This document shows positions 1-64,000 of a stretch of 64,000 nucleotides of DNA, one piece after another; within the stretch, counting starts at the first letter, position 1; each line of letters starts with the position of its first letter. Source of the DNA: Desulfobacterales bacterium (GTDB lineage: Bacteria > Desulfobacterota > Desulfobacteria > Desulfobacterales > JAFDDL01); assembly GCA_034003325.1 (NCBI GenBank), contig JAVEYW010000022.1, positions 1 through 64,000 of the forward strand, read 5' to 3'. Under the pieces are notes generated by a model. The model did not search any database. It was not told the origin of the DNA and was given only the letters and a program-made list of their open reading frames with translations. The translations under genes and the position numbers were made by a program.

Positions 1-126
1 ACGTCAGTCACCTCTCGGACGAATCGTCTTTTGAGTCCTCCCATTCATTATACGGAGATGTTTGTTCAGAGTGGTGATTCAACTATTTAACAAAAGGCAA
101 CTTATCGTACAGGATAAATTCGCCCT

Positions 127-193
127 GGCTTCAGCCCGATTTACTATTGCAATTGTCAATATTTTTCTTTATAAAAAGCGAGTTATTATCTCT
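127..193 (+). repeat. 67-bp direct repeat, left copy
   Basis: This stretch matches 3528-3594 at 65 of 67 positions (differences at the T/C in CAATTGYCAAT and the A/C in GAGTTMTTATC). The last 14 bases recur once more at 195-208. The left copy begins with half of the arm of the palindrome found intact at 3495-3540 and ends just before the hydroxylase gene remnant, so it probably marks the point where that gene was cut. Confidence 0.85.
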
Positions 194-208
194 CGAGTTC
201 TTATCTCT

Positions 209-607
209 TATGCAGTGCCGAATGTCTGGTATGATGCTTACGAGATCGGCCAGGCGATTAACCCGCTAAAGTGTAAAGAGCAGATCCATGGTGGGGCGGC
301 AATGGGCATTGGCATAGCGCCAAATGAATCTGCTCATCCATATTGGCCATCGCCAGAGTATGCTGTAGATAGCTTTGAGAGCTATGTGATCGCAACCGCG
401 GCAGATGTGCCTCCTGAAAGTCAGTATGCAATCCTTGACAATCCTCATCCTGACGGTCCGTTTGGTGCGAAAGGGTTTTGTGAAAGCTCAACCAATGTAC
501 CTGTTCCGGCCATCATAGCTGCCATTCATAATGCTGTAGGAGTATGGATCACACAGTTCCCGGCAACACCTGAAACTGTCCTTAAGGCCTTGGCAAAAAG
601 GCAGTAG
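209..607 (+). pseudogene. 3' remnant of a xanthine dehydrogenase-family molybdopterin subunit
   Basis: The frame reads through the repeat at 127-208 and then turns into about 130 residues typical of the C-terminus of xanthine/aldehyde dehydrogenase large subunits: GQAINP, then GGAAMGIG, then GPFGAKGFCESS, whose Glu sits where the catalytic base of the family lies, and a TPETVLKAL tail. A full subunit has about 750 residues, so roughly 80% is missing and the repeat has replaced the upstream part. It differs clearly from the intact subunit at 13731-16070 and is therefore a remnant of a second enzyme. No start codon belongs to it, and it is very probably not functional. Confidence 0.8.
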
Positions 608-719
608 GCTCAAGGCATCAGGAACCAAGGAATGCGACGGATGCGCTGCACGGCCTTATTCATAGTTCTGAGAAATGAATCAAATCATGGGGGGATTAAA
701 AAGAAAGGAGGAAGGGAAA

Positions 720-1214
720 ATGCTGAAAGAGCAAAAGGAAACATTGGCCCAGGCGGCCTATGACATGGGGTATAATTTTGAAAAAGTCTACCATGGGTGA
801 TCCCAGGCGGTGATGCGTGCCGTGCTGCACGCACTCGGTGTTCAAGAAGAAGCTGCATTCACAGCGTCGTTTGCTATGGCCGGCGGGTTGGGGCTCACGC
901 AGGAAACCTGCGGTGCCATAACCGGTGGCGCCATGTGTCTATCCATGCTGTCGGAAAAGTATGGTCGGTCCTGGGATAATTTCAACAAATGGGGTATGGA
1001 ACAAATAATTGACAGTCTCCTCAAGATCGGCAAGTTTGCAGAAAAATGTACCGAAATGATGGGGGGAAACAAATGCATAGATCTTGCCGGCATGGAGCTC
1101 AAAAATGCCGCAGATGTTGAAAAATATGTAGCCACCCCGAATTTTGAAGGTTGCTGCGTCAATTGCGCGAAGGTCGCTAAACTCGTTGTGGAAACGCTGC
1201 TGGACGAAGCTTAG
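720..1214 (+). CDS. C_GCAxxG_C_C family redox protein, probable selenoprotein
   Basis: The frame opens at ATG 720 after a strong ribosome binding site (AAAGGAGG at about 703-710) and has one in-frame TGA at 798-800. Read as selenocysteine, it gives 164 residues in which U27 follows GYNFEKVYHG and precedes SQAVMRAVLHAL. This is where the family (PF09719) has its first conserved Cys (NCAQAV-like). The later family cysteines follow: TCGAITGG, KCTEMMGG, KCID and GCCVNC. A bacterial SECIS-like hairpin lies directly after the TGA. The alternative, a GTG start at 810, would drop the conserved N-terminal helix and waste the strong ribosome binding site. Family members are small Cys-rich, presumably redox-active proteins; the substrate is unknown. 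Its place beside a hydroxylase remnant resembles the DVU_1555-type association in Desulfovibrio (from memory, not checked). Confidence 0.8.
798..833 (+). promoter_or_regulatory. UGA codon and bacterial SECIS-like hairpin
   Basis: After the UGA at 798-800 come 13 bases and then a perfect 7-bp stem (814-820 TGCGTGC with 827-833 GCACGCA) closing a 6-base loop CGTGCT. The loop starts 21 bases after the UGA and has G as its second base, followed by U. This fits the published bacterial SECIS rule: a small loop with G in its first two positions, about 16-37 bases from the UGA. Hairpins of this size also occur by chance. Confidence 0.65.
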
Positions 1215-1588
1215 CCACCTTTAATTCAATTTTCTTGCTCCCCATGATTGTCTCCAAGCTGCTTGGCCCAATGTCAGACCGGGTCAAGCAGCCGGATACG
1301 AATTGCCAGCGTCCAGTTCGTCCTTAAACACCTTTAGTAGAATTGAAACTGTTGGGATAGGCGCCAGGGACTGAGATCCGGTGAGGTGATAAGCCCCCCC
1401 CTTTTTGGGGACCGAAGTATAGAGGTCTTTCACTTTTGAAAATCGGCAACAAAGGAGGGAAAAATAGTCTAGTGGATAATCAAAAATCTAATTTGTGGGA
1501 TCGTCGACCAGAAGGAAGATCAACTTACCATTGGACTCGATGTGGGGCTACCTCTTTAAGCCTTAACAGGCGATACGGTTCATGTCCC
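1215..1588. other. gene-poor stretch
   Basis: No complete gene is visible. On the minus strand a frame ends at 1295-1297 (TGA) with ...LKVFKDELDAGNSYPAA, which reads like a protein C-terminus, but no family is recognised and there is no credible start. A run CCCCCCC-TTTTT-GGGG lies near 1394-1410. The stretch is best seen as part of the decayed region. Confidence 0.4.
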
Positions 1589-1893
1589 TTATTTTTGGTG
1601 CAGCCATGGCATGTTGCGCCAGTTTTCCCCGGCGGCTCGCACTTCTCTGCCGATGTTTTTCAACGCGCCACCAAATCCGGTCAGCTCATGCCCTTTAAAA
1701 TGGGCTACGGAGATGAGTACGTTGGCCTTGCCGATTTCGGCACCGAGCCGCACCGCAAACAAGCACCGCATGCGAAATGAATCGCTGCAACCGGGCCGCA
1801 GCCGACAATGCTGAATTGAGGCCTTCGCCACTCACAGGTGGGTTCGATAGCCTTTAACTCTTTCAGGACAACGACCTTTCCGGAAATACCCAT
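1589..1893 (-). pseudogene. DUF362-family (iron-sulfur) protein fragment, frameshifted
   Basis: On the minus strand the piece ending near 1589 encodes IGKANVLISVAHFKGHELTG followed by FGGALKNIG, the most conserved block of DUF362 proteins. Upstream coding sense continues in another frame (starting GISGKVVVLKELKAIEP near 1893), so there is at least one frameshift around 1750-1810. After KNIG the usual MGC and Cys-rich continuation is lost. DUF362 proteins are often fused to 4Fe-4S ferredoxin domains, but none survives here. It is non-functional. Confidence 0.65.
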
Positions 1894-2011
1894 TTTTAAG
1901 CTTACGAAAAAATAACCTTTACAAAATTATACGAAAGACTTTACATTAATATATACATTAGGTGGCCTACAGCTGCAATGAACGATATGGATGCTATTGC
2001 TGATAATTCTC

Positions 2012-3355
2012 ATGGGACAGCCCGTATCCGATCTCACGACCCCCGACGTCTATCGCCCGCGTAATCCACAAGCCAGTGGCTACTATCAATGCGTTCAAAA
2101 CCATTTTGAATAATTGGATCAGCTTTGGGATGACCGGGATGCACCTCATTTTGGATTTTGGCGCCCCCATGTCATGGATGTCATTCACCGCTATTTGGAT
2201 TGCGGCGATCTGCATTGTGGATTCGCAAGAGTTAAATGTTCGGAATGTGGTCATGAGTATCTGTTGGCATTTTCTTGCAAGCGGCGGCACTTTTGCCCTT
2301 CCTGCCACCAGAAGAGAGTGGTCGAATACGGCGAGTGGTTGTTGACGAATGTTTTGAAAGATGTTCCCCACCGGCAATGGGTCTTTAGTCTTCCGAAAAG
2401 ATTGCGGATCTACTTTATGTACGATCGTAGATTACTGGCAAAATTAAGCAAATGCGGTTGGAACGTAATACGCCCCTATTTAAAATCAGGCGTGTTAGAT
2501 GACGATGCCGTTCCCGGGGCCAGTATAGCGGTGCACACTTACGGAGATTTTTTAAATTTCAATCCCCATTTGCACGCCATCGTGTCGGACGGTTGCTTTC
2601 GTTCCGATGACACCTTCCGGATGGCGCCCGGTTTTATGGCCAAAGACCTCGAAAAGGCCTTTCAGCACGAGGTGTTAAAAATGCTTAAAAAAGAGGGAAA
2701 AATAAATGATGCCATCATTGAAAATTTGCTTTCCTGGCGCCATAGCGCTTTTCAAGTTTATATCGGCGGCAGGATTTTGCCGGATGACGAAACCGGTTTG
2801 GAAAAGTTGGCGAAATGCATTATCCGCGCCTGCTTTTCACAAGAACGAATGGACTATAAACCGGTGGAAAGATCCACGGACGGCGTGGCCAAGGTCATTT
2901 GCACATCCAAGGACGGCAGAACCCGGAAAACATTTGACGCATTGGATTGGCTGGCGCAACTGGTGATGCACATACCCGACAGATATGAGCAAACCGTACG
3001 TTATTATGGCTATTACTCGAACAAGTTGCGAGGCCTTCGCAAAAAACGCGATGAGGACGATGAGATACCAACCCTTATACCCGGCGAAATGTCATCAAAA
3101 GAATTCAGAAGGAATTGGGCGCGGTTGATCCAAAAGGTGTATGAGGTCGATCCCTTGGTGTGTCCCAAATGCCAGGGCGCCATAAAAATCATATCCATAA
3201 TCGATCAGCCTGAAATCATACAAAAAATTTTACTGCATCTGAATCTCTGGGATACGCGGAATCATGATCCGCCGCCTGAAAGCCCATCCTATATCCCCGA
3301 ATTAACCTGTGACGATTCGGATTCCCAAATTCCCGCTTATGACTATTGGAACTAA
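2012..3355 (+). pseudogene. IS91-family transposase with an early in-frame stop
   Basis: From TTG 2114 the frame gives 413 residues of an IS91/IS1294-type HUH transposase: an N-terminal zinc-binding domain (KCSECG, then SCKRRHFCPSCHQKR), the HUH pair in FNPHLHAIVSDG, and a catalytic-Tyr region YEQTVRYYGYYSNKL. A second Cys pair (CPKCQG) lies near the C-terminus. Family sense continues upstream in the same frame (MGQPVSDL at 2012, then YRPRNPQASGYYQCVQNHFE) but is broken by TAA at 2111-2113, where relatives have a sense codon. The real start was probably ATG 2012 or 1991. A restart at TTG 2114 could still give a nearly complete protein with all visible catalytic motifs, so activity cannot be excluded. 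The element ends are not defined. Confidence 0.8.
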
Positions 3356-3494
3356 GCATTTTTCAAAATAGTTTAACAGGATTAAAGGGGGGGCTACGCC
3401 AAAAAACAGCCCTGCGATAACAAAATTTTGCAATATTCACTCAACAACACCTCAATTCCTCTTCAATTTATCCGCTATTTTTTATTGGGTTTAA

Positions 3495-3540
3495 TCGGGC
3501 TGAAGCCCACCGCAACATGTTGCGGTGGGCTTCAGCCCGA
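3495..3540. repeat. perfect 46-bp palindrome
   Basis: Two 23-base arms (TCGGGCTGAAGCCCACCGCAACA and its exact complement... shown here only by position) meet at 3517/3518 with no spacer and no mismatch. It lies 140 bp after the transposase stop, and its right arm overlaps the start of the 67-bp repeat at 3528. It could be an end structure of the mobile element, a REP-type unit or a cruciform site. Between 3356 and 3788 nothing else gene-like is visible. Confidence 0.9.
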
Positions 3541-3594
3541 TTTACTATTGCAATTGCCAATATTTTTCTTTATAAAAAGCGAGTTCTTATCTCT
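3528..3594 (+). repeat. 67-bp direct repeat, right copy
   Basis: Second copy of the repeat at 127-193 (65 of 67 identical), 3401 bp away in the same orientation. Here it runs out of the right arm of the palindrome at 3495-3540. The two copies enclose the hydroxylase remnant, the selenoprotein gene, the DUF362 remnant and the transposase gene. Confidence 0.85.
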
Positions 3595-3788
3595 GGATAC
3601 GCCTCCAAATCCAACCGCTTTCATGTTCCGTTGACTGATTCCGTCATTTCGGATGAAACCGTTAATCGATAAGCGCTTGCGTTCCCCCTTGCAGCCATGG
3701 CATAAGAAGCGGGTGACGCCGGCCCTGATAACTATCGGCCATGGTATGGCTGAAAGAAAGATGAATAAAGAAGCGGAAACAACAAGAC

Positions 3789-4910
3789 ATGAAGATAATA
3801 AGCCAAATTCTGGCGTTATGGATCACGGTGTTGGGCTATGGGGTGCTTCGATCGGCTCCGGCTGAAGGCACGGCGACCATTCCCCTGTCCTTTCTGCCAC
3901 CCGGTATGGCGGTCTCTTTTTGCGACGAGCCGATGCCGCTGGACATTGAAGATGTGCGGGAACGGCTTGAGAAGGAATTTTTACTGATCACCGAAGACCG
4001 CGCCCAGGTAACCCTCTGGTTGAAGCGCTCCCGGCGGTATCTAACGCAAATTGAGGCGATGCTCAGGGAAAATCACATGCCCCTTGATTTGCAATATGTG
4101 GCGGTGATTGAAAGCTCTCTTTTGCCGCATGCCGGGTCAAGCAAGGGCGCGATGGGATTCTGGCAGTTTCTCGGCCCGGTCGGCCGCCAATACGGCCTTG
4201 TCATTAATTCACATATCGATGAAAGGCGAAACCTTACCGCCTCCACCGCTGCGGCGATACGATACCTGACAATGCTTCAGGATCTGCTCGGCTCCTGGAC
4301 GCTCTCCGTAGCCGCCTATAATATGGGCGAAACCAGATTGCTGGCGAATATTGCCGAGCAGGGAACCTACGATTATTATCAACTGAACCTGCCGCTTGAA
4401 ACCCAACGGTTCATCTTTCGCATTGTCTGCGTCAAAATGATTCTGTCCAATCCGGCTGCTTTCGGGTTTGAACTCAAGGACGAAGAATACTATCCACCGT
4501 TTGAATGTGACAACGTCAAGCTGAGAAGTCAGCATCCCATTCCCGTTCGCGTGGTGGCAACAGCGGCCAACACGTATTTCAAGGTGATAACGGATCTGAA
4601 TCCCGAGATTATCGGCGGCCTTCTTCCGCCGGGGGATTATCAATTTCTCATCCCCAAAGCCGCTGCAGCGGACTTTCATCCGCAATTTGATCAACTATTG
4701 ACAAAAACACTCGCCGCTCGAAAGGAACGCAGTTATATTGTTCAGGCCGGAGACACACTTATCGAAATTGCCGACAGATTCGGTGTGCCCATGCCTTCTC
4801 TGATGATTTGGAATCGGTTCGATCGCCGCCATGCCATTCAGCCCGGAGACAAGCTGACCATTTTTGAGCCAGGCCCAGACTCAGAATGCAACGAAAGTCC
4901 GTGGAATTGA
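3789..4910 (+). CDS. Lytic murein transglycosylase with C-terminal LysM (MltD-like)
   Basis: The 373-residue protein has a hydrophobic N-terminal signal (residues 1-25, ending near APAEG). An SLT domain follows at about 90-230, with the catalytic Glu in YVAVIESSLLPHA, then KGAMGFWQFLGPVGRQYGL and the conserved SVAAYNMGE. One LysM peptidoglycan-binding domain is at about 316-360 (YIVQAGDTLIEIADRFGVP ... IQPGDKLTIF). It would cleave peptidoglycan glycan strands in the periplasm. The order signal-SLT-LysM and the length match short MltD-type enzymes, which usually carry two or more LysM units. It is a single gene followed by its own terminator. Confidence 0.88.
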   Translation: MKIISQILALWITVLGYGVLRSAPAEGTATIPLSFLPPGMAVSFCDEPMPLDIEDVRERLEKEFLLITEDRAQVTLWLKRSRRYLTQIEAMLRENHMPLDLQYVAVIESSLLPHAGSSKGAMGFWQFLGPVGRQYGLVINSHIDERRNLTASTAAAIRYLTMLQDLLGSWTLSVAAYNMGETRLLANIAEQGTYDYYQLNLPLETQRFIFRIVCVKMILSNPAAFGFELKDEEYYPPFECDNVKLRSQHPIPVRVVATAANTYFKVITDLNPEIIGGLLPPGDYQFLIPKAAAADFHPQFDQLLTKTLAARKERSYIVQAGDTLIEIADRFGVPMPSLMIWNRFDRRHAIQPGDKLTIFEPGPDSECNESPWN

Positions 4911-4923
4911 CATCGCCTGAAAG

Positions 4924-4950
4924 AAAACGCCATGCCAAGCAGGCGTTTTT
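4924..4950 (+). terminator. Rho-independent terminator of the transglycosylase gene
   Basis: An 8-bp stem AAAACGCC (4924-4931) with GGCGTTTT (4942-4949) and a 10-base loop runs into a T-rich tail (TTTTTATCTTTAT), 14 bp after the stop codon. Confidence 0.75.
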
Positions 4951-4966
4951 ATCTTTATAACCCTTC

Positions 4967-5072
4967 TAATCCGGCAAAGCCGGATGCTGGAATGCTGGGA
5001 TGCATAAAAGCCATCTTTCACCCTCGGCAAATATACACGCAAAAGCGTGCATGTTTCTGGTAAAGGGCCTAA
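4967..5072 (+). repeat. Dispersed intergenic repeat, copy A
   Basis: It begins TAATCCGGCAAAGCCGGATG (stem CCGGC-AAA-GCCGG), continues with the tandem words GCTGGAATGCTGGGATGC, then a conserved ATAAAAGCCATCTTTCACC block, and has a second hairpin, CACGC-AAAA-GCGTG. It ends GGGCCTAA. Four other copies lie at 26019, 36938, 38584 and 45624. This copy lies between convergent genes. Confidence 0.9.
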
Positions 5073-5099
5073 CTATACCAGACCGGCATTGAAAGCAGG

Positions 5100-5939
5100 T
5101 TATACCGTAATCACACTGCCGGCGGCGGCCAAAACAAAACGTTCCTTAAAGCGCGTTGCTATCAGAACCGTGGCCTTAAAGCCCGTACAGTGCGCGGTAC
5201 CGATCATCTCCACTGAAAATTCATCCAACATGTCCATGGCCCGCTCGACCGCCGACTCGTCGGAAGCCATCAGATGCGTGCCACCGATCACGGCTTTCAG
5301 CTTTGAAATGCCCATATCATTTTTCAGGTGCAACAGCGTGTTAATAATTCCGGAATGCGTGCAGCCCAATATCAAAATCGGCGCCGTATCCGTCTCGATC
5401 AACAGGGAACTGTCATCCGGAATGTCGTCGGGAACGATCTGCCCGTTTTCCATTCGCACCAGTCTGGCATCTTCTGGAACGGTTTCCACGGTTCGGGGAT
5501 AATTCGTGAGGAACCAGACACCATCGCCGATTTTCGTGGTCTGATTCAAAAAAAGAAACTCGGCGCCCAGCGCTTCCAGCTCTTGCTGCGAAAACGGGCA
5601 TCCCGCATAAAACGGCGGTTTGGACGGTTGCGTCAGATCCATTCCCATGTGTTTAATAAACAAATGCTTGCTGGCCACAACCCGAATCGGCCCGGCTTGC
5701 TCGATGGCCCATTTTAACCCGCCGGTATGATCATAATGCCCGTGGCTAAGAAAGATTTTATCGATTGTCTTTAAGTTAATATGCAGTTTTTCAGCATTAT
5801 ACGGCAAGGAGCGCCCCGGCCCCGTGTCAAACAAAAACCGGCCCTTTGCGCTTTCAATCAGCGCACTGAACCCGTGCTCCCCCATCAACCCGGATTTACC
5901 CACATAATTTTCCGATAAGATCGTGATCGTTGTTTTCAT
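5100..5939 (-). CDS. MBL-fold metallo-hydrolase (COG1237 type)
   Basis: The 279 residues form a metallo-beta-lactamase fold. The metal motif HGHYDHTGG is at about residues 66-74, with a preceding DTGPG at about 39-43, GCTHSGIINTL near 195 and GGTHL near 220. An HCTGF near the C-terminus supplies the last ligand. This pattern is that of the COG1237 group, whose archaeal member is the dihydropterin ribofuranosylaminobenzene phosphate synthase MJ0301; the bacterial function is unproven. It is the last gene of a three-gene minus-strand operon after the CGGC protein and the 70-residue protein. The gap before it (5940-5988) contains the solo repeat stem. Confidence 0.8.
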   Translation of the reverse strand: MKTTITILSENYVGKSGLMGEHGFSALIESAKGRFLFDTGPGRSLPYNAEKLHINLKTIDKIFLSHGHYDHTGGLKWAIEQAGPIRVVASKHLFIKHMGMDLTQPSKPPFYAGCPFSQQELEALGAEFLFLNQTTKIGDGVWFLTNYPRTVETVPEDARLVRMENGQIVPDDIPDDSSLLIETDTAPILILGCTHSGIINTLLHLKNDMGISKLKAVIGGTHLMASDESAVERAMDMLDEFSVEMIGTAHCTGFKATVLIATRFKERFVLAAAGSVITV

Positions 5940-5969
5940 AGTTTAACCTTCATAAAAATTATAAGCCGT

Positions 5970-5991
5970 CTTCCGGCCTTTTGCCGGGTTA
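5970..5991 (-). repeat. Solo left stem of the dispersed repeat at a stop codon
   Basis: On the minus strand TAACCCGGCAAAAGGCCGGA matches the left end of copy B (TAACCCGGCAAAGCCGGAAG) apart from two extra bases. Its first TAA is the stop codon of the 70-residue gene. The rest of the repeat is absent. It may act as an intergenic mRNA hairpin within the operon. Confidence 0.6.
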
Positions 5992-6201
5992 CCGGTAGTT
6001 TTCAATATCCTTCGCAAACGTGTCGAAATCCATTTTGGCGAGAAAAAGCGAAATAATCTCACCGACCTTGTCCGCGGTATCCACACGATAAACCCCTTTT
6101 GCATCGGTGCCGGCAACGGCTTTTGCATTGGCCACAATGGCCTGCAACGCCGCCGGGGTGATATCTATATGGGCATTGACCGTTATCACTTCCTTTTTCA
6201 T
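5989..6201 (-). CDS. Conserved-looking small protein, 70 aa, unknown function
   Basis: The protein is soluble, mixed alpha/beta and without Cys; it begins MKKEVITVNAHIDITPAALQ and ends DFDTFAKDIENYR. It has no signal peptide or membrane segment. It starts 3 bp after the CGGC gene stops and lies 49 bp before the metallo-hydrolase gene, so co-translation is very likely. The ATG follows a plausible binding site in the end of the upstream gene. I do not recognise a family. The context suggests a partner in a small redox or metal-related system, but this is inference only. Confidence 0.65.
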   Translation of the reverse strand: MKKEVITVNAHIDITPAALQAIVANAKAVAGTDAKGVYRVDTADKVGEIISLFLAKMDFDTFAKDIENYR

Positions 6202-6204
6202 TGA

Positions 6205-6585
6205 TCAGCTCCACACCTCAGGTTGATATCCACCGGGAAGATGCGCGGTACCCTTCACACAGGGCAGCCCTGTCTCCAGATGCACGCGATCAATCATTGC
6301 ATCAAGGTGTTCACAGAACCCCCCATCGCTCATTTCCCACGCTTCCTTTCCCTTTTTTGAAAACAGACAGGTGCAAAAATGGATCACCTCCGCACCTTTG
6401 GACTTAAGAATTTTCGCCATGCTCACCGCATCATCCCCCGGGCAATGGCAGGTAAAAAGACCGGCAAGCTCACAACTCTCATAGCCGGCAAATCCTTCTT
6501 TTCTTTCTTGAAGACAGCGGAAACACCCTGTCATCGGGCATCGATCCATATTTTTTTCGCACCGAATAATGGCTATTTTGGACAT
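6205..6585 (-). CDS. CGGC domain-containing protein
   Basis: The 126 residues have the Cys/His pattern of the CGGC family (PF08821): an opening IAIIRCEKNMDRCPMTGCFRC, a central LAGLFTCHCPGDDAVSMAKI, then VIHFCTCLF and a terminal GFCEHLDAMI. Such proteins are predicted metal- or redox-binding proteins of anaerobes without a defined reaction. In most members the first motif ends in CPGCGGC-like spacing; here it is CPMTGC. It is the first gene of the three-gene operon, whose promoter should lie in 6586-6700. Confidence 0.8.
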   Translation of the reverse strand: MSKIAIIRCEKNMDRCPMTGCFRCLQERKEGFAGYESCELAGLFTCHCPGDDAVSMAKILKSKGAEVIHFCTCLFSKKGKEAWEMSDGGFCEHLDAMIDRVHLETGLPCVKGTAHLPGGYQPEVWS

Positions 6586-7063
6586 CGCGCCTCTCCTTTA
6601 TTCTCAGTGATTCAACCTTCGAAGTTAACAAACCAAAACATATCACAGGTGGCCTGTATCTTAAATCAAAACTTGCTTTTTGTTCCGGAAAGATAAAGGC
6701 GGTGTCATCAGAAAACCAACCGGAATTCCGGATGGTGCTTATTGGCCGAATTCCGAACTGGTTTATACGAAAGTGCTATGTGGAACCAGTCGGTCCGGTA
6801 AAAACCGCTTTTTCAGGATTCCGAGGATAATTCCTCGCGGGTCCGGGAAATGGGTCCGGGACTTTGGGTACCCGCACAAGAATATGTTTTTCGGACAGGT
6901 TGTTTCCTGGCGGGTTGTTTCCTTGATTGATTTGGTAAATCACTGTAAAGTCGGCATTGAAAAAATGGCACCCGAGACAAAGCAACCGATACCGGTTATC
7001 AATTTGGTTCCAGGTGCTTTGAAATCGGCTCAGATGGTTAACATAACTTGCAGAGAATCCAGC
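6586..7063. other. Intergenic region before the GntR gene
   Basis: No gene is supported. The frame reading into the GntR gene from 6680 lacks a ribosome binding site and family sense. The stretch has short repeated words: GGGTCCGGG twice (near 6838 and 6854), GGTTGTTTCC twice (near 6899 and 6914), the palindrome CCGGAATTCCGG (6720-6731) and GAGGA-TAAT-TCCTC (near 6823-6836). These could be operators for the GntR protein or for the divergent CGGC operon. Confidence 0.4.
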
Positions 7064-7816
7064 ATGTATCAAAATCTTAATATTCCAAACTATTTCAGAG
7101 TGTACCATGAAATGAAAGCGAGCATCCTTTCCGGCGAGTTCGAGCGGGGCGGCAAAATCGGTACGATCGTAGACTTAGCAAAAACCTATGGCGTCGCGGC
7201 TGAAACCATTCGCCGAGCGCTTCATCTTTTGAAATTGGAAGGCCTTTTGAGCATGAAGCAAGGGGTTGGCACGATTATCCCTGAAAATGCCAACCTGGAA
7301 GCCATTTTGTTCGGCAACCTGGTTATTCAAAAAAAAATTACCGACGCGTTACTTAATTCGGACTGTACCATCATTTCTTCCGAGTGGATCGCGTCGCTCC
7401 CCCGTCGCATCGTGATATTATACGATCTCAAGAAGGCAACCTCCGACGCCAAGGTCTTAAAAATAGTTCACTGCATGAAATTCAAAAGCAACTCACGCCA
7501 TAAGGTGATTGCAACCCATTATGTAACCGAGGACATCTTCCATCACCTTCAAATGGACAGAAGCACCTCACCCAATGATATTATCCTGTCAATTTGCAAA
7601 TGGATGGACAAAACGCCCTTAACGCTCACCGAATCCCTGCGGCCTCATCTGTGCATGGGCAAAAATGCCGAATTACTGGGCCTGCCCGACGGAACGCCGG
7701 TATTCCATCATGACCACTTTGTTTGTGACAATGAAAACAATTGCTACTATTGGGAGACATTGTCCACGGCAAACCTTCATACCTGTGGACACCAACAAAA
7801 TTGTGACCCGACTTGA
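7064..7816 (+). CDS. GntR-family transcriptional regulator with degenerate UTRA domain
   Basis: Starting at ATG 7064 the protein has 250 residues. An N-terminal winged helix (about 10-75) has YHEMKASILSGEFERGGKIG and the recognition part TYGVAAETIRRALHLLKLEG, followed by GVGTII. A C-terminal ligand-binding region resembling UTRA follows and ends near NCYYWETLSTANLHTCG. The usual last strand of the UTRA fold is absent, and the stop falls just before a livF-like scrap and the MITE-like element, so the C-terminus may be altered. ATG 7034 is an alternative start. It faces the liv operon end to end and could regulate it, which is inference. Confidence 0.7.
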   Translation: MYQNLNIPNYFRVYHEMKASILSGEFERGGKIGTIVDLAKTYGVAAETIRRALHLLKLEGLLSMKQGVGTIIPENANLEAILFGNLVIQKKITDALLNSDCTIISSEWIASLPRRIVILYDLKKATSDAKVLKIVHCMKFKSNSRHKVIATHYVTEDIFHHLQMDRSTSPNDIILSICKWMDKTPLTLTESLRPHLCMGKNAELLGLPDGTPVFHHDHFVCDNENNCYYWETLSTANLHTCGHQQNCDPT

Positions 7817-7820
7817 CGGA

Positions 7821-7858
7821 CGGGCAATGGCCAGCATCGGCTGCGCACCGCCGCTCGG
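7821..7858 (-). pseudogene. Scrap of a livF-like ABC ATPase gene
   Basis: On the minus strand 38 bases encode PSGGAQPMLAIAR. They match the ABC signature region of livF at 8373-8410 (LSGGEQQMLAIAR) at 35 of 38 positions, in the same orientation. This is a duplicated fragment about 550 bp from its source, and it ends where the MITE-like element begins. Confidence 0.65.
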
Positions 7859-8040
7859 TTAGTCGCCAGGACAATCGCATGTAGAAATGGACTGCCGGGA
7901 GCGAAAGCCTTGAGGGGGATCGGATGGAAGCTGCGGCACTGTTTGAACGCGTTCCGCGTGAGTTTGCCGCAGCTGGAATCCGATTTTTCTCAAGGCTGAA
8001 GCGGGCTATGGGTTACATGCGATTGCCCTGGGTTAGTCGC
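7857..8040. mobile_element. 164-bp MITE-like element with 10-bp target duplication
   Basis: The core 7867-8030 begins CAGGACAATCGCATGTAG and ends with the complement of CAGGGCAATCGCATGTAA, giving terminal inverted repeats of about 17 bp with one mismatch. The direct repeat GGTTAGTCGC (7857-7866 and 8031-8040) touches both ends exactly, as expected of a target site duplication. The inverted homology continues inward: GCCTTGAG with CTCAAGGC, ATCGGAT with ATCCGAT, and AGCTGCGGCA with TGCCGCAGCT. The whole could fold into one long imperfect hairpin. It has no coding capacity. A 10-bp duplication and CAGG ends would suit an ISAs1- or IS4-like transposase, but no parent is in the window. Confidence 0.8.
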
Positions 8041-8104
8041 AGAACGAGGTTGACTGTTTTCTGAAAAAATTGCTTCTGTCATTACCCGTCGGATGGCCAC
8101 AAAA

Positions 8105-8812
8105 TCACAACCCGAGGTAGGCGGTTTTGATGCGCTCGCTTTGGCGCAGGTTTTCGGCGGTGCCCGAGAGGATGATTTTTCCAGTCTCCATGACATAGCC
8201 GCGATGGGCAATGGCCAAGGCTTTGTTGGCGTTTTGCTCCACCAATAAAATCGTTGTGTTGTTTTCCCGGTTGATCTTTTGAATGGTCTCAAAGATGATC
8301 TGCACGAGCACCGGCGCCAGGCCAAGGGACGGCTCATCGAGCAGCAATAACTTGGGCTGCCCCATGAGCCCGCGGGCAATGGCCAGCATCTGCTGCTCAC
8401 CGCCGCTCAGAGTGCCTCCCGGCTGATGCCGCCGCTCAGCCAGTCGCGGAAAGAGGCTGAAAATATAATCTCTGTCCCGGTGAATACCGGTCTTGTCCTT
8501 TCTCAGATAAGCCCCCATGGCGAGGTTTTCCGTAACCGTCAGATCCGGAAAAATTCTTCGGCCCTCCGGCACCTGAAGAATGCCGAGCCGGCAGATTTGA
8601 TCGGGTCGCAGGGTGTGAACCCGCTGCCCATTGAACAGAATTTGCCCAAATGCCGGCGGTACGATGCCGCTGATGGACATGAGTGTCGTTGATTTTCCAG
8701 CGCCGTTGGCGCCGATCAGGGTGATAATCTCGCCTTTTCTGATCTCCAGGCTGACGCCTTTTAACGCTTCAATCCGGCCGTAAAAGGTGCGAATCTCTTT
8801 TAGTTCAAGCAT
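8105..8812 (-). CDS. livF: Branched-chain amino acid ABC transporter ATPase LivF
   Basis: The 235-residue ATPase has Walker A GANGAGKST (about 34-42), the Q-loop region ILQVPEGRRIFPDLTVTENL, the signature LSGGEQQMLAIARGL, Walker B LLLLDEPSLGLAP and a switch His region (ILLVEQNANKAL). The PEGRRIF and EQN motifs are typical of LivF rather than LivG. ATG 8812 overlaps the end of livG. It would energise import of branched-chain amino acids or related amides or urea together with LivG. It is the last gene of the operon, facing the MITE-like element. Confidence 0.93.
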   Translation of the reverse strand: MLELKEIRTFYGRIEALKGVSLEIRKGEIITLIGANGAGKSTTLMSISGIVPPAFGQILFNGQRVHTLRPDQICRLGILQVPEGRRIFPDLTVTENLAMGAYLRKDKTGIHRDRDYIFSLFPRLAERRHQPGGTLSGGEQQMLAIARGLMGQPKLLLLDEPSLGLAPVLVQIIFETIQKINRENNTTILLVEQNANKALAIAHRGYVMETGKIILSGTAENLRQSERIKTAYLGL

Positions 8813-9599
8813 CAAAGCTCTCTCCGAGATAGGCGTTAATGACCTTTGAATTCAAAGCGATTTGGGCCGGTGCGCCCGTGGCGATCATCTCTCCGTGATC
8901 CAGAACATAAATGCGATCCGATAAACTCATCACCAGTTTCATGTCGTGTTCGATCAACAGAATCGAGAGGGAATTCTCGTCCCGAATGCGCCGAATCAGG
9001 ACATCGAGTTCTTCCGTCTCTTTATGGTTCATGCCGGCCGCAGGTTCATCCAGAAGCAGCAAAAAAGGTTCAGTGGCCAGTGCACGAGCAATCTCCAGGC
9101 GCCGCTGCTCACCGTAGGCAAGCGAGCCGGCCACCTCATTCACATAGCGCGCAAGCCCGAAGCTTTCCAGTAGCCGATAGGAAAATCGCACGATTTCCAG
9201 CTCTTCATTTCGGGTGGCGTTATCCTGCGCCACCGCGCCGAAAATACCGGACCGGGTGCGGCAATGCCGCGCGACCATGAGGTTTTCAAGAACGGTCATG
9301 TTTGAAAAAAGCCGAATATTCTGAAAGGTGCGGGCAAGGCCCTTTCGGGTAATAAGATGGGGCTTAAGCCCGTTGATCCGCAGCGGTTCTCCGCCAGCAG
9401 GCGCGATGAAAACCGCTCCCCCGCTCGGGCGATATATACCGGTAATGCAATTGAAAAAGGTCGTTTTCCCGGCGCCGTTGGGGCCGATCAGGGCCACAAT
9501 CTCACCCTTTTCAATATGCAAATTGATGGCATCGAGCGCCAGCAAACCGCCAAAACGCATGGTAAGTCCCTTGACCGCGATCACCGGTTGCATGCTCAT
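8805..9599 (-). CDS. livG: Branched-chain amino acid ABC transporter ATPase LivG
   Basis: The ATPase has Walker A GPNGAGKTTFFNCITGIY, the LivG-type segment GLARTFQNIRLFSNMTVLEN, the signature SLAYGEQRRLEIARAL, Walker B LLLLDEPAAGMN and the switch region ILLIEHDMKLVM. ATG 9599 overlaps the livM stop in an ATGA arrangement, which decides the start over the longer frame to 9614. It pairs with LivF on the cytoplasmic face of the LivHM channel. Confidence 0.93.
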   Translation of the reverse strand: MSMQPVIAVKGLTMRFGGLLALDAINLHIEKGEIVALIGPNGAGKTTFFNCITGIYRPSGGAVFIAPAGGEPLRINGLKPHLITRKGLARTFQNIRLFSNMTVLENLMVARHCRTRSGIFGAVAQDNATRNEELEIVRFSYRLLESFGLARYVNEVAGSLAYGEQRRLEIARALATEPFLLLLDEPAAGMNHKETEELDVLIRRIRDENSLSILLIEHDMKLVMSLSDRIYVLDHGEMIATGAPAQIALNSKVINAYLGESFDA

Positions 9600-10813
9600 G
9601 CCGCCTGTTTCCATTCATAGCGCCGTTTCCTCCGGCGAATCAGGCCCTGAGGCCGAAAAACCATCATGAGCACCATACTGGCGCCGAAAATGAGCATTCG
9701 CATTTCGGCAAAAGCCCGCAAATATTCGGGCAACAAAATCAAAATCAAGGCTGCCAGAATGACCCCCAAAATGGAACCCATGCCGCCCAACACCACGATC
9801 GATAGAATGATGGCCGACTCCATGAAGGTGAAACTGGCCGGGTTGATAAAAGTCGTCTTGGCGGCAAAGATGCAGCCGACCATTCCCGCCCAGGTCGCAC
9901 CCAGAGCAAAGGCGGTGAGCTTGGTCCGGGTTTTGTCGATCCCCATCGCCTCGCAGGCGATTTCATCTTCCCGAAGCGCGATCCATGCCCGGCCGATACG
10001 CGAATTTTCGAGCCGACCCACCACGAAGATGGTCAATAACACCAGAATGATCATGAGGTAATACATATAGACATTGGCCTGCTGGGGGCTTAAGGTCATT
10101 CCGAAAAACCACGGCCGGGAAATGCCCGCAATGCCGCTCGGACCAAAAGAAAAGTCGTTCCAGTTTTCCAGAATCAGCCGAATGATTTCCCCGAAGCCTA
10201 AGGTCACAATGGCCAGATAATCCCCCCGCAGCCGCAGGACCGGAAATCCAAGCAGAACGCCGAAAAAGGCGGCCAGCACCGCGCTCAGCGGCAGACAGGC
10301 CCAAAATCCCAGCTCGAAATGATAATTCAGCAGCGCATAGGCATAAGCCCCCACGGCATAAAAGGCCACATACCCCAAATCCAGCAGACCGGCCAGGCCC
10401 ACGACAATATTGAGCCCCAACCCCAGCATGACGTACATCAGGGCGGTCGTCAGGATGGACACCTGATAACTCGATGTTATCAAGGGGAAAAGCACCGCGG
10501 CGAGTCCGATTGCGATCATTACCGGAATAAACCGCTTTGGTTCGCGCCGAATCCGTTCAGCCAGGTGTTGCAGCCGGCCTTCTTTTTGCTGTCCGGCGCC
10601 GAGCTTGCGTCTCATCAAATACCGCCAGAGAAAGGAGAGAAAAAAAGCGCCGACACCGACATATACCAGATTCATCCAGCGCCAGACAACCGTGCGTTCA
10701 ATCGGGTTGACCTTTATCACCAAAATCGGAAAGGTAAGGAACATGAACCACAGGGCGATTAAAAGGGATTTTAGAAACGCCCGGAAGCGGGGGGAAATCG
10801 TCACGTCAATCAT
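9596..10813 (-). CDS. livM: Branched-chain amino acid ABC transporter permease LivM
   Basis: This 405-residue polytopic membrane protein has about ten hydrophobic segments. It shows the LivM hallmarks GLGLNIVVGLAGLLDLGYVA (about 130-150) and RLRGDYLAIVTLGFGEIIRL, plus GPSGIAG. A hydrophilic stretch after the first two membrane segments (about 66-95) is longer than average. It overlaps livH and livG by a few bases, so the operon is probably translationally coupled. It forms the channel with LivH. Confidence 0.92.
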   Translation of the reverse strand: MIDVTISPRFRAFLKSLLIALWFMFLTFPILVIKVNPIERTVVWRWMNLVYVGVGAFFLSFLWRYLMRRKLGAGQQKEGRLQHLAERIRREPKRFIPVMIAIGLAAVLFPLITSSYQVSILTTALMYVMLGLGLNIVVGLAGLLDLGYVAFYAVGAYAYALLNYHFELGFWACLPLSAVLAAFFGVLLGFPVLRLRGDYLAIVTLGFGEIIRLILENWNDFSFGPSGIAGISRPWFFGMTLSPQQANVYMYYLMIILVLLTIFVVGRLENSRIGRAWIALREDEIACEAMGIDKTRTKLTAFALGATWAGMVGCIFAAKTTFINPASFTFMESAIILSIVVLGGMGSILGVILAALILILLPEYLRAFAEMRMLIFGASMVLMMVFRPQGLIRRRKRRYEWKQAA

Positions 10814-11712
10814 ACCTTTTCCGAAACGGATTTTCCCAGCAAACCGGCCGGGCGAAAGATGAGAATGAAGACCAGCAACCCAAAGGCAAAAACGTCCTCA
10901 TAGTCGCTCGACACATACCCCGTGGCAAAACTTTCGGTAAGGCCCAGAACCAGGCCGCCGAGCACGGCGCCGGGAATGCTGCCGATGCCGCCAAGGACCG
11001 CGGCTGTAAAGGCCTTGATCCCGGCGATGAACCCGATGTAGAAATTAATCTGACCGATATGCGAGGAGATAAGCACCCCGCCCACGGCCGCAAGAGCCGA
11101 ACCAATGATGAAGGTCACCGAGATCACGCGCTCGACATTGACCCCGGAGAGCATGGCCATTGTCCGGTCCTGGGAAGTCGCCCGCATGGCCTTGCCCATG
11201 CGCGTGAACTTGATAAAGACCGTTAGCAGCAGCATCACCACGGCCGTGGTCGCAAATATAACGACTTCGGAAGGCAGCATAAAATCGGAAAATGCCTCCA
11301 GGAATACAAAGTCGGGAATGAGGGCCGGAAAAGAGAGAAAATCGGATGTCTGCGCCAGCAGCACATAGTTTTGCAGAAAGATAGACATGCCGATGGCGCT
11401 GATGAGCGGCGAGAGGCGAGAGGCCTTTCGCAGCGGTTTGTAAGCGATTTTTTCCAGGGTATAGCCGTAGGCGGCGCAATAAATAACCGCCGCCAGACCG
11501 GCCAGAAGCAACAGGGAAAGCCCGTGAAAACCGAGCAGGGAAAGCACGCTTGCCGTGATCAGTGCCGTAAACGCACCGATCATGTAAATCTCGCCGTGGG
11601 CGAAGTTGATGAGTTGAATGATGCCATACACCATGGTGTAGCCCAGCGCGATCAGGGCATAAATACTGCCGCGCGTGAGCCCGCCGAAAAAAAGTTCCAG
11701 GAAATATCTCAT
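10810..11712 (-). CDS. livH: Branched-chain amino acid ABC transporter permease LivH
   Basis: The 300-residue membrane protein begins with the LivH signature GGLTRGSIYALIALGYTMVY, then GIIQLINFAHGEIYMIGAF. It has the MRATSQDRTMAMLSGVNVER loop and a late GFIAGIKAFTAAVLGGIGSI. About eight membrane segments are apparent. Its ATG overlaps the stop of the binding-protein gene (ATGA). Confidence 0.93.
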   Translation of the reverse strand: MRYFLELFFGGLTRGSIYALIALGYTMVYGIIQLINFAHGEIYMIGAFTALITASVLSLLGFHGLSLLLLAGLAAVIYCAAYGYTLEKIAYKPLRKASRLSPLISAIGMSIFLQNYVLLAQTSDFLSFPALIPDFVFLEAFSDFMLPSEVVIFATTAVVMLLLTVFIKFTRMGKAMRATSQDRTMAMLSGVNVERVISVTFIIGSALAAVGGVLISSHIGQINFYIGFIAGIKAFTAAVLGGIGSIPGAVLGGLVLGLTESFATGYVSSDYEDVFAFGLLVFILIFRPAGLLGKSVSEKV

Positions 11713-12827
11713 GGCGCTTCCGGGGTTTCGAATTTCCCATCCGTTACCCGATACATGGAAAAGCCGATTCCCTCGGCGTCTCCCTTATCGTCAAAGCTGA
11801 TTTTCCCTAGTGGCGTTTCCACCCATTCGGTCCGCAACGCCTTGGCCACGGCATCGTAATCCGTGCTTCCGGCTTTATCCATGGCATTGAGCAGCGCCCG
11901 AATGGCGGCATGGGCATTAAGATAAAAGGCGCCCGGATCTGCGGAAAGGGCTTTTCTATGCTGCTCAATCGCCGCTATGGCCATCGGGGATTGGGTGGTA
12001 TCAATCGGGCCGGTGGCATAGACGCCTTCAGCATATTTTCCAGCCACCTTGATAAAGGTGTCATCCTTTACGCCGTCATCCGAAATGAAAAAGGTCTTCA
12101 TTTTCTTTTTTCTCATCGCCATGACAATCTTGGCCGCCTCGGGATGGTATCCGCCGTAAATGACCCCTTCCGCTCCGGACTGCCGAATCTTCTGAACGAT
12201 GGCGGAATAATCCACGGCGCCGGGGGTAACCCCTTCAAACAGCAGCACCATGGCGCCGGCCTTTTCCAAAAACCCTCTGGCGAACTCGGCCAGACCCTTG
12301 CCGTAATCGCCCTTGTCATGAATGACGGCAAGACTCTTCAGCTTCAGGTGGGTTACTGCAAAGTCCACTTCCAGCCGGGCCTGCGCGTCATCCGGCGCGA
12401 TGGTACGGAAAAAATTGGGATACTCGCCGCTATTGGTCAAATCCACATTGGTGGCCGAAGGCGAAATGGTGATGATTCGGGCATCCCGGTAAATTCCCAA
12501 GGCCGCCTTGGTCGCGCCGGAGCAAATAGGACCAATGACGGCATTCACCTTTTCGGAAACGATTTTCTGGGCCGCATTGGCCGCCACCTCCGGTTTGCAG
12601 GCATCATCCACCTGGATCATCTCGACCTGCTTACCGAGAATGCCGCCCTTGGCGTTAACCTCATCAAGGACAAAATGAACGGCATTGACGGTCGGCAACC
12701 CGTAGGAAGCCAAATCGCCTGAATGCGCGCCAACCACCCCGATCTTAATCGTTTCGGCCGCATGACCCCATCCGGCCAGCAGGGCCACAAGGGGCATCAA
12801 AACCATCAAATAGAGGCGCTTTTTCAT
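11709..12827 (-). CDS. Periplasmic branched-chain amino acid-binding protein (LivK-like)
   Basis: The 372-residue type I periplasmic binding protein has a cleavable signal (residues 1-23, ending GHAAE). Its body starts TIKIGVVGAHSGDLASYGLP and has the usual VIGPICSGATKAAL and ITISPSATN motifs of the family. It is the first gene of the five-gene livKHMGF operon and has a good ribosome binding site (AAGGAGGA) just upstream. The ligand cannot be read from sequence; branched-chain amino acids, amides, urea or aromatic compounds are all possible. The promoter should lie in the 268-bp divergent gap to the hydroxylase operon. Confidence 0.88.
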   Translation of the reverse strand: MKKRLYLMVLMPLVALLAGWGHAAETIKIGVVGAHSGDLASYGLPTVNAVHFVLDEVNAKGGILGKQVEMIQVDDACKPEVAANAAQKIVSEKVNAVIGPICSGATKAALGIYRDARIITISPSATNVDLTNSGEYPNFFRTIAPDDAQARLEVDFAVTHLKLKSLAVIHDKGDYGKGLAEFARGFLEKAGAMVLLFEGVTPGAVDYSAIVQKIRQSGAEGVIYGGYHPEAAKIVMAMRKKKMKTFFISDDGVKDDTFIKVAGKYAEGVYATGPIDTTQSPMAIAAIEQHRKALSADPGAFYLNAHAAIRALLNAMDKAGSTDYDAVAKALRTEWVETPLGKISFDDKGDAEGIGFSMYRVTDGKFETPEAP

Positions 12828-13095
12828 CCTTCCTCCTTAAATTTCAATGAGGTGCATCATTTTTTTTCGCAACAGGCGGATGAAAGACCCATTACCATTA
12901 AGCTCATTTTCTGTCAAACTACCGAATGGTTTCGAACCTATTCTCTTTCAAGGATTTCCCGGCCTTTGGCAAAAAGCTTCTTGAGAAGTACGGCGAAAAT
13001 ACATATGAAGAGATGAGGGTTGGCGGCAAATTCGGCATCCGGCTTTCTTCAACCCTTTATGGTAAGACCCCCCATTCACCCCGTGGAGGCAATCC

Positions 13096-13722
13096 GTGCA
13101 AGAGGATCAGAACTCAAAGGACATAAAAGGACGGGGACTCACCCGTCGAAATTTTCTCAAAACCATGGGCAGCAGCGCGGTGGCCGTGGCCGCCTCGGAT
13201 GCCCTCACCGGATTCAGCACGGCGGCTGCAGCGGCGGCTGTGCCCGAAAAAGCCGTTGAGATCCGTTTTGCAGTCAACGGCATTCACCGTACTCTAGTCG
13301 TTGAGCCCAGATGGACGCTGCTCTATGTTTTGCGCGAAAAACTCGGCATCACCGGGCCCAAACCCGGTTGTGAACGCGGTGAGTGCGGCGCCTGCACCGT
13401 TCTCGTCGACGGGGTCTCCCGCTATGCCTGCCTGACCCTTGCGGCCGAGATGGAGGGCAGGGACATTACGACCATTGAAGGTCTCATGGAAGGAGAGCAT
13501 CTGGGGCCGGTTCAGCAGGCCTTTGCCGAGCACGATGCCTTTCAGTGCGGTTACTGCACGCCGGGCCAAATCATGTCCGCAGAAAGTCTGCTGCGCAGCA
13601 ATTCCGTCCCGGGACCGGACGAGATTCGCGAGGCCATGAGTGGAAATCTCTGCCGTTGCGGCGCCTATACCCATATTCAGGCAGCGGTGTCACGCGCCGC
13701 CGCTCTCAAGCGGGGAAAGTGA
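13096..13722 (+). CDS. Tat-exported 2Fe-2S subunit of a molybdenum hydroxylase (PaoA-like)
   Basis: GTG 13096 follows GGAGG at a 6-base spacing. The N-terminus has a twin-arginine signal (LTRRNFLKTMG) and an Ala-rich stretch to about residue 52. Two 2Fe-2S domains follow: a plant-type cluster with CERGECGACTVLVDG and a distal C, and a four-helix C-terminal cluster with CGYCTPGQIM and CRCGAYTHIQAA. Length is 208 residues. It passes electrons from the Mo site to FAD. The signal together with the 2Fe-2S/Mo/FAD gene set matches E. coli PaoABC, a periplasmic aldehyde oxidase; the Mo and FAD subunits lack signals and are presumably exported with this one. Confidence 0.88.
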   Translation: MQEDQNSKDIKGRGLTRRNFLKTMGSSAVAVAASDALTGFSTAAAAAAVPEKAVEIRFAVNGIHRTLVVEPRWTLLYVLREKLGITGPKPGCERGECGACTVLVDGVSRYACLTLAAEMEGRDITTIEGLMEGEHLGPVQQAFAEHDAFQCGYCTPGQIMSAESLLRSNSVPGPDEIREAMSGNLCRCGAYTHIQAAVSRAAALKRGK

Positions 13723-13730
13723 GGTGAATC

Positions 13731-16070
13731 GTGGCAAAAGCTGATAACAGGATTTTTGAGCCGTCGGGTCTGCCGATACCGAAAACCCCCCGGCCGGGAG
13801 AGCCCCTACCCCACTGGAAAGAAACCCGCATGGTCGGAAAGGCCGTTCCCCGAGTCGATGCCTATGAGCGGGTCAGCGGATCAGCCATCTTTTCTTCAGA
13901 CGTATCCCTTCCCAATATGCTTCATGGGGCCATACTGCGTTGCCCCCATCCCCATGCTCGGGTGCTGCAGGTCGCTACTGACCGGGCCCGGCGCATGCCC
14001 GGCGTACACGCCGTCATTGACGGCGATACCGCTGCGGCGAATCTCATGTGGACCTATGCCGGTTCCGGAACCGTCGTCCAGACGAAACTTTTCGACCCCA
14101 TTTGCCGGTTCGAGGGAGAGACCGTGGCTGCCGTTGCGGCTGAAAGCCCCTACCAGGCGAGAGACGCCTTAAGAGCGATCGAAACGACTTATGAGGTGTT
14201 GCCTTTCACGGCCGATGAGCGGACCGCTCTGAACTCGGGCGCCCATCGGGTTCACCCCGACGGCAACCAGGTCGGAAAGACGGACTCCTACACGCGGGGG
14301 GACGTGGATCAAGGGTTTGCCGAAGCCGATGTGGTGCTCGAAGCGCATTACAGAACCGCGTGCGAAATTCACACCCCCCTGGAACCCCATGGGTGCGTGG
14401 CCAACTGGGAGGGAGACCGACTGACCCTCTGGGAGTCCAGTCAGGGGGTGTTTGCCGTTCAGAAAACCATCGCCGAAATTCTGGGCATCCCCCTTTCCAA
14501 GGTTCGCGTTATCGGCCCGTATATGGGCGGCGCGTTCGGCAGCAAGCTTCAGCCTGGAAAATACACCCTTATCGCGGCCCTCCTGGCCCGCATGACCGGG
14601 CGTCCGGTCAGACTATTTTTGAGCCGGGAAGAAACCTTTCTGGCCGTGGGCAACCGTCCGCCCACCAACATGCGCCTTAAGGCCGGCGTCAAAAAGGACG
14701 GCACCCTCACCGCGCTGGACTTTACCTGCCTCGGATCGGGCGGCGCTTACCCGGCCGGCGGCGCGCTCGTCGTCGACTGGCTGATCCGCGATCTTTATAC
14801 CTGCCCCAATGTCCGAACCGAAGCAACCGATGTCTATATCAACGCCGGCCCGGCCCGTGCCTTTCGCGCACCGGGCCATCCTCAAGGGGCCTGGGCCCTC
14901 GAACAAATGATGGATGCCCTGGCCGAGACCATTCAAATGGATCCGCTGGACCTACGCCTTAAAAACATTTCGCTTTTCAGCCAAGCCCGCAAAGGCGCCC
15001 CCCCCTATACCACTACGGGATTCAAGGAGTGCCTGCTTCAGGGAGCTGAAGCTTTCGGCTGGCGCAAGGCCGGAAAAAAAGTCGCCAGCGCCGAAAAATC
15101 TAAATCTGTTCGCAGGGGCATCGGCATGGCAGGCGCCCTCTGGGCCTCCGGCGACGGCAGGCCGCCGGCGACAATCCTTCTCAAGCTTTTCGCAGACGGC
15201 AGCGTCAATCTGAACATGGGCGCCAGCGACATCGGAACCGGCACCAAAACAGTGATGGCTTTGGTGGTGGCCGAAGAGTTGGGGGTAGCCCTCGACGCCA
15301 TTCAGATCGAACACGCGGACACGGGCACCACCCAGTTCGCAACACCGAGCGGCGGCAGCAAGACCGTTCCCACGGAAGCGCCAGCCGTGCGCGCGGCCGC
15401 CGTCAACGTCAAACAACAGGTTCTGGAAATGGCGGCAAAGGATCTTAAAGTCGATGCCGCGGATCTCGAATACACCCCGGGAAGCATCATCAGCAGCCGT
15501 GATCCGTCCAGGAAAATCGACATTAGCCGAATCTCGGGCCTCAGAATGGCCGGGGTGGTCGTCGGCATCGGTTACCGGGCACCCAATCCCGCCAATAAGG
15601 TCGTCAATCCCTTTGCGGCGCAGTTTTGCGAAGTGGAAGTCGATACCCGGACCGGTGAGGTCAGAATACTCCGGTTCCTCGGGGCCCATGACAGCGGCCG
15701 GGTCATGAGCCGGCTGACCTATGATAACCAGGTATTCGGCGGCATCACCATGGGAATCGGACTGGCCATGACCGAAGCGCGCATTTTGGATGAAAAACAG
15801 ACCGGCAAGATGGTTAACTGCAACTGGCTAGACTACAAAATTCCAACGGCCATGGATGTGCCCGTCGAGATGGTGTCTCTTCCCGTTGAAATTTTCGACG
15901 ATGAGGCCAACAGCACCGGCGCCAAGGGACTGGGCGAGCCCGTCACCATCCCCACGGCGGCGGCCGTTGCAAACGCCATTTACAACGCCACGGGCCTGCG
16001 CGTCACCGAAAGCCCCATTGATCCGATTCAGCTCTGCCGGCTGCTGGCAGTCAAGCGAAAGGAAGCATAA
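13731..16070 (+). CDS. Molybdopterin-binding subunit of xanthine/aldehyde dehydrogenase family (PaoC-like)
   Basis: GTG 13731 lies 9 bp after the small-subunit stop, with GAGGTG before it. The 779 residues show the family order: an a/b hammerhead domain (from VGKAVPRVDAYERVSG), then the molybdopterin domain with GPYMGGAFGSKLQPGKYTLI, AFRAPGHPQGAWALEQMMD and GASDIGTGTKT. The catalytic region is STGAKGLGEPVTIPTAA, where Glu would be the base. Substrate residues differ from true xanthine dehydrogenases, so aldehyde or heterocycle oxidation is likely but unassigned. It needs molybdopterin cytosine dinucleotide in related enzymes, which links it to the xdhC/NTP-transferase genes at 52.5-54.8 kb. 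Confidence 0.9.
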   Translation: MAKADNRIFEPSGLPIPKTPRPGEPLPHWKETRMVGKAVPRVDAYERVSGSAIFSSDVSLPNMLHGAILRCPHPHARVLQVATDRARRMPGVHAVIDGDTAAANLMWTYAGSGTVVQTKLFDPICRFEGETVAAVAAESPYQARDALRAIETTYEVLPFTADERTALNSGAHRVHPDGNQVGKTDSYTRGDVDQGFAEADVVLEAHYRTACEIHTPLEPHGCVANWEGDRLTLWESSQGVFAVQKTIAEILGIPLSKVRVIGPYMGGAFGSKLQPGKYTLIAALLARMTGRPVRLFLSREETFLAVGNRPPTNMRLKAGVKKDGTLTALDFTCLGSGGAYPAGGALVVDWLIRDLYTCPNVRTEATDVYINAGPARAFRAPGHPQGAWALEQMMDALAETIQMDPLDLRLKNISLFSQARKGAPPYTTTGFKECLLQGAEAFGWRKAGKKVASAEKSKSVRRGIGMAGALWASGDGRPPATILLKLFADGSVNLNMGASDIGTGTKTVMALVVAEELGVALDAIQIEHADTGTTQFATPSGGSKTVPTEAPAVRAAAVNVKQQVLEMAAKDLKVDAADLEYTPGSIISSRDPSRKIDISRISGLRMAGVVVGIGYRAPNPANKVVNPFAAQFCEVEVDTRTGEVRILRFLGAHDSGRVMSRLTYDNQVFGGITMGIGLAMTEARILDEKQTGKMVNCNWLDYKIPTAMDVPVEMVSLPVEIFDDEANSTGAKGLGEPVTIPTAAAVANAIYNATGLRVTESPIDPIQLCRLLAVKRKEA

Positions 16071-16072
16071 CC

Positions 16073-17044
16073 ATGTTGCCCAGTTTTTCCTATGTTCGGG
16101 CCGAATCCCTTAGCGACGCCATCGACGCCCTCTCGCAGGAGGGTGCCCGGCTTCATGCCGGCGGCACCGATCTTGTCGGATGCCTTCGGGACGGCGTGTT
16201 GAACGCCACCACCGTCGTGAGCCTGTCACGCCTTACGGAACTTCAGGACATTCGGCAAACAGCTGATGGGGGGCTGCGCATCGGCGCCCTTGCGACCATT
16301 GATGCCGTTTCACGGTCTTCGACTGTTCAATCCGGCTACCAGGCCCTTGCCATGGCCGCAGCAGCGGTGGCGAGCCCGCAGTTACGCCACCAGGGAACCC
16401 TCGGGGGAAACCTCTGCCAAAAACCCCGGTGCGGGTATTACCGGGGCGATTTTCACTGCCTGAGAAAGGGCGGGGACCTCTGCTACGCCGTCGATGGTGA
16501 AAACGCCCGTCACTGCATTATCGGCGGCGATAACTGCTATATGGTCCATCCCTCGGATACCGCCACAGCCCTTGCCGCGTTGGAAGCAACCGTCGTGATT
16601 GCCGGGCCTAAGGGGGAGCGGCGCGTTCCGGTGGAAGCGTTTTATGTGTCACCCGCCGACGATTACACAAAAGAAACCGTTCTTGCCACGGGTGAGATTC
16701 TGACGGAGATTCTCCTGCCGCCGCCCCCGAAGGGTCATAAAAGCACCTACCGAAAGGTTCGGGCGCGCGGTGTCTGGGATTTTGCCCTGGCCGGCGTCGC
16801 CCTCGCGCTCTTGATCGAAAAGGGCCGGGTGGCCCACTGCCGAATCGTATTGAGCGGGGCCGCGCCCGTTCCCTTTCGTGCCACAGCGGCAGAGGCAGTT
16901 CTCACCGGAAAGGTCCTGAACGATGACATCATCGCTGAAACCGCCCGGGCGGCTATGAAAAATGCGGCCCCCATGTCCGGGAACAGGTACAAGATCGCGA
17001 TGTTCCACAGCATCATCGAACAGAGCCTTGCCGCGATGGCCTGA
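16073..17044 (+). CDS. FAD-binding subunit of the molybdenum hydroxylase, with a 4Fe-4S-type insertion (PaoB-like)
   Basis: The 323-residue protein has the FAD motifs HAGGTDLVG (about 24-32) and RHQGTLGGNLCQ (about 105-116). A Cys-rich insertion follows: PRCGYYRGDFHC, GGDLCYAV and GGDNCYMVHPSD. This fits the [4Fe-4S]-binding loop of PaoB and hydroxybenzoyl-CoA reductase beta, which is absent from ordinary xanthine dehydrogenase FAD subunits. A CODH-type C-terminal domain closes it. It starts 3 bp after the Mo subunit and completes the three-gene operon, which ends at the 17131-17163 terminator. Confidence 0.88.
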   Translation: MLPSFSYVRAESLSDAIDALSQEGARLHAGGTDLVGCLRDGVLNATTVVSLSRLTELQDIRQTADGGLRIGALATIDAVSRSSTVQSGYQALAMAAAAVASPQLRHQGTLGGNLCQKPRCGYYRGDFHCLRKGGDLCYAVDGENARHCIIGGDNCYMVHPSDTATALAALEATVVIAGPKGERRVPVEAFYVSPADDYTKETVLATGEILTEILLPPPPKGHKSTYRKVRARGVWDFALAGVALALLIEKGRVAHCRIVLSGAAPVPFRATAAEAVLTGKVLNDDIIAETARAAMKNAAPMSGNRYKIAMFHSIIEQSLAAMA

Positions 17045-17130
17045 AGCGATTGCGTTTATCACCGCTGCCGCATTCAACAAAATCGGGGAGAGACATCCGC
17101 CCAAAGATTCACACGATATGGCACCCATAA

Positions 17131-17163
17131 AAAAAGGGGAAGCAACGTGAGCTTCCCCTTTAA
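17131..17163. terminator. Bidirectional terminator between hydroxylase and hmc operons
   Basis: An 11-bp perfect stem (AAAGGGGAAGC 17133-17143 with GCTTCCCCTTT 17151-17161) and a 7-base loop lie between two convergent operons. An A-run on the left gives a T-run for minus-strand transcripts, so it should end both. Confidence 0.85.
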
Positions 17164-17184
17164 CTTACGGTGATAACGGAAAGG

Positions 17185-18576
17185 CTATTCTTCTTCCTCG
17201 GGCGGCTTTAAGTGATCCGGCACAATGGCCATTTTAATCAGCAGCGGCTTTAAAAAAGACCATCTGATCCCGACATGATAGACTTCCTCCAGATCCCGAA
17301 TCGCATCCCAGCAGTTATGGCAGGGTGATATCACCAGTTTGGCGCCGGTCGCCAGAATCTGATCGCGTTTGACCTTTAAGCCCATGTTGCGCTGTTCCCG
17401 ATACCGGCCCAGCCCGTTCATGCCGCCGCCGCCGCCGCAGCAGAAATTATGCTCTTTGTTGGGTTTCATTTCCCGGAAATCCTCGGCAATGTAGCCCATG
17501 ATGGTCCGGGCGGCGTCCTTGAGGCCCGCATTTCGAATGTAATTGCACGAATCCTGATAAGTGACCGGCTCCTTGATTTTTTTGGTGGGATCGATCTTGA
17601 TCTTTCCGGTGGTCAGGGCTTCGGCCACCCACTCCACATAATGAAAGCTCGGCACAGGCGTCTGCCCGGTTTTAATCCCCGCCCAGTAGGGGCCTTCAAT
17701 CACCGTGGCCCGGTAGGCGTGGCCGCACTCGGTTACCACCATGCGCTTGGGATTTAAGCGCTTCATGGCATCGTAAACGGATTGTACTTGAATCCGGCAG
17801 GCTTCCCAGTCCCCTGCAAACATGGCCAGACTGGTCTCTTCCCATCCCACGCTCGGTACCGTCCAGTTTTCGCCGGCGAGGTGAAACAAAATGGCAGCCT
17901 CGGCTAGATCTTCAGGATAGTGTTTGGGTTCGCGAGCGTTTACCGTATAGAGGATGTCCGCATTTTCCTTGTCAATCGGAATTTCAAGACCGGGCCATTC
18001 TTCTTCCTGCTCCTCGGCCATCCACTCACAGGTCTCCACCCAGTCCTCCGAGGTAATGTCCATCTGCGCCTGATAGATGCGATGCATGCCGGCGCCGATT
18101 TTAAGTTCCCACGGGACAAACCCTTGGGAATAGCATAGCCCGCGCAGGTAGCTGAACATCACGCCCATATCGATGCCAAAGGGGCAATAGGTGCCGCAGC
18201 GGTTACAGCAGGTGCATTTTCCCCAGGCCGTGTCCATCACGTAATGCATGAACTCATTATCAACCTTGCCCTTGCGTTTGACGATCTCTCCCAGGGTGGA
18301 TTGAATCTTGTAGGAGGGCACCTGCTCCGGGTCTTTTTTGTTGGCCAGGTAGAAAAAGCAGCTGTCCGCGCACATTCCGCAATGCGCGCAGATTTCCAGC
18401 CAGGTCTTGAGCCGGGACTTCATGGTGTTTTGAATGGTTGTCCACAGTTTTTGCTGGTCCACGTCGATCTGTTTCATTTCGTCGTAGTACTGCTTGCCGC
18501 TCTTATCCGCCAAAAGCGCATCCAGCATTTCCTTTGTCGTGCACGGTTGCTTATTGCAAAGAGTTCCCTCAGGCAT
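17185..18576 (-). CDS. hmcF: Hmc complex HdrD-like iron-sulfur subunit HmcF
   Basis: The 463-residue cytoplasmic protein has two 4Fe-4S motifs ([11 protein letters not shown] at about 62-72, [14 protein letters not shown] at about 118-131). A CCG-type region holds CGHAYRAT, then [23 protein letters not shown] and [10 protein letters not shown], which suggests a noncubane 4Fe-4S site as in HdrD/HdrB and DsrK. It is the probable catalytic subunit on the cytoplasmic face, exchanging electrons with a thiol/disulfide or similar acceptor. It is the last gene of the operon and has the terminator at 17131-17163. Confidence 0.9.
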
Positions 18577-18686
18577 GGCTTTATCCTGTAAGCTTGTTTG
18601 GTGTTGTCTATGGTATATGTAGCAGCGGTTGCCGATAACTCATGAAAGAACAGGTACCGCTGATCCCGGACCTTCTATCTCAATTC

Positions 18687-19361
18687 CTACCAGGCGAACT
18701 TATTTTTCATTCCGCCGCGCTTAATGCCGAAATCTGCTCCAAGCTGCGCACGCGAGAGGAAGAACAACACAAAGTGCGACAGCTTCGTAAAGGGAATAGC
18801 CACCAACATCATCTCGCCGCAAAGAATATGCGCGATCAGCCACCCCTGATACCCCGGCGCCTGATGATAGGCCATAAACCCGGTGATAAACGGCGCTGTG
18901 GCAATGGCCAGCAGCAGATAATCGTAAGCGGTGGTGATAATCCGCACCTGCGGAAAGGCAATGCGACGGAGCGTCAGAAACACGGCGGCCACAATCACGG
19001 TGACCGTCAATAAATCCGCCACGCCTTCGGGCAGGGACCAAAAACTGAACCCCCACCTTTCCTGCAAAATAATGTTGTGCGCCCTTAAAAACAGGGGCGT
19101 AAACACCAGACCGATATGAAAGGCGAAGACCAGCACGGTCATCCCCTTATAAAACCGCCAGCTATGGGTTCCAAAGGGTATCAGCCAATAAAGAATGGAT
19201 CGAATGGCGCCCTTCACACCGTATACCGCATGCTCCGTGTAGGCCACCCGGTCCAATTTCCAATCAAGCCCTCGAATGTATCGGATGGTTCTAACCAACA
19301 GCCCGATGAAAAACACGGCGAAGGCCAACCACGCCAACGGACCTGTCACAAATTGATACAT
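18687..19361 (-). CDS. hmcE: Hmc complex NarI-like cytochrome b subunit HmcE
   Basis: The 224-residue integral membrane protein has about five segments, starting at residues 6-26. His residues in HSWRFYKGMTVLVFAFHIGL and in KLSHFVLFF are candidate b-haem ligands, as in NarI/DsrM. In its place between HmcD and HmcF it fits HmcE by size and by gene order. It would exchange electrons between the quinone pool and HmcF. Confidence 0.87.
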   Translation of the reverse strand: MYQFVTGPLAWLAFAVFFIGLLVRTIRYIRGLDWKLDRVAYTEHAVYGVKGAIRSILYWLIPFGTHSWRFYKGMTVLVFAFHIGLVFTPLFLRAHNIILQERWGFSFWSLPEGVADLLTVTVIVAAVFLTLRRIAFPQVRIITTAYDYLLLAIATAPFITGFMAYHQAPGYQGWLIAHILCGEMMLVAIPFTKLSHFVLFFLSRAQLGADFGIKRGGMKNKFAW

Positions 19362-19426
19362 ATTACTTCTCCGTTTGAAAAAAAATTCTTTGCCAACGGC
19401 GCAACCGCTAAAATCCGCCTATCGAT

Positions 19427-19558
19427 TTAATCTTCATCGTTTCCGGCCAGGAACAGCCAGAAACCGACCATCGAAAACAGAGCGGCCACCATAATGATAT
19501 ACGTAACGCCTTTGGTAAACGTCATGAATTGCTGAAGGGTATAAAACATACCATCCAT
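19427..19558 (-). CDS. hmcD: Small Hmc membrane subunit HmcD, 43 aa
   Basis: The peptide is MDGMFYTLQQFMTFTKGVTY followed by a hydrophobic helix (IIMVAALFSMVGFWLFLAG) and NDED. It has a strong upstream GGAG (AAAAAGGAGAACTTC). It lies between hmcC and hmcE, exactly where D. vulgaris has the short membrane subunit HmcD. It is easily missed because of its length. A single membrane span is predicted. Confidence 0.85.
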   Translation of the reverse strand: MDGMFYTLQQFMTFTKGVTYIIMVAALFSMVGFWLFLAGNDED

Positions 19559-19656
19559 AATGAAGTTCTCCTTTTTACCGCCGGGATGTCGGGTTTAATT
19601 CTCCGGAAGGCCCCGGGTTTTTGTAATTACGCAACGCGTTCCGCCCGCCCAACCAA

Positions 19657-20829
19657 TCAATGCGCATCCTTATGTTCCGGATGTTCATAGAAAATGGGCA
19701 TTCTCGTGACGATAAACCGAAACACAAGAATCAATACCGTCACCAGAAAGACCGTGGTGCCGATCTCCATCCAATGGGGGAAATACCGCTCACTGGCCGG
19801 CAGATGGTAATTAAATGCGATGAGGCAAACGTTCAGCCGGTTTAAAATGATACCGAAAACGGTCCAGGCGGCCGTAAATTTGATCAGCCCCATATTCTTA
19901 TCCCGAACGCCCACGGCGTACATAAAACACGGCACCGCCACAAAGCCGATCAGCTCCACCAAAAACCACAGGCCGTATCCGGTACCGAGGTAATGCCAGT
20001 TGTTGTCCACAGAGAGGCCGATCACCTTGATGATGAAATAGCCCGCCAGCACCAGAGCAGCCGCTTTGCCGAAACCGAGCACGACGCCATCTCTTTCAGC
20101 CAGGTGGGTGGCGTCCATTTTATCGTGAAAGGCTTTGTGCGACAAGGTACCTTCAAAGATCACCATGGACAGCCCGGCGATGATGCTCGAGATAAAAAAG
20201 TAAACCGGAATGTAGGTTGAATACCAAAGCGGATGCAGCTTGGAAGGGGCGATAAGGAAAAGCGCGCCCAGGGAAGACTGATGCAAGGTCGATAGAATCA
20301 CCCCGAAGATGGTAAGCACCAGCGTCAGCCTCACCGCAATTTTTCGCGCCCTCTTGAATCCGAGCCACTCGGAGGCCGCAGGAGAAAATTCGATAAACAA
20401 CACCGTGAGGTAAAGCGCCACACAAGCGGCCACTTCAAAAAGCAGCGAGGTGGTTCCCCGCTGCATGATAAACGGATAGGGCAAGCGCCAGGGCCGGCCC
20501 ACATCATAGTGAAGCGCCAAAACGACCGTGGCATACCCGAGAAACCCAGTCAAAATGGCCGGCCTGACCGCGGAATGAAAGCGTTTCATGCCGAAAATAT
20601 AGCAGGCTGCGGACGTAACATAACCGCCTGCCGCCAAGGCGACCCCGACGAGCAGGTCAAAACCGATCCAGATTCCCCACGGGTTGTAATCGGTTAGATT
20701 GGTCACCGCGCCCAATCCCTGGGTGAAGCGAAGCACCGTGAGGATCAGGCCCATTATAACGATACTGCCGGCAATCATGTTAAACGGCGTCCAGATGGAT
20801 TTGCCGGCCGTGGTCACATTCTCTGACAT
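19657..20829 (-). CDS. hmcC: Hmc complex NrfD-like membrane subunit HmcC
   Basis: The 390-residue polytopic protein has about ten membrane segments and NrfD/PsrC-family sense (for example NPWGIWIGFDLLVGVALAAG and LALHYDVGRPWRLPYPF). It binds no haem in the family and is expected to interact with menaquinone on the periplasmic side. It starts at ATG 20829, overlapping the hmcB stop by one base. Confidence 0.9.
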   Translation of the reverse strand: MSENVTTAGKSIWTPFNMIAGSIVIMGLILTVLRFTQGLGAVTNLTDYNPWGIWIGFDLLVGVALAAGGYVTSAACYIFGMKRFHSAVRPAILTGFLGYATVVLALHYDVGRPWRLPYPFIMQRGTTSLLFEVAACVALYLTVLFIEFSPAASEWLGFKRARKIAVRLTLVLTIFGVILSTLHQSSLGALFLIAPSKLHPLWYSTYIPVYFFISSIIAGLSMVIFEGTLSHKAFHDKMDATHLAERDGVVLGFGKAAALVLAGYFIIKVIGLSVDNNWHYLGTGYGLWFLVELIGFVAVPCFMYAVGVRDKNMGLIKFTAAWTVFGIILNRLNVCLIAFNYHLPASERYFPHWMEIGTTVFLVTVLILVFRFIVTRMPIFYEHPEHKDAH

Positions 20830-21938
20830 CAGGCGTCCTCCTCTGTCTTATCTTGTGTGTCTTTAGCTTCGGGCTCTTTTTCCGCGGCCCTGGCAGCCTC
20901 TTCCTGCGCTTTGGCCGCTTCCGCCAGGGCCTGCTTTACCGCTTTTTCTATCGCGGCGGCTTTTTCCTTCTCGGCCTTTTCCTGGGCGGTCATCATCTGT
21001 TTATCCGCTGCAGCCTGAGTCTCATTGACCGCATTGGCCACAGCCGCTTCACGCTCTTCCTGCGCGATTTTTTCTTTCCGTTTGGTAACGGCATAAATAC
21101 CGGTCAGCAGCACCGGCCAAAGCCCGACGACGATCGGAACCGCGCCCAGCGCACCGGCGGTCAGCTCCCCGGCGGCCTTGGTGCCCAGATCCTCGCGCAT
21201 ACCCAGATCCTTGAACGGCACGCCGGACAGATACAACCAGCTCGTGCCACCCATTTCTTTTTCACCATAAATATAATCGACATATTTGTCCGGGAAATTG
21301 TGAATCCGCTCGCGTGCAATTTTGAGCAAATCCTTGCGCTTTCCATAGGTCAACGCTTCCGTGGGACAGCTCTCCACGCAGCCCGGCAAGAGTCCTTTCT
21401 CGATTCGCGGCTGGCACATGGTACACTTGACAACCCGCGGCGTAAACGCCTTGTCGTATTCATAGGCCGGAATCTCGAACGGGCAGGCAATCATGCAATA
21501 ACGGCACCCCACACATACGGACGCATCATAGGCCACTGCGCCCGACTCCGTCTTTTTAAACGCCTGAACAAAACAGGCTGACGCACAAGCCGGCTCCAAG
21601 CAGTGATTACACTGAATTTTCCTGAAAACCGGCGCCTTCGCACCGGGCGGCGTGTACTGATTGACCACTGTAAAGGTATTCGCATGGGTACGCCGTTGTA
21701 CATCCAACACCGTTAAATCGTTAAACGGCTTTTCCGGCGCGGGCAATTCATTGACCTTATTACACGCATCCTCGCACTTACGGCATCCGATACAGCGCAC
21801 ACTATCGAAGAGAACCCCGTTACTGTCCGGATAACCGGAAAATTGTTTGTTGGCAGCCGCCCGCGCCGTTTTCCCCACAAGGGTACTGGCGCCGGCTGCA
21901 CCCATCCATCCGAGAAACTTTCGCCTTGATATACTCAT
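20829..21938 (-). CDS. hmcB: Hmc complex periplasmic ferredoxin-like subunit HmcB, Tat-exported
   Basis: ATG 21938 has GAGGTGA at good spacing; the GTG at 21947 lies inside that site. The N-terminus has a twin-arginine signal ([13 protein letters not shown]). Four 4Fe-4S motifs follow: [35 protein letters not shown] and CTMCQPR with later Cys. A membrane anchor lies near residues 262-285 ([20 protein letters not shown]). An Ala/Glu/Lys-rich helical tail of about 80 residues (to the C-terminus) follows, probably coiled coil on the inner side. It passes electrons between HmcA and the membrane subunits. Confidence 0.9.
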
Positions 21939-21985
21939 TTGTGTCACCTCAACCTGTTGGGCCTAATGCGCGTTTTCGCTGCGCC

Positions 21986-23560
21986 CTATTTTTCTTTGTG
22001 ACAAGATACACAATCCCTGCTGGCCGGTTTCTGAATTCCCATCTCCTCATGGCACCCCATGCATTGTTGATGGTAGGCCGCCATTAAGCCCGGTCGAAAC
22101 GGATTTCGATCGTCGAACGGTTCGCCGTGACAACTGCCGCACAGCGGCGGTTTTTTCGCCAACGGACTGTTATGATGGCACCCTTGGCAGAGCGTCGCCG
22201 GATCCGTATGAAAATAATTTGCCAGTTTATTATCCTTGATGTCGGATGCAAGCTTGAGAACGATTTTGCGATGCGGCAAAATCACCGGCTTATATTTATC
22301 GGCCAGCGATTTAATCTCCACCGTTTCGGGAATGTCGTTTTCAGGCAGTGTCGACACCGTGGCGGTTCGTGCCGCCAGCATGCCGCCGGCAAGCTCAGCC
22401 GCCATTTTTTCATCAGACGGCAGCGGCGCGCCCGCTTGGGCGCCGGGCATGTGACAGACCAGACAGCCGGCATCCGATCCTTTTCGGGTCGGGGACATGA
22501 AATGATGGCATCCGGCACAACTCTCTGCCGCCTGTTTTTCTGAATGGCATCCGATACAACTTGCCATGGCGTTTTTCTGATGCATGGCTTGCGCCAGCTT
22601 AACGCCCTCGCCTTCCTTTTTGCCCTGAATCGTGTGGCATTCACTGCAAGCAGTCAGGCTGGCATGATGACAAGCCCGGCAATTATCATTCAACGCCTCA
22701 TGGCCCTGATGATTAAAGGGCACCGGACTCATTCTTACCGTCGCATCGTCCGGTTTGAGCCCGGTTTTAACAAATACGGTATCGGGTTGCTTCATTTCCA
22801 TTCGGGGCGGATTGGCCACAACCTCTATTTTTTGCTGCTGTTTCAGCTCGTGACAACCGCCGCACTGCACAGGTCCCGCGGTCTTATGCTGAACCTGAAG
22901 CGCACGATGGCAAGCCACGCAATCGGTATGGGCGGCAAGCCGCATGGAGATTCGGTTTTCTTCGCTCATCTCCTTATGACAGTAACGGCAGGTGCCTTCC
23001 TTGCCCTTTTCGTAGATCAGCTTTTTGGCTTTTTCGTCGTAGACATGATGACATTGCTCACACTTCTTTTCGAGCGCCTTTTCATGCCGAAAGTGAAGGG
23101 ATTTATCCAGACCAATGGGTCGGCGGCTGGACATGGCGCGATCCTCTTTGGCATGGCAACCGGCGCAAACGATCGGACCGGTTTCCTGCCCCGCACTCAT
23201 CATCTGATTGTGACAAGCGATACAGTTGGCATGATAGGTATCCATGACAACCTTCTTGTTGTCCTCCTTCAGGCGCATGAATTTGATGCTGAGCCTGTCC
23301 TTGTCGGTCTCCTTCAAATGGCAGGCCACGCAATCCTTTCCGGCTTTTTCCAGGGCAACGGTATGCTTGTCGTGGAAGAACTCGACCGGTCCCCGCTCCA
23401 GCGGGCCAAAGGTCTTCAGCGTGTCAATGTTGAGTATATCGGCCCTCGATTCGCCCGGCGGCGAGGATTTGACGGCCGCATGAGCGCCGACCGCGCAAAT
23501 CATAAGGATGGCAACAAAAATACTTCCGGCAATTCTCAGTCGCGATTTTTCCTTGTGCAT
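21986..23560 (-). CDS. hmcA: High-molecular-weight cytochrome c HmcA, 16 haem motifs
   Basis: ATG 23560 follows AAGGA. A Sec signal peptide ends near AVGAHA. I count sixteen CxxCH motifs, from CVACH (the first) to CVSCH (the last), matching the 16 haems known for D. vulgaris HmcA. The mature size (about 500 residues) also matches. It acts in the periplasm as electron store and relay between hydrogenases or type I cytochrome c3 and the membrane-bound HmcB-F. It is the first structural gene after rrf2. Confidence 0.94.
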   Translation of the reverse strand: MHKEKSRLRIAGSIFVAILMICAVGAHAAVKSSPPGESRADILNIDTLKTFGPLERGPVEFFHDKHTVALEKAGKDCVACHLKETDKDRLSIKFMRLKEDNKKVVMDTYHANCIACHNQMMSAGQETGPIVCAGCHAKEDRAMSSRRPIGLDKSLHFRHEKALEKKCEQCHHVYDEKAKKLIYEKGKEGTCRYCHKEMSEENRISMRLAAHTDCVACHRALQVQHKTAGPVQCGGCHELKQQQKIEVVANPPRMEMKQPDTVFVKTGLKPDDATVRMSPVPFNHQGHEALNDNCRACHHASLTACSECHTIQGKKEGEGVKLAQAMHQKNAMASCIGCHSEKQAAESCAGCHHFMSPTRKGSDAGCLVCHMPGAQAGAPLPSDEKMAAELAGGMLAARTATVSTLPENDIPETVEIKSLADKYKPVILPHRKIVLKLASDIKDNKLANYFHTDPATLCQGCHHNSPLAKKPPLCGSCHGEPFDDRNPFRPGLMAAYHQQCMGCHEEMGIQKPASRDCVSCHKEK

Positions 23561-23609
23561 GTCATCAATCCTTAACTGCATCACTTTTCATCCATATTAT
23601 GTCAAGACC

Positions 23610-24044
23610 TCAAATCGGGTATTTACCGTCGGATCGTTGGTTATTCAACAAATCTTGAATGGTAGTACTATCAAAAACATTGTACATGGCGTCCCTAACC
23701 TTTTTCCACATCGGAAAAAACGCACAATCCCCCTGAAACGGACATTTGGACTCGGGAATCGGCGCCATGCATTGGGTGACATTCACATCCTTTTGAAAAT
23801 ACCGCATCAAATCTCCGACCGTCAGCTTGTCCGGCGAAGGAACCAATACATACCCCCCTTGATAGCCCCGTTTTGATTTGACAAAACCACTTTTTTTGAG
23901 CTGCCAGAGAATCACTTCAAGGAACCGCTCCGGAATCGCTTGCGCTTCGGCAATATGACTGATCTTTACCGGCCCGGATCCCTGTTGCCTCGCCAACTCA
24001 TAAACGGCTCGCAAAGCGTATTGGTTCTTCTTTGTAATCAGCAT
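23610..24044 (-). CDS. rrf2: Rrf2-family iron-sulfur transcriptional regulator
   Basis: The 144 residues form an Rrf2 winged helix (MLITKKNQYALRAVYELARQ ... IAEAQAIPERFLEVILWQLK ... SKRGYQGGYVL). A cluster region follows with three Cys spaced C-x9-C-x5-C (QCMAPIPESKCPFQGDC), as in IscR/NsrR-type sensors. In D. vulgaris rrf1-rrf2 follow hmcF and repress hmc; here a single rrf2 precedes hmcA by 49 bp on the same strand, and rrf1 is absent. The dyad overlapping its promoter (24054-24097) suggests autoregulation and control of the whole operon by cluster state. Confidence 0.9.
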   Translation of the reverse strand: MLITKKNQYALRAVYELARQQGSGPVKISHIAEAQAIPERFLEVILWQLKKSGFVKSKRGYQGGYVLVPSPDKLTVGDLMRYFQKDVNVTQCMAPIPESKCPFQGDCAFFPMWKKVRDAMYNVFDSTTIQDLLNNQRSDGKYPI

Positions 24045-24053
24045 GAATACTTT

Positions 24054-24115
24054 CTTGACTTTAACAGTCGGATTATTTTCCGAGCGTTATAGTCAAGAAA
24101 AGCAAGGTCTGTCAA
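24054..24115 (-). promoter_or_regulatory. rrf2-hmc promoter with overlapping 44-bp dyad operator
   Basis: On the minus strand TTGACA (24115-24110) and TATAAC (24091-24086) are 18 bases apart, a strong sigma-70 promoter. Two 19-base arms lie at 24054-24072 and 24079-24097, inverted, matching at 16 of 19 positions around a 6-base centre. The right arm covers the -10 box and the left arm covers the start of transcription. A repressor bound there would block RNA polymerase. Rrf2 as the ligand is inferred from position. Confidence 0.7.
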
Positions 24116-24177
24116 CCGTTTTTTTTATGTTTTTGACCAAAAAAACTCTGAACAATATTGATGGATTACAAACTATT

Positions 24178-24201
24178 AAAAAAAATGAATGAAATTCATT
24201 C
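24178..24201 (-). terminator. Terminator of the sigma-54 activator gene
   Basis: On the minus strand the 15-base palindrome GAATGAATTTCATTC (7-bp stem) is followed by ATTTTTTTTAAT. It lies downstream of the activator stop and separates that gene from the rrf2-hmc unit. Confidence 0.7.
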
Positions 24202-24275
24202 AAGGACGCCGAGCCTGTCCCGCGACTAAACCAAACCGACTTAACCGCTTAAAAGGCGAAACGATGGCGCTCCGG

Positions 24276-26009
24276 TCATTCAGGCGACAAGCCGTATTTT
24301 TTCATCTTCCGCCAGAGGGTCGTTCGATCAATGGCCAATTCCCCGGCGGCCTCACCCCGCTGCCAATGGTGTTTACGCAACGCCGCCAGTATCAGTGTTT
24401 TTTCTCCAGATTCAACTCCCTCATTCAGGCGCGGGCTTTCCGGCACGTTTTCCACTCGGCAAGGGTCGACTTGCTGCTGAAGCGAAAACGGCAAATGGCT
24501 TTTGCGAATTGGTTCCCCACGGCTGATAATCAGCGCATGTTCAATGATATTTTCCAATTCCCGAATATTGCCGGGGTAATTATGATTGAGCAACACCGCC
24601 ATGGCGTCTTCAGAAATTTCGGGCGGTTTTCTGAATCGGCCGGCCGCAAGTTTTTTTAGAAGATGAGATATCAGAAGCGGCAGGTCATCCCTTCGCTCGC
24701 AAAGCGGCGGCACTTCCAGGCGCATCACGTTCAGCCGGTAATAAAGATCCTCCCGAAACCGCTTTTCTTTCACCAGGGTCTCCAGTCCGGCGTTGGTGGC
24801 CGAAATAATCCGAATATCGACCTTGACCGTTTTGCGGCTTCCGAGGGGATAAAACTCCCTGTCTTCAAGCACGCGCAGCAGTTTGGCCTGCAGCTGCAGC
24901 GGCATATCCCCGATTTCATCCAGGAATATCGACCCGCCGTCCGCATCCTGAAACCGGCCCGGTTTATCGCGATCCGCGCCGGTGAAGGCGCCTTTGACAT
25001 ACCCGAACATTTCCGATTCCAGCAAATTATCCGGCAATGCGGCGCAATTCACTTTGATCAGGGGCCGATCGGCCCGGTGGCTGGCATTGTGAATCACGTT
25101 GGCCACCAAATCTTTTCCGGTTCCCGTGGCGCCCTCGATCAGCACCGTGGCGTCGCTGACGGCAACGACCGGTATGATTTCAAACAACCGTTTCATGGCG
25201 GGCGATCGGCCCACCATGTCGTAAAAGGTATATCGATCCTGAATCGCACGGTTTAGCTGGTGAAACAACGACAGGTCCGAAATGGTGGCAAGCCCGCCAA
25301 CGATTTTTCCCTCTTTGTTCTTCAGCGCCATATACTCGGCACGAACCGGAAGGGTGTCTCCACCCCGGGTGGTAAGCAGCGTTTCTTGGCTCGATCTGGG
25401 TTCCCCGTCCCGAATGGTCTCGTTTAAACGGTGGTTATTTTGCGCCTCCCTCTCTTGGAACAGCAGCGAGATCGATTTGCCGAGAATATCTTCTCTGGAA
25501 TACCCGGTGATCGTTTCAGCGGTCGTATTGAAAAAGGTAACATGTTCACCGCGGTCAACGGTCATCACACCGATATCCAGATTGTCCAGAATCATTTTCA
25601 AGCGCTGATCTTCATACCGGATTCGCTTTAATAAGTCTTTAAATGCGCTATGGTCCTGAAAAATCTCGAGCCAGCCGGTTAAAGCGCCTTTTTGCGGTTG
25701 TAATGGCAGCAACATGCGGGTCAGGTTTCGCCCGTCCGGATCAAGTCCGGCGATACACGCCTCTTTATCGGCAGATAGACGGTGCCCCGGCTCAAGCGAT
25801 TCAAACCGGCACGCGCCGTCACACCACCCTTGCGCCAGCACCTGTCGGCAGGGCTTTCCTTTCGCCTCTGCCGCCGACGCACCGGTCATCAGTTCCGCGG
25901 ACCGGTTTAACCCCATAAGGTTAAAATCGGGAGACAACAAAATGGCGCCGATGGCCAGGGAGTCAAAAAGGCGGAACAACTGTGTATAAGTTAGTAAAAT
26001 CTGATCCAT
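24276..26009 (-). CDS. PAS-PAS sigma-54-dependent transcriptional activator
   Basis: The 577 residues run as two PAS domains (about 10-110 and 130-245), an AAA+ sigma-54 interaction domain (about 265-495) and a Fis-type HTH at the end (GEAAGELAIDRTTLWRKMKK). Walker A is GATGTGKD, the sigma-54 contact loop GAFTGA is intact, and Walker B is GGSIFLDEIGDM. There is no receiver domain. The first PAS has Cys at KPCRQVL and WCDGACRFE, which could sense redox or bind a cofactor. It lies between the kinases and rrf2-hmc on one strand and may control Hmc or another energy operon; no -24/-12 site was found before rrf2. Confidence 0.88.
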   Translation of the reverse strand: MDQILLTYTQLFRLFDSLAIGAILLSPDFNLMGLNRSAELMTGASAAEAKGKPCRQVLAQGWCDGACRFESLEPGHRLSADKEACIAGLDPDGRNLTRMLLPLQPQKGALTGWLEIFQDHSAFKDLLKRIRYEDQRLKMILDNLDIGVMTVDRGEHVTFFNTTAETITGYSREDILGKSISLLFQEREAQNNHRLNETIRDGEPRSSQETLLTTRGGDTLPVRAEYMALKNKEGKIVGGLATISDLSLFHQLNRAIQDRYTFYDMVGRSPAMKRLFEIIPVVAVSDATVLIEGATGTGKDLVANVIHNASHRADRPLIKVNCAALPDNLLESEMFGYVKGAFTGADRDKPGRFQDADGGSIFLDEIGDMPLQLQAKLLRVLEDREFYPLGSRKTVKVDIRIISATNAGLETLVKEKRFREDLYYRLNVMRLEVPPLCERRDDLPLLISHLLKKLAAGRFRKPPEISEDAMAVLLNHNYPGNIRELENIIEHALIISRGEPIRKSHLPFSLQQQVDPCRVENVPESPRLNEGVESGEKTLILAALRKHHWQRGEAAGELAIDRTTLWRKMKKYGLSPE

Positions 26010-26018
26010 AAGCCGTCA

Positions 26019-26138
26019 TTAGGCCCTTTCGACCCTTTATCAGAAACATGCACGAAAAAGCGAGTATCATTGGAGAAGGTTGTTAGCTGCCAAGCATCCC
26101 AGCATCCCAGCCGCCCAGCTTCCGGCTTTGCCGGGTTA
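26019..26138 (-). repeat. Dispersed intergenic repeat, copy B
   Basis: Minus-strand copy, 120 bp and the most divergent. The stem TAACCCGGCAAAGCCGGAAG is at 26138-26119, followed by tandem CTGGG words and a diverged second hairpin. The TAA that opens it (26136-26138) is the stop codon of the receiver-kinase gene. It separates that gene from the sigma-54 activator gene. Confidence 0.8.
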
Positions 26139-27305
26139 GGTGGCCACATCATTCACCGACGCCTTGGTAACGCGCGGCAGCCGAATGACAAAAGAAGTCC
26201 CTTTTCCCTTTTCAGATGCCACCCGAATCTCCCCCCTGTGGGCTTCAATGATTTTTTTGGTGAGCATCAACCCGATACCGGTCCCCCGGGTGCCCTTGGT
26301 CGTAAAAAATCGTTGAAAAAGACCCGCCTGTACGGAATCGTCCATGCCGCATCCATTGTCGCTCACCTGATAAGTTACCCCCCATCCGGGTTCAGCCAGG
26401 GTTCTGAGCCTGATGCGCTTTCCTTCCCGCGCCGATTCCTCTTGCGTACACGCATCCAAAGCGTTGGCGAGAACATTCAAGAGGCAGCGCTGAATGCCTT
26501 CGGCATCCATGAATACCGGTGTTAATCCCCGCGCCCATTCCATTTCAAAAGCAACCCGTTTTCCGGTCATCTGTGTTGTCATGAGCCTTGCGGCATCCCG
26601 GGCGGGCTGGTTCGGATCACATAATTCCATTGAGATGTCACCGGTCTTGGAATAGTTTAATAAATCCATGGAAAGATTGGTTATTTTCTCAACATTCCCC
26701 CGGACCATTTCCCACCCCTGCCGCAGATAATTTTTATCCTCCAGCGTCAGGCCTTTTTCCAGAACATACACGCCGCCCTTCAACCCGCCGGCAATATTTT
26801 TGATGGTGTGGCTCATACCGGCCACCGTCTCCCCGATGGCGGCCATGCGCTCGGCGGAAACCAGTTTTTTTGCCTTTTCCGCCACCAACCGTTCTAGATT
26901 CTCCGTATAGTCCCGAAGTTGCCGACGCATGGTGATTCGGTCCCGGGCACGCTTCAGCGCCATCTCTAAAATGTCATCACGAATTGGCTTTGTTACAAAA
27001 TCAGCTACTTCCAATTTCAGGCTGCGAATAGCCAATTCCAGCTCACCGTGCCCGGTGATCACGATGATCTCGGTATCCGGGCAGATCCGTTTAATATCCG
27101 ATAGCAGGCTAAGCCCGTCCCTGCCGGGCATTTTGATGTCCGTCAGCACGATCTCGGGCCGTTCCCGGTCAAACAACTGAAGCGCTTCATCGGCATTCGC
27201 CGCGGTCAGCACCCGATATCCCAAATCCGAAAGGACAATTCCCAACACCTTTCGAATACCGGCTTCGTCATCCACCAACAATATCGTCTGAGCATCGGTG
27301 CTCAT
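26136..27305 (-). CDS. Receiver-histidine kinase hybrid
   Basis: The 389-residue soluble protein has an N-terminal receiver (about 5-120) with LLVDDEAG, phosphoacceptor Asp in VLTDIKMPGRDG and Lys in FVTKPI. A kinase part follows: GETVAGMSHTIKNIAGGLKG carries the phospho-His, then N box LLNVLANALDAC, G1 VSDNGCGMDDS and G2 GTGIGLMLTKKII. It has no membrane segment. It overlaps the upstream membrane kinase gene by 4 bp, so the two probably form one pathway in which this protein is phosphorylated and signals on. Confidence 0.87.
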   Translation of the reverse strand: MSTDAQTILLVDDEAGIRKVLGIVLSDLGYRVLTAANADEALQLFDRERPEIVLTDIKMPGRDGLSLLSDIKRICPDTEIIVITGHGELELAIRSLKLEVADFVTKPIRDDILEMALKRARDRITMRRQLRDYTENLERLVAEKAKKLVSAERMAAIGETVAGMSHTIKNIAGGLKGGVYVLEKGLTLEDKNYLRQGWEMVRGNVEKITNLSMDLLNYSKTGDISMELCDPNQPARDAARLMTTQMTGKRVAFEMEWARGLTPVFMDAEGIQRCLLNVLANALDACTQEESAREGKRIRLRTLAEPGWGVTYQVSDNGCGMDDSVQAGLFQRFFTTKGTRGTGIGLMLTKKIIEAHRGEIRVASEKGKGTSFVIRLPRVTKASVNDVAT

Positions 27306-29593
27306 GGCGCATCTCCATCTTCAATTTTCGGAGGAATCGGAAAGGTTAACCTGAAACAGGCGCCTTGGGTCGTTGGAACCACAAAAATCTCTCCGCCGCA
27401 GTCTTTGACGATTCCATAGCTGATGGAAAGACCGAGTCCGGTACCCTTACCTACTTTTTTGGTTGTGAAAAAAGGCTCAAACACCCTTTCCGCGACAAAA
27501 GGGTCTATACCGACGCCCGTGTCCTGAATTTCCACCCACAGAGTGGACTCACCCCGTTGACTTCGGAGGGTGATCTTTTTTTCATCTCCGGTAACTTCCC
27601 GCCCTTCGAATCTGTCTTCTATGGCGTCCCGGGCATTTATCAGGAGATTAATAAAAACTTGCTCCAGACGTCCGGCATCCCCCAAAATCTCCGGCAGCCC
27701 CTCGGCAAGCTCCCAGCCGACATCGATTTGCCGAAGTTGGAGCTGTTGCTTGAAAATCTCAAAGGCCCTGAGCAAAATCTCATTGATATGAACCGGTTCC
27801 ATTTCGCCGGTAGACTTTCTGCCGAACTGGCGCATGTGGTTGATGATCTTGGTCGCCCGATCCACATGGCTGTCGATCTCCTCGGCGAGGGTTTCAAGAA
27901 TCTCGTCCTTGATCGGCTCCTTATTCCGTATTTTTTTAATAAAATAACTGCCCGCGGTTTTAATCACCGACAGGGGTTGATTCAGTTCGTGGGCCACGCC
28001 CGTGGCCATTTCCCCAAGTGTCGCCATTTTCCCCGCCTGAATGAGCTGCTGCTCCGTTTCCAGCCATTGCGTGATATCACTGGTGGTTACCAGCAACACC
28101 GGTTTTCCGGGGTAGTCGGAAGGGGAAACCCGAATACTGAAAAACCGCGCATTGCCGTTCTTATCAATCTGGCGCGTCTGGTTAATCACGGCACCGGCTT
28201 TTATCTGACCCCGCATATGGTTCCGGTCCTCTTTTCGAAAAAGAGACATAAAGGATTTTTTCTGAAGTTCGCTTTTGCTATAGCCGTAAACATTCACGGC
28301 CAAATCATTGCAATCGATGATCTCCAGCGTATCGGCCGTCAGGACGAAAATCGGATTGGGGACATTGTTGAAAATAGCATAATATTTTTTTTCGGATTGC
28401 TCCAGGGCATGTTGAAGCAATTTGCGATGCGTAATATCGATGCTCATCTCAATCGCCGCAATAATTTCACCCTCGGCATTTCTGATCGGCGCCGTTCGAA
28501 CAATCCAATGCCTGGCTGTGCCGTCTTTTTGATACGCCGTCTCCTGACTGTGATGGCTTAAGCCGTCCGCAAAAGTCCTTTCAACCGGGCAGCTTTCGCA
28601 TTTTTCTTCTCTGCACTTATAGGCAGCATAACAATACGCGCCGGGCTTCGGGTTGAATTTTTCAGCAAACTGGCGATTATAGCTGATTAATCGGAAATTC
28701 CGGTCCTGTACCGTGATGATACAGGGCACCATTTCAAAAAGGCGCTGATAGTCGTCCCGCTGTTTATGAATCGCCGCTTCCTTTTTGCCGATGGTTTCCC
28801 CCATCAGGTTGATCGCATCGGCCAGCTGCCCCAATTCGCCGCTTTGTTTCAAATCCACCCGCGTCTCGTAGCGGCCCGCCGTCAATTGTGCCGTCCCCTG
28901 TATCAGCTTTTGAATCGGCCGGCGAATGAACCGAATCACCAGGATGAAAATAAGCGCGGAAGTAACCACAAACATCAAAACCGCCATGAGGCCGGCCTGC
29001 TGCTGAACCTCTGAAATATGGGCATCCACTTTTTCCAAGGAAACAACGACATCAAGGGCACCGAGGATGGATTTGTTCTCGGGGTGAAAATGGCACGCAT
29101 CGGCAGAACATCCCGGCTCATTGTATATGGGGGCGATGACACCGAGCATACGAACGCCCTCTTCGGATGTAAAAAAACGAACCCGTCTGTTCCTATCCAC
29201 CACCGACAACGGCGGTTCGTGCCGATGACACGCGTCACAGGCTTCGGCCCGAATATTGGTTTGCCGGTTGATCTCACCTTCATGGCTTGAAAACTTAATT
29301 TCTCCTTTTTTGTTATAGATTCTTATGGTTTTCAGGTCCTCTTGCCGACTCACGTTTCGGATAATCTGGTTAAGGTCCTCCCTGGCATTGAGCATCATGG
29401 CGTACCGTGTTCCGAGCCGAATCGTCGTTGCCAGCTTTTCCGCACTCGAAATCATGTGTTCGGTCGTTTGGGCGCGCTGGAATCGAACACTCAAAAAAAT
29501 CCAAAGGGTAAGGCTACAGAAAAGGGTAATGCCGACCGTCATGATTACTTTTAAAAAAAAGCTGCTACTCAGTTGTTTAATTTTTCCAATCAT
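27302..29593 (-). CDS. Membrane sensor histidine kinase with c-haem motif in the sensor domain
   Basis: From ATG 29593 the protein has 763 residues. A first membrane span lies at about 13-36 and a periplasmic domain at 37-200, with CDACH at residues 119-123 and a second site CSADACH (162-168). A second span (about 203-222) precedes HAMP (to about 275). Two PAS domains follow, the first with Cys-rich YCYAAYKCREEKCESCPVER. HisKA has HELNQPLSVIKT, and HATPase has LLINARDAIE, DTGVGID and GTGLGLS. A covalent haem in the sensor suggests redox, oxygen or NO sensing, as in haem-sensor kinases of Geobacter-type bacteria. The longer frame to 29662 lacks a binding site and is not used. Confidence 0.87.
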   Translation of the reverse strand: MIGKIKQLSSSFFLKVIMTVGITLFCSLTLWIFLSVRFQRAQTTEHMISSAEKLATTIRLGTRYAMMLNAREDLNQIIRNVSRQEDLKTIRIYNKKGEIKFSSHEGEINRQTNIRAEACDACHRHEPPLSVVDRNRRVRFFTSEEGVRMLGVIAPIYNEPGCSADACHFHPENKSILGALDVVVSLEKVDAHISEVQQQAGLMAVLMFVVTSALIFILVIRFIRRPIQKLIQGTAQLTAGRYETRVDLKQSGELGQLADAINLMGETIGKKEAAIHKQRDDYQRLFEMVPCIITVQDRNFRLISYNRQFAEKFNPKPGAYCYAAYKCREEKCESCPVERTFADGLSHHSQETAYQKDGTARHWIVRTAPIRNAEGEIIAAIEMSIDITHRKLLQHALEQSEKKYYAIFNNVPNPIFVLTADTLEIIDCNDLAVNVYGYSKSELQKKSFMSLFRKEDRNHMRGQIKAGAVINQTRQIDKNGNARFFSIRVSPSDYPGKPVLLVTTSDITQWLETEQQLIQAGKMATLGEMATGVAHELNQPLSVIKTAGSYFIKKIRNKEPIKDEILETLAEEIDSHVDRATKIINHMRQFGRKSTGEMEPVHINEILLRAFEIFKQQLQLRQIDVGWELAEGLPEILGDAGRLEQVFINLLINARDAIEDRFEGREVTGDEKKITLRSQRGESTLWVEIQDTGVGIDPFVAERVFEPFFTTKKVGKGTGLGLSISYGIVKDCGGEIFVVPTTQGACFRLTFPIPPKIEDGDAP

Positions 29594-29788
29594 ACGGGTT
29601 CCAGCCTCGAAATATGGTAAGAATATAGAGAAATAGCCTAATAGTGCCCGCCGGTCAACCAAGTATGATCATCGAACGCATACAAAATTTCTTGTTTTGT
29701 GGCCTGTTCCATGTTAATTGGCGATTTTTAATATGAATCACTCGAAACCCCCCTGGTAACTATGTGCTTTTTAAAGGAGGAATTGACT

Positions 29789-30283
29789 ATGTTCCCGGTA
29801 AATCGACTCATGCCCTTTGTGCTGACATTGGTGATAGCAGTACTTCTTCAGGCCGCTTTTATCGTGTTGGATTGCAAACAAACCCCTTACCAAGTTGCCG
29901 CTGATTTCGCCCGTGCGTATTTTCGCCTGGATCCAGCCATGGCGAACTATCTGTGCGCAACCCAAAAACCGAAGCAACAAACCGCTATAGTTGCTGATTT
30001 TATTCAACGCACGACGAATGAAACGCGACAACGCGGGTTTGATATCGGCATGGCCAAAAGTTCGCTTTACGAGCTAAAAACTCACACCGTACAAAAAAGT
30101 GATACGGAGGCGGATGTGCATCTGACAGCTCATCGAAGAACGGCCATAAACCCGGTCTTTCCTATTATTGCCGCTTTTTTTAAACTCGGGAAGGTACACG
30201 AGGTGCATGAAACCATCAAAGTGGTCAAAGAGAACGGCCAATGGAAAGTCTGTTCCCCGGTATTCGACATTGTGGGCAGTTAA
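29789..30283 (+). CDS. Exported or membrane-anchored protein of unknown function, 164 aa
   Basis: ATG 29789 follows AAAGGAGG. The N-terminus (MFPVNRLMPFVLTLVIAVLLQAAF...) is a signal or anchor. The rest looks like a small alpha+beta domain: PYQVAADFARAYFRLDPAMA, later VHLTAHRRTAIN and an ending VVKENGQWKVCSPVF. The NGQWKV ending and the overall layout resemble NTF2-like or DUF4878-type lipid/ligand-binding domains, but this is weak. It is divergent from the kinase gene and 93 bp upstream of the HD-domain gene. Function is unknown. Confidence 0.75.
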   Translation: MFPVNRLMPFVLTLVIAVLLQAAFIVLDCKQTPYQVAADFARAYFRLDPAMANYLCATQKPKQQTAIVADFIQRTTNETRQRGFDIGMAKSSLYELKTHTVQKSDTEADVHLTAHRRTAINPVFPIIAAFFKLGKVHEVHETIKVVKENGQWKVCSPVFDIVGS

Positions 30284-30376
30284 TCCTTCTCTTATACCGC
30301 ATTTCATCTCTACGGCCGGCACGAGCGCACAACATGCCGGCCGGCCGAATGCCGCATAACCGAACACAAGCGAAGC

Positions 30377-31129
30377 ATGGATCCCATTTATCGGCGCTTA
30401 CAGAAGCGAACGCTTCAACTCATCTCGCAACTTCCCCTGTCGGATTTTCATAAAGACTTTGCCCGGGCCGGCGAACGGTCATCGCAAGTTCTTGCCACGG
30501 ATGTGATCGTATCCGAGCTTCGGGATTTTATCTCCGAAACCATAGACAACGACTTCGGCCACGGAATGGAACATTCCATCAAGGTCACGTTGGACGCCGG
30601 CACCCTGATTATCGTTGAAGGAACGGCCGCCGGATTGACCAAACGCGTCATTCAGCGTCAACTGACTCTGATACAATGTGCGGCGCTGCTGCACGATATT
30701 CGACGCAAGGATCGGGACCACGCCCTTTCCGGCGCCAACTACGCAAAAAAGGTATTAAAAGCGTATACCCTAACCCCGGTTGAAATTAACGATATCTACA
30801 TCGCCATTCGGAACCACGAGGCATTCAAGACGCCGCTTGAAGCAGAAAGCCAAACAGGACAGCTCCTTTCGGACTGCTTGTATGATGCCGACAAATTTCG
30901 CTGGGGGCCGGACACCTTTGCCGACACCCTTTGGGACATGGTGGCTTTCAACCATACCCCGGTAGATGAATTTGTCGCCGCATTTCCCAAGGGAATGGCC
31001 TATCTTTCCAAAATCAGCGCCACCTTCCGGTCCGCCACCGGCAAAATCTACGGGCCCCGTTTTATCGACCAGGGGCTTGCCGTCGGCAACGCGCTATACC
31101 GAATCATGAAAACCGAGTTCGGGTTATAG
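30377..31129 (+). CDS. HD-domain phosphohydrolase
   Basis: The 250-residue soluble protein has the metal motifs of the HD superfamily: FGHGMEHSIKV (first His), LLHDIRRKDRDH (HD pair, about 114-125), AIRNHEAF and a late Asp in CLYDADKFRWG. It has no regulatory domain. Substrates are probably nucleotides or related phosphates, but the exact reaction is unknown. It may be co-transcribed with the gene before it; the terminator at 31143-31183 follows. Confidence 0.8.
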   Translation: MDPIYRRLQKRTLQLISQLPLSDFHKDFARAGERSSQVLATDVIVSELRDFISETIDNDFGHGMEHSIKVTLDAGTLIIVEGTAAGLTKRVIQRQLTLIQCAALLHDIRRKDRDHALSGANYAKKVLKAYTLTPVEINDIYIAIRNHEAFKTPLEAESQTGQLLSDCLYDADKFRWGPDTFADTLWDMVAFNHTPVDEFVAAFPKGMAYLSKISATFRSATGKIYGPRFIDQGLAVGNALYRIMKTEFGL

Positions 31130-31142
31130 TGTTAAACCGAAT

Positions 31143-31183
31143 AAAAAAGGGGCATCCCTTATTGACACGGGAAGCCCCTCTTT
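31143..31183. terminator. Bidirectional terminator between the HD gene and dsrP
   Basis: The stem GGGGCATCCC (31149-31158) pairs with GGGAAGCCCC (31169-31178) apart from one mismatch, with a 10-base loop. The A-run on the left becomes a T-run for minus-strand transcripts, so it is a good end for dsrMKJOP. Confidence 0.75.
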
Positions 31184-31211
31184 ATTAGGTATAAATTGCG
31201 CGTTGCGGTCT

Positions 31212-32369
31212 TTAGGCCCGCACTTCTTCCTTGACCGTGATGGCCATTTTGAATAAAGCGCTCAGCACCAGAAAACCGACACACCAGACGGCCAGGCTGA
31301 TCACCAGCTCCGGAACCGTTGGAATGTATTCGTTCACATGGTGCAGCGGAGATGGCACAAAGCCGCCGGAAATCATGCCGAGCCCTTTGTCGATCCAGGT
31401 ACCGATAAAGATGACAACGCAGGCAACCGCCAGCACCCCTTCATTTCGTCGCGTAACGGGGTTGACCAGCAGAATGATACCGATGAACATCAGCGCCATA
31501 GAGGACCACATCCACGGCACCAAAACGCCATGCCCGTGAAGTCCGGAAAACAAATAGGTCAGGTGATCCATGTGTTCGGGAATACGGCTGTAAAATACGA
31601 CGAACACCTCACAGAAAAAGAAAAACACATTGATGATGATGCCGTAGGTTACAATTTTGGCCAGGGACTGAATCTGCTCCCTGCCCGGATCAAAATTGGA
31701 GATTCGACGCACAAAGAGGCACAACAGAATCAAAAAGGCGGGACCGGCCGCAAAGGCGGAGGCCAAAAACCGGGGCGCCAAAATGGCCGTCAACCAGAAG
31801 CCTCTTCCCGGCAGACCGCAGTACAAAAAGGCGGTTACGGTGTGAATGCTCACAGCCCAGGGAATGGAAAGATAAATAAAAGGCTTGATCCATTTGGGCG
31901 GCGCGACACCGTTTCGCTCGGCGTCCAGAACCTGCCAGCCGATCACGATATTTAGAAGCAGATACCCGTTAAGTACGATCATATCCCAGAACAGGACTGA
32001 ATTGGGCGTGGGGTAAAGTAAAACGTTTAATACCCGCATGGGTTGCCCCATATCCACAAAAATAAAGAGCACGCACATGGTGACAGACGCGACGGCCAGA
32101 AATTCACCCAGAATCGTGATGCGGCCGAACGCCTTGTAATTGTGAAGATAGTAGGGAAGCACCAGCATCACCGCCGAAGCGGCGACACCTACGAGGAAGG
32201 TAAACTGAGCAATATAAAATCCCCAGGTCACATCCCGGGTCATCCCGGTAATGCCCAGACCGAAACTGAGCTGTTTCAAGTAAATTAGAAAGCCGACTCC
32301 GATGACCACCAGAAGCCCGGTCATCCACACATAATATCGTTTGTTTCCACTTAATGCCAGTTCAAGCAT
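31212..32369 (-). CDS. dsrP: DsrMKJOP complex NrfD-like subunit DsrP
   Basis: ATG 32369 has GAGGTGG before it, and the GTG upstream lies inside dsrO, so this start is preferred. The 385-residue polytopic protein has about ten membrane segments of NrfD type (VTWGFYIAQFTFLVGVAASAVMLVLPYYLHN, cited here by its ends; MGQPMRVLNVLLYP). DsrP is expected to exchange electrons with menaquinol. It is the last gene of dsrMKJOP. Confidence 0.9.
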   Translation of the reverse strand: MLELALSGNKRYYVWMTGLLVVIGVGFLIYLKQLSFGLGITGMTRDVTWGFYIAQFTFLVGVAASAVMLVLPYYLHNYKAFGRITILGEFLAVASVTMCVLFIFVDMGQPMRVLNVLLYPTPNSVLFWDMIVLNGYLLLNIVIGWQVLDAERNGVAPPKWIKPFIYLSIPWAVSIHTVTAFLYCGLPGRGFWLTAILAPRFLASAFAAGPAFLILLCLFVRRISNFDPGREQIQSLAKIVTYGIIINVFFFFCEVFVVFYSRIPEHMDHLTYLFSGLHGHGVLVPWMWSSMALMFIGIILLVNPVTRRNEGVLAVACVVIFIGTWIDKGLGMISGGFVPSPLHHVNEYIPTVPELVISLAVWCVGFLVLSALFKMAITVKEEVRA

Positions 32370-32376
32370 AACCACC

Positions 32377-33171
32377 TCATACGATGTAGTAGACACTCGG
32401 CTCGGTTCCCAGAGCCTCTTTGCGCCGTATCATGTAATTGGATTTCAGAAGCGCTCTCACCTCTGAATTCGGATCATCCAGATCACCGAAAGTCAAAATG
32501 CCGTTGGAAGCCTCCACACAGGCAGGCATTTTCCCGACGGCCAGCCGTTCCGCGCAGAAATTGCATTTCTCCACAACCCCCATGCTCCGGGTGGGAAAAT
32601 CCAGGCTTTGTTCGCTTATAAAAGGACGCGGATCCCGGAAGTTGAAACTCCTGGCACCGTAGGGGCAGGCCGCCATACAAAACCGGCACCCGATGCACCG
32701 ATGAAAATCCATCAGCACAACGCCGTCACTTTCCCGCTTAAAGGTCGCCTTAGTCGGGCAAGCACGAACACAGGGTGGATTCTTGCAATGATTGCAGAAA
32801 ACCGGGAATGGGGTATGTTCCACCTTTTCATTTATAAATTCATGATTTTTGGTAGGAAAGGCGTGCTTGAATTCTTCTTCCCAAATCCATTTAATTTCAT
32901 GGTTCTTGTTCTGCAAATTCGGCACGTTGTGAACTTTGTGGCAGGCCTTGATTAAGGGTTCCAGATCCTGGCTTGAATGAATCTTTCGCGTATCCACCAC
33001 CATGCCCCAGCGTTTGGCCGTCAGCGCTGTTTCATTTTTCAGCATCTGCGGTTCGGCTGCGCCGCCATGACCGCCGGATTCGGCCAGCACATCCAAAACC
33101 GGCCGGGCGCCCAGACCGATTGCGGACAGGCCGGCTATTTTCAAAAAGCTTCGTCTGCTGCTTTCCATCAT
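32377..33171 (-). CDS. dsrO: DsrMKJOP complex periplasmic ferredoxin-like subunit DsrO
   Basis: The 264 residues begin with a Tat signal (SSRRSFLKIAGLSAIG). Cys motifs for several 4Fe-4S clusters follow: CNHCKNPPCVRACPT, CIGCRFCMAACPYG and CNFCAERLAVGKMPACV. The start codon overlaps the dsrJ stop. It sits in the periplasm, linking DsrJ to DsrP. Confidence 0.92.
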   Translation of the reverse strand: MMESSRRSFLKIAGLSAIGLGARPVLDVLAESGGHGGAAEPQMLKNETALTAKRWGMVVDTRKIHSSQDLEPLIKACHKVHNVPNLQNKNHEIKWIWEEEFKHAFPTKNHEFINEKVEHTPFPVFCNHCKNPPCVRACPTKATFKRESDGVVLMDFHRCIGCRFCMAACPYGARSFNFRDPRPFISEQSLDFPTRSMGVVEKCNFCAERLAVGKMPACVEASNGILTFGDLDDPNSEVRALLKSNYMIRRKEALGTEPSVYYIV

Positions 33172-33575
33172 TAGCTCTCCTTCGGTTTATCAATATGGCA
33201 GTCCCAGCAATACGGCGTTACTGAGGCATAATTATGGCATCTGTCACAAAATTCGGCTTTGTTGGAATGGCAATCCAGACACCCATTGGAAAGGCTCATG
33301 TTAAATGACTTGCCATCGCTGTTGACATAGACGCGCTTGCCGTCCCGAACCACGGTATCCCGCCAAACATCCAAGAGTTGCATATGCTCTGTTTTCATGG
33401 CTTCCTTGGAAAACACGCAGGTTTTGGCGGCCTTGGCTTTTTCGGTCAATATCAGTTCGGGAACCGGAGCGGCCGTTCCGAAATTGCCCCAAAACGGGCT
33501 GGTAACGACAATCAGGAATACAGCCAAGCCAGCCAGAATCAGCCCCTTATTATAGATTTTCTTATTACTCGGCAT
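33171..33575 (-). CDS. dsrJ: DsrMKJOP complex triheme cytochrome c DsrJ
   Basis: Start ATG 33575 has GGAGG six bases upstream and overlaps the end of dsrK. An uncleaved anchor (about residues 8-28) precedes a periplasmic domain with three CxxCH motifs (CLDCH, CDRCH, CWDCH), as in other DsrJ proteins. A conserved Cys in KTCVFSKEAMKTEHM is near the position of the unusual His/Cys haem ligand described for DsrJ. Length 134 residues is normal. Confidence 0.92.
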   Translation of the reverse strand: MPSNKKIYNKGLILAGLAVFLIVVTSPFWGNFGTAAPVPELILTEKAKAAKTCVFSKEAMKTEHMQLLDVWRDTVVRDGKRVYVNSDGKSFNMSLSNGCLDCHSNKAEFCDRCHNYASVTPYCWDCHIDKPKES

Positions 33576-35199
33576 CTTCATCCTCCATTCCCGGTAACGG
33601 TTCACCGCGCAGATCCGTGGTGCGCTTTATTTCGCCCGGCAGAATCAGGGCGTTGCCCACCAGTTCGGTAATGCCCGTCACCCCCACTTCCGGTACCCAG
33701 TAATCCATCAGCGCCGGCAATGCGGCCCGGTCTATTGCACAGATACAAGAGAGCATGTTCACCCCGTATTTTTCATGGACATGCCTGACTGCGTTGGCCC
33801 GGGGAAACCCGCCCATCATACGCAGTTCCATATTTTCTCCGGCATTGAGTCCGGACCCGCTGCCGCAGCAGAATGTTTTTTCGCGAATCGTGTTGGCAGG
33901 CATTTCAAAGAAGTTATTGCACACACTTTGAATGATATAGCGGGGCTCTTCAAACATCCCCATTCCCCGCGAGGGGTTGCAGGAATCATGATAGGTCACG
34001 CGCATGTGATCGTTTCGGCTCGGGTCCAGATCCAACTTGCCGTGCTTGATCAGATCCGCCGTGAATTCGGAAATATGAACCATTTTCGTGGCTTTGGCAT
34101 TCTCAAAGACCGTTCCCGTAATGGGAGAGACCGGTGTTTCCAGAAAATCCGCGGGACCGTTCATGGTATCCATGTACTGGTGAATGACCCGCCACATATG
34201 CCCGCACTCTCCACCAAGAATCCATTTGACGCCAAGACGCCTGGCTTCCGCGTACATCTTGGCGTTGAGCCGCTTCATCATCTCGTGGGACGTAAAGGAT
34301 CCAAAATTTCCACCTTCGGACGCATAGGTGCTCCAGGTGACTTTCAAGCCGTATTTCTCTTTCAGATAATGAAAGAGTATCAAATATCCCATGCAGGTAT
34401 AGGTGCCCGGGTCCGCGAAAACATCGCCGGATGGCGTGATGAAAAGAATGTCCGCGCCTTTTTGGTTGTAATTTGGCGCCATGTTGAGACCGGTTATTTC
34501 TTCAATGTCATCCACGAAGAAATCAAGCATGTCCTTAAAGGCATGGGGCTGAATCCCCAAATGGTTGCCGGTTCGGTAGCAATTGGCCACCGGTGTTGCA
34601 ATCCAGTCAATGTTCAGGCCCAGCTCGTTTAACAGCTCCCTGCTCAGAATAGTGATTTCCGCCGTGTCGATGCCGTATGGGCAAAACACCGAACAACGCC
34701 GACACTGCGAGCACTGAAAAAAGTAATACCACCACTCCTTCAAGACCTCTACGGTGAGTTTTCTCGCCCCCACCATCTTCCCCATGATTTTTCCGGCCCT
34801 GGTGAATTCGTTGCGATAGACGGATCGCAACAATTCAGCCCGCAACACAGGCATATTTTTGGGATCACCTGAGCCGAGGAAAAAATGACATTTATCCGCG
34901 CATGCCCCGCAACGCACACAAACATCCATGAATAACTTCAGCGAACGGAACTTATCCAGGCGATCTTTAAGTCCGTTCAGGACGATTTCCTGCCAGTTTT
35001 CCGGCAGCAACCAGTCCTCATCCGGTGGATTCCATTTGCGGGCGTGGGGCATTCCCACGTACTCTACGCTTTTCGGATTGGCCGCATAGCAGTACATTCC
35101 CTTGCGAATTACAGCCGGGGTATCCATCCACCCGGTTTTGGGTGTCTTGTAATCCAATCGGGATATCAGTTCATCCGATTTTATAAGGTCGTCCGACAT
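33565..35199 (-). CDS. dsrK: DsrMKJOP complex catalytic iron-sulfur subunit DsrK
   Basis: The 544-residue cytoplasmic HdrD-like protein has two 4Fe-4S motifs (CVRCGACADKCHFF, CSQCRRCSVFCPYGID). CCG regions follow with GGECGHMWRV, YHDSCNPSRGMG, and FCCGSGSGLNAGE followed by SCICAIDRAALP. The noncubane cluster is thought to act on DsrC trisulfide in sulfite reduction. It is translated just before dsrJ and after dsrM. It is longer than HmcF at 17185 but built on the same plan. Confidence 0.93.
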   Translation of the reverse strand: MSDDLIKSDELISRLDYKTPKTGWMDTPAVIRKGMYCYAANPKSVEYVGMPHARKWNPPDEDWLLPENWQEIVLNGLKDRLDKFRSLKLFMDVCVRCGACADKCHFFLGSGDPKNMPVLRAELLRSVYRNEFTRAGKIMGKMVGARKLTVEVLKEWWYYFFQCSQCRRCSVFCPYGIDTAEITILSRELLNELGLNIDWIATPVANCYRTGNHLGIQPHAFKDMLDFFVDDIEEITGLNMAPNYNQKGADILFITPSGDVFADPGTYTCMGYLILFHYLKEKYGLKVTWSTYASEGGNFGSFTSHEMMKRLNAKMYAEARRLGVKWILGGECGHMWRVIHQYMDTMNGPADFLETPVSPITGTVFENAKATKMVHISEFTADLIKHGKLDLDPSRNDHMRVTYHDSCNPSRGMGMFEEPRYIIQSVCNNFFEMPANTIREKTFCCGSGSGLNAGENMELRMMGGFPRANAVRHVHEKYGVNMLSCICAIDRAALPALMDYWVPEVGVTGITELVGNALILPGEIKRTTDLRGEPLPGMEDEDAE

Positions 35200-35202
35200 T
35201 AT

Positions 35203-36204
35203 CTACTCCTTTTCCACTGGCAGGCCAGCCTCAATCATTCTCTCCCTGAATTCGTCTTCGTATTCCTCGTAAGTATGCACATGGACGGGATAATTCCATG
35301 GATTAACATGGCGAACAGCCCGCGAGTTACCCGTCATATTTCTGGTGGGGCTTAAGAAAATACCCCCGACATGCATCAGCTTGCTGAAGGGAAAATACGC
35401 AAGCAATACGGAAACTAAAAAGATATGAACATAAAAAATGCTGCCAACGCCCGCCGCCGGTATTACCGGATGCAACGTCACCAGGCCCATTGTCAATTCC
35501 TTAGCGCTTACCACATCGATCTTGGTCACATAGCGCATGAGCAAGCCCGAGGCTGCAATGCCGAAGATCAAAAACAAAGGGAAATAATCCGAAGCCAGGG
35601 AAATGTAGCGAACCTGGGGAATGAACAAGCGCCTGAGAAACAGAAAGGTGACGCCCGCCAACAACACAAAGCCCGACATCAGAACGCCCGGAAGCCCGAC
35701 CTGAAGAAACCCGTCCAGACTCTCAAGCAGTTTCAGCCATACCGGCACCGGCTCGAGAAAAAATCTGAAATGGCGTATCAGCACCGTCAGAAATGCATAA
35801 TGAAAAGCGATGGAACCAAGCCACAACCATTTTTCAAGGCTGTAGGTTAATTTCCCGCCCTCTTTTAGCGACGCCTTCGTGTTGCGAAAAAGAGAACGGA
35901 AACAACAAATCTCCAGAACCATTCGCACAACCACTTCCCAGGCTTTTGTCGGGTTCTCAAACCGATCGTGCGCGATCCAGGACAATGTTTTCTGTTGTCC
36001 GCAAGTGGAGGTTATCCGGAACGGAACCGGCCTGCGGGCCCAATCGATAATCCGGTAGCAAAAAAAACAGATGAAAATCAGGACAGCCACATATGGGATA
36101 AAAATACCGAAAAGACCTTGACCTCCCGGTAGTGCCGACCCTATGAGGGCAATCAGTGCCAAAACAATTACCGCTAAAAGGGATACCACATAATTTACAT
36201 TCAT
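35203..36204 (-). CDS. dsrM: DsrMKJOP complex NarI-like cytochrome b subunit DsrM
   Basis: ATG 36204 follows GAGGAA at good spacing; the longer frame to 36246 has no such site. The 333-residue membrane protein has about six segments, including IALIGSALPGGQGLFGIFIP near the N-terminus. His residues in FHYAFLTVLIRHFRFF and PFSKLMHVGG are candidate b-haem ligands. It takes electrons from menaquinol and passes them to DsrK. First gene of dsrMKJOP; the stop lies 3 bp before the dsrK start. Confidence 0.9.
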   Translation of the reverse strand: MNVNYVVSLLAVIVLALIALIGSALPGGQGLFGIFIPYVAVLIFICFFCYRIIDWARRPVPFRITSTCGQQKTLSWIAHDRFENPTKAWEVVVRMVLEICCFRSLFRNTKASLKEGGKLTYSLEKWLWLGSIAFHYAFLTVLIRHFRFFLEPVPVWLKLLESLDGFLQVGLPGVLMSGFVLLAGVTFLFLRRLFIPQVRYISLASDYFPLFLIFGIAASGLLMRYVTKIDVVSAKELTMGLVTLHPVIPAAGVGSIFYVHIFLVSVLLAYFPFSKLMHVGGIFLSPTRNMTGNSRAVRHVNPWNYPVHVHTYEEYEDEFRERMIEAGLPVEKE

Positions 36205-36350
36205 ACAGCCATTCCTCACTGGGCGACACAGGACGCATTTTCTCATTCACTTAGGTCAAGCGCTTCGACATCCTGCCGCCGATCAGCGCCCGTCAAATAC
36301 CCCCGGGGTTCGCCATCCATATGTTAATGTATTCACTGGGCTAAGCGCGA

Positions 36351-36863
36351 TCAGCTTTCACCGACCACAAGCCCTGCCCGTTCAAACGCGCGCAATGTCC
36401 TATCCTTGAGTTCGGTTGCCCTCAAGTCTGCTATTTTTTCCCTGCAAGCCGTGAAAACATCAAAACCAATCAGCGCAAGTTCATCGATTTTCATCTCAAA
36501 ATCTAGCAACGCATCGTGCAACTGATAGGTCTGAATCTCTTTTTTTAGATAAGTTCGAATGCTTTTTTTTAATAAGAATATAAAGCCAACCGCCTGGGAC
36601 GCACTGAACATCGTCTGGACCGCCCGTATGCGAATGAGCGAATCCAAAAAAGAAGTGATGAGCTGAACATTCATTCCTCCCAACAACTCGTTATAGACGC
36701 CTTCTATGCCGCGCCTGGCCGTGCCCCCGACAGGATTGGCAAACGGGTCTTTTTGACTTTTAAAAAACGGGGCGGTCTCGGGGGGATAAGTCTCAATCAA
36801 GCGATTAAACCAATCATTCATAATTTCGTTTTTTTTCTGGTCCAACAAATTTTCGAGCCGCAT
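36351..36863 (-). CDS. RsbRD N-terminal domain protein upstream of dsrM
   Basis: From ATG 36863 (GAGGAGG 10 bases upstream) the protein has 170 residues. It matches the RsbRD N-terminal domain: MRLENLLDQKKNEIMNDWFN, then TYPPETAPFFKSQKDPFANP and VGGTARRGIEGVYNELLGGM. It is all-helical and has no membrane segment. The domain occurs in stress-signalling proteins and is often found directly before dsrMKJOP in sulfate reducers (from memory). It could be a sensor or assembly factor for the complex. The longer frame to 36983 is encoded by repeat copy C and is not real. Confidence 0.8.
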   Translation of the reverse strand: MRLENLLDQKKNEIMNDWFNRLIETYPPETAPFFKSQKDPFANPVGGTARRGIEGVYNELLGGMNVQLITSFLDSLIRIRAVQTMFSASQAVGFIFLLKKSIRTYLKKEIQTYQLHDALLDFEMKIDELALIGFDVFTACREKIADLRATELKDRTLRAFERAGLVVGES

Positions 36864-36937
36864 ACTGCGCTGACCTCCTCGATCACCCAAACGTAACAGA
36901 AAACCCCCGGCAACCCGTCTTCCGATACCGTCGCTAT

Positions 36938-37043
36938 TTAGCCCCTCTATCAGAAGCATACACGGTTTTGCGTGTATGTTCACTGAAGGTGAAAGATAGC
37001 TTTTATGCCTCCCAGCCTTCCAGCATCCGGCTTTGCCGGATTA
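36938..37043 (-). repeat. Dispersed intergenic repeat, copy C
   Basis: Minus-strand copy of 106 bp with the left stem (TAATCCGGCAAAGCCGGATG) at 37043-37024 and its right end at 36938. The second hairpin here reads TACACGCAAAACCGTGTA. It lies in the leader of the RsbRD gene, between divergent transcription units. Confidence 0.88.
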
Positions 37044-37801
37044 GGCCATCATTCCCCGGATGTTATTAGTACAATAAAAATAGAATCAAGGAGCGATTTA
37101 TAATCAAATGAAGACCGTCTGTCAAGGAATAATGAATGATGACACGAGATGTATTCAACATGTTTTTTACAAGAAAAACGGCTGAACCGGTTTCCCGGGT
37201 CAGCCGTTTCGAGGAGAAGGCATCAGCAGGTTGAGCCCAAGCAACCGGCTGACGAGGAGGAGAACAGATGAAAAAAATATCTGGTTCAGTTTAGTGAAAA
37301 GCAATAAGCTTGCCAATGCGAATAAAAGCGATTATTTGTGAGAAAAAAAATTATAACTAATTGGTTTTTATATAATAATACTATCGATAGCCTGAGAGGC
37401 ACTTCGAAGCGACACCGCACCGGTTGATTTTCAAGCGGCTTAAGTTCAACATCTTGAACATCTGTCTCACGCTGTTATTATAAAATTATTTATATGTCAG
37501 GCGCTTATGATCGTTCTTCCGCTTATTCAAATTCTTGAACCGTTTCTGAAAACAGGACAATAACAATCAAAACCTTTTGTTATTTATAGTTATTTACATG
37601 GATACCAGTAAAAATACGCCTCTCTTCAATCGACTTTCCAGTCTGCGGTTGCTTCCATTCTCGATCGAACGGAAGCTAAGGTAAATCTCCCGTCTTTGAT
37701 GCCCCGTCTTTGATTAGACTTTCCACTCAAATATGTTAATATCAGCTCTAAACGGTCGGGCGGCGCCATTACCGAGACACCTTCGGGCTGAAAGGATTTC
37801 A
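37044..37801. other. 758-bp gene-free region with competing hairpins and a micro-ORF
   Basis: No ordinary gene fits. A strong hairpin (AAACGGCTGA 37177-37186 with TCAGCCGTTT 37200-37209, extended inward by CCGG/CCGG) is followed by a third element CCGGCTGAC near 37245-37253 that can pair with the same TCAGCCG, so two structures compete. Just after it, GAGGAGGAG precedes ATG 37268 of an 8-codon frame (MKKISGSV, stop 37292-37294). Further on are an A/T-rich stretch and GTTCAA-CATC-TTGAAC (37444-37459). No TPP riboswitch consensus is present before thiD. Confidence 0.5.
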
Positions 37802-38608
37802 ATGAAACATGTGCTTACGATTGCCGGTTCGGACAGCAGCGGCGGTGCCGGCATTCAAGCGGACATTAAGACGTTCGCAGCGCACGGGGTCTACGGCATG
37901 AGCGTCATAACAGCCGTTACGGCGCAAAACACGCTGGGAATCACCTGCGTTGAAAATATCTCGCCTGAAACGATTTCACGGCAAATGGAAGCCATTTTTA
38001 CCGATATCACGGTTCATGCCGTAAAGATCGGTATGGTGTCCAATGATCTGAGCATTCGTGCTGTTGCCGCACAACTGAAGCGATTTCACCCGAAACATAT
38101 CATTCTCGATACCGTGATGGTATCAAAAAGCGGATATCCCCTTTTACGGCAAAATTCAGTCGGTCTTCTCATCCGTGAACTTTTTCCTCTGGCCACCCTT
38201 GTAACGCCCAATATTCCGGAAGCGGAATTGATTACCGGCATCCCCATTCATTCTATGGCAGATATGGAAAAAGCAGCGGCCATGATGTATGAAAAAGGCC
38301 CAGCCAACGTTCTGCTGAAAGGTGGGCATGCCCTGTTTGACCCCACCGATGTTCTGTTCGACGGCACGCACTATCATCATTTTACCGGCAATCGGGTTCA
38401 GACAAAAAACACACACGGTACCGGCTGCACGCTGTCCGCAGCGATTGCCGCCAATCTGGCCAACAACCACACGCTTCAAGCCGCCGTAGCAAAAGCCAAA
38501 ATCTATATCACTGCCTGTATCGAACACGCCTTGACTATTGGCCGAGGGGTCGGCCCGCTGAATCATTTCTGGTCGCTATTCCCTAATCCGGCAAAGCCGG
38601 ATGCTTGA
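37802..38608 (+). CDS. thiD: Hydroxymethylpyrimidine (phosphate) kinase ThiD
   Basis: ATG 37802 follows AAAGGA. The 268-residue ribokinase-fold enzyme begins KHVLTIAGSDSSGGAGIQAD, with the family's HMP-binding and ATP motifs: GTGCTLSAAIAANLA near the C-terminus (anion hole and catalytic Asp/Cys region) and TPNIPEAELI. It makes HMP-PP for thiamine synthesis. The last residues (FPNPAKPDA) and the stop are encoded by repeat copy D, so the insertion replaced the original C-terminus by a few residues. No other thi gene is near. Confidence 0.92.
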   Translation: MKHVLTIAGSDSSGGAGIQADIKTFAAHGVYGMSVITAVTAQNTLGITCVENISPETISRQMEAIFTDITVHAVKIGMVSNDLSIRAVAAQLKRFHPKHIILDTVMVSKSGYPLLRQNSVGLLIRELFPLATLVTPNIPEAELITGIPIHSMADMEKAAAMMYEKGPANVLLKGGHALFDPTDVLFDGTHYHHFTGNRVQTKNTHGTGCTLSAAIAANLANNHTLQAAVAKAKIYITACIEHALTIGRGVGPLNHFWSLFPNPAKPDA

Positions 38609-38695
38609 AGGCTTGGATGCTGGAAGGCAAAAGCCATCTTTCACTTTCAGTGAACATGCACGCAAAAACGCGTATGTTTCTGATAGAGGGTCTAA
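38584..38695 (+). repeat. Dispersed intergenic repeat, copy D, overlapping the end of thiD
   Basis: It begins TAATCCGGCAAAGCCGGATG at 38584 and ends GGGTCTAA at 38695. The first 25 bases are read as the last codons of thiD. The tandem words are GCTTGAAGGCTTGGATGCTG. The second hairpin is CACGCAAAAACGCG. Confidence 0.9.
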
Positions 38696-38915
38696 TCTGG
38701 AAGAAAACTTTCCGATGGATTATGAATGAGACTGAAATAGAAATTTTAATTCTTTTAACTCAGCCTGTTATCATGAAATTAGGCGATCCGAAGACTTGAC
38801 AGTCACCTCCCTATCTGATAAGGATTAACCATTATTGATAATCTAAGCGCATCACCCGCCTGCATCGCCCATCGAATTTACAAATGCAGCGCGTGGCCAT
38901 ACCGAGGAAAACAGA

Positions 38916-39725
38916 TTGAGAAGATTACTATTTATCAGCATCGCGCTGCTAATTTCAGCTGTTGTGCTCCCACTGGCGGCATCGGCCGAATGGCAGTTTT
39001 TCAACCACTCGGCCTTTGAAGAAAGCGGGGATCCACTTTCCGTGCAACTTGTTCAATCAAGCGCGCCCGAAGAACACGCATCCGGCTTAACGGCTATAGA
39101 CACCCCGCTTGAAGGCTTCCAGAACGTGATGGTCCCTTTGACTATCAACCAGTTAAAGTTATCCTTAATAGACATCGAGCCGGAATCGGATACCGAAGGA
39201 AATAGTTCCGCGAGATACACTCCCCCCAAAGTCGGACTGAATACAGGGGTAAAATCAACCGGAATTTTCAAAAAGGATCTCATCAATTCGCCCCCTGTTT
39301 TTTTTGATTCGGAATCGGGTTGGTCTGTCTCCACGGTTATTCTTTTCTTCGGTGTCGATTTAAATGCCGGCCCGGGGTATTTTCGGACGCAAGCGTTCAC
39401 AGGAAAAACAATGTCCCTCGGTGAATCCGGATTTGATGCCAATTGGGAGCGAAACATGAATGCCAGAGGGTTCAACGCCCTCGCCGGATATAAACTCAAC
39501 GATCTCGTCACATTTGAAGCCGGGTACGGCTATCTCGATCAAAAAGACAAGAAGGGTGGAACGTCTGAAGAGGCATGGGCCATCTACGCCCAGGCGATCC
39601 TCAGCCTCTCCCCCGGGGTTAACGTCATTCCGGGTGTCGGCCAAATTGATTTTGACCAGAAAGAATCAAAAGAGGGGTCCAAGGACAATTTTTTTGCCGG
39701 CGCCAAGTGGGAAATTAATTTTTAA
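38916..39725 (+). CDS. Probable outer-membrane beta-barrel protein, 269 aa
   Basis: The start is TTG 38916, with GAGG eight bases upstream. A signal peptide (RRLLFISIALLISAVVLPLA ... ASAEW) is clear. The C-terminal half has alternating strands (FNALAGYKLNDLVTFEAGYG, AWAIYAQAILSL) and ends in Phe after AGAKWEINF, the usual sign of an outer-membrane barrel. The N-terminal half is a soluble stretch without recognised domain. No family is assigned. It is followed by a strong terminator. Confidence 0.7.
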   Translation: MRRLLFISIALLISAVVLPLAASAEWQFFNHSAFEESGDPLSVQLVQSSAPEEHASGLTAIDTPLEGFQNVMVPLTINQLKLSLIDIEPESDTEGNSSARYTPPKVGLNTGVKSTGIFKKDLINSPPVFFDSESGWSVSTVILFFGVDLNAGPGYFRTQAFTGKTMSLGESGFDANWERNMNARGFNALAGYKLNDLVTFEAGYGYLDQKDKKGGTSEEAWAIYAQAILSLSPGVNVIPGVGQIDFDQKESKEGSKDNFFAGAKWEINF

Positions 39726-39756
39726 CCTTCAAACTTAACTGCTGCACTCATTTTTA

Positions 39757-39799
39757 CCCCCTTCCCCCCGAAGCAGCCATCGCTTCGGGGGGAAGGGGG
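39757..39799. terminator. Bidirectional terminator with a perfect 18-bp stem
   Basis: Bases 39757-39774 pair without mismatch with 39782-39799 around a 7-base loop (AGCCATC). Almost all pairs are G-C at the base of the stem. It lies between the convergent barrel-protein gene and gatB. Confidence 0.85.
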
Positions 39800-39824
39800 G
39801 CGTATCAGGGGAATCCATACTGAA

Positions 39825-41258
39825 TCAGGACTCACCGAGCTTACGAATGAGCACCTCGTTAACCATCTGAGGATTGGCTTTCCCGCGAGTCTCGCGCATG
39901 ATCCGGCCGACAAAAAAACTGATGAGCTTTGTTTTCCCGCCACGGTAAGCGTCCACCTCTTTGGGATTCTGCGCGATCACCTTATCCACGGCCACCTCGA
40001 TGGCGCCGGTGTCCTGCATTTGCTCAAGCCCCTTATCCCGGACGATATCACGCGGCGGGTTTCCCGTTTTCGCCATGTCGTCAAAAACCATTTTGGCAAT
40101 TTTCCCGCTGATCACCCCTTCATCGATAAGAGACAATAATTGCGCCAGATGCTGCGCTGAAACCGGGGCCGCTTCTATGGGAAGGCCTTCCGTATTTAAC
40201 AAGGCGGCCAGCGGCCCCATTATCCAGTTGCTCACGGCCTTGGCTTGAGGGAAATATCGAACACACGACTCAAAATAGTCCGCCGTTTCCCGGCTCGATA
40301 CCAAGAACTCAGCATCATAGGCCGGCAATCCATATTGACTGGTAAACCGGGTTTTCTTTTCCACCGGCAGCTCAGGTAATTCAGCCCGAATATCCGCTAC
40401 CCACTGATCCGTCACCACCAACGGCAACAGGTCCGGGTCCGGGAAATACCGGTAATCATGCGCCTCTTCCTTGCCGCGCATAGAAAAGGATTGCCCTTTA
40501 TCCGGATCCCACAATCGGGTTTCCTGAACAATCTCTCCCCCGTCCATCAGCACTTCCATCTGTCGCGCCACTTCGTAGGAAATGGCCTTTTCCACGTGCT
40601 TAAATGAATTAAGGTTTTTCAATTCACTGCGCGTCCCGAGAATCGGGCTTCCCATTGGCCGAATGGACACATTGGCATCACACCGGAAACTGCCTTCTTC
40701 CATGTTGCCGTCGCAAATCTCGAGGTAACGCAAAATGGACCTGAGCCTGCGCAGATACGCCCCCGCCTCCTCCGGAGACCGCATGTCCGGTTCACTCACA
40801 ATTTCAATCAGCGGCACGCCGGTTCGATTAAAATCAACCCGGCTCATGGGCTGGTTCGGTTCATGTATCAGCTTGCCCGCATCTTCCTCCATATGAATGC
40901 GATGAATCCCAATCCGCTTTTCCGATCCGGTCACATCAATATCGATATATCCGTTCCGTGCGATCGGCAATTCATACTGGGAGATCTGGTATCCTTTTGG
41001 AAGGTCGGGATAAAAATAGTTTTTTCGGGCAAATCTGCTTTCCCCGGCAATCGCGCAATGGGTCGCCAATCCCATTTTTATCGCATAGGCCACGACCTTT
41101 TTGTTCAGAACGGGCAGCATGCCGGGCATGCCGAGACATACCGGGCAGACATGGGTGTTGGGAGGGGCACCGAATTGAGTGGAACAGCCGCAAAAAATTT
41201 TCGTCTCAGTCTTGAGCTGCGCGTGAACTTCCAATCCGATGACGGTTTCAAATTCCAT
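39825..41258 (-). CDS. gatB: Aspartyl/glutamyl-tRNA amidotransferase subunit B
   Basis: The 477 residues match GatB throughout: [20 protein letters not shown], the Zn-type Cys set CGCSTQFG and [21 protein letters not shown] and the C-terminal YqeY-like tail ending [12 protein letters not shown]. It transamidates Asp-tRNA(Asn) or Glu-tRNA(Gln) with GatA and GatC, neither of which is here. It stands alone and is divergent from the AsmA-like gene. Confidence 0.95.
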
Positions 41259-41544
41259 GATAAGTCCTTCTTGTCCGGCTTGTGGCCGGAATTCCCTCTT
41301 TTTTTAAAAAAATATCACCATCCTCACCGAAATGAGCGACCTGTCTTCAGCCGCCAATCTATAAGCGCTAAGGATTTTGGATGATCGATCCATATTAGTC
41401 AAGCCATTTTCAGCAGCCATTTTCAGCAGCCGGCAAAAGCCGAAGCATTTCTGTTGCCCGAAAAGAGGTTGTCTGATAGAAAGCGTGTCAGGGAGAAGCC
41501 GAGAACTCACGCCGCGCCAAAGCCTTCAAGCATCTAAAGAGGTT

Positions 41545-44500
41545 ATGAACCGCCTAAAAAAACGATACCTTCTGCCGATTTGCGGACTTGCGGGCGCGCT
41601 CATACTTCTGGGCGCTGCCGTCGTCTTTCTGCCCCCTGTTTTCTCATTGGATTCGGTCAAGCAACTAATCGAGTCAAAGGTCTCCATTTTAGCCGGGGGC
41701 AAGATCCGTTATCAAGAGGCCAGCCTCGAATTTATCCCCTGGCCGCAAATGGTATTTAAGCACAGCTCGATCACTATCGAAAATCAACTGTCCGGACAAG
41801 CCGATGTCATCGTTGTCATCCCAAAACCCCTGCCCCTTTTGATCGGAAAAATCAGAATCGGATCCATCAGCGCCGCGCAGCCAAGCTTTCGGATTAACTT
41901 GCCGGCGAGCGAAAAAGACACGCTGGAGGCGATCTTGCCGATAAACGCGTTGGCAGGTGCCTTGTCAAAAGCCCTTTCCGGCATGGAACAGACCCTTCAG
42001 GGAAGCATTGTCGTTCAACTGAAAAACGGACATATCGAGCTGATCAAAGAAACCAGGCCTGTTCTCAGCTTTGAAAATATCACCGGAGAAATGCATCTGT
42101 CCGCCCGTCATGTTTCCCTAAAGCTGTCCGCAGGATCGAAACAAGAGGGGTCGCTGGCGTTGGGCCTTGATCTAAATCCTAACAGCTTTACCGGCAATGC
42201 CTATCTTCACTTTCATCAATACGCCCCGGACAAAGTCCTCTCTCTTCTTTATCCGGATAACGACATAAAAATCGATGGGGCCGGCTTTACGATGAAGTCC
42301 GATTTCCTTTTTCAAAACGCAGAAACTTTTTCCGGAACCATTGAAGGAACCTGGCCAGGCTTTTCACTTTCTGCGGAAAAAGAGATCGTTTCCTTTCGCA
42401 ACGGGCGGATAAAAAGCGCGATCGCCTTCAGCCCAAGCCGGACCGAACTGCAAATTTCCCGGTTAAGCCTCTCGTATCCGGCGCTCACGATGAGCGCTCG
42501 TTTTCTTGCGGATCGCGCAACCCCCGTCTATCAATGGGAAATTAACGCCAGGGCCTTGGACCTTGACAGCACGGGTAAAACCGCCCGCGCACTGGCCCCT
42601 CGATCCCATGTTGTTCAAACGCTTTTTCGAACCTTAAAAGCCGGAACCATCCGGTCGATAACGATAGAGGACATGGCGACATCGCTTGAAGCCCTTAAAA
42701 AAGCAGCGGGGTTGAAGGTTAATGGGCTTCTTGAAAACGGCACCGTGTATGTTCCGAAGCCGGATTTAACCTTAACCCAAGCCTCGGGATGGGTAACGGT
42801 TGCCGGGGGCGTTCTTGAAGGAAAAAATCTCAGCGCACAACTGGGCAACGCTAAATGCTTCGGCGCTTATTCCATGAGATTAAACCGTCAAAACCCGGCT
42901 TTTTTTCTGGACGCAGCCATCGAAGCAGACGTATCGGAGCTGCCGCCGCTGTTGCATCGGTTGATCGCCGGGAAAACATTTAAAAAAGAGATGCCGCGAA
43001 TCAGCGGCGTCAAAGGCAATGCAATAGGCCGGCTCATCATCGATAAATCCGAAAGCAGGATTGCGGTCACCGTCGATGTATCCCGCTTTAATTTGTCCGG
43101 CAACTATGACCGCATACCATACCCCATCCGCATTCGGAACGGGCGGTTTCATTATGATGCCGACCAAATACGTCTCGAAAACATTCAGGGTCGCATTGGA
43201 AAAACCTCTTTTTCCGGTCTGAACGCCCATATCGGTCGCAACACGCCTTTTCCCCTGAATATTCAGGCAAACGGGCTTCAGATTGACATGGATGAGGTGT
43301 TTCCATGGTTGCAGCAATATGACGCCATAGCCGCAAAACTAACCGAACTCTCCACCGTCAACGGCGGCATTCATGCAACCGCCGTCACCCTCAAGGGGCC
43401 TGCCCTCTTGCCTTCGGACTGGCAATTTGCGCTAACCGGCGAGGTTAGTGCCTTAGAAATTCTGACCCCTCATTTCCCCTCTCCCATCAGATTTAAGGAT
43501 GGCAAATTCACTGCGGCCCCGGATGTCATCACCTTTGAGCAGGCCCATATCACCGCTATGGACACCCAAACAGAAGCGCATGCAAAATTTAGCGGGTATC
43601 TAACCAAAGCGTATGCCGTTGAAGCAACACTCCGTGGCGCCATGGGGCCGAAAACCGCCGACTGGGTCAAGACGCAACTGAAGATGCCCGTTTTTTTGAC
43701 CTGGCCAACCCCCAGATTGATGACACCCATTTTCCTGAAATGGGATGCACACGCCGGGTTGGCACTTTCGGGCCATCTGCAAACTCAGGAAGGCCCCGAG
43801 GTCGGATTCGCACTTGAAAAAAGGCCGGATTCCTTTTCAATAAAAAAGCTCACCATTCAGGATCATCATTCAAATGCGACCCTGTCCCTGCGGAACAAAA
43901 ACCAGGTCATCGACCTGTCGTTTTCCGGGCGCCTGCTTCATAAAACCGTCGATGCGCTGATCGCGGAAAATCCGTATTTATTCGGCCGCATTGAAGGGAA
44001 TTTTCATACCCGTTTCAAAAATTCAAGCCCGCACCTTTCGACTGCCACGGGGCATCTGTATGTGGAAGCACTCGATCTGAACCAGTTAAAATTCCCATTA
44101 ACCATTCAACAAGCCGCCTTGTCGGGAACTGAAAACAAGCTTCGCATATCTCATGCGCAGCTTGACTGGGAAAAATACCCCCTGCTTTTGGACGGCAACA
44201 TTCGCCATTATCGGGACGGGCTTGACCTGAATCTGACCCTGGCCATGGGAGAACTCAACTGGGCGCGCCTATCGGACCTTCTGAAGCGAAAACCGTTTAA
44301 AAACGCAATTGAATCCGACCCGGAAGCGCGCCGATTTCCATTATACGGACAAATTCAGGCACACGTTGAAAACTTTATTCTCACCCCGAAAATCGCCTTT
44401 AGACCGCTTGATGCCAAACTGTCCTTCAAGGGAAAAGAAACGAACATCTTGGTTAACGAGGCGATGTTATGCGGCATTCCGATTTCAGGCGCCATCACCA

Positions 44501-45237
44501 AGACGCCGAATGCCTATCGGCTCGAAGCAACACCGGCAGCAAAAGGAAACGACTTAACCGCAGCCCTGGCCTGCCTGAGCGGCAAAGGAAACAGCATCAG
44601 CGGCCTGTTTCAGCTTGATGGTCACCTTGCAGCCGCCGCCGGCACCGGTACGCCGATTTCAGCCGCACTTACCGGTGAACTGGCGTTTGCCGCCGAAAAA
44701 GGCCGGATTCACCGCTTCGGCCTGGCCGCCAAAGTTTTCACCCTGCTGAATGTGGCCGGGCTTTTACAAGGCGAGTTGCCGGAGATTGAAACCGAGGGCT
44801 TCCCCTATAAAACCGCTCAGGCAAAAGCGGTCTTCGATAAGGGGATATTGCATATCACGGAAGGGGTCATCGACAGCAGCGCCATGAAAATATTTTTCCA
44901 GGGAGAAGAGAACCTGATGACGAAAACGCATAATCTAGAAATCGTCGCAGCACCGCTAAAAACAGTGGATCTCCTGGTCTCACACATTCCGCTGGTTCGC
45001 GACATTCTCGACAAAGGACTGGTCATTTACCCCATCAAGGTCTCCGGCACCTGGGATAAGCCGGACCTGAATCTTCTGTCCCCGAACAGCGTCGGAAAGG
45101 AAATATGGGGAATTATCATTCGTACTTTCAACCTCCCTTTCAAAATGATAGAGCCGCTGTTCCCGGAAAAAAAAGAAACGCAACCCGCCACCCCCGATAA
45201 ACGCCCAAGTGCCACACCAAAGTCACCTGAACGCTAA
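41545..45237 (+). CDS. Large AsmA-like (inter-membrane transport type) protein
   Basis: ATG 41545 follows AAAGAGG; the long frame before it has no binding site and includes a tandem repeat (CATTTTCAGCAGC twice, near 41405). The 1230-residue protein has one N-terminal membrane anchor (about 8-30). A long, beta-rich repetitive periplasmic body follows with an AsmA N-terminal part (SKVSILAGGKIRYQEASLEF) and an AsmA-like C-terminal region near 1040-1180 (GRIHRFGLAAKVFTLLNVAG ... HIPLVRDILDKGLVIYPIKV). Such proteins (AsmA, TamB, YhdP types) probably bridge the envelope and carry phospholipids. The tail is Pro/Lys-rich. Confidence 0.85.
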   Translation: MNRLKKRYLLPICGLAGALILLGAAVVFLPPVFSLDSVKQLIESKVSILAGGKIRYQEASLEFIPWPQMVFKHSSITIENQLSGQADVIVVIPKPLPLLIGKIRIGSISAAQPSFRINLPASEKDTLEAILPINALAGALSKALSGMEQTLQGSIVVQLKNGHIELIKETRPVLSFENITGEMHLSARHVSLKLSAGSKQEGSLALGLDLNPNSFTGNAYLHFHQYAPDKVLSLLYPDNDIKIDGAGFTMKSDFLFQNAETFSGTIEGTWPGFSLSAEKEIVSFRNGRIKSAIAFSPSRTELQISRLSLSYPALTMSARFLADRATPVYQWEINARALDLDSTGKTARALAPRSHVVQTLFRTLKAGTIRSITIEDMATSLEALKKAAGLKVNGLLENGTVYVPKPDLTLTQASGWVTVAGGVLEGKNLSAQLGNAKCFGAYSMRLNRQNPAFFLDAAIEADVSELPPLLHRLIAGKTFKKEMPRISGVKGNAIGRLIIDKSESRIAVTVDVSRFNLSGNYDRIPYPIRIRNGRFHYDADQIRLENIQGRIGKTSFSGLNAHIGRNTPFPLNIQANGLQIDMDEVFPWLQQYDAIAAKLTELSTVNGGIHATAVTLKGPALLPSDWQFALTGEVSALEILTPHFPSPIRFKDGKFTAAPDVITFEQAHITAMDTQTEAHAKFSGYLTKAYAVEATLRGAMGPKTADWVKTQLKMPVFLTWPTPRLMTPIFLKWDAHAGLALSGHLQTQEGPEVGFALEKRPDSFSIKKLTIQDHHSNATLSLRNKNQVIDLSFSGRLLHKTVDALIAENPYLFGRIEGNFHTRFKNSSPHLSTATGHLYVEALDLNQLKFPLTIQQAALSGTENKLRISHAQLDWEKYPLLLDGNIRHYRDGLDLNLTLAMGELNWARLSDLLKRKPFKNAIESDPEARRFPLYGQIQAHVENFILTPKIAFRPLDAKLSFKGKETNILVNEAMLCGIPISGAITKTPNAYRLEATPAAKGNDLTAALACLSGKGNSISGLFQLDGHLAAAAGTGTPISAALTGELAFAAEKGRIHRFGLAAKVFTLLNVAGLLQGELPEIETEGFPYKTAQAKAVFDKGILHITEGVIDSSAMKIFFQGEENLMTKTHNLEIVAAPLKTVDLLVSHIPLVRDILDKGLVIYPIKVSGTWDKPDLNLLSPNSVGKEIWGIIIRTFNLPFKMIEPLFPEKKETQPATPDKRPSATPKSPER

Positions 45238-45280
45238 AAAAGTATTCATGCGTTGTGCCCTATCGATAACGCTGCAGCCC

Positions 45281-45487
45281 TTAAATCCGCTTTTCACTCA
45301 CCAGACGTGCAAAATGCTCGAACGAGCGATCATAGGTTTTCTCCGCATCCGCCGGAAAACAACAAGCAGGCAACTGGCGACTGCGCAGATGGTACCGCAG
45401 GCACTCGCAACAAATTCCTTTTTTGGCGCACGATTCATAGGTGCAGTTGCAATTGGCCACGTTCTTTTTCTGATTACACTCCATCAT
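45281..45487 (-). CDS. Cys-rich small protein (DUF6485-like)
   Basis: The 68 residues contain nine Cys in a dense pattern: MECNQKKNVANCNCTYESC, KKGICCECL and LPACCFP, ending with AEKTYDRSFEHFARLVS. This matches, from memory, the DUF6485 family of anaerobes. It probably binds Zn or an Fe-S cluster; the function is unknown. A site AGGAACAGG lies before its ATG. It is convergent with the AsmA-like gene, with 43 bp between the stops. Confidence 0.78.
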   Translation of the reverse strand: MMECNQKKNVANCNCTYESCAKKGICCECLRYHLRSRQLPACCFPADAEKTYDRSFEHFARLVSEKRI

Positions 45488-45623
45488 CCTGTTCCTTTTA
45501 TTTTTTATGCGCCGCTATCGCCCAAAGCTGCAATCGATTAGGACGCCCGAAGCCCGAAAGGCTTTACATCGGAATACGTAAAAAAATATTTGCCGCTGGC
45601 AAAACAAGCCAAAAAGTTTTATC

Positions 45624-45737
45624 TAATCCGGCAAAGCCGGATGCTGGAATGCTGGAATGCTGGGATGCATAAAAACCATCTCTCACCTTCGGCGAATATA
45701 CACGCAAAAGCGTGCATGCTTCTGGTAAAGGGTCTAA
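45624..45737 (+). repeat. Dispersed intergenic repeat, copy E
   Basis: This copy of 114 bp has three tandem GCTGGAAT-type words (two in copy A) and otherwise matches copy A closely: the same TAATCCGGCAAAGCCGGATG start, the same CACGCAAAAGCGTG hairpin, and the end GGGTCTAA. It lies between the divergent DUF6485-like and FmdE-like genes, so it may sit in both leaders. Confidence 0.9.
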
Positions 45738-45782
45738 AAAGCGGATGACAGCATTCGCCCGTTCTATTAAACAGGAGGCCTT

Positions 45783-46394
45783 ATGAACGCAAGAGAAATA
45801 ATGGACTCGGAAGACTTTAAAAAATGCGCGGCTTTTCACGGGCATGTTTGCCCTGGTCTTTCCATCGGCTTTCGGGCCGCTAAGGCCGGCATGCAATGGC
45901 TCAAGGAAAACCGGTCCGAAGATGAGGAAATCGTGGCCATTGTAGAGACCAACGCCTGCCCGGTTGATGCGGTTCAGGTGCTGACCGGATGCACTTTCGG
46001 CAAGGGGAATCTCATCTATAAAGACCATGGGAAAATGGCCTTCACGTTACTAAGCAGGCGCACTGGAAACGGCGTACGGGTGGCGTTACGCACCGATGCC
46101 CTCGATATCAACGAAGCACATATGGCGCTGCTGGGGAAAATGGCGGAAGGCCGGGCCAACCCGGAGGAAAAGGCGCGTTTTCAGTCACTTCATTTACAAC
46201 GAAGCCATGAAGTGCTGGAAAAACCGGAAACCGCTTTGTTCACTATCACGCCCACCCAAATGACGCTTCCGCCCAAAGCGAAAATAGAATCCTCTGAACC
46301 CTGCGAAAAGTGCGGAGAGCCGACCATGCGAAACAAACTCGAGATGGTCGATGGTATAAAGATGTGTGGAGGCTGCCTTGAAGGCCGAAGATAA
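45783..46394 (+). CDS. FmdE-family protein with C-terminal zinc ribbon
   Basis: ATG 45783 follows AGGAGG. The 203 residues have the FmdE domain: KKCAAFHGHVCPGLSIGFRA, then VETNACPVDAVQVLTGCTFG and GNLIYKDHGKMAF. A short zinc ribbon ends the protein (CEKCGEP ... CGGC). FmdE was named for formylmethanofuran dehydrogenase, but bacterial members occur without that enzyme and are linked to molybdenum or tungsten enzyme metabolism; the role is unproven. It is a single gene. The gap 46395-46672 after it holds only a CCGGGA-TTCT-TCCCGG hairpin near 46498. Confidence 0.85.
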   Translation: MNAREIMDSEDFKKCAAFHGHVCPGLSIGFRAAKAGMQWLKENRSEDEEIVAIVETNACPVDAVQVLTGCTFGKGNLIYKDHGKMAFTLLSRRTGNGVRVALRTDALDINEAHMALLGKMAEGRANPEEKARFQSLHLQRSHEVLEKPETALFTITPTQMTLPPKAKIESSEPCEKCGEPTMRNKLEMVDGIKMCGGCLEGRR

Positions 46395-46672
46395 CGCGGC
46401 GCCTGAAAGGAATATGACCAGTCTCATTTTCCACCGCTGAAGGAGTGCCTTATACTGCGCGTTGGCAGCTCCATGCCTTGTGCGGAAGCATTCATAACCG
46501 GGATTCTTCCCGGATTGTTGACGAGTGGGACAAGGGGTTGCAAAATAAACGAATAAAAGCTATTGAGGATGGTCATTTCGATCCATTTTTTAGCGAACTG
46601 TTAAGGAGTGCCAATCCCTCATATGCCCTTCAGTGCTCAAACCATATGCCGACAGAAAGGCAAGTGTAACCA

Positions 46673-47554
46673 ATGAAAGGAATTATTCTAGCGGGCGGCT
46701 CCGGAACCCGGCTCTACCCCATCACCCGGGTCGTCAGCAAGCAACTGCTGCCGTTGTACGATAAGCCGATGGTCTATTACCCGCTCTCGGTCCTGCTGCT
46801 GGCCGGAATTCGGGAAATATTGATTATTTCAACCCCTCATGATCTGCCGCTATTTCGCACCCTTCTCGGGGACGGCAGCCAATGGGGCATATCGCTCGAA
46901 TACGCGGAACAGCCAAGACCTGAAGGGTTGGCCCAGGCCTTTATTATCGGACGCGAATTTGTTGGTCGGGACAATGTCTGTATGATTTTAGGCGACAATG
47001 TGTTCTATGGCCACGGACTTACGCAAACCGTCACCCGCGCCTACCGGCAAAACAACGGCGCCACCGTTTTCGGCTACTGGGTCAAAGACCCCGAGCGCTA
47101 CGGGGTGGTCGAATTCGACGAACAGGGCCAAGCGATATCCATTGAGGAAAAGCCCGAGCATCCCAAATCAAATTACGCGGTCACCGGTCTTTATTTTTAT
47201 GACAATGAAGTGCTCGATATCGCGGCGGCCCTAACCCCGTCGGCCCGGGGAGAGCTGGAAATCACGGATATCAACACGGCCTATCTGAGAATGGGCAAAC
47301 TCCGGGTTGAAAAAATGGGCCGCGGCATCGCCTGGCTCGACACCGGCACGCATGAAACCCTGATGCAGGCAAGCAATTTTATTCAAATCATCGAAGAGCG
47401 CCAAGGGCTGAAGGTCGCCTGCATTGAAGAAATCGTTTACCGGCAAGGATATATCAGTGCCGATCAAGTGGAAAAACTGGCCCATTCCCTGTCCAAAAAC
47501 GGCTATGGGAAATACCTGACAGACATGTTGGTTTACGAAAAGAAACAATCATGA
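46673..47554 (+). CDS. rfbA: Glucose-1-phosphate thymidylyltransferase
   Basis: The 293-residue enzyme starts [20 protein letters not shown], with [33 protein letters not shown] and [20 protein letters not shown]. All are standard for RmlA/RfbA. It makes dTDP-glucose from dTTP and glucose-1-phosphate for dTDP-rhamnose synthesis. First gene of a tightly packed operon; its stop overlaps rfbC by 4 bp. Confidence 0.95.
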
Positions 47555-48108
47555 ACGTGCGCTTAACCCCTTTGCAAGGCCTGCTGATTATCGAGCCCCT
47601 TCTCTTTGGAGACCATCGCGGGTTTTTTACGGAAACTTATCATGAAGCACGGTATCGGCACGCCGGCATCTCATGCGTTTTTGTCCAGGACAATCTCTCC
47701 TATTCCATAAAAAACACCCTTCGAGGGCTTCACTTTCAGATTCATCACCCCCAAGCCAAACTGGTGCAGGTCATCTCAGGGGAAGTCTACGACGTGGCGG
47801 TTGATTTACGACGCAATTCGGCTACCTTCGGCAAATGGGAAGGGGTTTATCTAAGCTCTGAAAATATGCGGCAATTATTTATACCGGAAGGCTTTGCCCA
47901 CGGATTTTGCGTTTTAAGCGACACTGCGATATTTTCTTATAAATGCTCCGATTTTTACACCCCGGGGGATGAAGGCGGTGTTATTTGGTCCGATTCAGAA
48001 ATCGGTATCCCTTGGCCGGTAACCACTCCGATCATCTCCGAAAAAGATCAGTGCTATCCCCTGCTAAAGGATCTTTCACCGGACCGGTTGCCGGAAATTA
48101 GAGGATAA
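47551..48108 (+). CDS. rfbC: dTDP-4-dehydrorhamnose 3,5-epimerase
   Basis: The 185-residue cupin enzyme has [20 protein letters not shown] (the His is the catalytic base), [18 protein letters not shown] and [14 protein letters not shown], and a Tyr/Trp-rich end with IGIPWP. It carries out the third step of dTDP-rhamnose synthesis. It lies between rfbA and rfbD. Confidence 0.95.
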
Positions 48109-48111
48109 CCC

Positions 48112-48996
48112 ATGAAACTGCTGGTCACAGGGGCAGGCGGTCAGGTCGGATGGGAGATTGCCAGACAGCTTTCCGGAACCACGATTCAGGCGGCGCTTTT
48201 CAACCGGCAGCAACTCGACATCACGAACCCGGTCGCGGTTAAGGCGGTATTTCAAGCGGAAAAGCCCGATCTTTTGATCAATGCCGCGGCTTACACAAAG
48301 GTGGATTTAGCGGAAACAGAACCCGAAGCGGCCTTTTCGATCAACCGGGAAGCTTCAGGGCTCTTGGCCGAATGCTGTGCCTTCGCGGGCATCCCCATGA
48401 TTCATTTTTCCACCGATTATGTCTTTGACGGCACGAAAACCGAGCCTTATACGGAATCAGATTCCGTTTCCCCGGTCGGCACCTATGCGCTCAGTAAGGC
48501 CGGGGGGGAAGTCCTTGTCAGAGAGCGCCTGGCGCAACATGTGATCCTTCGAACCTCATGGGTTTACGGCGTTCATGGCGCCAATTTCGTTCACACCATG
48601 CTCCGTATCGGAAAAGAGAAAAGCCGAATCGGCGTGGTCGCCGATCAGTTCGGCAGTCCCACCGCGGCGGCCGATCTGGCGGCAACAGTGCTTTTACTCG
48701 CCGAACGGATTCGTAACAAGGCATCCTTTCCCTGGGGAACCTACCATTATTGCGGCCTAGGCGTCACAACCTGGTATGCGTTCGCCGCCGCTATTTTCAA
48801 ACACGCCGTTGCGTTCGGCTATCCTTATCATCCGGAAGTCTTTCCGATTTCAACGGCGCAATACCCCACACCGGCGCATCGCCCCGCTTATTCAGCGCTT
48901 GATTGCACTAAAATATTCCGGAACATAGGGATTCAACCGATTCCCTGGCAAGAGCGCCTTTCCAAAGTCTTAAAAGAGATTCTGTCCCCATCATGA
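48112..48996 (+). CDS. rfbD: dTDP-4-dehydrorhamnose reductase
   Basis: The 294-residue short-chain dehydrogenase has the NAD(P) motif VTGAGGQVGWEIARQL, NAAAYTKVDLAE, the Ser/Thr/Asp stretch HFSTDYVFDGTKTEPY and the YxxxK pair in YALSKAGGE. RTSWVYGVHGANFVHTML is also typical. It makes dTDP-L-rhamnose. The operon lacks rfbB (the 4,6-dehydratase), which must be encoded elsewhere. It overlaps the U32 gene by 4 bp. Confidence 0.95.
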   Translation: MKLLVTGAGGQVGWEIARQLSGTTIQAALFNRQQLDITNPVAVKAVFQAEKPDLLINAAAYTKVDLAETEPEAAFSINREASGLLAECCAFAGIPMIHFSTDYVFDGTKTEPYTESDSVSPVGTYALSKAGGEVLVRERLAQHVILRTSWVYGVHGANFVHTMLRIGKEKSRIGVVADQFGSPTAAADLAATVLLLAERIRNKASFPWGTYHYCGLGVTTWYAFAAAIFKHAVAFGYPYHPEVFPISTAQYPTPAHRPAYSALDCTKIFRNIGIQPIPWQERLSKVLKEILSPS

Positions 48997-50219
48997 CGCA
49001 CGAATCACGACCCCCCGTGGAATTGCTGGCCCCAGCCGGCAGCCCGGAAAAGCTTGAAATCGCCATTCACTACGGCGCGGACGCGGTTTATCTGGCGGGC
49101 AAGGCATTCAGCCTGCGAAATTTTTCAGGCAACTTTTCCATGGCGGAACTCAAGCACGGCATCGCCGATGCCCACCAAAAAGGCGTAAAGGTCTATGTCG
49201 CGACCAATGTCTTTTCCAGAAACCATGAGCAGTCCGCCATTGCGGCGTATCTTGCGGCAGTGGGTCGAATGGAACCGGATGCCTTCATTATATCCGATCC
49301 GGGCGTGCTTCGAATCGCACAACAGCACGCACCGCACATTCCCATCCATCTGAGCACTCAGGCCAACACGACCAACCTTAACAGCGCGCTTTTCTGGCGG
49401 GATTCGGGGGTTAAGCGGATCAACACGGCACGGGAGCTCTCCCTGGAAGAAATCCGTGGCATATCGGACGCCTGCGATATTGAGATCGAAGCCTTTGTTC
49501 ACGGCGCCATGTGCATGTCATACTCGGGAAGATGCCTGCTGAGCGCGTTTATGACCCATCGCGACAGCAACCGCGGCATGTGCGCGCATCCCTGCCGCTG
49601 GCGCTATGCCGTGGTTGAAGAAACGCGGCCCGGAAAATACTTTCCCGTCTTTGAAGATGATCGCGGCGCCTATATTTTCAATGCAGCGGATCTGTGCATG
49701 ATCGACCATTTGCCGGCAATGATACGCGCCGGCATATCCTCACTTAAAATCGAAGGCCGAATGAAGGGAATCAATTATCTGGCCGCCACGGTCAAGGTAT
49801 ACCGGGAAGCCATTGACGACTATACCAACCATTCGGCAACCTTTGGAGTCAAGGACGCCTGGCGGCAAGAACTCTCCCACATCAGTCACCGCTCCTACTG
49901 CACGGGATTTTACTTCGGTGATCCGGACCAGATTCTTCCGAACTACGACAATGCCTCTCCCGCCACCCTGCAAACCTTTCTGGGAAAGGTGGTTCAAAAC
50001 TTGGGCCATAAAACGCTGCTGATCGATACGCGAAATAAGTTCTTCGACGGCGAGTGGGTGGAAATCCTTCCCGCCAGAGGCCCGGCAAGAAAAGATCAAA
50101 TCACTTCCATTCGGGATGAAACGGGCAAAGCCCTTTCCTTTGTTCAGCCCAATCGGCAGGTCCTGGTGACTCTGGGGCGGGACTATGCCCCGAACGACCT
50201 GATTCGCCGGCCCTGCTGA
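48993..50219 (+). CDS. U32-family peptidase-like protein (TrhP/YegQ type)
   Basis: The 408 residues match the U32 family: ELLAPAGSPEKLEIAIHYGA, YLAGKAFSLRNFSGNF, the signature EAFVHGAMCMSYSGRCLLSA and NRGMCAHPCRW, and the Fe-S-type Cys in LCMIDHLP. It ends with a beta-barrel domain. E. coli members are involved in tRNA uridine hydroxylation (TrhP) or 23S rRNA hydroxylation; they are not proven proteases. TrhP-like length suggests the tRNA role. Coupling to rfbD by overlap is unexpected for that role. Confidence 0.85.
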   Translation: MTHESRPPVELLAPAGSPEKLEIAIHYGADAVYLAGKAFSLRNFSGNFSMAELKHGIADAHQKGVKVYVATNVFSRNHEQSAIAAYLAAVGRMEPDAFIISDPGVLRIAQQHAPHIPIHLSTQANTTNLNSALFWRDSGVKRINTARELSLEEIRGISDACDIEIEAFVHGAMCMSYSGRCLLSAFMTHRDSNRGMCAHPCRWRYAVVEETRPGKYFPVFEDDRGAYIFNAADLCMIDHLPAMIRAGISSLKIEGRMKGINYLAATVKVYREAIDDYTNHSATFGVKDAWRQELSHISHRSYCTGFYFGDPDQILPNYDNASPATLQTFLGKVVQNLGHKTLLIDTRNKFFDGEWVEILPARGPARKDQITSIRDETGKALSFVQPNRQVLVTLGRDYAPNDLIRRPC

Positions 50220-50293
50220 CCGTCCTCACCACAGCATTCGGTCGAACGCGACGGGTCGAGTGCCCCGTAGCAGCATCCATTGCGAATTTTCGC

Positions 50294-50599
50294 TCACGCG
50301 TTTTTTAGAAGTGTCAGCGCCGCCTCGAATTTCGCATTGACCGATCGGCTGATTTCCGCAGCCTCGGTCAACAACCCAGCAACTGCTTCCAGGTGGACGC
50401 CCTTTGATCTATCCGCCCATTCGGTATAGGTCGCCGCATGGTCCGCATTGTGTTTAATCCAGTGATCAAGCAGTTTGATCAATTTTTCCTCAAATGACAG
50501 GCTGGATGACACGTCATGCGAATGCCCGTGCGTATGATGGGATTCCTGATGATGGGGGTGATGATCGTGCTTATGATCGTGTGTATGATCGTGGGACAT
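50294..50599 (-). CDS. His-rich small protein, 101 aa
   Basis: The first 30 residues carry about fifteen His in HDHTHDHKHDHHPHH-type repeats, likely to bind Zn, Ni or Co. The remainder is helical: LSFEEKLIKLLDHWIKHNAD and VAGLLTEAAEISRSVNAKFE. No membrane segment is present. A short family of such proteins exists in anaerobes, and its function is unknown. The binding site is AAGGAGCC before ATG 50599. It is convergent with the U32 gene. Confidence 0.75.
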   Translation of the reverse strand: MSHDHTHDHKHDHHPHHQESHHTHGHSHDVSSSLSFEEKLIKLLDHWIKHNADHAATYTEWADRSKGVHLEAVAGLLTEAAEISRSVNAKFEAALTLLKNA

Positions 50600-50634
50600 G
50601 GGCGGCTCCTTATAAACAATGATTGGCTGAAATA

Positions 50635-50652
50635 AATGATTGCAACATCATT
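50635..50652 (-). promoter_or_regulatory. Possible operator upstream of the His-rich gene
   Basis: AATGAT-TGCAAC-ATCATT is a perfect 6-bp dyad, 36 bp upstream of the ATG of the His-rich gene. A metal-responsive repressor would be logical but none is identified. No gene is seen in 50600-50878. Confidence 0.3.
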
Positions 50653-50878
50653 CGTTACTATTACCTTTACGCAAACCCGTCAAGGATAACAACCCTTTCG
50701 GGCAGGGCCGCAACTTTTTTCCGATCCCCCTCAAAGCTTTCGCTCCTGGCTGTTCATTTCTACCTGCAATTGCCCTGCCCTTTCGGGGAAATGACATTGT
50801 GCGGTTTGACTTGCGGTCGTTCGGGGGAGTATGCTTTCAGCAGTTGATACGAAAATAATACTCTGAGGATTTGAATGC

Positions 50879-51844
50879 ATGATGGATTCGTCGTTAGTCG
50901 CTGCAACCCACCGTCAGGCCGAAATGCTGGCCAATAAGGTCACAAAGCGGTTTAAGCATCTTCACAAGCGTTTTGCCAAACAAGATATCGAGGCCTTCAG
51001 GCTGTATGACTGGGATATTCCGGAAATACGGGCGGCCGTCGACTGGTATGCCGGGCATCTGGTCATGGCGGAGTACGTGCGGCGGCAATCAACGCCCGAA
51101 TGGTTGCCGATGATGGGGGCAGCGGTCGCAGAGGCGCTCTCGGTTCCCCCGGAAAAGCTTCATCTGAAAGAAAGACGCGTCGGAAAACCGGACAGCAGCC
51201 GCTACGAACGGCTTGATTATACCGACCGAAAAATCATTGTTTCGGAAAGGGATTTGAAATTCTATGTGAATCTCAATGACTTTGTGGATACCGGTCTTTT
51301 CTCGGATCATCGAAACACAAGGCAGATGGTCAAAGAGTTGGCTTATGGAAAGGATTTTCTGAACCTGTATTGCTATACGGGATCATTTTCCTGCTACGCC
51401 GCAAAGGGCGGCGCCACATCATCAGTTTCCGTGGACAGATCCGAAAGCGCCATTACGTGGGCAAAAGAAAATATGGCGCTCAACGGCATTTCCGGGGAAT
51501 CCCATCGGTTCGTTCAATCACCCGCTTTTGCTTATTTGGAGCTTGCCAAACGCAACAACCGTGTCTTTGATCTGGCCGTGGTCGATCCGCCCTCTTTTTC
51601 AACCACCAAAAACGGGCGAAATGATTTCGATGTTTCAAGAGATCATCCAATCCTTCTAAGGGCGGTGATGGCCGTCATGAAAAAGGGCGGCACGATTTTC
51701 TTTTCCACCAATCATCAGAATTTCGAGCCGCTCATGGCAGGCTTGGAACTAAGCCATCTCACTGAGATAACAAAACAAACCATTCCGGAAGACTATATCA
51801 CCAAAAAACGCACCATTCACCGTTGTTGGAAAATACGCGTTTGA
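50879..51844 (+). CDS. Class I SAM-dependent rRNA methyltransferase (RlmK/RlmI-like)
   Basis: The 321 residues match the second half of RlmKL: an N-terminal RRM-like part (FKHLHKRFAKQDIEAFRLYD), LKFYVNLNDFVDTGLFSDHR and a SAM-binding domain with FLNLYCYTGSFSCYAAKGGA. The catalytic motif is LAVVDPPSFSTTKNG, then RKRTIHRCW-like end (KKRTIHRCWKI). In E. coli this half makes m7G2069 of 23S rRNA. A separate gene, as here, is common in this phylum. Convergent with the phosphatase gene, 25 bp apart. Confidence 0.85.
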   Translation: MMDSSLVAATHRQAEMLANKVTKRFKHLHKRFAKQDIEAFRLYDWDIPEIRAAVDWYAGHLVMAEYVRRQSTPEWLPMMGAAVAEALSVPPEKLHLKERRVGKPDSSRYERLDYTDRKIIVSERDLKFYVNLNDFVDTGLFSDHRNTRQMVKELAYGKDFLNLYCYTGSFSCYAAKGGATSSVSVDRSESAITWAKENMALNGISGESHRFVQSPAFAYLELAKRNNRVFDLAVVDPPSFSTTKNGRNDFDVSRDHPILLRAVMAVMKKGGTIFFSTNHQNFEPLMAGLELSHLTEITKQTIPEDYITKKRTIHRCWKIRV

Positions 51845-51869
51845 CATTTCAGCAACTGAATGCCCGCGG

Positions 51870-52517
51870 TCATGGCGGCAATCGCCGGTTCAAAGCCCGA
51901 AGGCAATAACCCCATGGTTGCACGTCGATGATGGTCAGTCCTCCATGAGATTGCCCAATTGCAAAGAGATTTTCCAGCGGCATGCCCAAAAGACGGCAGA
52001 GAAGCACGCGAATGACCCCAGCATGGGTCACGATGAGGGTTTTGCGTTGATGCCGACGGGCCAGCGTCTCGAAAATCGGCCAGACCCGGTGTTGCAGGTC
52101 ACGAAAGGATTCCCCTCCCGGCGGACGATGGTCTGCAATGAACTCGCCTCGCTGCTCAAACGCTTGAGGATAAAGGGTGTTGATCGTATCAAAACCCTGC
52201 CCCTCCCATGCGCCCAAAGAGATTTCCCTTAGCTCGGGGTTCGCCCGCGGCGCAAGGGAACAGAGTGCGCCGATTATTTGCGCTGTTTGCAGGCAACGGG
52301 TCAGATCACTGCAACAAATTTCATCCAGCGCGGCATCAGCAAAATAGTCCGCCCATGCGCGAGCCTGCGCTACACCGATGTCTCTCAGCGGCAAGTCCTG
52401 CTGGCCGATATAATAGCGTTTGCTGCTCCCCGGAGATTTAATGGCGCCGTGGCGTAACAAAAAAATCGTGTTACGGGGTGATCCGTTGGTTGCGGAAATA
52501 AGCGGCGCCTTTTTCAT
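51870..52517 (-). CDS. Histidine phosphatase family protein
   Basis: The 215 residues have the LLRHGAI motif (catalytic His, about 21-27), SDLTRCLQTAQI, GAWEGQGFDTI and the second catalytic His in IVTHAGVIRVLLCRLLG. It belongs to the phosphoglycerate mutase/CobC superfamily and the substrate is unknown. It overlaps the NTP-transferase gene by 4 bp. In this operon a role in cofactor or nucleotide-phosphate turnover is plausible. Confidence 0.85.
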   Translation of the reverse strand: MKKAPLISATNGSPRNTIFLLRHGAIKSPGSSKRYYIGQQDLPLRDIGVAQARAWADYFADAALDEICCSDLTRCLQTAQIIGALCSLAPRANPELREISLGAWEGQGFDTINTLYPQAFEQRGEFIADHRPPGGESFRDLQHRVWPIFETLARRHQRKTLIVTHAGVIRVLLCRLLGMPLENLFAIGQSHGGLTIIDVQPWGYCLRALNRRLPP

Positions 52518-53665
52518 CGTTTCTTCTCGTCAAGCGGTCCGGCGGCACCTACGATCGTATCAATGGCAAGACCGGTAAGCCGCTCCACTTCGGCCTGAAT
52601 ACGGCGGGCATTTTCTCTTCTTCGCGCAATTTGCGAGACGGCGAAAGGGTCCAGGCCGTACTTTTCCAGCTTGCGGGCAAAGCGTTTCTCCAAATCCACA
52701 CGCTGATCACCGGCCACCAGTTTATCCGCAAGATAGACTACCTGAGTTTCGTCGATGGGCTGCCCCGCCGGCCCATTCAAATCCATATGGGCCCTCACGA
52801 TGGGCGAAAGGCGGTTAAAACCGTGGGTTTCGAGCAATTGGGCGCCGGCTTCAGCATGGTCTTTCCGGGTTCGGGCGATATCGTGCAATAAGGCTGCAGT
52901 GTGCACCAGTTCGCCGTCGATAAAAATGCCGGCCGCGTTGAGAGCTTCAGCCAACCGTTGTGCGACCACCGCCACTGCCCGGCAGTGCGCCTTGATGTCA
53001 GGGGGCAGACACTGAATCACTTCCATCAACACACGGCATTCGTTCTCGGTGGGAAGACCTTCGAAGGTCAGGCGGTCCAGCATTCGATGATAATCTTGCG
53101 GAGTGTCCAGATCCAGCAAGATAGCTTCGTCCGCCACAGGAAGCTCAAGACTGTCGGCATCATGGCATTTCAAAAAGGCCCTTAGTCCGCCGAGGCCGGG
53201 CCATTCCAGAATCAGAGGCGCCAAGCAGGCATGAATCAGGGTTGGATGGCCGCGCCTGCCATCAAAGGTAGGATATAGAATCGAGGCCGAGGATTTTTTA
53301 AAGGCCGTCACCAGCCGCCTGACCGTATGGGAGCGCACCAGGGGAATATCCACCGGGTGAATGAAAACCTTCCGGCACCGGGCCGGCAACGCTTGAATAC
53401 CGGTCAACACCGAGCTGAACATTCCCTCAAGGTAATTCGGATTTTCAATGCAACGCACATTCAGTGGGGCCATCACCTGACGGACGTCCGCACCGCGGTG
53501 CCCCGTCACCACGATAATTTCTTCGATGCCGGCCGTCTGAAATATGGTCACCACCCGCTCGATGGTTCGACACGCACCCAACGGCAGCAGCGGCTTAAAG
53601 CGCCCCATTCTTTCTGAAAGCCCGGCAGCCAGCACAATAGCCGCGATGGCGGTATCCTTCTTCAT
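52514..53665 (-). CDS. MobA-like NTP transferase fused to an HD domain
   Basis: The N-terminal half (about 1-200) is a MobA-like nucleotidyltransferase: AAIVLAAGLSERMGRFKPLL, TGHRGADVRQVM and KVFIHPVDIPLVRSHTVRRL. The C-terminal half (about 225-380) is an HD domain with LVHTAALLHDIARTRKDHAE and VVYLADKLVAGDQRVDLEKR. The transferase part is like MocA, which makes molybdopterin cytosine dinucleotide for xanthine dehydrogenase-type enzymes. The fusion resembles the DVU_1551 family of sulfate reducers (memory). The HD part may act on a nucleotide or phosphate. It overlaps xdhC by 4 bp. Confidence 0.85.
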   Translation of the reverse strand: MKKDTAIAAIVLAAGLSERMGRFKPLLPLGACRTIERVVTIFQTAGIEEIIVVTGHRGADVRQVMAPLNVRCIENPNYLEGMFSSVLTGIQALPARCRKVFIHPVDIPLVRSHTVRRLVTAFKKSSASILYPTFDGRRGHPTLIHACLAPLILEWPGLGGLRAFLKCHDADSLELPVADEAILLDLDTPQDYHRMLDRLTFEGLPTENECRVLMEVIQCLPPDIKAHCRAVAVVAQRLAEALNAAGIFIDGELVHTAALLHDIARTRKDHAEAGAQLLETHGFNRLSPIVRAHMDLNGPAGQPIDETQVVYLADKLVAGDQRVDLEKRFARKLEKYGLDPFAVSQIARRRENARRIQAEVERLTGLAIDTIVGAAGPLDEKKR

Positions 53666-54813
53666 TGTCGAATCGCTGATACAATGGCACCCATTGTCAT
53701 TCCGTTTTTTTTACGGCCAACAGACCCCATGGGTTCAAACGGGACCTGAGCCTTATCCCCTTGAGGATTCTTTACCCCTGCGCGCACGGCGATCAATTCC
53801 GCCACGATGCTCACGGCAATTTCCTCAGGGGTGTCCGCACCAATGGTCAAGCCGATGGGACTATGCACCCTGGCTATGTCAGCGGCCGTAAACCCGTCCT
53901 TCAACAACTGCTCATAAATGGTATCTCGCTTACGCCGGCTGCCGATCATTCCGATATAGGCGGCCGGCGTTTTCAAGGCCTGAGCCAGGACGGTCCGGTC
54001 ATGCAGATGCCCTCGGGTGACGATAACGATATAGGCATCGGCCGTCACGGCCAGATTTTCAAAGGCCCCATCAAAACTGGAAAGGGTTTGGACCGCCACG
54101 GCATCGGGAAAGCGGGCGGGATCGGCAAAATCCGCCCTGTCGTCCAGAACGACGACGCCAAAGCCCACCAGAGCCGCCAAATGGGCCGTGGGCCGCGAGA
54201 CATGGCCGGCGCCGAAAATGTAGAGGGGCTGGGCGATTCGGCCCGGGTCCACCACCACCAGACGTTCATCCAGGGATAGGACTTGAACATGATCCGCTAT
54301 GGTTATCCCGGCGGACAATTTCTCGACGAAAGCCGCAGATAACGTCGCCCGGGCCTGCACGCTTTGGTCGCTCATCAACAGGGCGTGATCAATCCGTTCG
54401 ATATGCGTTTGATCGCCGCAAATGATGGAAATGAGCATCGCTTTACGGCCTTTTGCAAGCGAGTCGCGCCAATCGGTGAAAAGCACCCGGTTATCATCAT
54501 CGGGTTGAATATAGTCCAAAAGCACCCGAACCCTGCCGCCGCAAATCATCTCCAAATTCGCCGCATCCTGATGGGTCAGGTCAAAGGTCAGAAACCGGGC
54601 AGGGGCTTCCTCGTTCATCTGTGCGGCAGCCTTCATGGTTTCGGCTTCCAGCAGCCCCCCACCGATCGTGCCGACAGTCTCGCATGCAGCGGTAATCAAC
54701 ATTCGGGTGCCGGCGGTTCGAGGAGCCGAGCCCTGCTGATCAATGATGGTGGCCAACACAAAGGCTCGCCCTTTCGCGAGCAGCTCACACGCGGCTGAAA
54801 CGACTACATCCAT
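53662..54813 (-). CDS. XdhC/CoxI-family molybdenum hydroxylase maturation protein
   Basis: The 383 residues have the XdhC N-domain (FVLATIIDQQGSAPRTAGTR, GTIGGGLLEAETMK) and a Rossmann C-domain (LYIFGAGHVSRPTAHLAALV, DDRADFADPARFPDA, IVTRGHLHDRTVLAQALKTP). XdhC binds Moco, protects its sulfurated form and delivers it to xanthine dehydrogenase-type enzymes. The first gene of the xdhC/NTP-transferase-HD/phosphatase operon. Probable client: the hydroxylase at 13.1-17.0 kb, or others elsewhere. Confidence 0.9.
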   Translation of the reverse strand: MDVVVSAACELLAKGRAFVLATIIDQQGSAPRTAGTRMLITAACETVGTIGGGLLEAETMKAAAQMNEEAPARFLTFDLTHQDAANLEMICGGRVRVLLDYIQPDDDNRVLFTDWRDSLAKGRKAMLISIICGDQTHIERIDHALLMSDQSVQARATLSAAFVEKLSAGITIADHVQVLSLDERLVVVDPGRIAQPLYIFGAGHVSRPTAHLAALVGFGVVVLDDRADFADPARFPDAVAVQTLSSFDGAFENLAVTADAYIVIVTRGHLHDRTVLAQALKTPAAYIGMIGSRRKRDTIYEQLLKDGFTAADIARVHSPIGLTIGADTPEEIAVSIVAELIAVRAGVKNPQGDKAQVPFEPMGSVGRKKNGMTMGAIVSAIRQ

Positions 54814-54914
54814 CGGCAGGCGCTCCTTTTCATATGATAGTAATTAGTCCCGTATAGACAGCGCGCGACGCCATTCAATGCCGCATGGGATCAAAAATAC
54901 TTCTCAGGGTCAAG

Positions 54915-55313
54915 TCAAACGGTTTTGAGTTTCTCCAGTATTTCGCCTTCAAGTACAGCGGTCTTTCCTTTTCGGTTATCGAACACCACAAAGGTGACAT
55001 CGGCATCCGCTATCACCGTGTCGGTTCCTTTGAGTTTGACGATCTGATGAAACACGCCAGTGCGTCGGGTCCATTTGTTGATCTCCGTCTCGATCGTCAA
55101 TACATCGTTTATAACTGCGGCGTGGCGATAGTTGATATTGATATTGACCGGAATGATCGGGTACCCGTCGCGGCTTAATTGCATCAAATCAATCGTTTTT
55201 TCAAACGCAGCCCATCGCGCATCATCTAAAAACTCAAAATAGCGGGCATTGTTGACATGCCCGGAGGGGTCCACATGGAAACCCCGTACCTTGATATCGA
55301 TGGTGTGAACCAT
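54915..55313 (-). CDS. 4HBT-fold acyl-CoA thioesterase, copy 1
   Basis: The 132-residue hot-dog protein has the IKVRGFHVDPSGHVNNARYF motif with the catalytic-type Asp (about residue 16), NININYRHAA and VLTIETEI. ATG 55313 has GAGGAACAGG before it. It is closely related to 61952-62350 across the full length. It would hydrolyse acyl-CoA esters; the substrate is unknown. No operon partner is evident. Confidence 0.85.
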   Translation of the reverse strand: MVHTIDIKVRGFHVDPSGHVNNARYFEFLDDARWAAFEKTIDLMQLSRDGYPIIPVNININYRHAAVINDVLTIETEINKWTRRTGVFHQIVKLKGTDTVIADADVTFVVFDNRKGKTAVLEGEILEKLKTV

Positions 55314-55507
55314 TTAACCTGTTCCTCTATAATGTTATCAATAGACAAGATTTTTTTGCAGTGGGAGTATGGCAAAGGCGCGATGGGGTGTCAATACCCC
55401 TGTTAATACCGTAGGGAAATCATCTGAGGCGAGCCAAAGCCCTGACCGGCGCGCGGCAACGAATCACACCGCGCACCGGTGCATGGGGGAGCGGAAACGC
55501 ACTTTTT

Positions 55508-55655
55508 TCAACTTGCTTTTTTTAACAGCACTTCATGTCTTTCAATGATATGGTCGACAACCCCCGAATCAGCCAGGGTGGAGGCATCGCCGATGCTGTC
55601 ATACTCATTGGCGGCAATTTTTCAAAGAATGCGGCGCATGATTTTGCCGGAGTCA
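55508..55655 (-). pseudogene. 3' remnant of an acetyl-CoA synthetase gene
   Basis: On the minus strand about 49 codons encode DSGKIMRRIL-stop-KIAANEYDSIGD, then ASTLADSGVVDHIIERHEVL and a stop. This is the C-terminus of Acs-type acetate-CoA ligases (SGKIMRRILRKIA is nearly invariant and includes the acetylatable Lys). A TGA (55622-55624) replaces the usual Arg. The rest of the gene is missing. A common repeat-like word (GTAGGGACGGACCTGTGTGT) lies just upstream at about 55667-55687. The 441-bp gap from 55314 to 55754 contains nothing else. Confidence 0.75.
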
Positions 55656-55754
55656 AACCAGGGCGGACACACAGGTCCGTCCCTACGTTGACCGCGAGGC
55701 CATGAATTTTGTTTTCATTAACAAACCGGTAATGCTCCCAATAAACCTGCCTCC

Positions 55755-57053
55755 TTAGACCAACTCGGTGAAAGCCGGTTTTTTCGTCAGACGCGGAACC
55801 GGTGCGGCCAGCTTTCCGCCTTTCTCTACCGGCACGAAACCGTATACGGCAATAGCGGCACTGATGAGGAGCAAAATCGCCGTCACAATATAAGCGGCAT
55901 TCAAGGTGCCGGTTTCAGCAACCACCATTTGGGCCGCTCTTGGAAACACAAAGCCGCCAATGCCCCAAGCGGAAAAAATAATCCCGTAATTACTGCCGAA
56001 GTGTTTCATTCCGAAATGGTCTTTGGTAAGCGAGGGAAACAGGGAAAGGTTGGTGCCGTAATTAAAACCGATGAAAGTGGCCGCTGCAACCACCAGAAAC
56101 GCACTTTCCGAATTCATAAAAATAAGCGAAAAAATGAGCAGTGCCTGAAACGTCATCATGATGGCAAGGGTCAGGGGGCGACCGATTTTATCCGAAAGCA
56201 TCCCTGCGATCACCCGTCCGCCGGCATTACCAATGGCAAGAAGCGCCACAACCAGCCAGGCCGCTTCTCCCAGGCTTTGCTTTGCCATGGCCGCAACCCC
56301 GCCGATAATAAAGAGTCCCGCCCCGGCCCCGATAAAATACATCAGCCACAATTTATAGAAGGTGCCGGTTTTCATCATTTGAAGCGGTAAGCGGTCCGCC
56401 GGTTTCTTTGAAGTTACCGCCGTTGTTTTTCTCTCTTTTCCGCCATCCTCAGGCACATACCCCTCCGGCGGGTTAACGAGAAATAAAGACAGGAAACAAA
56501 CCACACTGAGAAAGGCGATACCGAAGATCATCATGGCCCGGTTTAAACCGAATGCGGCGATTAAAAAATTGGCGAGCGGCGCAATATAAACAGAGGCCAG
56601 GCCAAAACCGGCCACAACGATGCCCGCAATCATGCCGGTTTTTGAGGAAGGAAACCATTTGATGGCCGGCGGCGTTGCCGAAGCATAGGCGAACCCCAAT
56701 CCCAGGCCCGTCAATACGCCAAAGCCGCCAATCCACACGATCAGAGAGTTGGAGAAGGAAATGACGATCAGCCCAAGCCCGGTCAAAACCCCGCCGATCA
56801 TCGTGGTCAGCCTCGGGGAAAACTTATCCTGAAGACGGCCGGCAAAGATCATGGCAAAGGCAAACACCAGGCAACAAACAGCATACGGATCATTCAAGGA
56901 CGCGGGATCCCAGGTAAATCGACCGTCCCCGGCCGTAATCGATTCTTTTATTTCCAGTTTAAAGATGCTCCAGGTGTAGAGAATGCCCAGGGCCAGGTTA
57001 ACCCCCAACCCCGCCATTGTAACCTTCCACCCCCTGTTTTTAACTGTCGTCAT
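55755..57053 (-). CDS. MFS transporter, OFA (oxalate/formate antiporter-like) family
   Basis: The 432-residue carrier has twelve membrane segments and OFA-type motifs: LALGILYTWSIFKLEIKESI, FAMIFAGRLQDKFSPRLTTM, GLGLGFAYASATPPAIKWFP and GAGAGLFIIGGVAAMAKQSL. It is expected to move small carboxylates. The AGGGGG site before ATG 57053 is good. Its neighbour is the sigma-54 two-component pair with a Cache sensor, which may regulate it; the acs remnant downstream would fit acetate or organic acid use. Confidence 0.87.
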   Translation of the reverse strand: MTTVKNRGWKVTMAGLGVNLALGILYTWSIFKLEIKESITAGDGRFTWDPASLNDPYAVCCLVFAFAMIFAGRLQDKFSPRLTTMIGGVLTGLGLIVISFSNSLIVWIGGFGVLTGLGLGFAYASATPPAIKWFPSSKTGMIAGIVVAGFGLASVYIAPLANFLIAAFGLNRAMMIFGIAFLSVVCFLSLFLVNPPEGYVPEDGGKERKTTAVTSKKPADRLPLQMMKTGTFYKLWLMYFIGAGAGLFIIGGVAAMAKQSLGEAAWLVVALLAIGNAGGRVIAGMLSDKIGRPLTLAIMMTFQALLIFSLIFMNSESAFLVVAAATFIGFNYGTNLSLFPSLTKDHFGMKHFGSNYGIIFSAWGIGGFVFPRAAQMVVAETGTLNAAYIVTAILLLISAAIAVYGFVPVEKGGKLAAPVPRLTKKPAFTELV

Positions 57054-57339
57054 ACGGCCCCCTTGCTTAAAGGTTGTTAAAGATGCTGTCTCATTTCACT
57101 TCAAAAAACATACCATACCGCTATGCAACAGCATAACAACCTGTAAACACATATTAAAAAGAATTTTAGCCATGAAGAAACGTCGAGTGAACCGCCCCAA
57201 CAAGCATACAATTAAAATTGTAGGCATTCCTGGCATTCCGACTCTAAACAGCGGCGATCGCGGGGATTATGAAATAAACGAATCGTTGTAGATACAACTT
57301 GGATTGTAGGGATAAATACCGACCGCTTCGGGCATTCGG

Positions 57340-58746
57340 CTACTTTCCCTTTTGCAGGCGTTTGCTCACGGCCTGCTGAGAAACCCCCAATAGCCTGGCG
57401 GCCAGCGATTGATTGCCGTTGGCCCGTTTCATGGCTTCATCCAACAGGGCCTGAGTGGCCTCTTCGATGGTGGGCAGGCGGGCGGGGAAAATAATGGTTT
57501 CGGCATTCCCCGATGGCGCGCTCGCCAGCCCAAAGGGACGCTGCGCATTCAGATAATTCTGAAACACCTGCAGGGAGAGAATTCCCTTGGTATGCCGGCT
57601 GACCGCATCAAACACCATGGCCTTTAGCTCCCGAACATTGCCGGGAAAAGAATAGGTCTGAAGCAACGCGGAAAGCTCCTTGGGATAGCTCGGCACCGTC
57701 TTGTTCAGCTCCGTTGCAGCGAGGCGGATAAAATAATTGAGCAAGAGCCCGATATCGTCGAGCCGTTCGCGCAAGGAAGGAATATGCACATGGTGCACCT
57801 GAAGCCGGAAGAGAAGATCTTTCCGGAATTTCCCTGAACTTCGAAGCTCATTTAAGCCTTCATTGGTGGACGCCACCATTCGAACATGGGCCTTTTTCGT
57901 TTTATCCATGCCGAGCGGGCGGTATTCGGATTCCTGCAACAACCGAAGCAGCTTCACCTGCGATGTGAGACTTAAATCACCGATTTCATCCAAAAGTAAC
58001 GTGCCGGACGACGCTGCTTCAATCAGCCCCATGCGATGGGTATCTGCGCCGGTAAAGGCCCCTTTGACATGGCCAAAAAGGGTGTCCGAGAAGATATTGT
58101 CATCAAGCCCCGCCACATTGACGCTGACAAAGGGACCGCTTACGCCGCTGAGTTCATGAATCGCTTTGGCCACCAGTTCCTTGCCGACGCCCGTTTCTCC
58201 AGTTATCAACACCGCTTGGTTTGTTTTGGAAATCAGTTCCAGATACTTAAAAACGGCCAGCATTTTCCGGTTTCGCGTGATGATGCTCGAAAAGGCGTCC
58301 ATATGGGACACTTCGTCGGTCAACATCGAGTTTTTTAACGCAAGGTTCTCCTGTTGCAGTTCACTGAAATGCTGCGCATTAATGACGGTGGTCCGCAGCC
58401 GGTCCGCATCCACCGGCTTCACCAGATAGTCGAATGCGCCTCTTTTCATGCATTTGACCACGGTTTTCGGATCCACAGCCACGGTGATGATAATCACCGG
58501 AATATCGGGAAATTCGGCTGCGATTTCCACGAGCAGATCCTGCCCGTTGATATGGGGCATCATCAGATCCATCAAAATGACCTGGGCATGGTGTTCCGCG
58601 ATCAATCCCATGGCCTTCCGGCTGTCCCGGCAGGTAATGATATGATTGAAGCCCGCCATCCGCAGGGTGGTATCGATTGCCAGAAGAATCGCCTCTTCGT
58701 CATCAATAACCAAAATAGGATAAGCCGGCCGCAGATTCTGTTTCAT
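57340..58746 (-). CDS. Sigma-54-dependent response regulator (NtrC type)
   Basis: The 468 residues run receiver (about 10-125; ILVIDDEEAILL, phospho-Asp in VILMDLMMPHINGQD, Lys in YLVKPVDAD), AAA+ domain (about 150-385; Walker A GETGVGKE, GAFTGAD intact, Walker B GTLLLDEIGDL) and Fis-type HTH (SLAARLLGVSQQAVSKRLQK). The Walker A and GAFTGA motifs indicate a competent sigma-54 activator. It overlaps the kinase gene by 4 bp. Confidence 0.92.
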   Translation of the reverse strand: MKQNLRPAYPILVIDDEEAILLAIDTTLRMAGFNHIITCRDSRKAMGLIAEHHAQVILMDLMMPHINGQDLLVEIAAEFPDIPVIIITVAVDPKTVVKCMKRGAFDYLVKPVDADRLRTTVINAQHFSELQQENLALKNSMLTDEVSHMDAFSSIITRNRKMLAVFKYLELISKTNQAVLITGETGVGKELVAKAIHELSGVSGPFVSVNVAGLDDNIFSDTLFGHVKGAFTGADTHRMGLIEAASSGTLLLDEIGDLSLTSQVKLLRLLQESEYRPLGMDKTKKAHVRMVASTNEGLNELRSSGKFRKDLLFRLQVHHVHIPSLRERLDDIGLLLNYFIRLAATELNKTVPSYPKELSALLQTYSFPGNVRELKAMVFDAVSRHTKGILSLQVFQNYLNAQRPFGLASAPSGNAETIIFPARLPTIEEATQALLDEAMKRANGNQSLAARLLGVSQQAVSKRLQKGK

Positions 58747-60260
58747 TTGTCCCCTTTACTGCTATTTTCGTCACCAATCGGAAAGGATAGAACGGCCATC
58801 GTCCCCTCGTTGGGAATCGCTCGAATGTGCAAATCGCCGCCATGGTCCTTCATGATCCGGTCGGAAATGGCTAGCCCCAAGCCGGTATTGCCACGGCTCT
58901 GCTTCGTGGTAAAAAACGGATCCTTTATTCGCGCCAGCACTTCCTCGGGTATGCCGATGCCCGTATCCGCGACCACAACGGTGATAAGGCGTTTTTCCGC
59001 GTCCATGCCGGTTGACGCCCTTATTTCCCGGGATTTGTCAGGCAAGGCCTGACAGGCATTGACCAGCAGGTTAACAATCACCTGTTCCACCTTTTGCGTA
59101 TTGCCCCTCAATCGGGGAAGGTCCGGCGCCAACTGAACGGAAAAATGATCCGTTGAGGCTTTGATCAGACTCGCGACCAGGGTAACCGCCTTTTCCACCA
59201 CCGAATTGATAAAGACATCGTGGGTCATTTCCGGCGGGGATATTCTGGCAAAATCCTTTAATTCATTTACGATATTTTTGATTCGCTTGGCGCCGTCCTC
59301 AATATGATTCAACAGGTGCGGAATGCGAGCGTAAAGACCGGAAAAATCCGCAGTCCCATCCGAAACCGCCTGACCCACCTCGGGGGAATCCGGGTCCATC
59401 GGTACCAAATGCTGCCACAACTCTCTTAAAATCGGTGCATTTAAAAGGATAGCCGTCACCGGATTGTTGATTTCATGGGCCACACCGGCGGCAAGGGTAC
59501 CGATGGTCGCCATTTTTCCGGCCTGGTACAACTGTTCCTGCTGTAGCCGGGTTCTTTGTTCAGCCCGGCTTCGCTCCTTTTCCACCTTCACACCCTGCCA
59601 GACAATGACCACCGAAAGCAGAAACACCAGCGCCATAATCCCGATGCAGATCAAGGTCAGTTTCCGGGTAATAGCCGATATTTCATTTTGAATGTCAACG
59701 ATATAAACCCCGGTTCCCACCACCCATTCCCATGGGGCGAAGGCCTTGACAAAGGAAATCTTGGGAACAATGCGGTTAGGCTCATCCATCCACTGCCATT
59801 GATAATCGACATACCCTCCCCCGCTCTTCCGAACCACCTTCACAAACTCAACAAAGAGCCGTTTGCCGCCGGGGTCCGCATAATGTGAGATATCCTTGCC
59901 CTCCAGGTCCGGCCGGTAAGGATGCATGATCATGCGCGGCGCCATATCATTGATCCAGAAATAATCTTTGGCATTCAGGCCATACCGAAGCTGCCGCACA
60001 TGGGCGATGGCTTGTTCTTGGGCCGCCTTTTTCGTCAGCTCGCCATCTAATTGCTTCTGGTAATACTGATGGATCGTGCTCCAGGCGGTTTCCGTCAATT
60101 CATGAATAAGCCCCCGCCGCTGGGCCATGAGCGCAGATTCCAGCGTTGGAAGCACCAACAGGAAAATCGTCATGAAAAATAAGATCACGGAAAGCACCAC
60201 CGGAAAAATAATGGCGATGGGCAGGTGTTGGAGCAACTGAGCGGCGGGTTCTTTTGACAT
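58743..60260 (-). CDS. Cache-domain sensor histidine kinase
   Basis: The 505-residue protein has a first span (about 14-35), an extracytoplasmic single Cache domain (about 40-190) with LNAKDYFWINDMAPRMIMHP, then EWVVGTGVYIVDIQ. A second span lies near 200-222. HisKA has the phospho-His in AGVAHEINNPVTAILLNAPI; HATPase has LLVNACQALPD, DTGIGIP and GLGLAIS. Cache domains of this kind often bind small carboxylates. It pairs with the sigma-54 regulator, and the OFA carrier lies beyond it. Confidence 0.9.
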   Translation of the reverse strand: MSKEPAAQLLQHLPIAIIFPVVLSVILFFMTIFLLVLPTLESALMAQRRGLIHELTETAWSTIHQYYQKQLDGELTKKAAQEQAIAHVRQLRYGLNAKDYFWINDMAPRMIMHPYRPDLEGKDISHYADPGGKRLFVEFVKVVRKSGGGYVDYQWQWMDEPNRIVPKISFVKAFAPWEWVVGTGVYIVDIQNEISAITRKLTLICIGIMALVFLLSVVIVWQGVKVEKERSRAEQRTRLQQEQLYQAGKMATIGTLAAGVAHEINNPVTAILLNAPILRELWQHLVPMDPDSPEVGQAVSDGTADFSGLYARIPHLLNHIEDGAKRIKNIVNELKDFARISPPEMTHDVFINSVVEKAVTLVASLIKASTDHFSVQLAPDLPRLRGNTQKVEQVIVNLLVNACQALPDKSREIRASTGMDAEKRLITVVVADTGIGIPEEVLARIKDPFFTTKQSRGNTGLGLAISDRIMKDHGGDLHIRAIPNEGTMAVLSFPIGDENSSKGDK

Positions 60261-60295
60261 GCCTGGCTGATCCTTAACCGTTTTTCATGACACAC

Positions 60296-61735
60296 TCAGC
60301 CTTGGGCCGGACCGGGTGCGATTCTCCGCAGAGAACAGCCGATTCCGACGGCGCTCAGAATGCCGAATATAATGAAGGTCGTTCCCATACTGGTCATAAA
60401 ATCGCCGCTGGTCTGAACCGTTACCGGTTGTTTCCCCATGAAATGGGAAAGGACGAAGGTAACAATCGTCATGCTGACCAACATACCCATGGATCGCATG
60501 GTGGCCGCCATGCTCGACGCCATACCGTAATCCCTGGCCTGAACGCTTGACATGATGACGGCCGTGTTGGGGCTGGAAAAAATACCAAAGCCGAAACCGA
60601 GAAGCATCAGCACACCAAGAACCATGCAGAGCGAAGATGCCTGAGCGATGAACGCGGCTATCAAAAGCCCCATCGTGCACAGGCTAACCCCCAAAGTGGC
60701 AATTTTGGCCGGTGCATATCGATCGGAAAGCCGACCGGCGACAAGGGAGGTAACCGCCATCATAATGGGCTGAACCACCATTACAAATCCGGTGGCTTGC
60801 GGGGAAAGCCCTCTAACGGATTGCAGATAGAGGCTGAAATAAAAGGCGGTGCCGGACGCAGCAGTATAGTTAAGAAAGGTGGCCAGATTGCTGAAGGCAA
60901 AGGTCCGGTTCCGAATGATGGACCGAATGCTCACCAAAGGGGATGAGACACGCAGTTCATGTCGAATAAACATCAGCAGGAGTATGGCGCCGCAACCGGC
61001 AGCCCATTTGGCGCCGGCCCATTCCTTCCAATAGCTCATTCCCAGTATCAGGCAGGGCAACGCGGTCATGTAAGTCAGGGCACCGGACCAGTCAAATCTC
61101 TCATTTGCTGCGTTTTTCCCCTCCTCACGCAACTTCCACAGAGTCAGGGACAGCGCCATGACCTGGGCTGGAATGGCGATGTAAAACACCCAGCGCCACC
61201 CCAGATGGGTGATCATCAGACCGGCGATACTCGGGCCAGCCGAAAGACCAAGATAGGTGCTGCCCACCACAAACCCCAAGGCCCTGCCCCACTTCGCCGT
61301 GGGAATCGAAGAGGTGAGAATCGCCAGGCTGGTGGAGATGATCATGGAGGCGCCGATTCCCTGAATGAACCGGAAAATGATAAAAATGCGGATAGTCGGT
61401 ACCATCGGCAGGATGATGTTGCAAAGGGCCATCACCACCATTCCTGCGGCAAACAGTTTCTTGCGGCCATAAATATCCGAAAAGCGCCCCATGGGCAACA
61501 ACAGCATCGATCCGGACAACATGTAAAGCACTTCCACCAGGCCCAGGGCAACGGCCCCGGCTGAAAATTCCCGGCCAATGGACGGCAGGGCCACCCCCAC
61601 GGATGAAAGCATATAAGGGGTCAGAAACTGGCTGACGGAGACCACCCAGATGATCGCGGCTTCCGACATGCCGGTCGGCGGAGTGGTGAGCGAAGTATCG
61701 GGGGATTTACTTATACTTATCTTTTTCAAATTCAA
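60296..61735 (-). CDS. MFS transporter, DHA2-type (14 membrane segments)
   Basis: The 479 residues are polytopic with about fourteen hydrophobic segments. Motifs include VSVSQFLTPYMLSSVGVALP, GRFSDIYGRKKLFAAGMVVM (loop 2/3), FRFIQGIGASMIISTSLAIL and GSTYLGLSAGPSIAG (motif C). It is most like proton-coupled drug or small-molecule exporters. The frame starts at TTG 61735 without a clear binding site; ATG 61669 is an alternative. Nothing around it suggests a substrate. Confidence 0.82.
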   Translation of the reverse strand: MNLKKISISKSPDTSLTTPPTGMSEAAIIWVVSVSQFLTPYMLSSVGVALPSIGREFSAGAVALGLVEVLYMLSGSMLLLPMGRFSDIYGRKKLFAAGMVVMALCNIILPMVPTIRIFIIFRFIQGIGASMIISTSLAILTSSIPTAKWGRALGFVVGSTYLGLSAGPSIAGLMITHLGWRWVFYIAIPAQVMALSLTLWKLREEGKNAANERFDWSGALTYMTALPCLILGMSYWKEWAGAKWAAGCGAILLLMFIRHELRVSSPLVSIRSIIRNRTFAFSNLATFLNYTAASGTAFYFSLYLQSVRGLSPQATGFVMVVQPIMMAVTSLVAGRLSDRYAPAKIATLGVSLCTMGLLIAAFIAQASSLCMVLGVLMLLGFGFGIFSSPNTAVIMSSVQARDYGMASSMAATMRSMGMLVSMTIVTFVLSHFMGKQPVTVQTSGDFMTSMGTTFIIFGILSAVGIGCSLRRIAPGPAQG

Positions 61736-61951
61736 ACAGTTCGATTGTTATAGCCCAGCCGATCAATCAATCTGCCGCTTTTAATGACATCGAACCATTA
61801 AGCAGTCGGCTCCTCTTGTCAATCGCAAAATTACCTTATCTCATGGAACACGATTGGTCACACAATTATTCACTGCCGATCAAAGCGCGCTGAATGGCAC
61901 CCATGAGCACAATCAGCCGTCATTGGCTGGGAACAGCGAATTTAGGCAAGC

Positions 61952-62350
61952 TCAAACGATTTTCAGCGTTTCGAGAATCTCGCCTTCCAAAATGGCCGTC
62001 TTCTGTTTTCGGGTATCAAACATCACAAAGGTGATATCGGCATCCGCCACCACCGTGGCAGTTCCCTTGAGTTTGATTACCTGGTGAATCACGGCACGGC
62101 GTTTTCCAAATTGGGTTATTTCCGTTTCGATGGTCAGCACCTCGTTCAGCAATGCAGCGCGGCGATAGCTGATGTTAATATTAACAATGGTAAACGCATA
62201 CCCATCGCGGCCTAATTTTATCAAATCCACCGATTTTTCAAACGCAGCCCATCTCCCCTCCTCTAAAAACTCCAAATAGCGGGCGTTGTTGACATGAGAA
62301 AAAGCATCCAGATGATATCCCCTAACTTTAATCTCGATGGTATGGCGCAT
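61952..62350 (-). CDS. 4HBT-fold acyl-CoA thioesterase, copy 2
   Basis: The 132-residue protein, starting MRHTIEIKVRGYHLDAFSHV, is a paralogue of 54915-55313: same length, HVNNARY motif, DRRAA-like NISYRRAA, and same ending (AILEGEILETLKIV). ATG 62350 follows AGAGGAAA; the longer frame to 62404 adds no family sense. The two copies lie about 7 kb apart in the same orientation, so an old duplication is likely. Substrate unknown. Confidence 0.85.
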   Translation of the reverse strand: MRHTIEIKVRGYHLDAFSHVNNARYLEFLEEGRWAAFEKSVDLIKLGRDGYAFTIVNINISYRRAALLNEVLTIETEITQFGKRRAVIHQVIKLKGTATVVADADITFVMFDTRKQKTAILEGEILETLKIV

Positions 62351-62611
62351 AACAAACACTTTCCTCTGTGAATTCATGAAAAGATTGGATGTTTTGTTTT
62401 TCAAAGGCCGGAGTATGGCAAAAAGGGGTGTCCTGTGTCAATAACCAGGTTGATAACCCATTTAATAAATGGCAGCCCCATTGCGATTTAAATCCAACCT
62501 CGGTAAATAAAAGCGGCTGACGCTTGTTGAAAAACGGTTACTGCTGATAGACACGCTGAACCCTTTTATGATTTTCAGGAAAAAGAGAATGACGATGCAT
62601 AAGGCGGCCGT

Positions 62612-63739
62612 ATGACCGAGCTGCTAAAAAAAATAGACGATCTCGACAGACGGATTCTTGATTTTATTCAAAGCGGCGTGACCGATCCAGGCGAGGAGAG
62701 GTTTAACCAACTATCCCTTGATGTTTTTGCCCTTCAATATGCGCATATCCCCCTATACCGGAAATATTGTGGCAAGCGCGGCGCCACCCCTGAAAAGGTT
62801 TTTTCCTGGCAGGAGATTCCGGCGGTCCCCACGGCGGTTTTCAAGGTGGCGGATCTTTGTATTTTGCCGGATAAAGCGAATCGGGTGTTTATGACCAGCG
62901 GCACCTCAAACCCGGCGGAACGCGGCCGGGTCCGTTATGATGCCGGTGGGTTGCGGCTCATGGATGCGACGATCAAAACAGCCGCCGCCGCTTTTTTATT
63001 TCCGGACGGTGTTCACACCCAACTGATGGTCATCGCACCCAGCCCCGAGTTGGCACCCAACATGGTGATGGCTTACGGCATGAATCGATTGATCGAGCAC
63101 TTCGGCGGGCCGGGCAGCCGATTTCTGGTCAATGAAAAAGGATTTGATGTCAAAGCGTTTATCAACGCATTGAATGAGTGCCAACGCAGGGAAGCACCAG
63201 TCACCCTTTGCGGCGGTTCTTTCGGATTTGTCAATTTTTTTGATTTCTGCGCAGTAAATGGTTATAAATTCAAGTTGCCGCAAGGATCGAGATGCCTGGA
63301 TGCCGGCGGATTCAAGGGAAAAAGCCGGGCGGTCACCCGTGGGGAATTTCTGGACATGTGCCGGAAATTCCTGGGACTTTCCCGGAATCGATGCGTGAAC
63401 CTACTGGGAATGACCGAAATATCCTCCCAGTTTTATGATAACACCATCAAAAACACCCATTCCGGCGCAACAGGATCAACGGTCAAATGCAACCCACCCT
63501 GGACCCGTACCGAAGTGGTAGACCCGGACACGCTTTTGCCCCTGCCTGAAGGTGAAACGGGTCTTTTAAAGCATCTGGACCTGGCCAACCGGGGACATAT
63601 TATAGCCATTCAAACCGATGATGTGGGCCGAATGCTGAATGGCGGCTTTGAAATCCTCGGCAGGGCCGAGGCCGGCGAAGCCAGGGGTTGCTCACTCACC
63701 ATCGACGAGATGACCCGGGTCATGGAAAAATTGTCATGA
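62612..63739 (+). CDS. LuxE-like acyl-protein synthetase / AMP-dependent ligase
   Basis: The 375-residue protein has the adenylation motif FMTSGTSNPAERGRVRYD, a VTLCGGSFGFVNFFDF strand-loop, LLGMTEISSQFYDN (acyl-adenylate region) and a C-terminal GLLKHLDLANRGHIIAIQTD. It belongs to the LuxE (PF04443) superfamily that activates acyl groups, often for transfer to a protein Cys or CoA. The DVU_1553-type ligases of sulfate reducers are similar (memory, not tested). It is divergent from thioesterase copy 2, which could act on its product. Confidence 0.78.
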   Translation: MTELLKKIDDLDRRILDFIQSGVTDPGEERFNQLSLDVFALQYAHIPLYRKYCGKRGATPEKVFSWQEIPAVPTAVFKVADLCILPDKANRVFMTSGTSNPAERGRVRYDAGGLRLMDATIKTAAAAFLFPDGVHTQLMVIAPSPELAPNMVMAYGMNRLIEHFGGPGSRFLVNEKGFDVKAFINALNECQRREAPVTLCGGSFGFVNFFDFCAVNGYKFKLPQGSRCLDAGGFKGKSRAVTRGEFLDMCRKFLGLSRNRCVNLLGMTEISSQFYDNTIKNTHSGATGSTVKCNPPWTRTEVVDPDTLLPLPEGETGLLKHLDLANRGHIIAIQTDDVGRMLNGGFEILGRAEAGEARGCSLTIDEMTRVMEKLS

Positions 63740-63831
63740 CGATACTCAAAACAAATGCAAAGTCTATAATTTGGATTGGCTATATCTTTGCCCTGCGCCG
63801 GGGAAAAAACAACTATCACGTAGCGGTAATA

Positions 63832-63862
63832 CTCACCATGGGCAATGCTTGCCCATGGTGAG
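63832..63862. terminator. 14-bp perfect hairpin between convergent genes
   Basis: CTCACCATGGGCAA (63832-63845) pairs completely with TTGCCCATGGTGAG (63849-63862) over a 3-base loop. It has no T-run, so it is either a terminator of an atypical sort or a REP-type unit. Confidence 0.5.
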
Positions 63863-63888
63863 CCCTCAAAGCCGTCACGGTAAAGGGA

Positions 63889-64000
63889 TTAAACTTTAGC
63901 CACAGCGGGTTTACCCGGCGTTTTTTCGGGATGTTGCTTATTGAAACCAGTGGATTCCACTTTTTCATTCCCCCGAACGGGCGCTTTGCGTCTGCGAAGA
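63889..64000 (-). CDS. C-terminal end of an unidentified protein, cut by the window
   Basis: On the minus strand a frame enters from beyond 64000 and ends at TAA 63889-63891. The visible tail (LRRRKAPVRGNEKVESTGFN followed by KQHPEKTPGKPAVAKV) is basic and Pro/Lys-rich, as in disordered C-termini of RNA-binding proteins such as DEAD-box helicases. Too little is visible to name it. Confidence 0.5.
   Translation of the reverse strand, partial: LRRRKAPVRGNEKVESTGFNKQHPEKTPGKPAVAKV

Follow-up and report, generated by a model that had tools for sequence, protein, structure and literature searches.

The analysed window, a 64,000-nt stretch of contig JAVEYW010000022.1 from a Desulfobacterales bacterium, carries close to its start a gene with one in-frame TGA. 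Positions 720-1214 form a single forward reading frame running from an ATG at 720 to a TAG at 1212-1214, and its sole interruption is that TGA, at 798-800 (codon 27). The features of the locus are given below, each with its evidence in brackets.

704-711, + strand: ribosome binding site AAAGGAGG, 8 nt upstream of ATG 720 (read from the sequence)
720-1214, + strand: predicted C_GCAxxG_C_C selenoprotein gene, 164 aa with Sec27 (PF09719 match, codon usage, confident helical model)
798-800, + strand: in-frame TGA read as selenocysteine (Sec), residue 27, at the first invariant Cys of PF09719 (column TGC/TGT/TGA in 71/71 sites of the order; further TGA homologues from the phylum)
814-833, + strand: SECIS-like hairpin, 7-bp stem 814-820/827-833, apical loop 821-826 CGTGCT with G second (recoding test, homologue comparison)
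909-911, + strand: Cys64 of the C-G-A-x-x-G motif, invariant (alignment A2)
1074-1076, + strand: Cys119, nearly invariant (alignment A2)
1155-1157, + strand: Cys146, the last conserved Cys, invariant in A1 (alignment A1)

Protein profile searches, run with C in place of U, matched the product to PF09719 (C_GCAxxG_C_C) at 57.9 bits, above the gathering cut-off of 27, and the Cys pattern of the family is complete in it (U27, C64-G-A-x-x-G, C119 and C146). Reading frame and PF09719 alignment agree in placing the single in-frame TGA at the family's first conserved Cys, as a preliminary description of this DNA had proposed. Codon statistics taken from other genes in the genome favour this frame both before the TGA (+0.30 per codon) and after it (+0.19), and the other two forward frames score negatively. 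The gene is the sole PF09719 gene in its genome. Against the NCBIfam model TIGR01909 ('C-GCAxxG-C-C family (seleno)protein') the protein scored 36.5 bits, below the curated cut-off of 47.4; judged by this sequence score and NCBI's rule, it is classed as a divergent relative outside that subfamily. Identity to any full-length relative found was about 35% at most, and the nearest of these (31-35%) are all Cys forms. The DVU_1555 family C-GCAxxG-C-C protein (NF045669) is homologous to residues 26-133 (E 9.8e-12), but the score of the protein against that model lies below the cut-off (44.8 vs 103). Searches of plasmids and viral contigs returned no relative of the gene, and a search of genome contigs (P0001) returned no close one. 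The closest record by sequence, L103 (G633:C56:1-273; 47% over residues 74-163), has residue 27 cut off by a contig end.

Selenocysteine has been recorded in this family before. NCBIfam already catalogues it, as the naming of TIGR01909 as a '(seleno)protein' indicates; two reviews include it, one listing the C-GCAxxG-C-C family with Sec among known selenoproteins (PMC9312934) and the other giving two Sec forms, 1 and 2 (PMC13188914). The family is not mentioned by name in the text of the 2008 GOS paper. The TIGR01909/PF09719 (seleno)proteins and forms 1 and 2 have the same Cys pattern as the window protein and include Sec members on record; the window protein differs from the TIGR01909 (seleno)proteins in its score and in its low identity to full-length relatives. 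The earlier claim of a 'new selenoprotein gene' is therefore to be narrowed: the gene is a divergent new member, but Sec in the C-GCAxxG-C-C family is not new.

Homologues were gathered at two levels, in 389 genomes of the order and in 395 genomes of the phylum. Across the order-wide set, the codons at column 27 were TGC (28), TGT (25) and TGA (18, the window gene included) and nothing else, at 71/71 readable sites. A separate group of phylum homologues was fetched solely for having an in-frame TGA anywhere, and in these 20/20 genes the TGA lies exactly at column 27. TGA stands at this column in about 40 further homologous genes, among them genes from Desulfobacula, Desulfosudis, Desulfatitalea and Syntrophus MAGs. 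The order-wide fetch also brought up a single gene that departs from this rule (L071/L092): its TGA occupies a different codon, the G of GCA. An alignment with PF09719 members had been suggested as a check on residue 27, and every homologue covering the column has either Cys or TGA there. The type found in Desulfobacteraceae, Desulfobacula, Desulfosudis and Desulfatitalea MAGs (L033/L113), together with L129-L134, in which the motif reads YxGUSQ or YxGUTQ, shares the TGA column with the window gene but differs in being only ~20-30% identical to its product; L033 type genes and others in the order have a SECIS-like hairpin 3' of the TGA where tested. A quick tree of 103 sequences needed 11 Cys/Sec changes, of which just 3 were forced by well-supported branches. 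In this tree the window gene forms a long branch by itself, and the rows closest to it have Cys. One truncated row (L031) was left out of a second tree.

A two-domain fusion of the family also occurs (L073-L077, L032), with Sec in domain 1 and Cys at the equivalent site of domain 2. The stem that follows the TGA in these genes shows apparent compensating changes (AACTCAG/CTGAGTT, AACCCAG/CTGGGTT and AATCCAG/CTGGATT).

The SECIS-like hairpin with G in the second loop position that had been described downstream of the TGA was recovered at 814-833, with its loop, CGTGCT, starting 20 nt after the TGA. RNA folding bears out the 7-bp stem, but the energy alone is unremarkable (z -0.59 against dinucleotide shuffles). 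We also scored hairpins with a SECIS score of our own, which wants a G early in the apical loop at SECIS distance; the window's score was equalled or exceeded in 48/2000 synonymous recodings. The median p of this recoding test was 0.09 in 18 TGA genes vs 0.64 in 53 Cys genes, and the hairpin scores of the same two groups differed with a Mann-Whitney p of 6e-7, an optimistic value, given the kinship among the sequences and a score of our own design. A CGTG loop recurs at the identical distance from the TGA in three homologues (L044, L080 and L081) and 3 nt, or one codon, nearer in L070. By sequence comparison, SECIS-like hairpins are clearly more frequent behind TGA than behind the Cys codons of homologues, and it is this comparative part of the SECIS evidence that we judge to be strong. 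An Rfam search of positions 1-3000 gave chance matches alone.

Bacteria usually form Sec-tRNA by means of SelA, SelD and tRNA-Sec; SelB then brings it to a UGA that has a SECIS hairpin behind it. The genome contains SelA, a tRNA-Sec with anticodon TCA and a SelD that itself contains Sec (TGA in GAGUASK), as well as two formate dehydrogenase (FdhA) genes with TGA before His (CART-U-H and CARL-U-H). Thus, of the four genes proposed earlier as a check on the genome, selA, selC and selD are present, but selB is absent from the assembly: two models, TIGR00475 and PF09107, did not find SelB in this draft (G000, 97.6% complete). Full-length SelB was present in 15/15 other genomes, all relatives, that were searched. 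Because SelD and FdhA in the same genome need the same decoding, SelB is probably missing through an assembly gap. Several SelB candidates proved on inspection to be IF-2 (L004), LepA (L005) and TypA (L006), and two further ones were judged to be EF-Tu copies by length and score alone. A scan of the window for more read-through genes gave four weak candidates, none convincing. Elsewhere in the window, the minus strand at 6205-6585 encodes a CGGC-domain protein (PF08821), a further small protein rich in Cys with a putative metal or redox role.

Three things strongly support the Sec reading of the TGA: column 27 holds Cys or TGA in all covering homologues, Sec is in use in this organism, and the TGA has a SECIS-like hairpin behind it. 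We conclude that TGA 798-800 almost certainly encodes selenocysteine at a conserved Cys site of a real bacterial gene, and we put the probability that the gene specifies a 164-residue, all-helical C_GCAxxG_C_C protein with UGA translated as Sec at roughly 0.92. Against it stand the missing SelB, the ordinary hairpin energy, the Cys found in all of the nearest full-length relatives and a neighbourhood in which decay is conceivable. SelA, SelD and tRNA-Sec of this genome would make the Sec-tRNA, and a SelB presumed to lie in the assembly gap would deliver Sec at UGA 798-800 by way of the hairpin.

Two other accounts dispense with selenocysteine. Conventional ORF calling takes GTG 810 as the start and yields a 134-aa ORF (810-1214) without the family's first invariant Cys, just as had been predicted of gene finders. 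That the true protein begins there, lacking residues 1-27, is nevertheless extremely improbable: the alignment with homologues spans the TGA, beginning at residues 2-9, the ribosome binding site noted in the earlier description is indeed a strong one and precedes 720, with none comparable seen before 810, and a conserved Cys would be lost. The gene might alternatively be decaying, its ordinary Cys codon mutated to TGA. Its surroundings are of a kind in which decay could occur, with gene fragments and a mobile element: at the contig edge lies the C-terminal fragment of a molybdenum hydroxylase of the xanthine dehydrogenase/4-hydroxybenzoyl-CoA reductase type (62-607, + strand; its first ~50 residues are without match), and further on stand a DUF362 fragment (1589-1831, - strand) and, just beyond it, an IS91-type transposase (2114-3355, + strand; Zn_Tnp_IS91, Y2_Tnp). 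The absence of SelB from the assembly would also fit a pseudogene. Yet the only in-frame stop falls exactly on the Cys/Sec column, with no frameshift and no second stop, every other conserved Cys is retained, the coding signal persists on either side of the TGA, the hairpin is in place and homologues by the dozen have TGA at the identical position. We regard decay as quite unlikely, if a little less so than a start at 810.

An AlphaFold2 model built from a 40-row alignment has a mean pLDDT of 96.8, consists of helices throughout and shows residues 1-26 as ordered. Its outstanding match among solved structures is the split-Soret cytochrome c of D. desulfuricans (PDB 1h21, 'a novel iron centre'), with Z 13.3 over 136 residues at 3.2 A, the next best reaching 3.3; helical bundles can produce a Z near 13 by chance, but this match leads all others by ten units and the sequence motif is in line with it. 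Foldseek likewise ranked 1h21 first (E 0.16, probability 0.98), and a profile search against 1h21 gave E 0.0028 over the CGAxxG stretch. The likeness is one of fold and of this stretch; the two proteins differ in length (240 residues in 1h21 vs 164) and are 15% identical. Since the fold match stands far above the rest and the motif agrees with it, we favour, on the model, a metal (iron) or redox centre involving Sec27, Cys64, Cys119 and Cys146 as the likeliest role. These residues may form a centre like that of the split-Soret domain, in which the more reactive selenolate would tune or replace a Cys thiolate.

A redox-catalytic residue 27, as suggested earlier, is plausible, but the 1h21 match agrees at least equally well with residue 27 as a metal ligand. 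In its strict form, Sec27 would be a thiol-type redox catalyst working with a resolving Cys and binding no metal. Pfam does describe PF09719 as 'putative redox-active', and redox enzymes are considered to make up most of the predicted selenoproteins (PMC13188914), but the protein has neither a thioredoxin-like fold nor a UxxC motif, its U-S-Q-A corresponds to C-x-Q-C in the nearest Cys relatives, and its only fold match is an iron-centre protein. We therefore consider metal-free catalysis possible, with the odds leaning against it. Somewhat more speculative is an extension of the favoured metal or redox centre to the whole family, according to which C_GCAxxG_C_C proteins would be small iron-sulfur or iron-centre proteins like the split-Soret domain, with selenolate as a native ligand in the Sec members and repeated Cys/Sec exchange between lineages.

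Ordinary annotation pipelines would truncate this gene at 810, and the Sec reading corrects the annotation. It places the Sec of a little-studied family firmly at one of four conserved Cys. With Cys and Sec exchanged repeatedly at a single column and the hairpins going along with the TGA, the homologues form a useful data set, and the match to 1h21 gives the C-GCAxxG-C-C family a testable chemistry, with Sec as metal ligand or redox catalyst.
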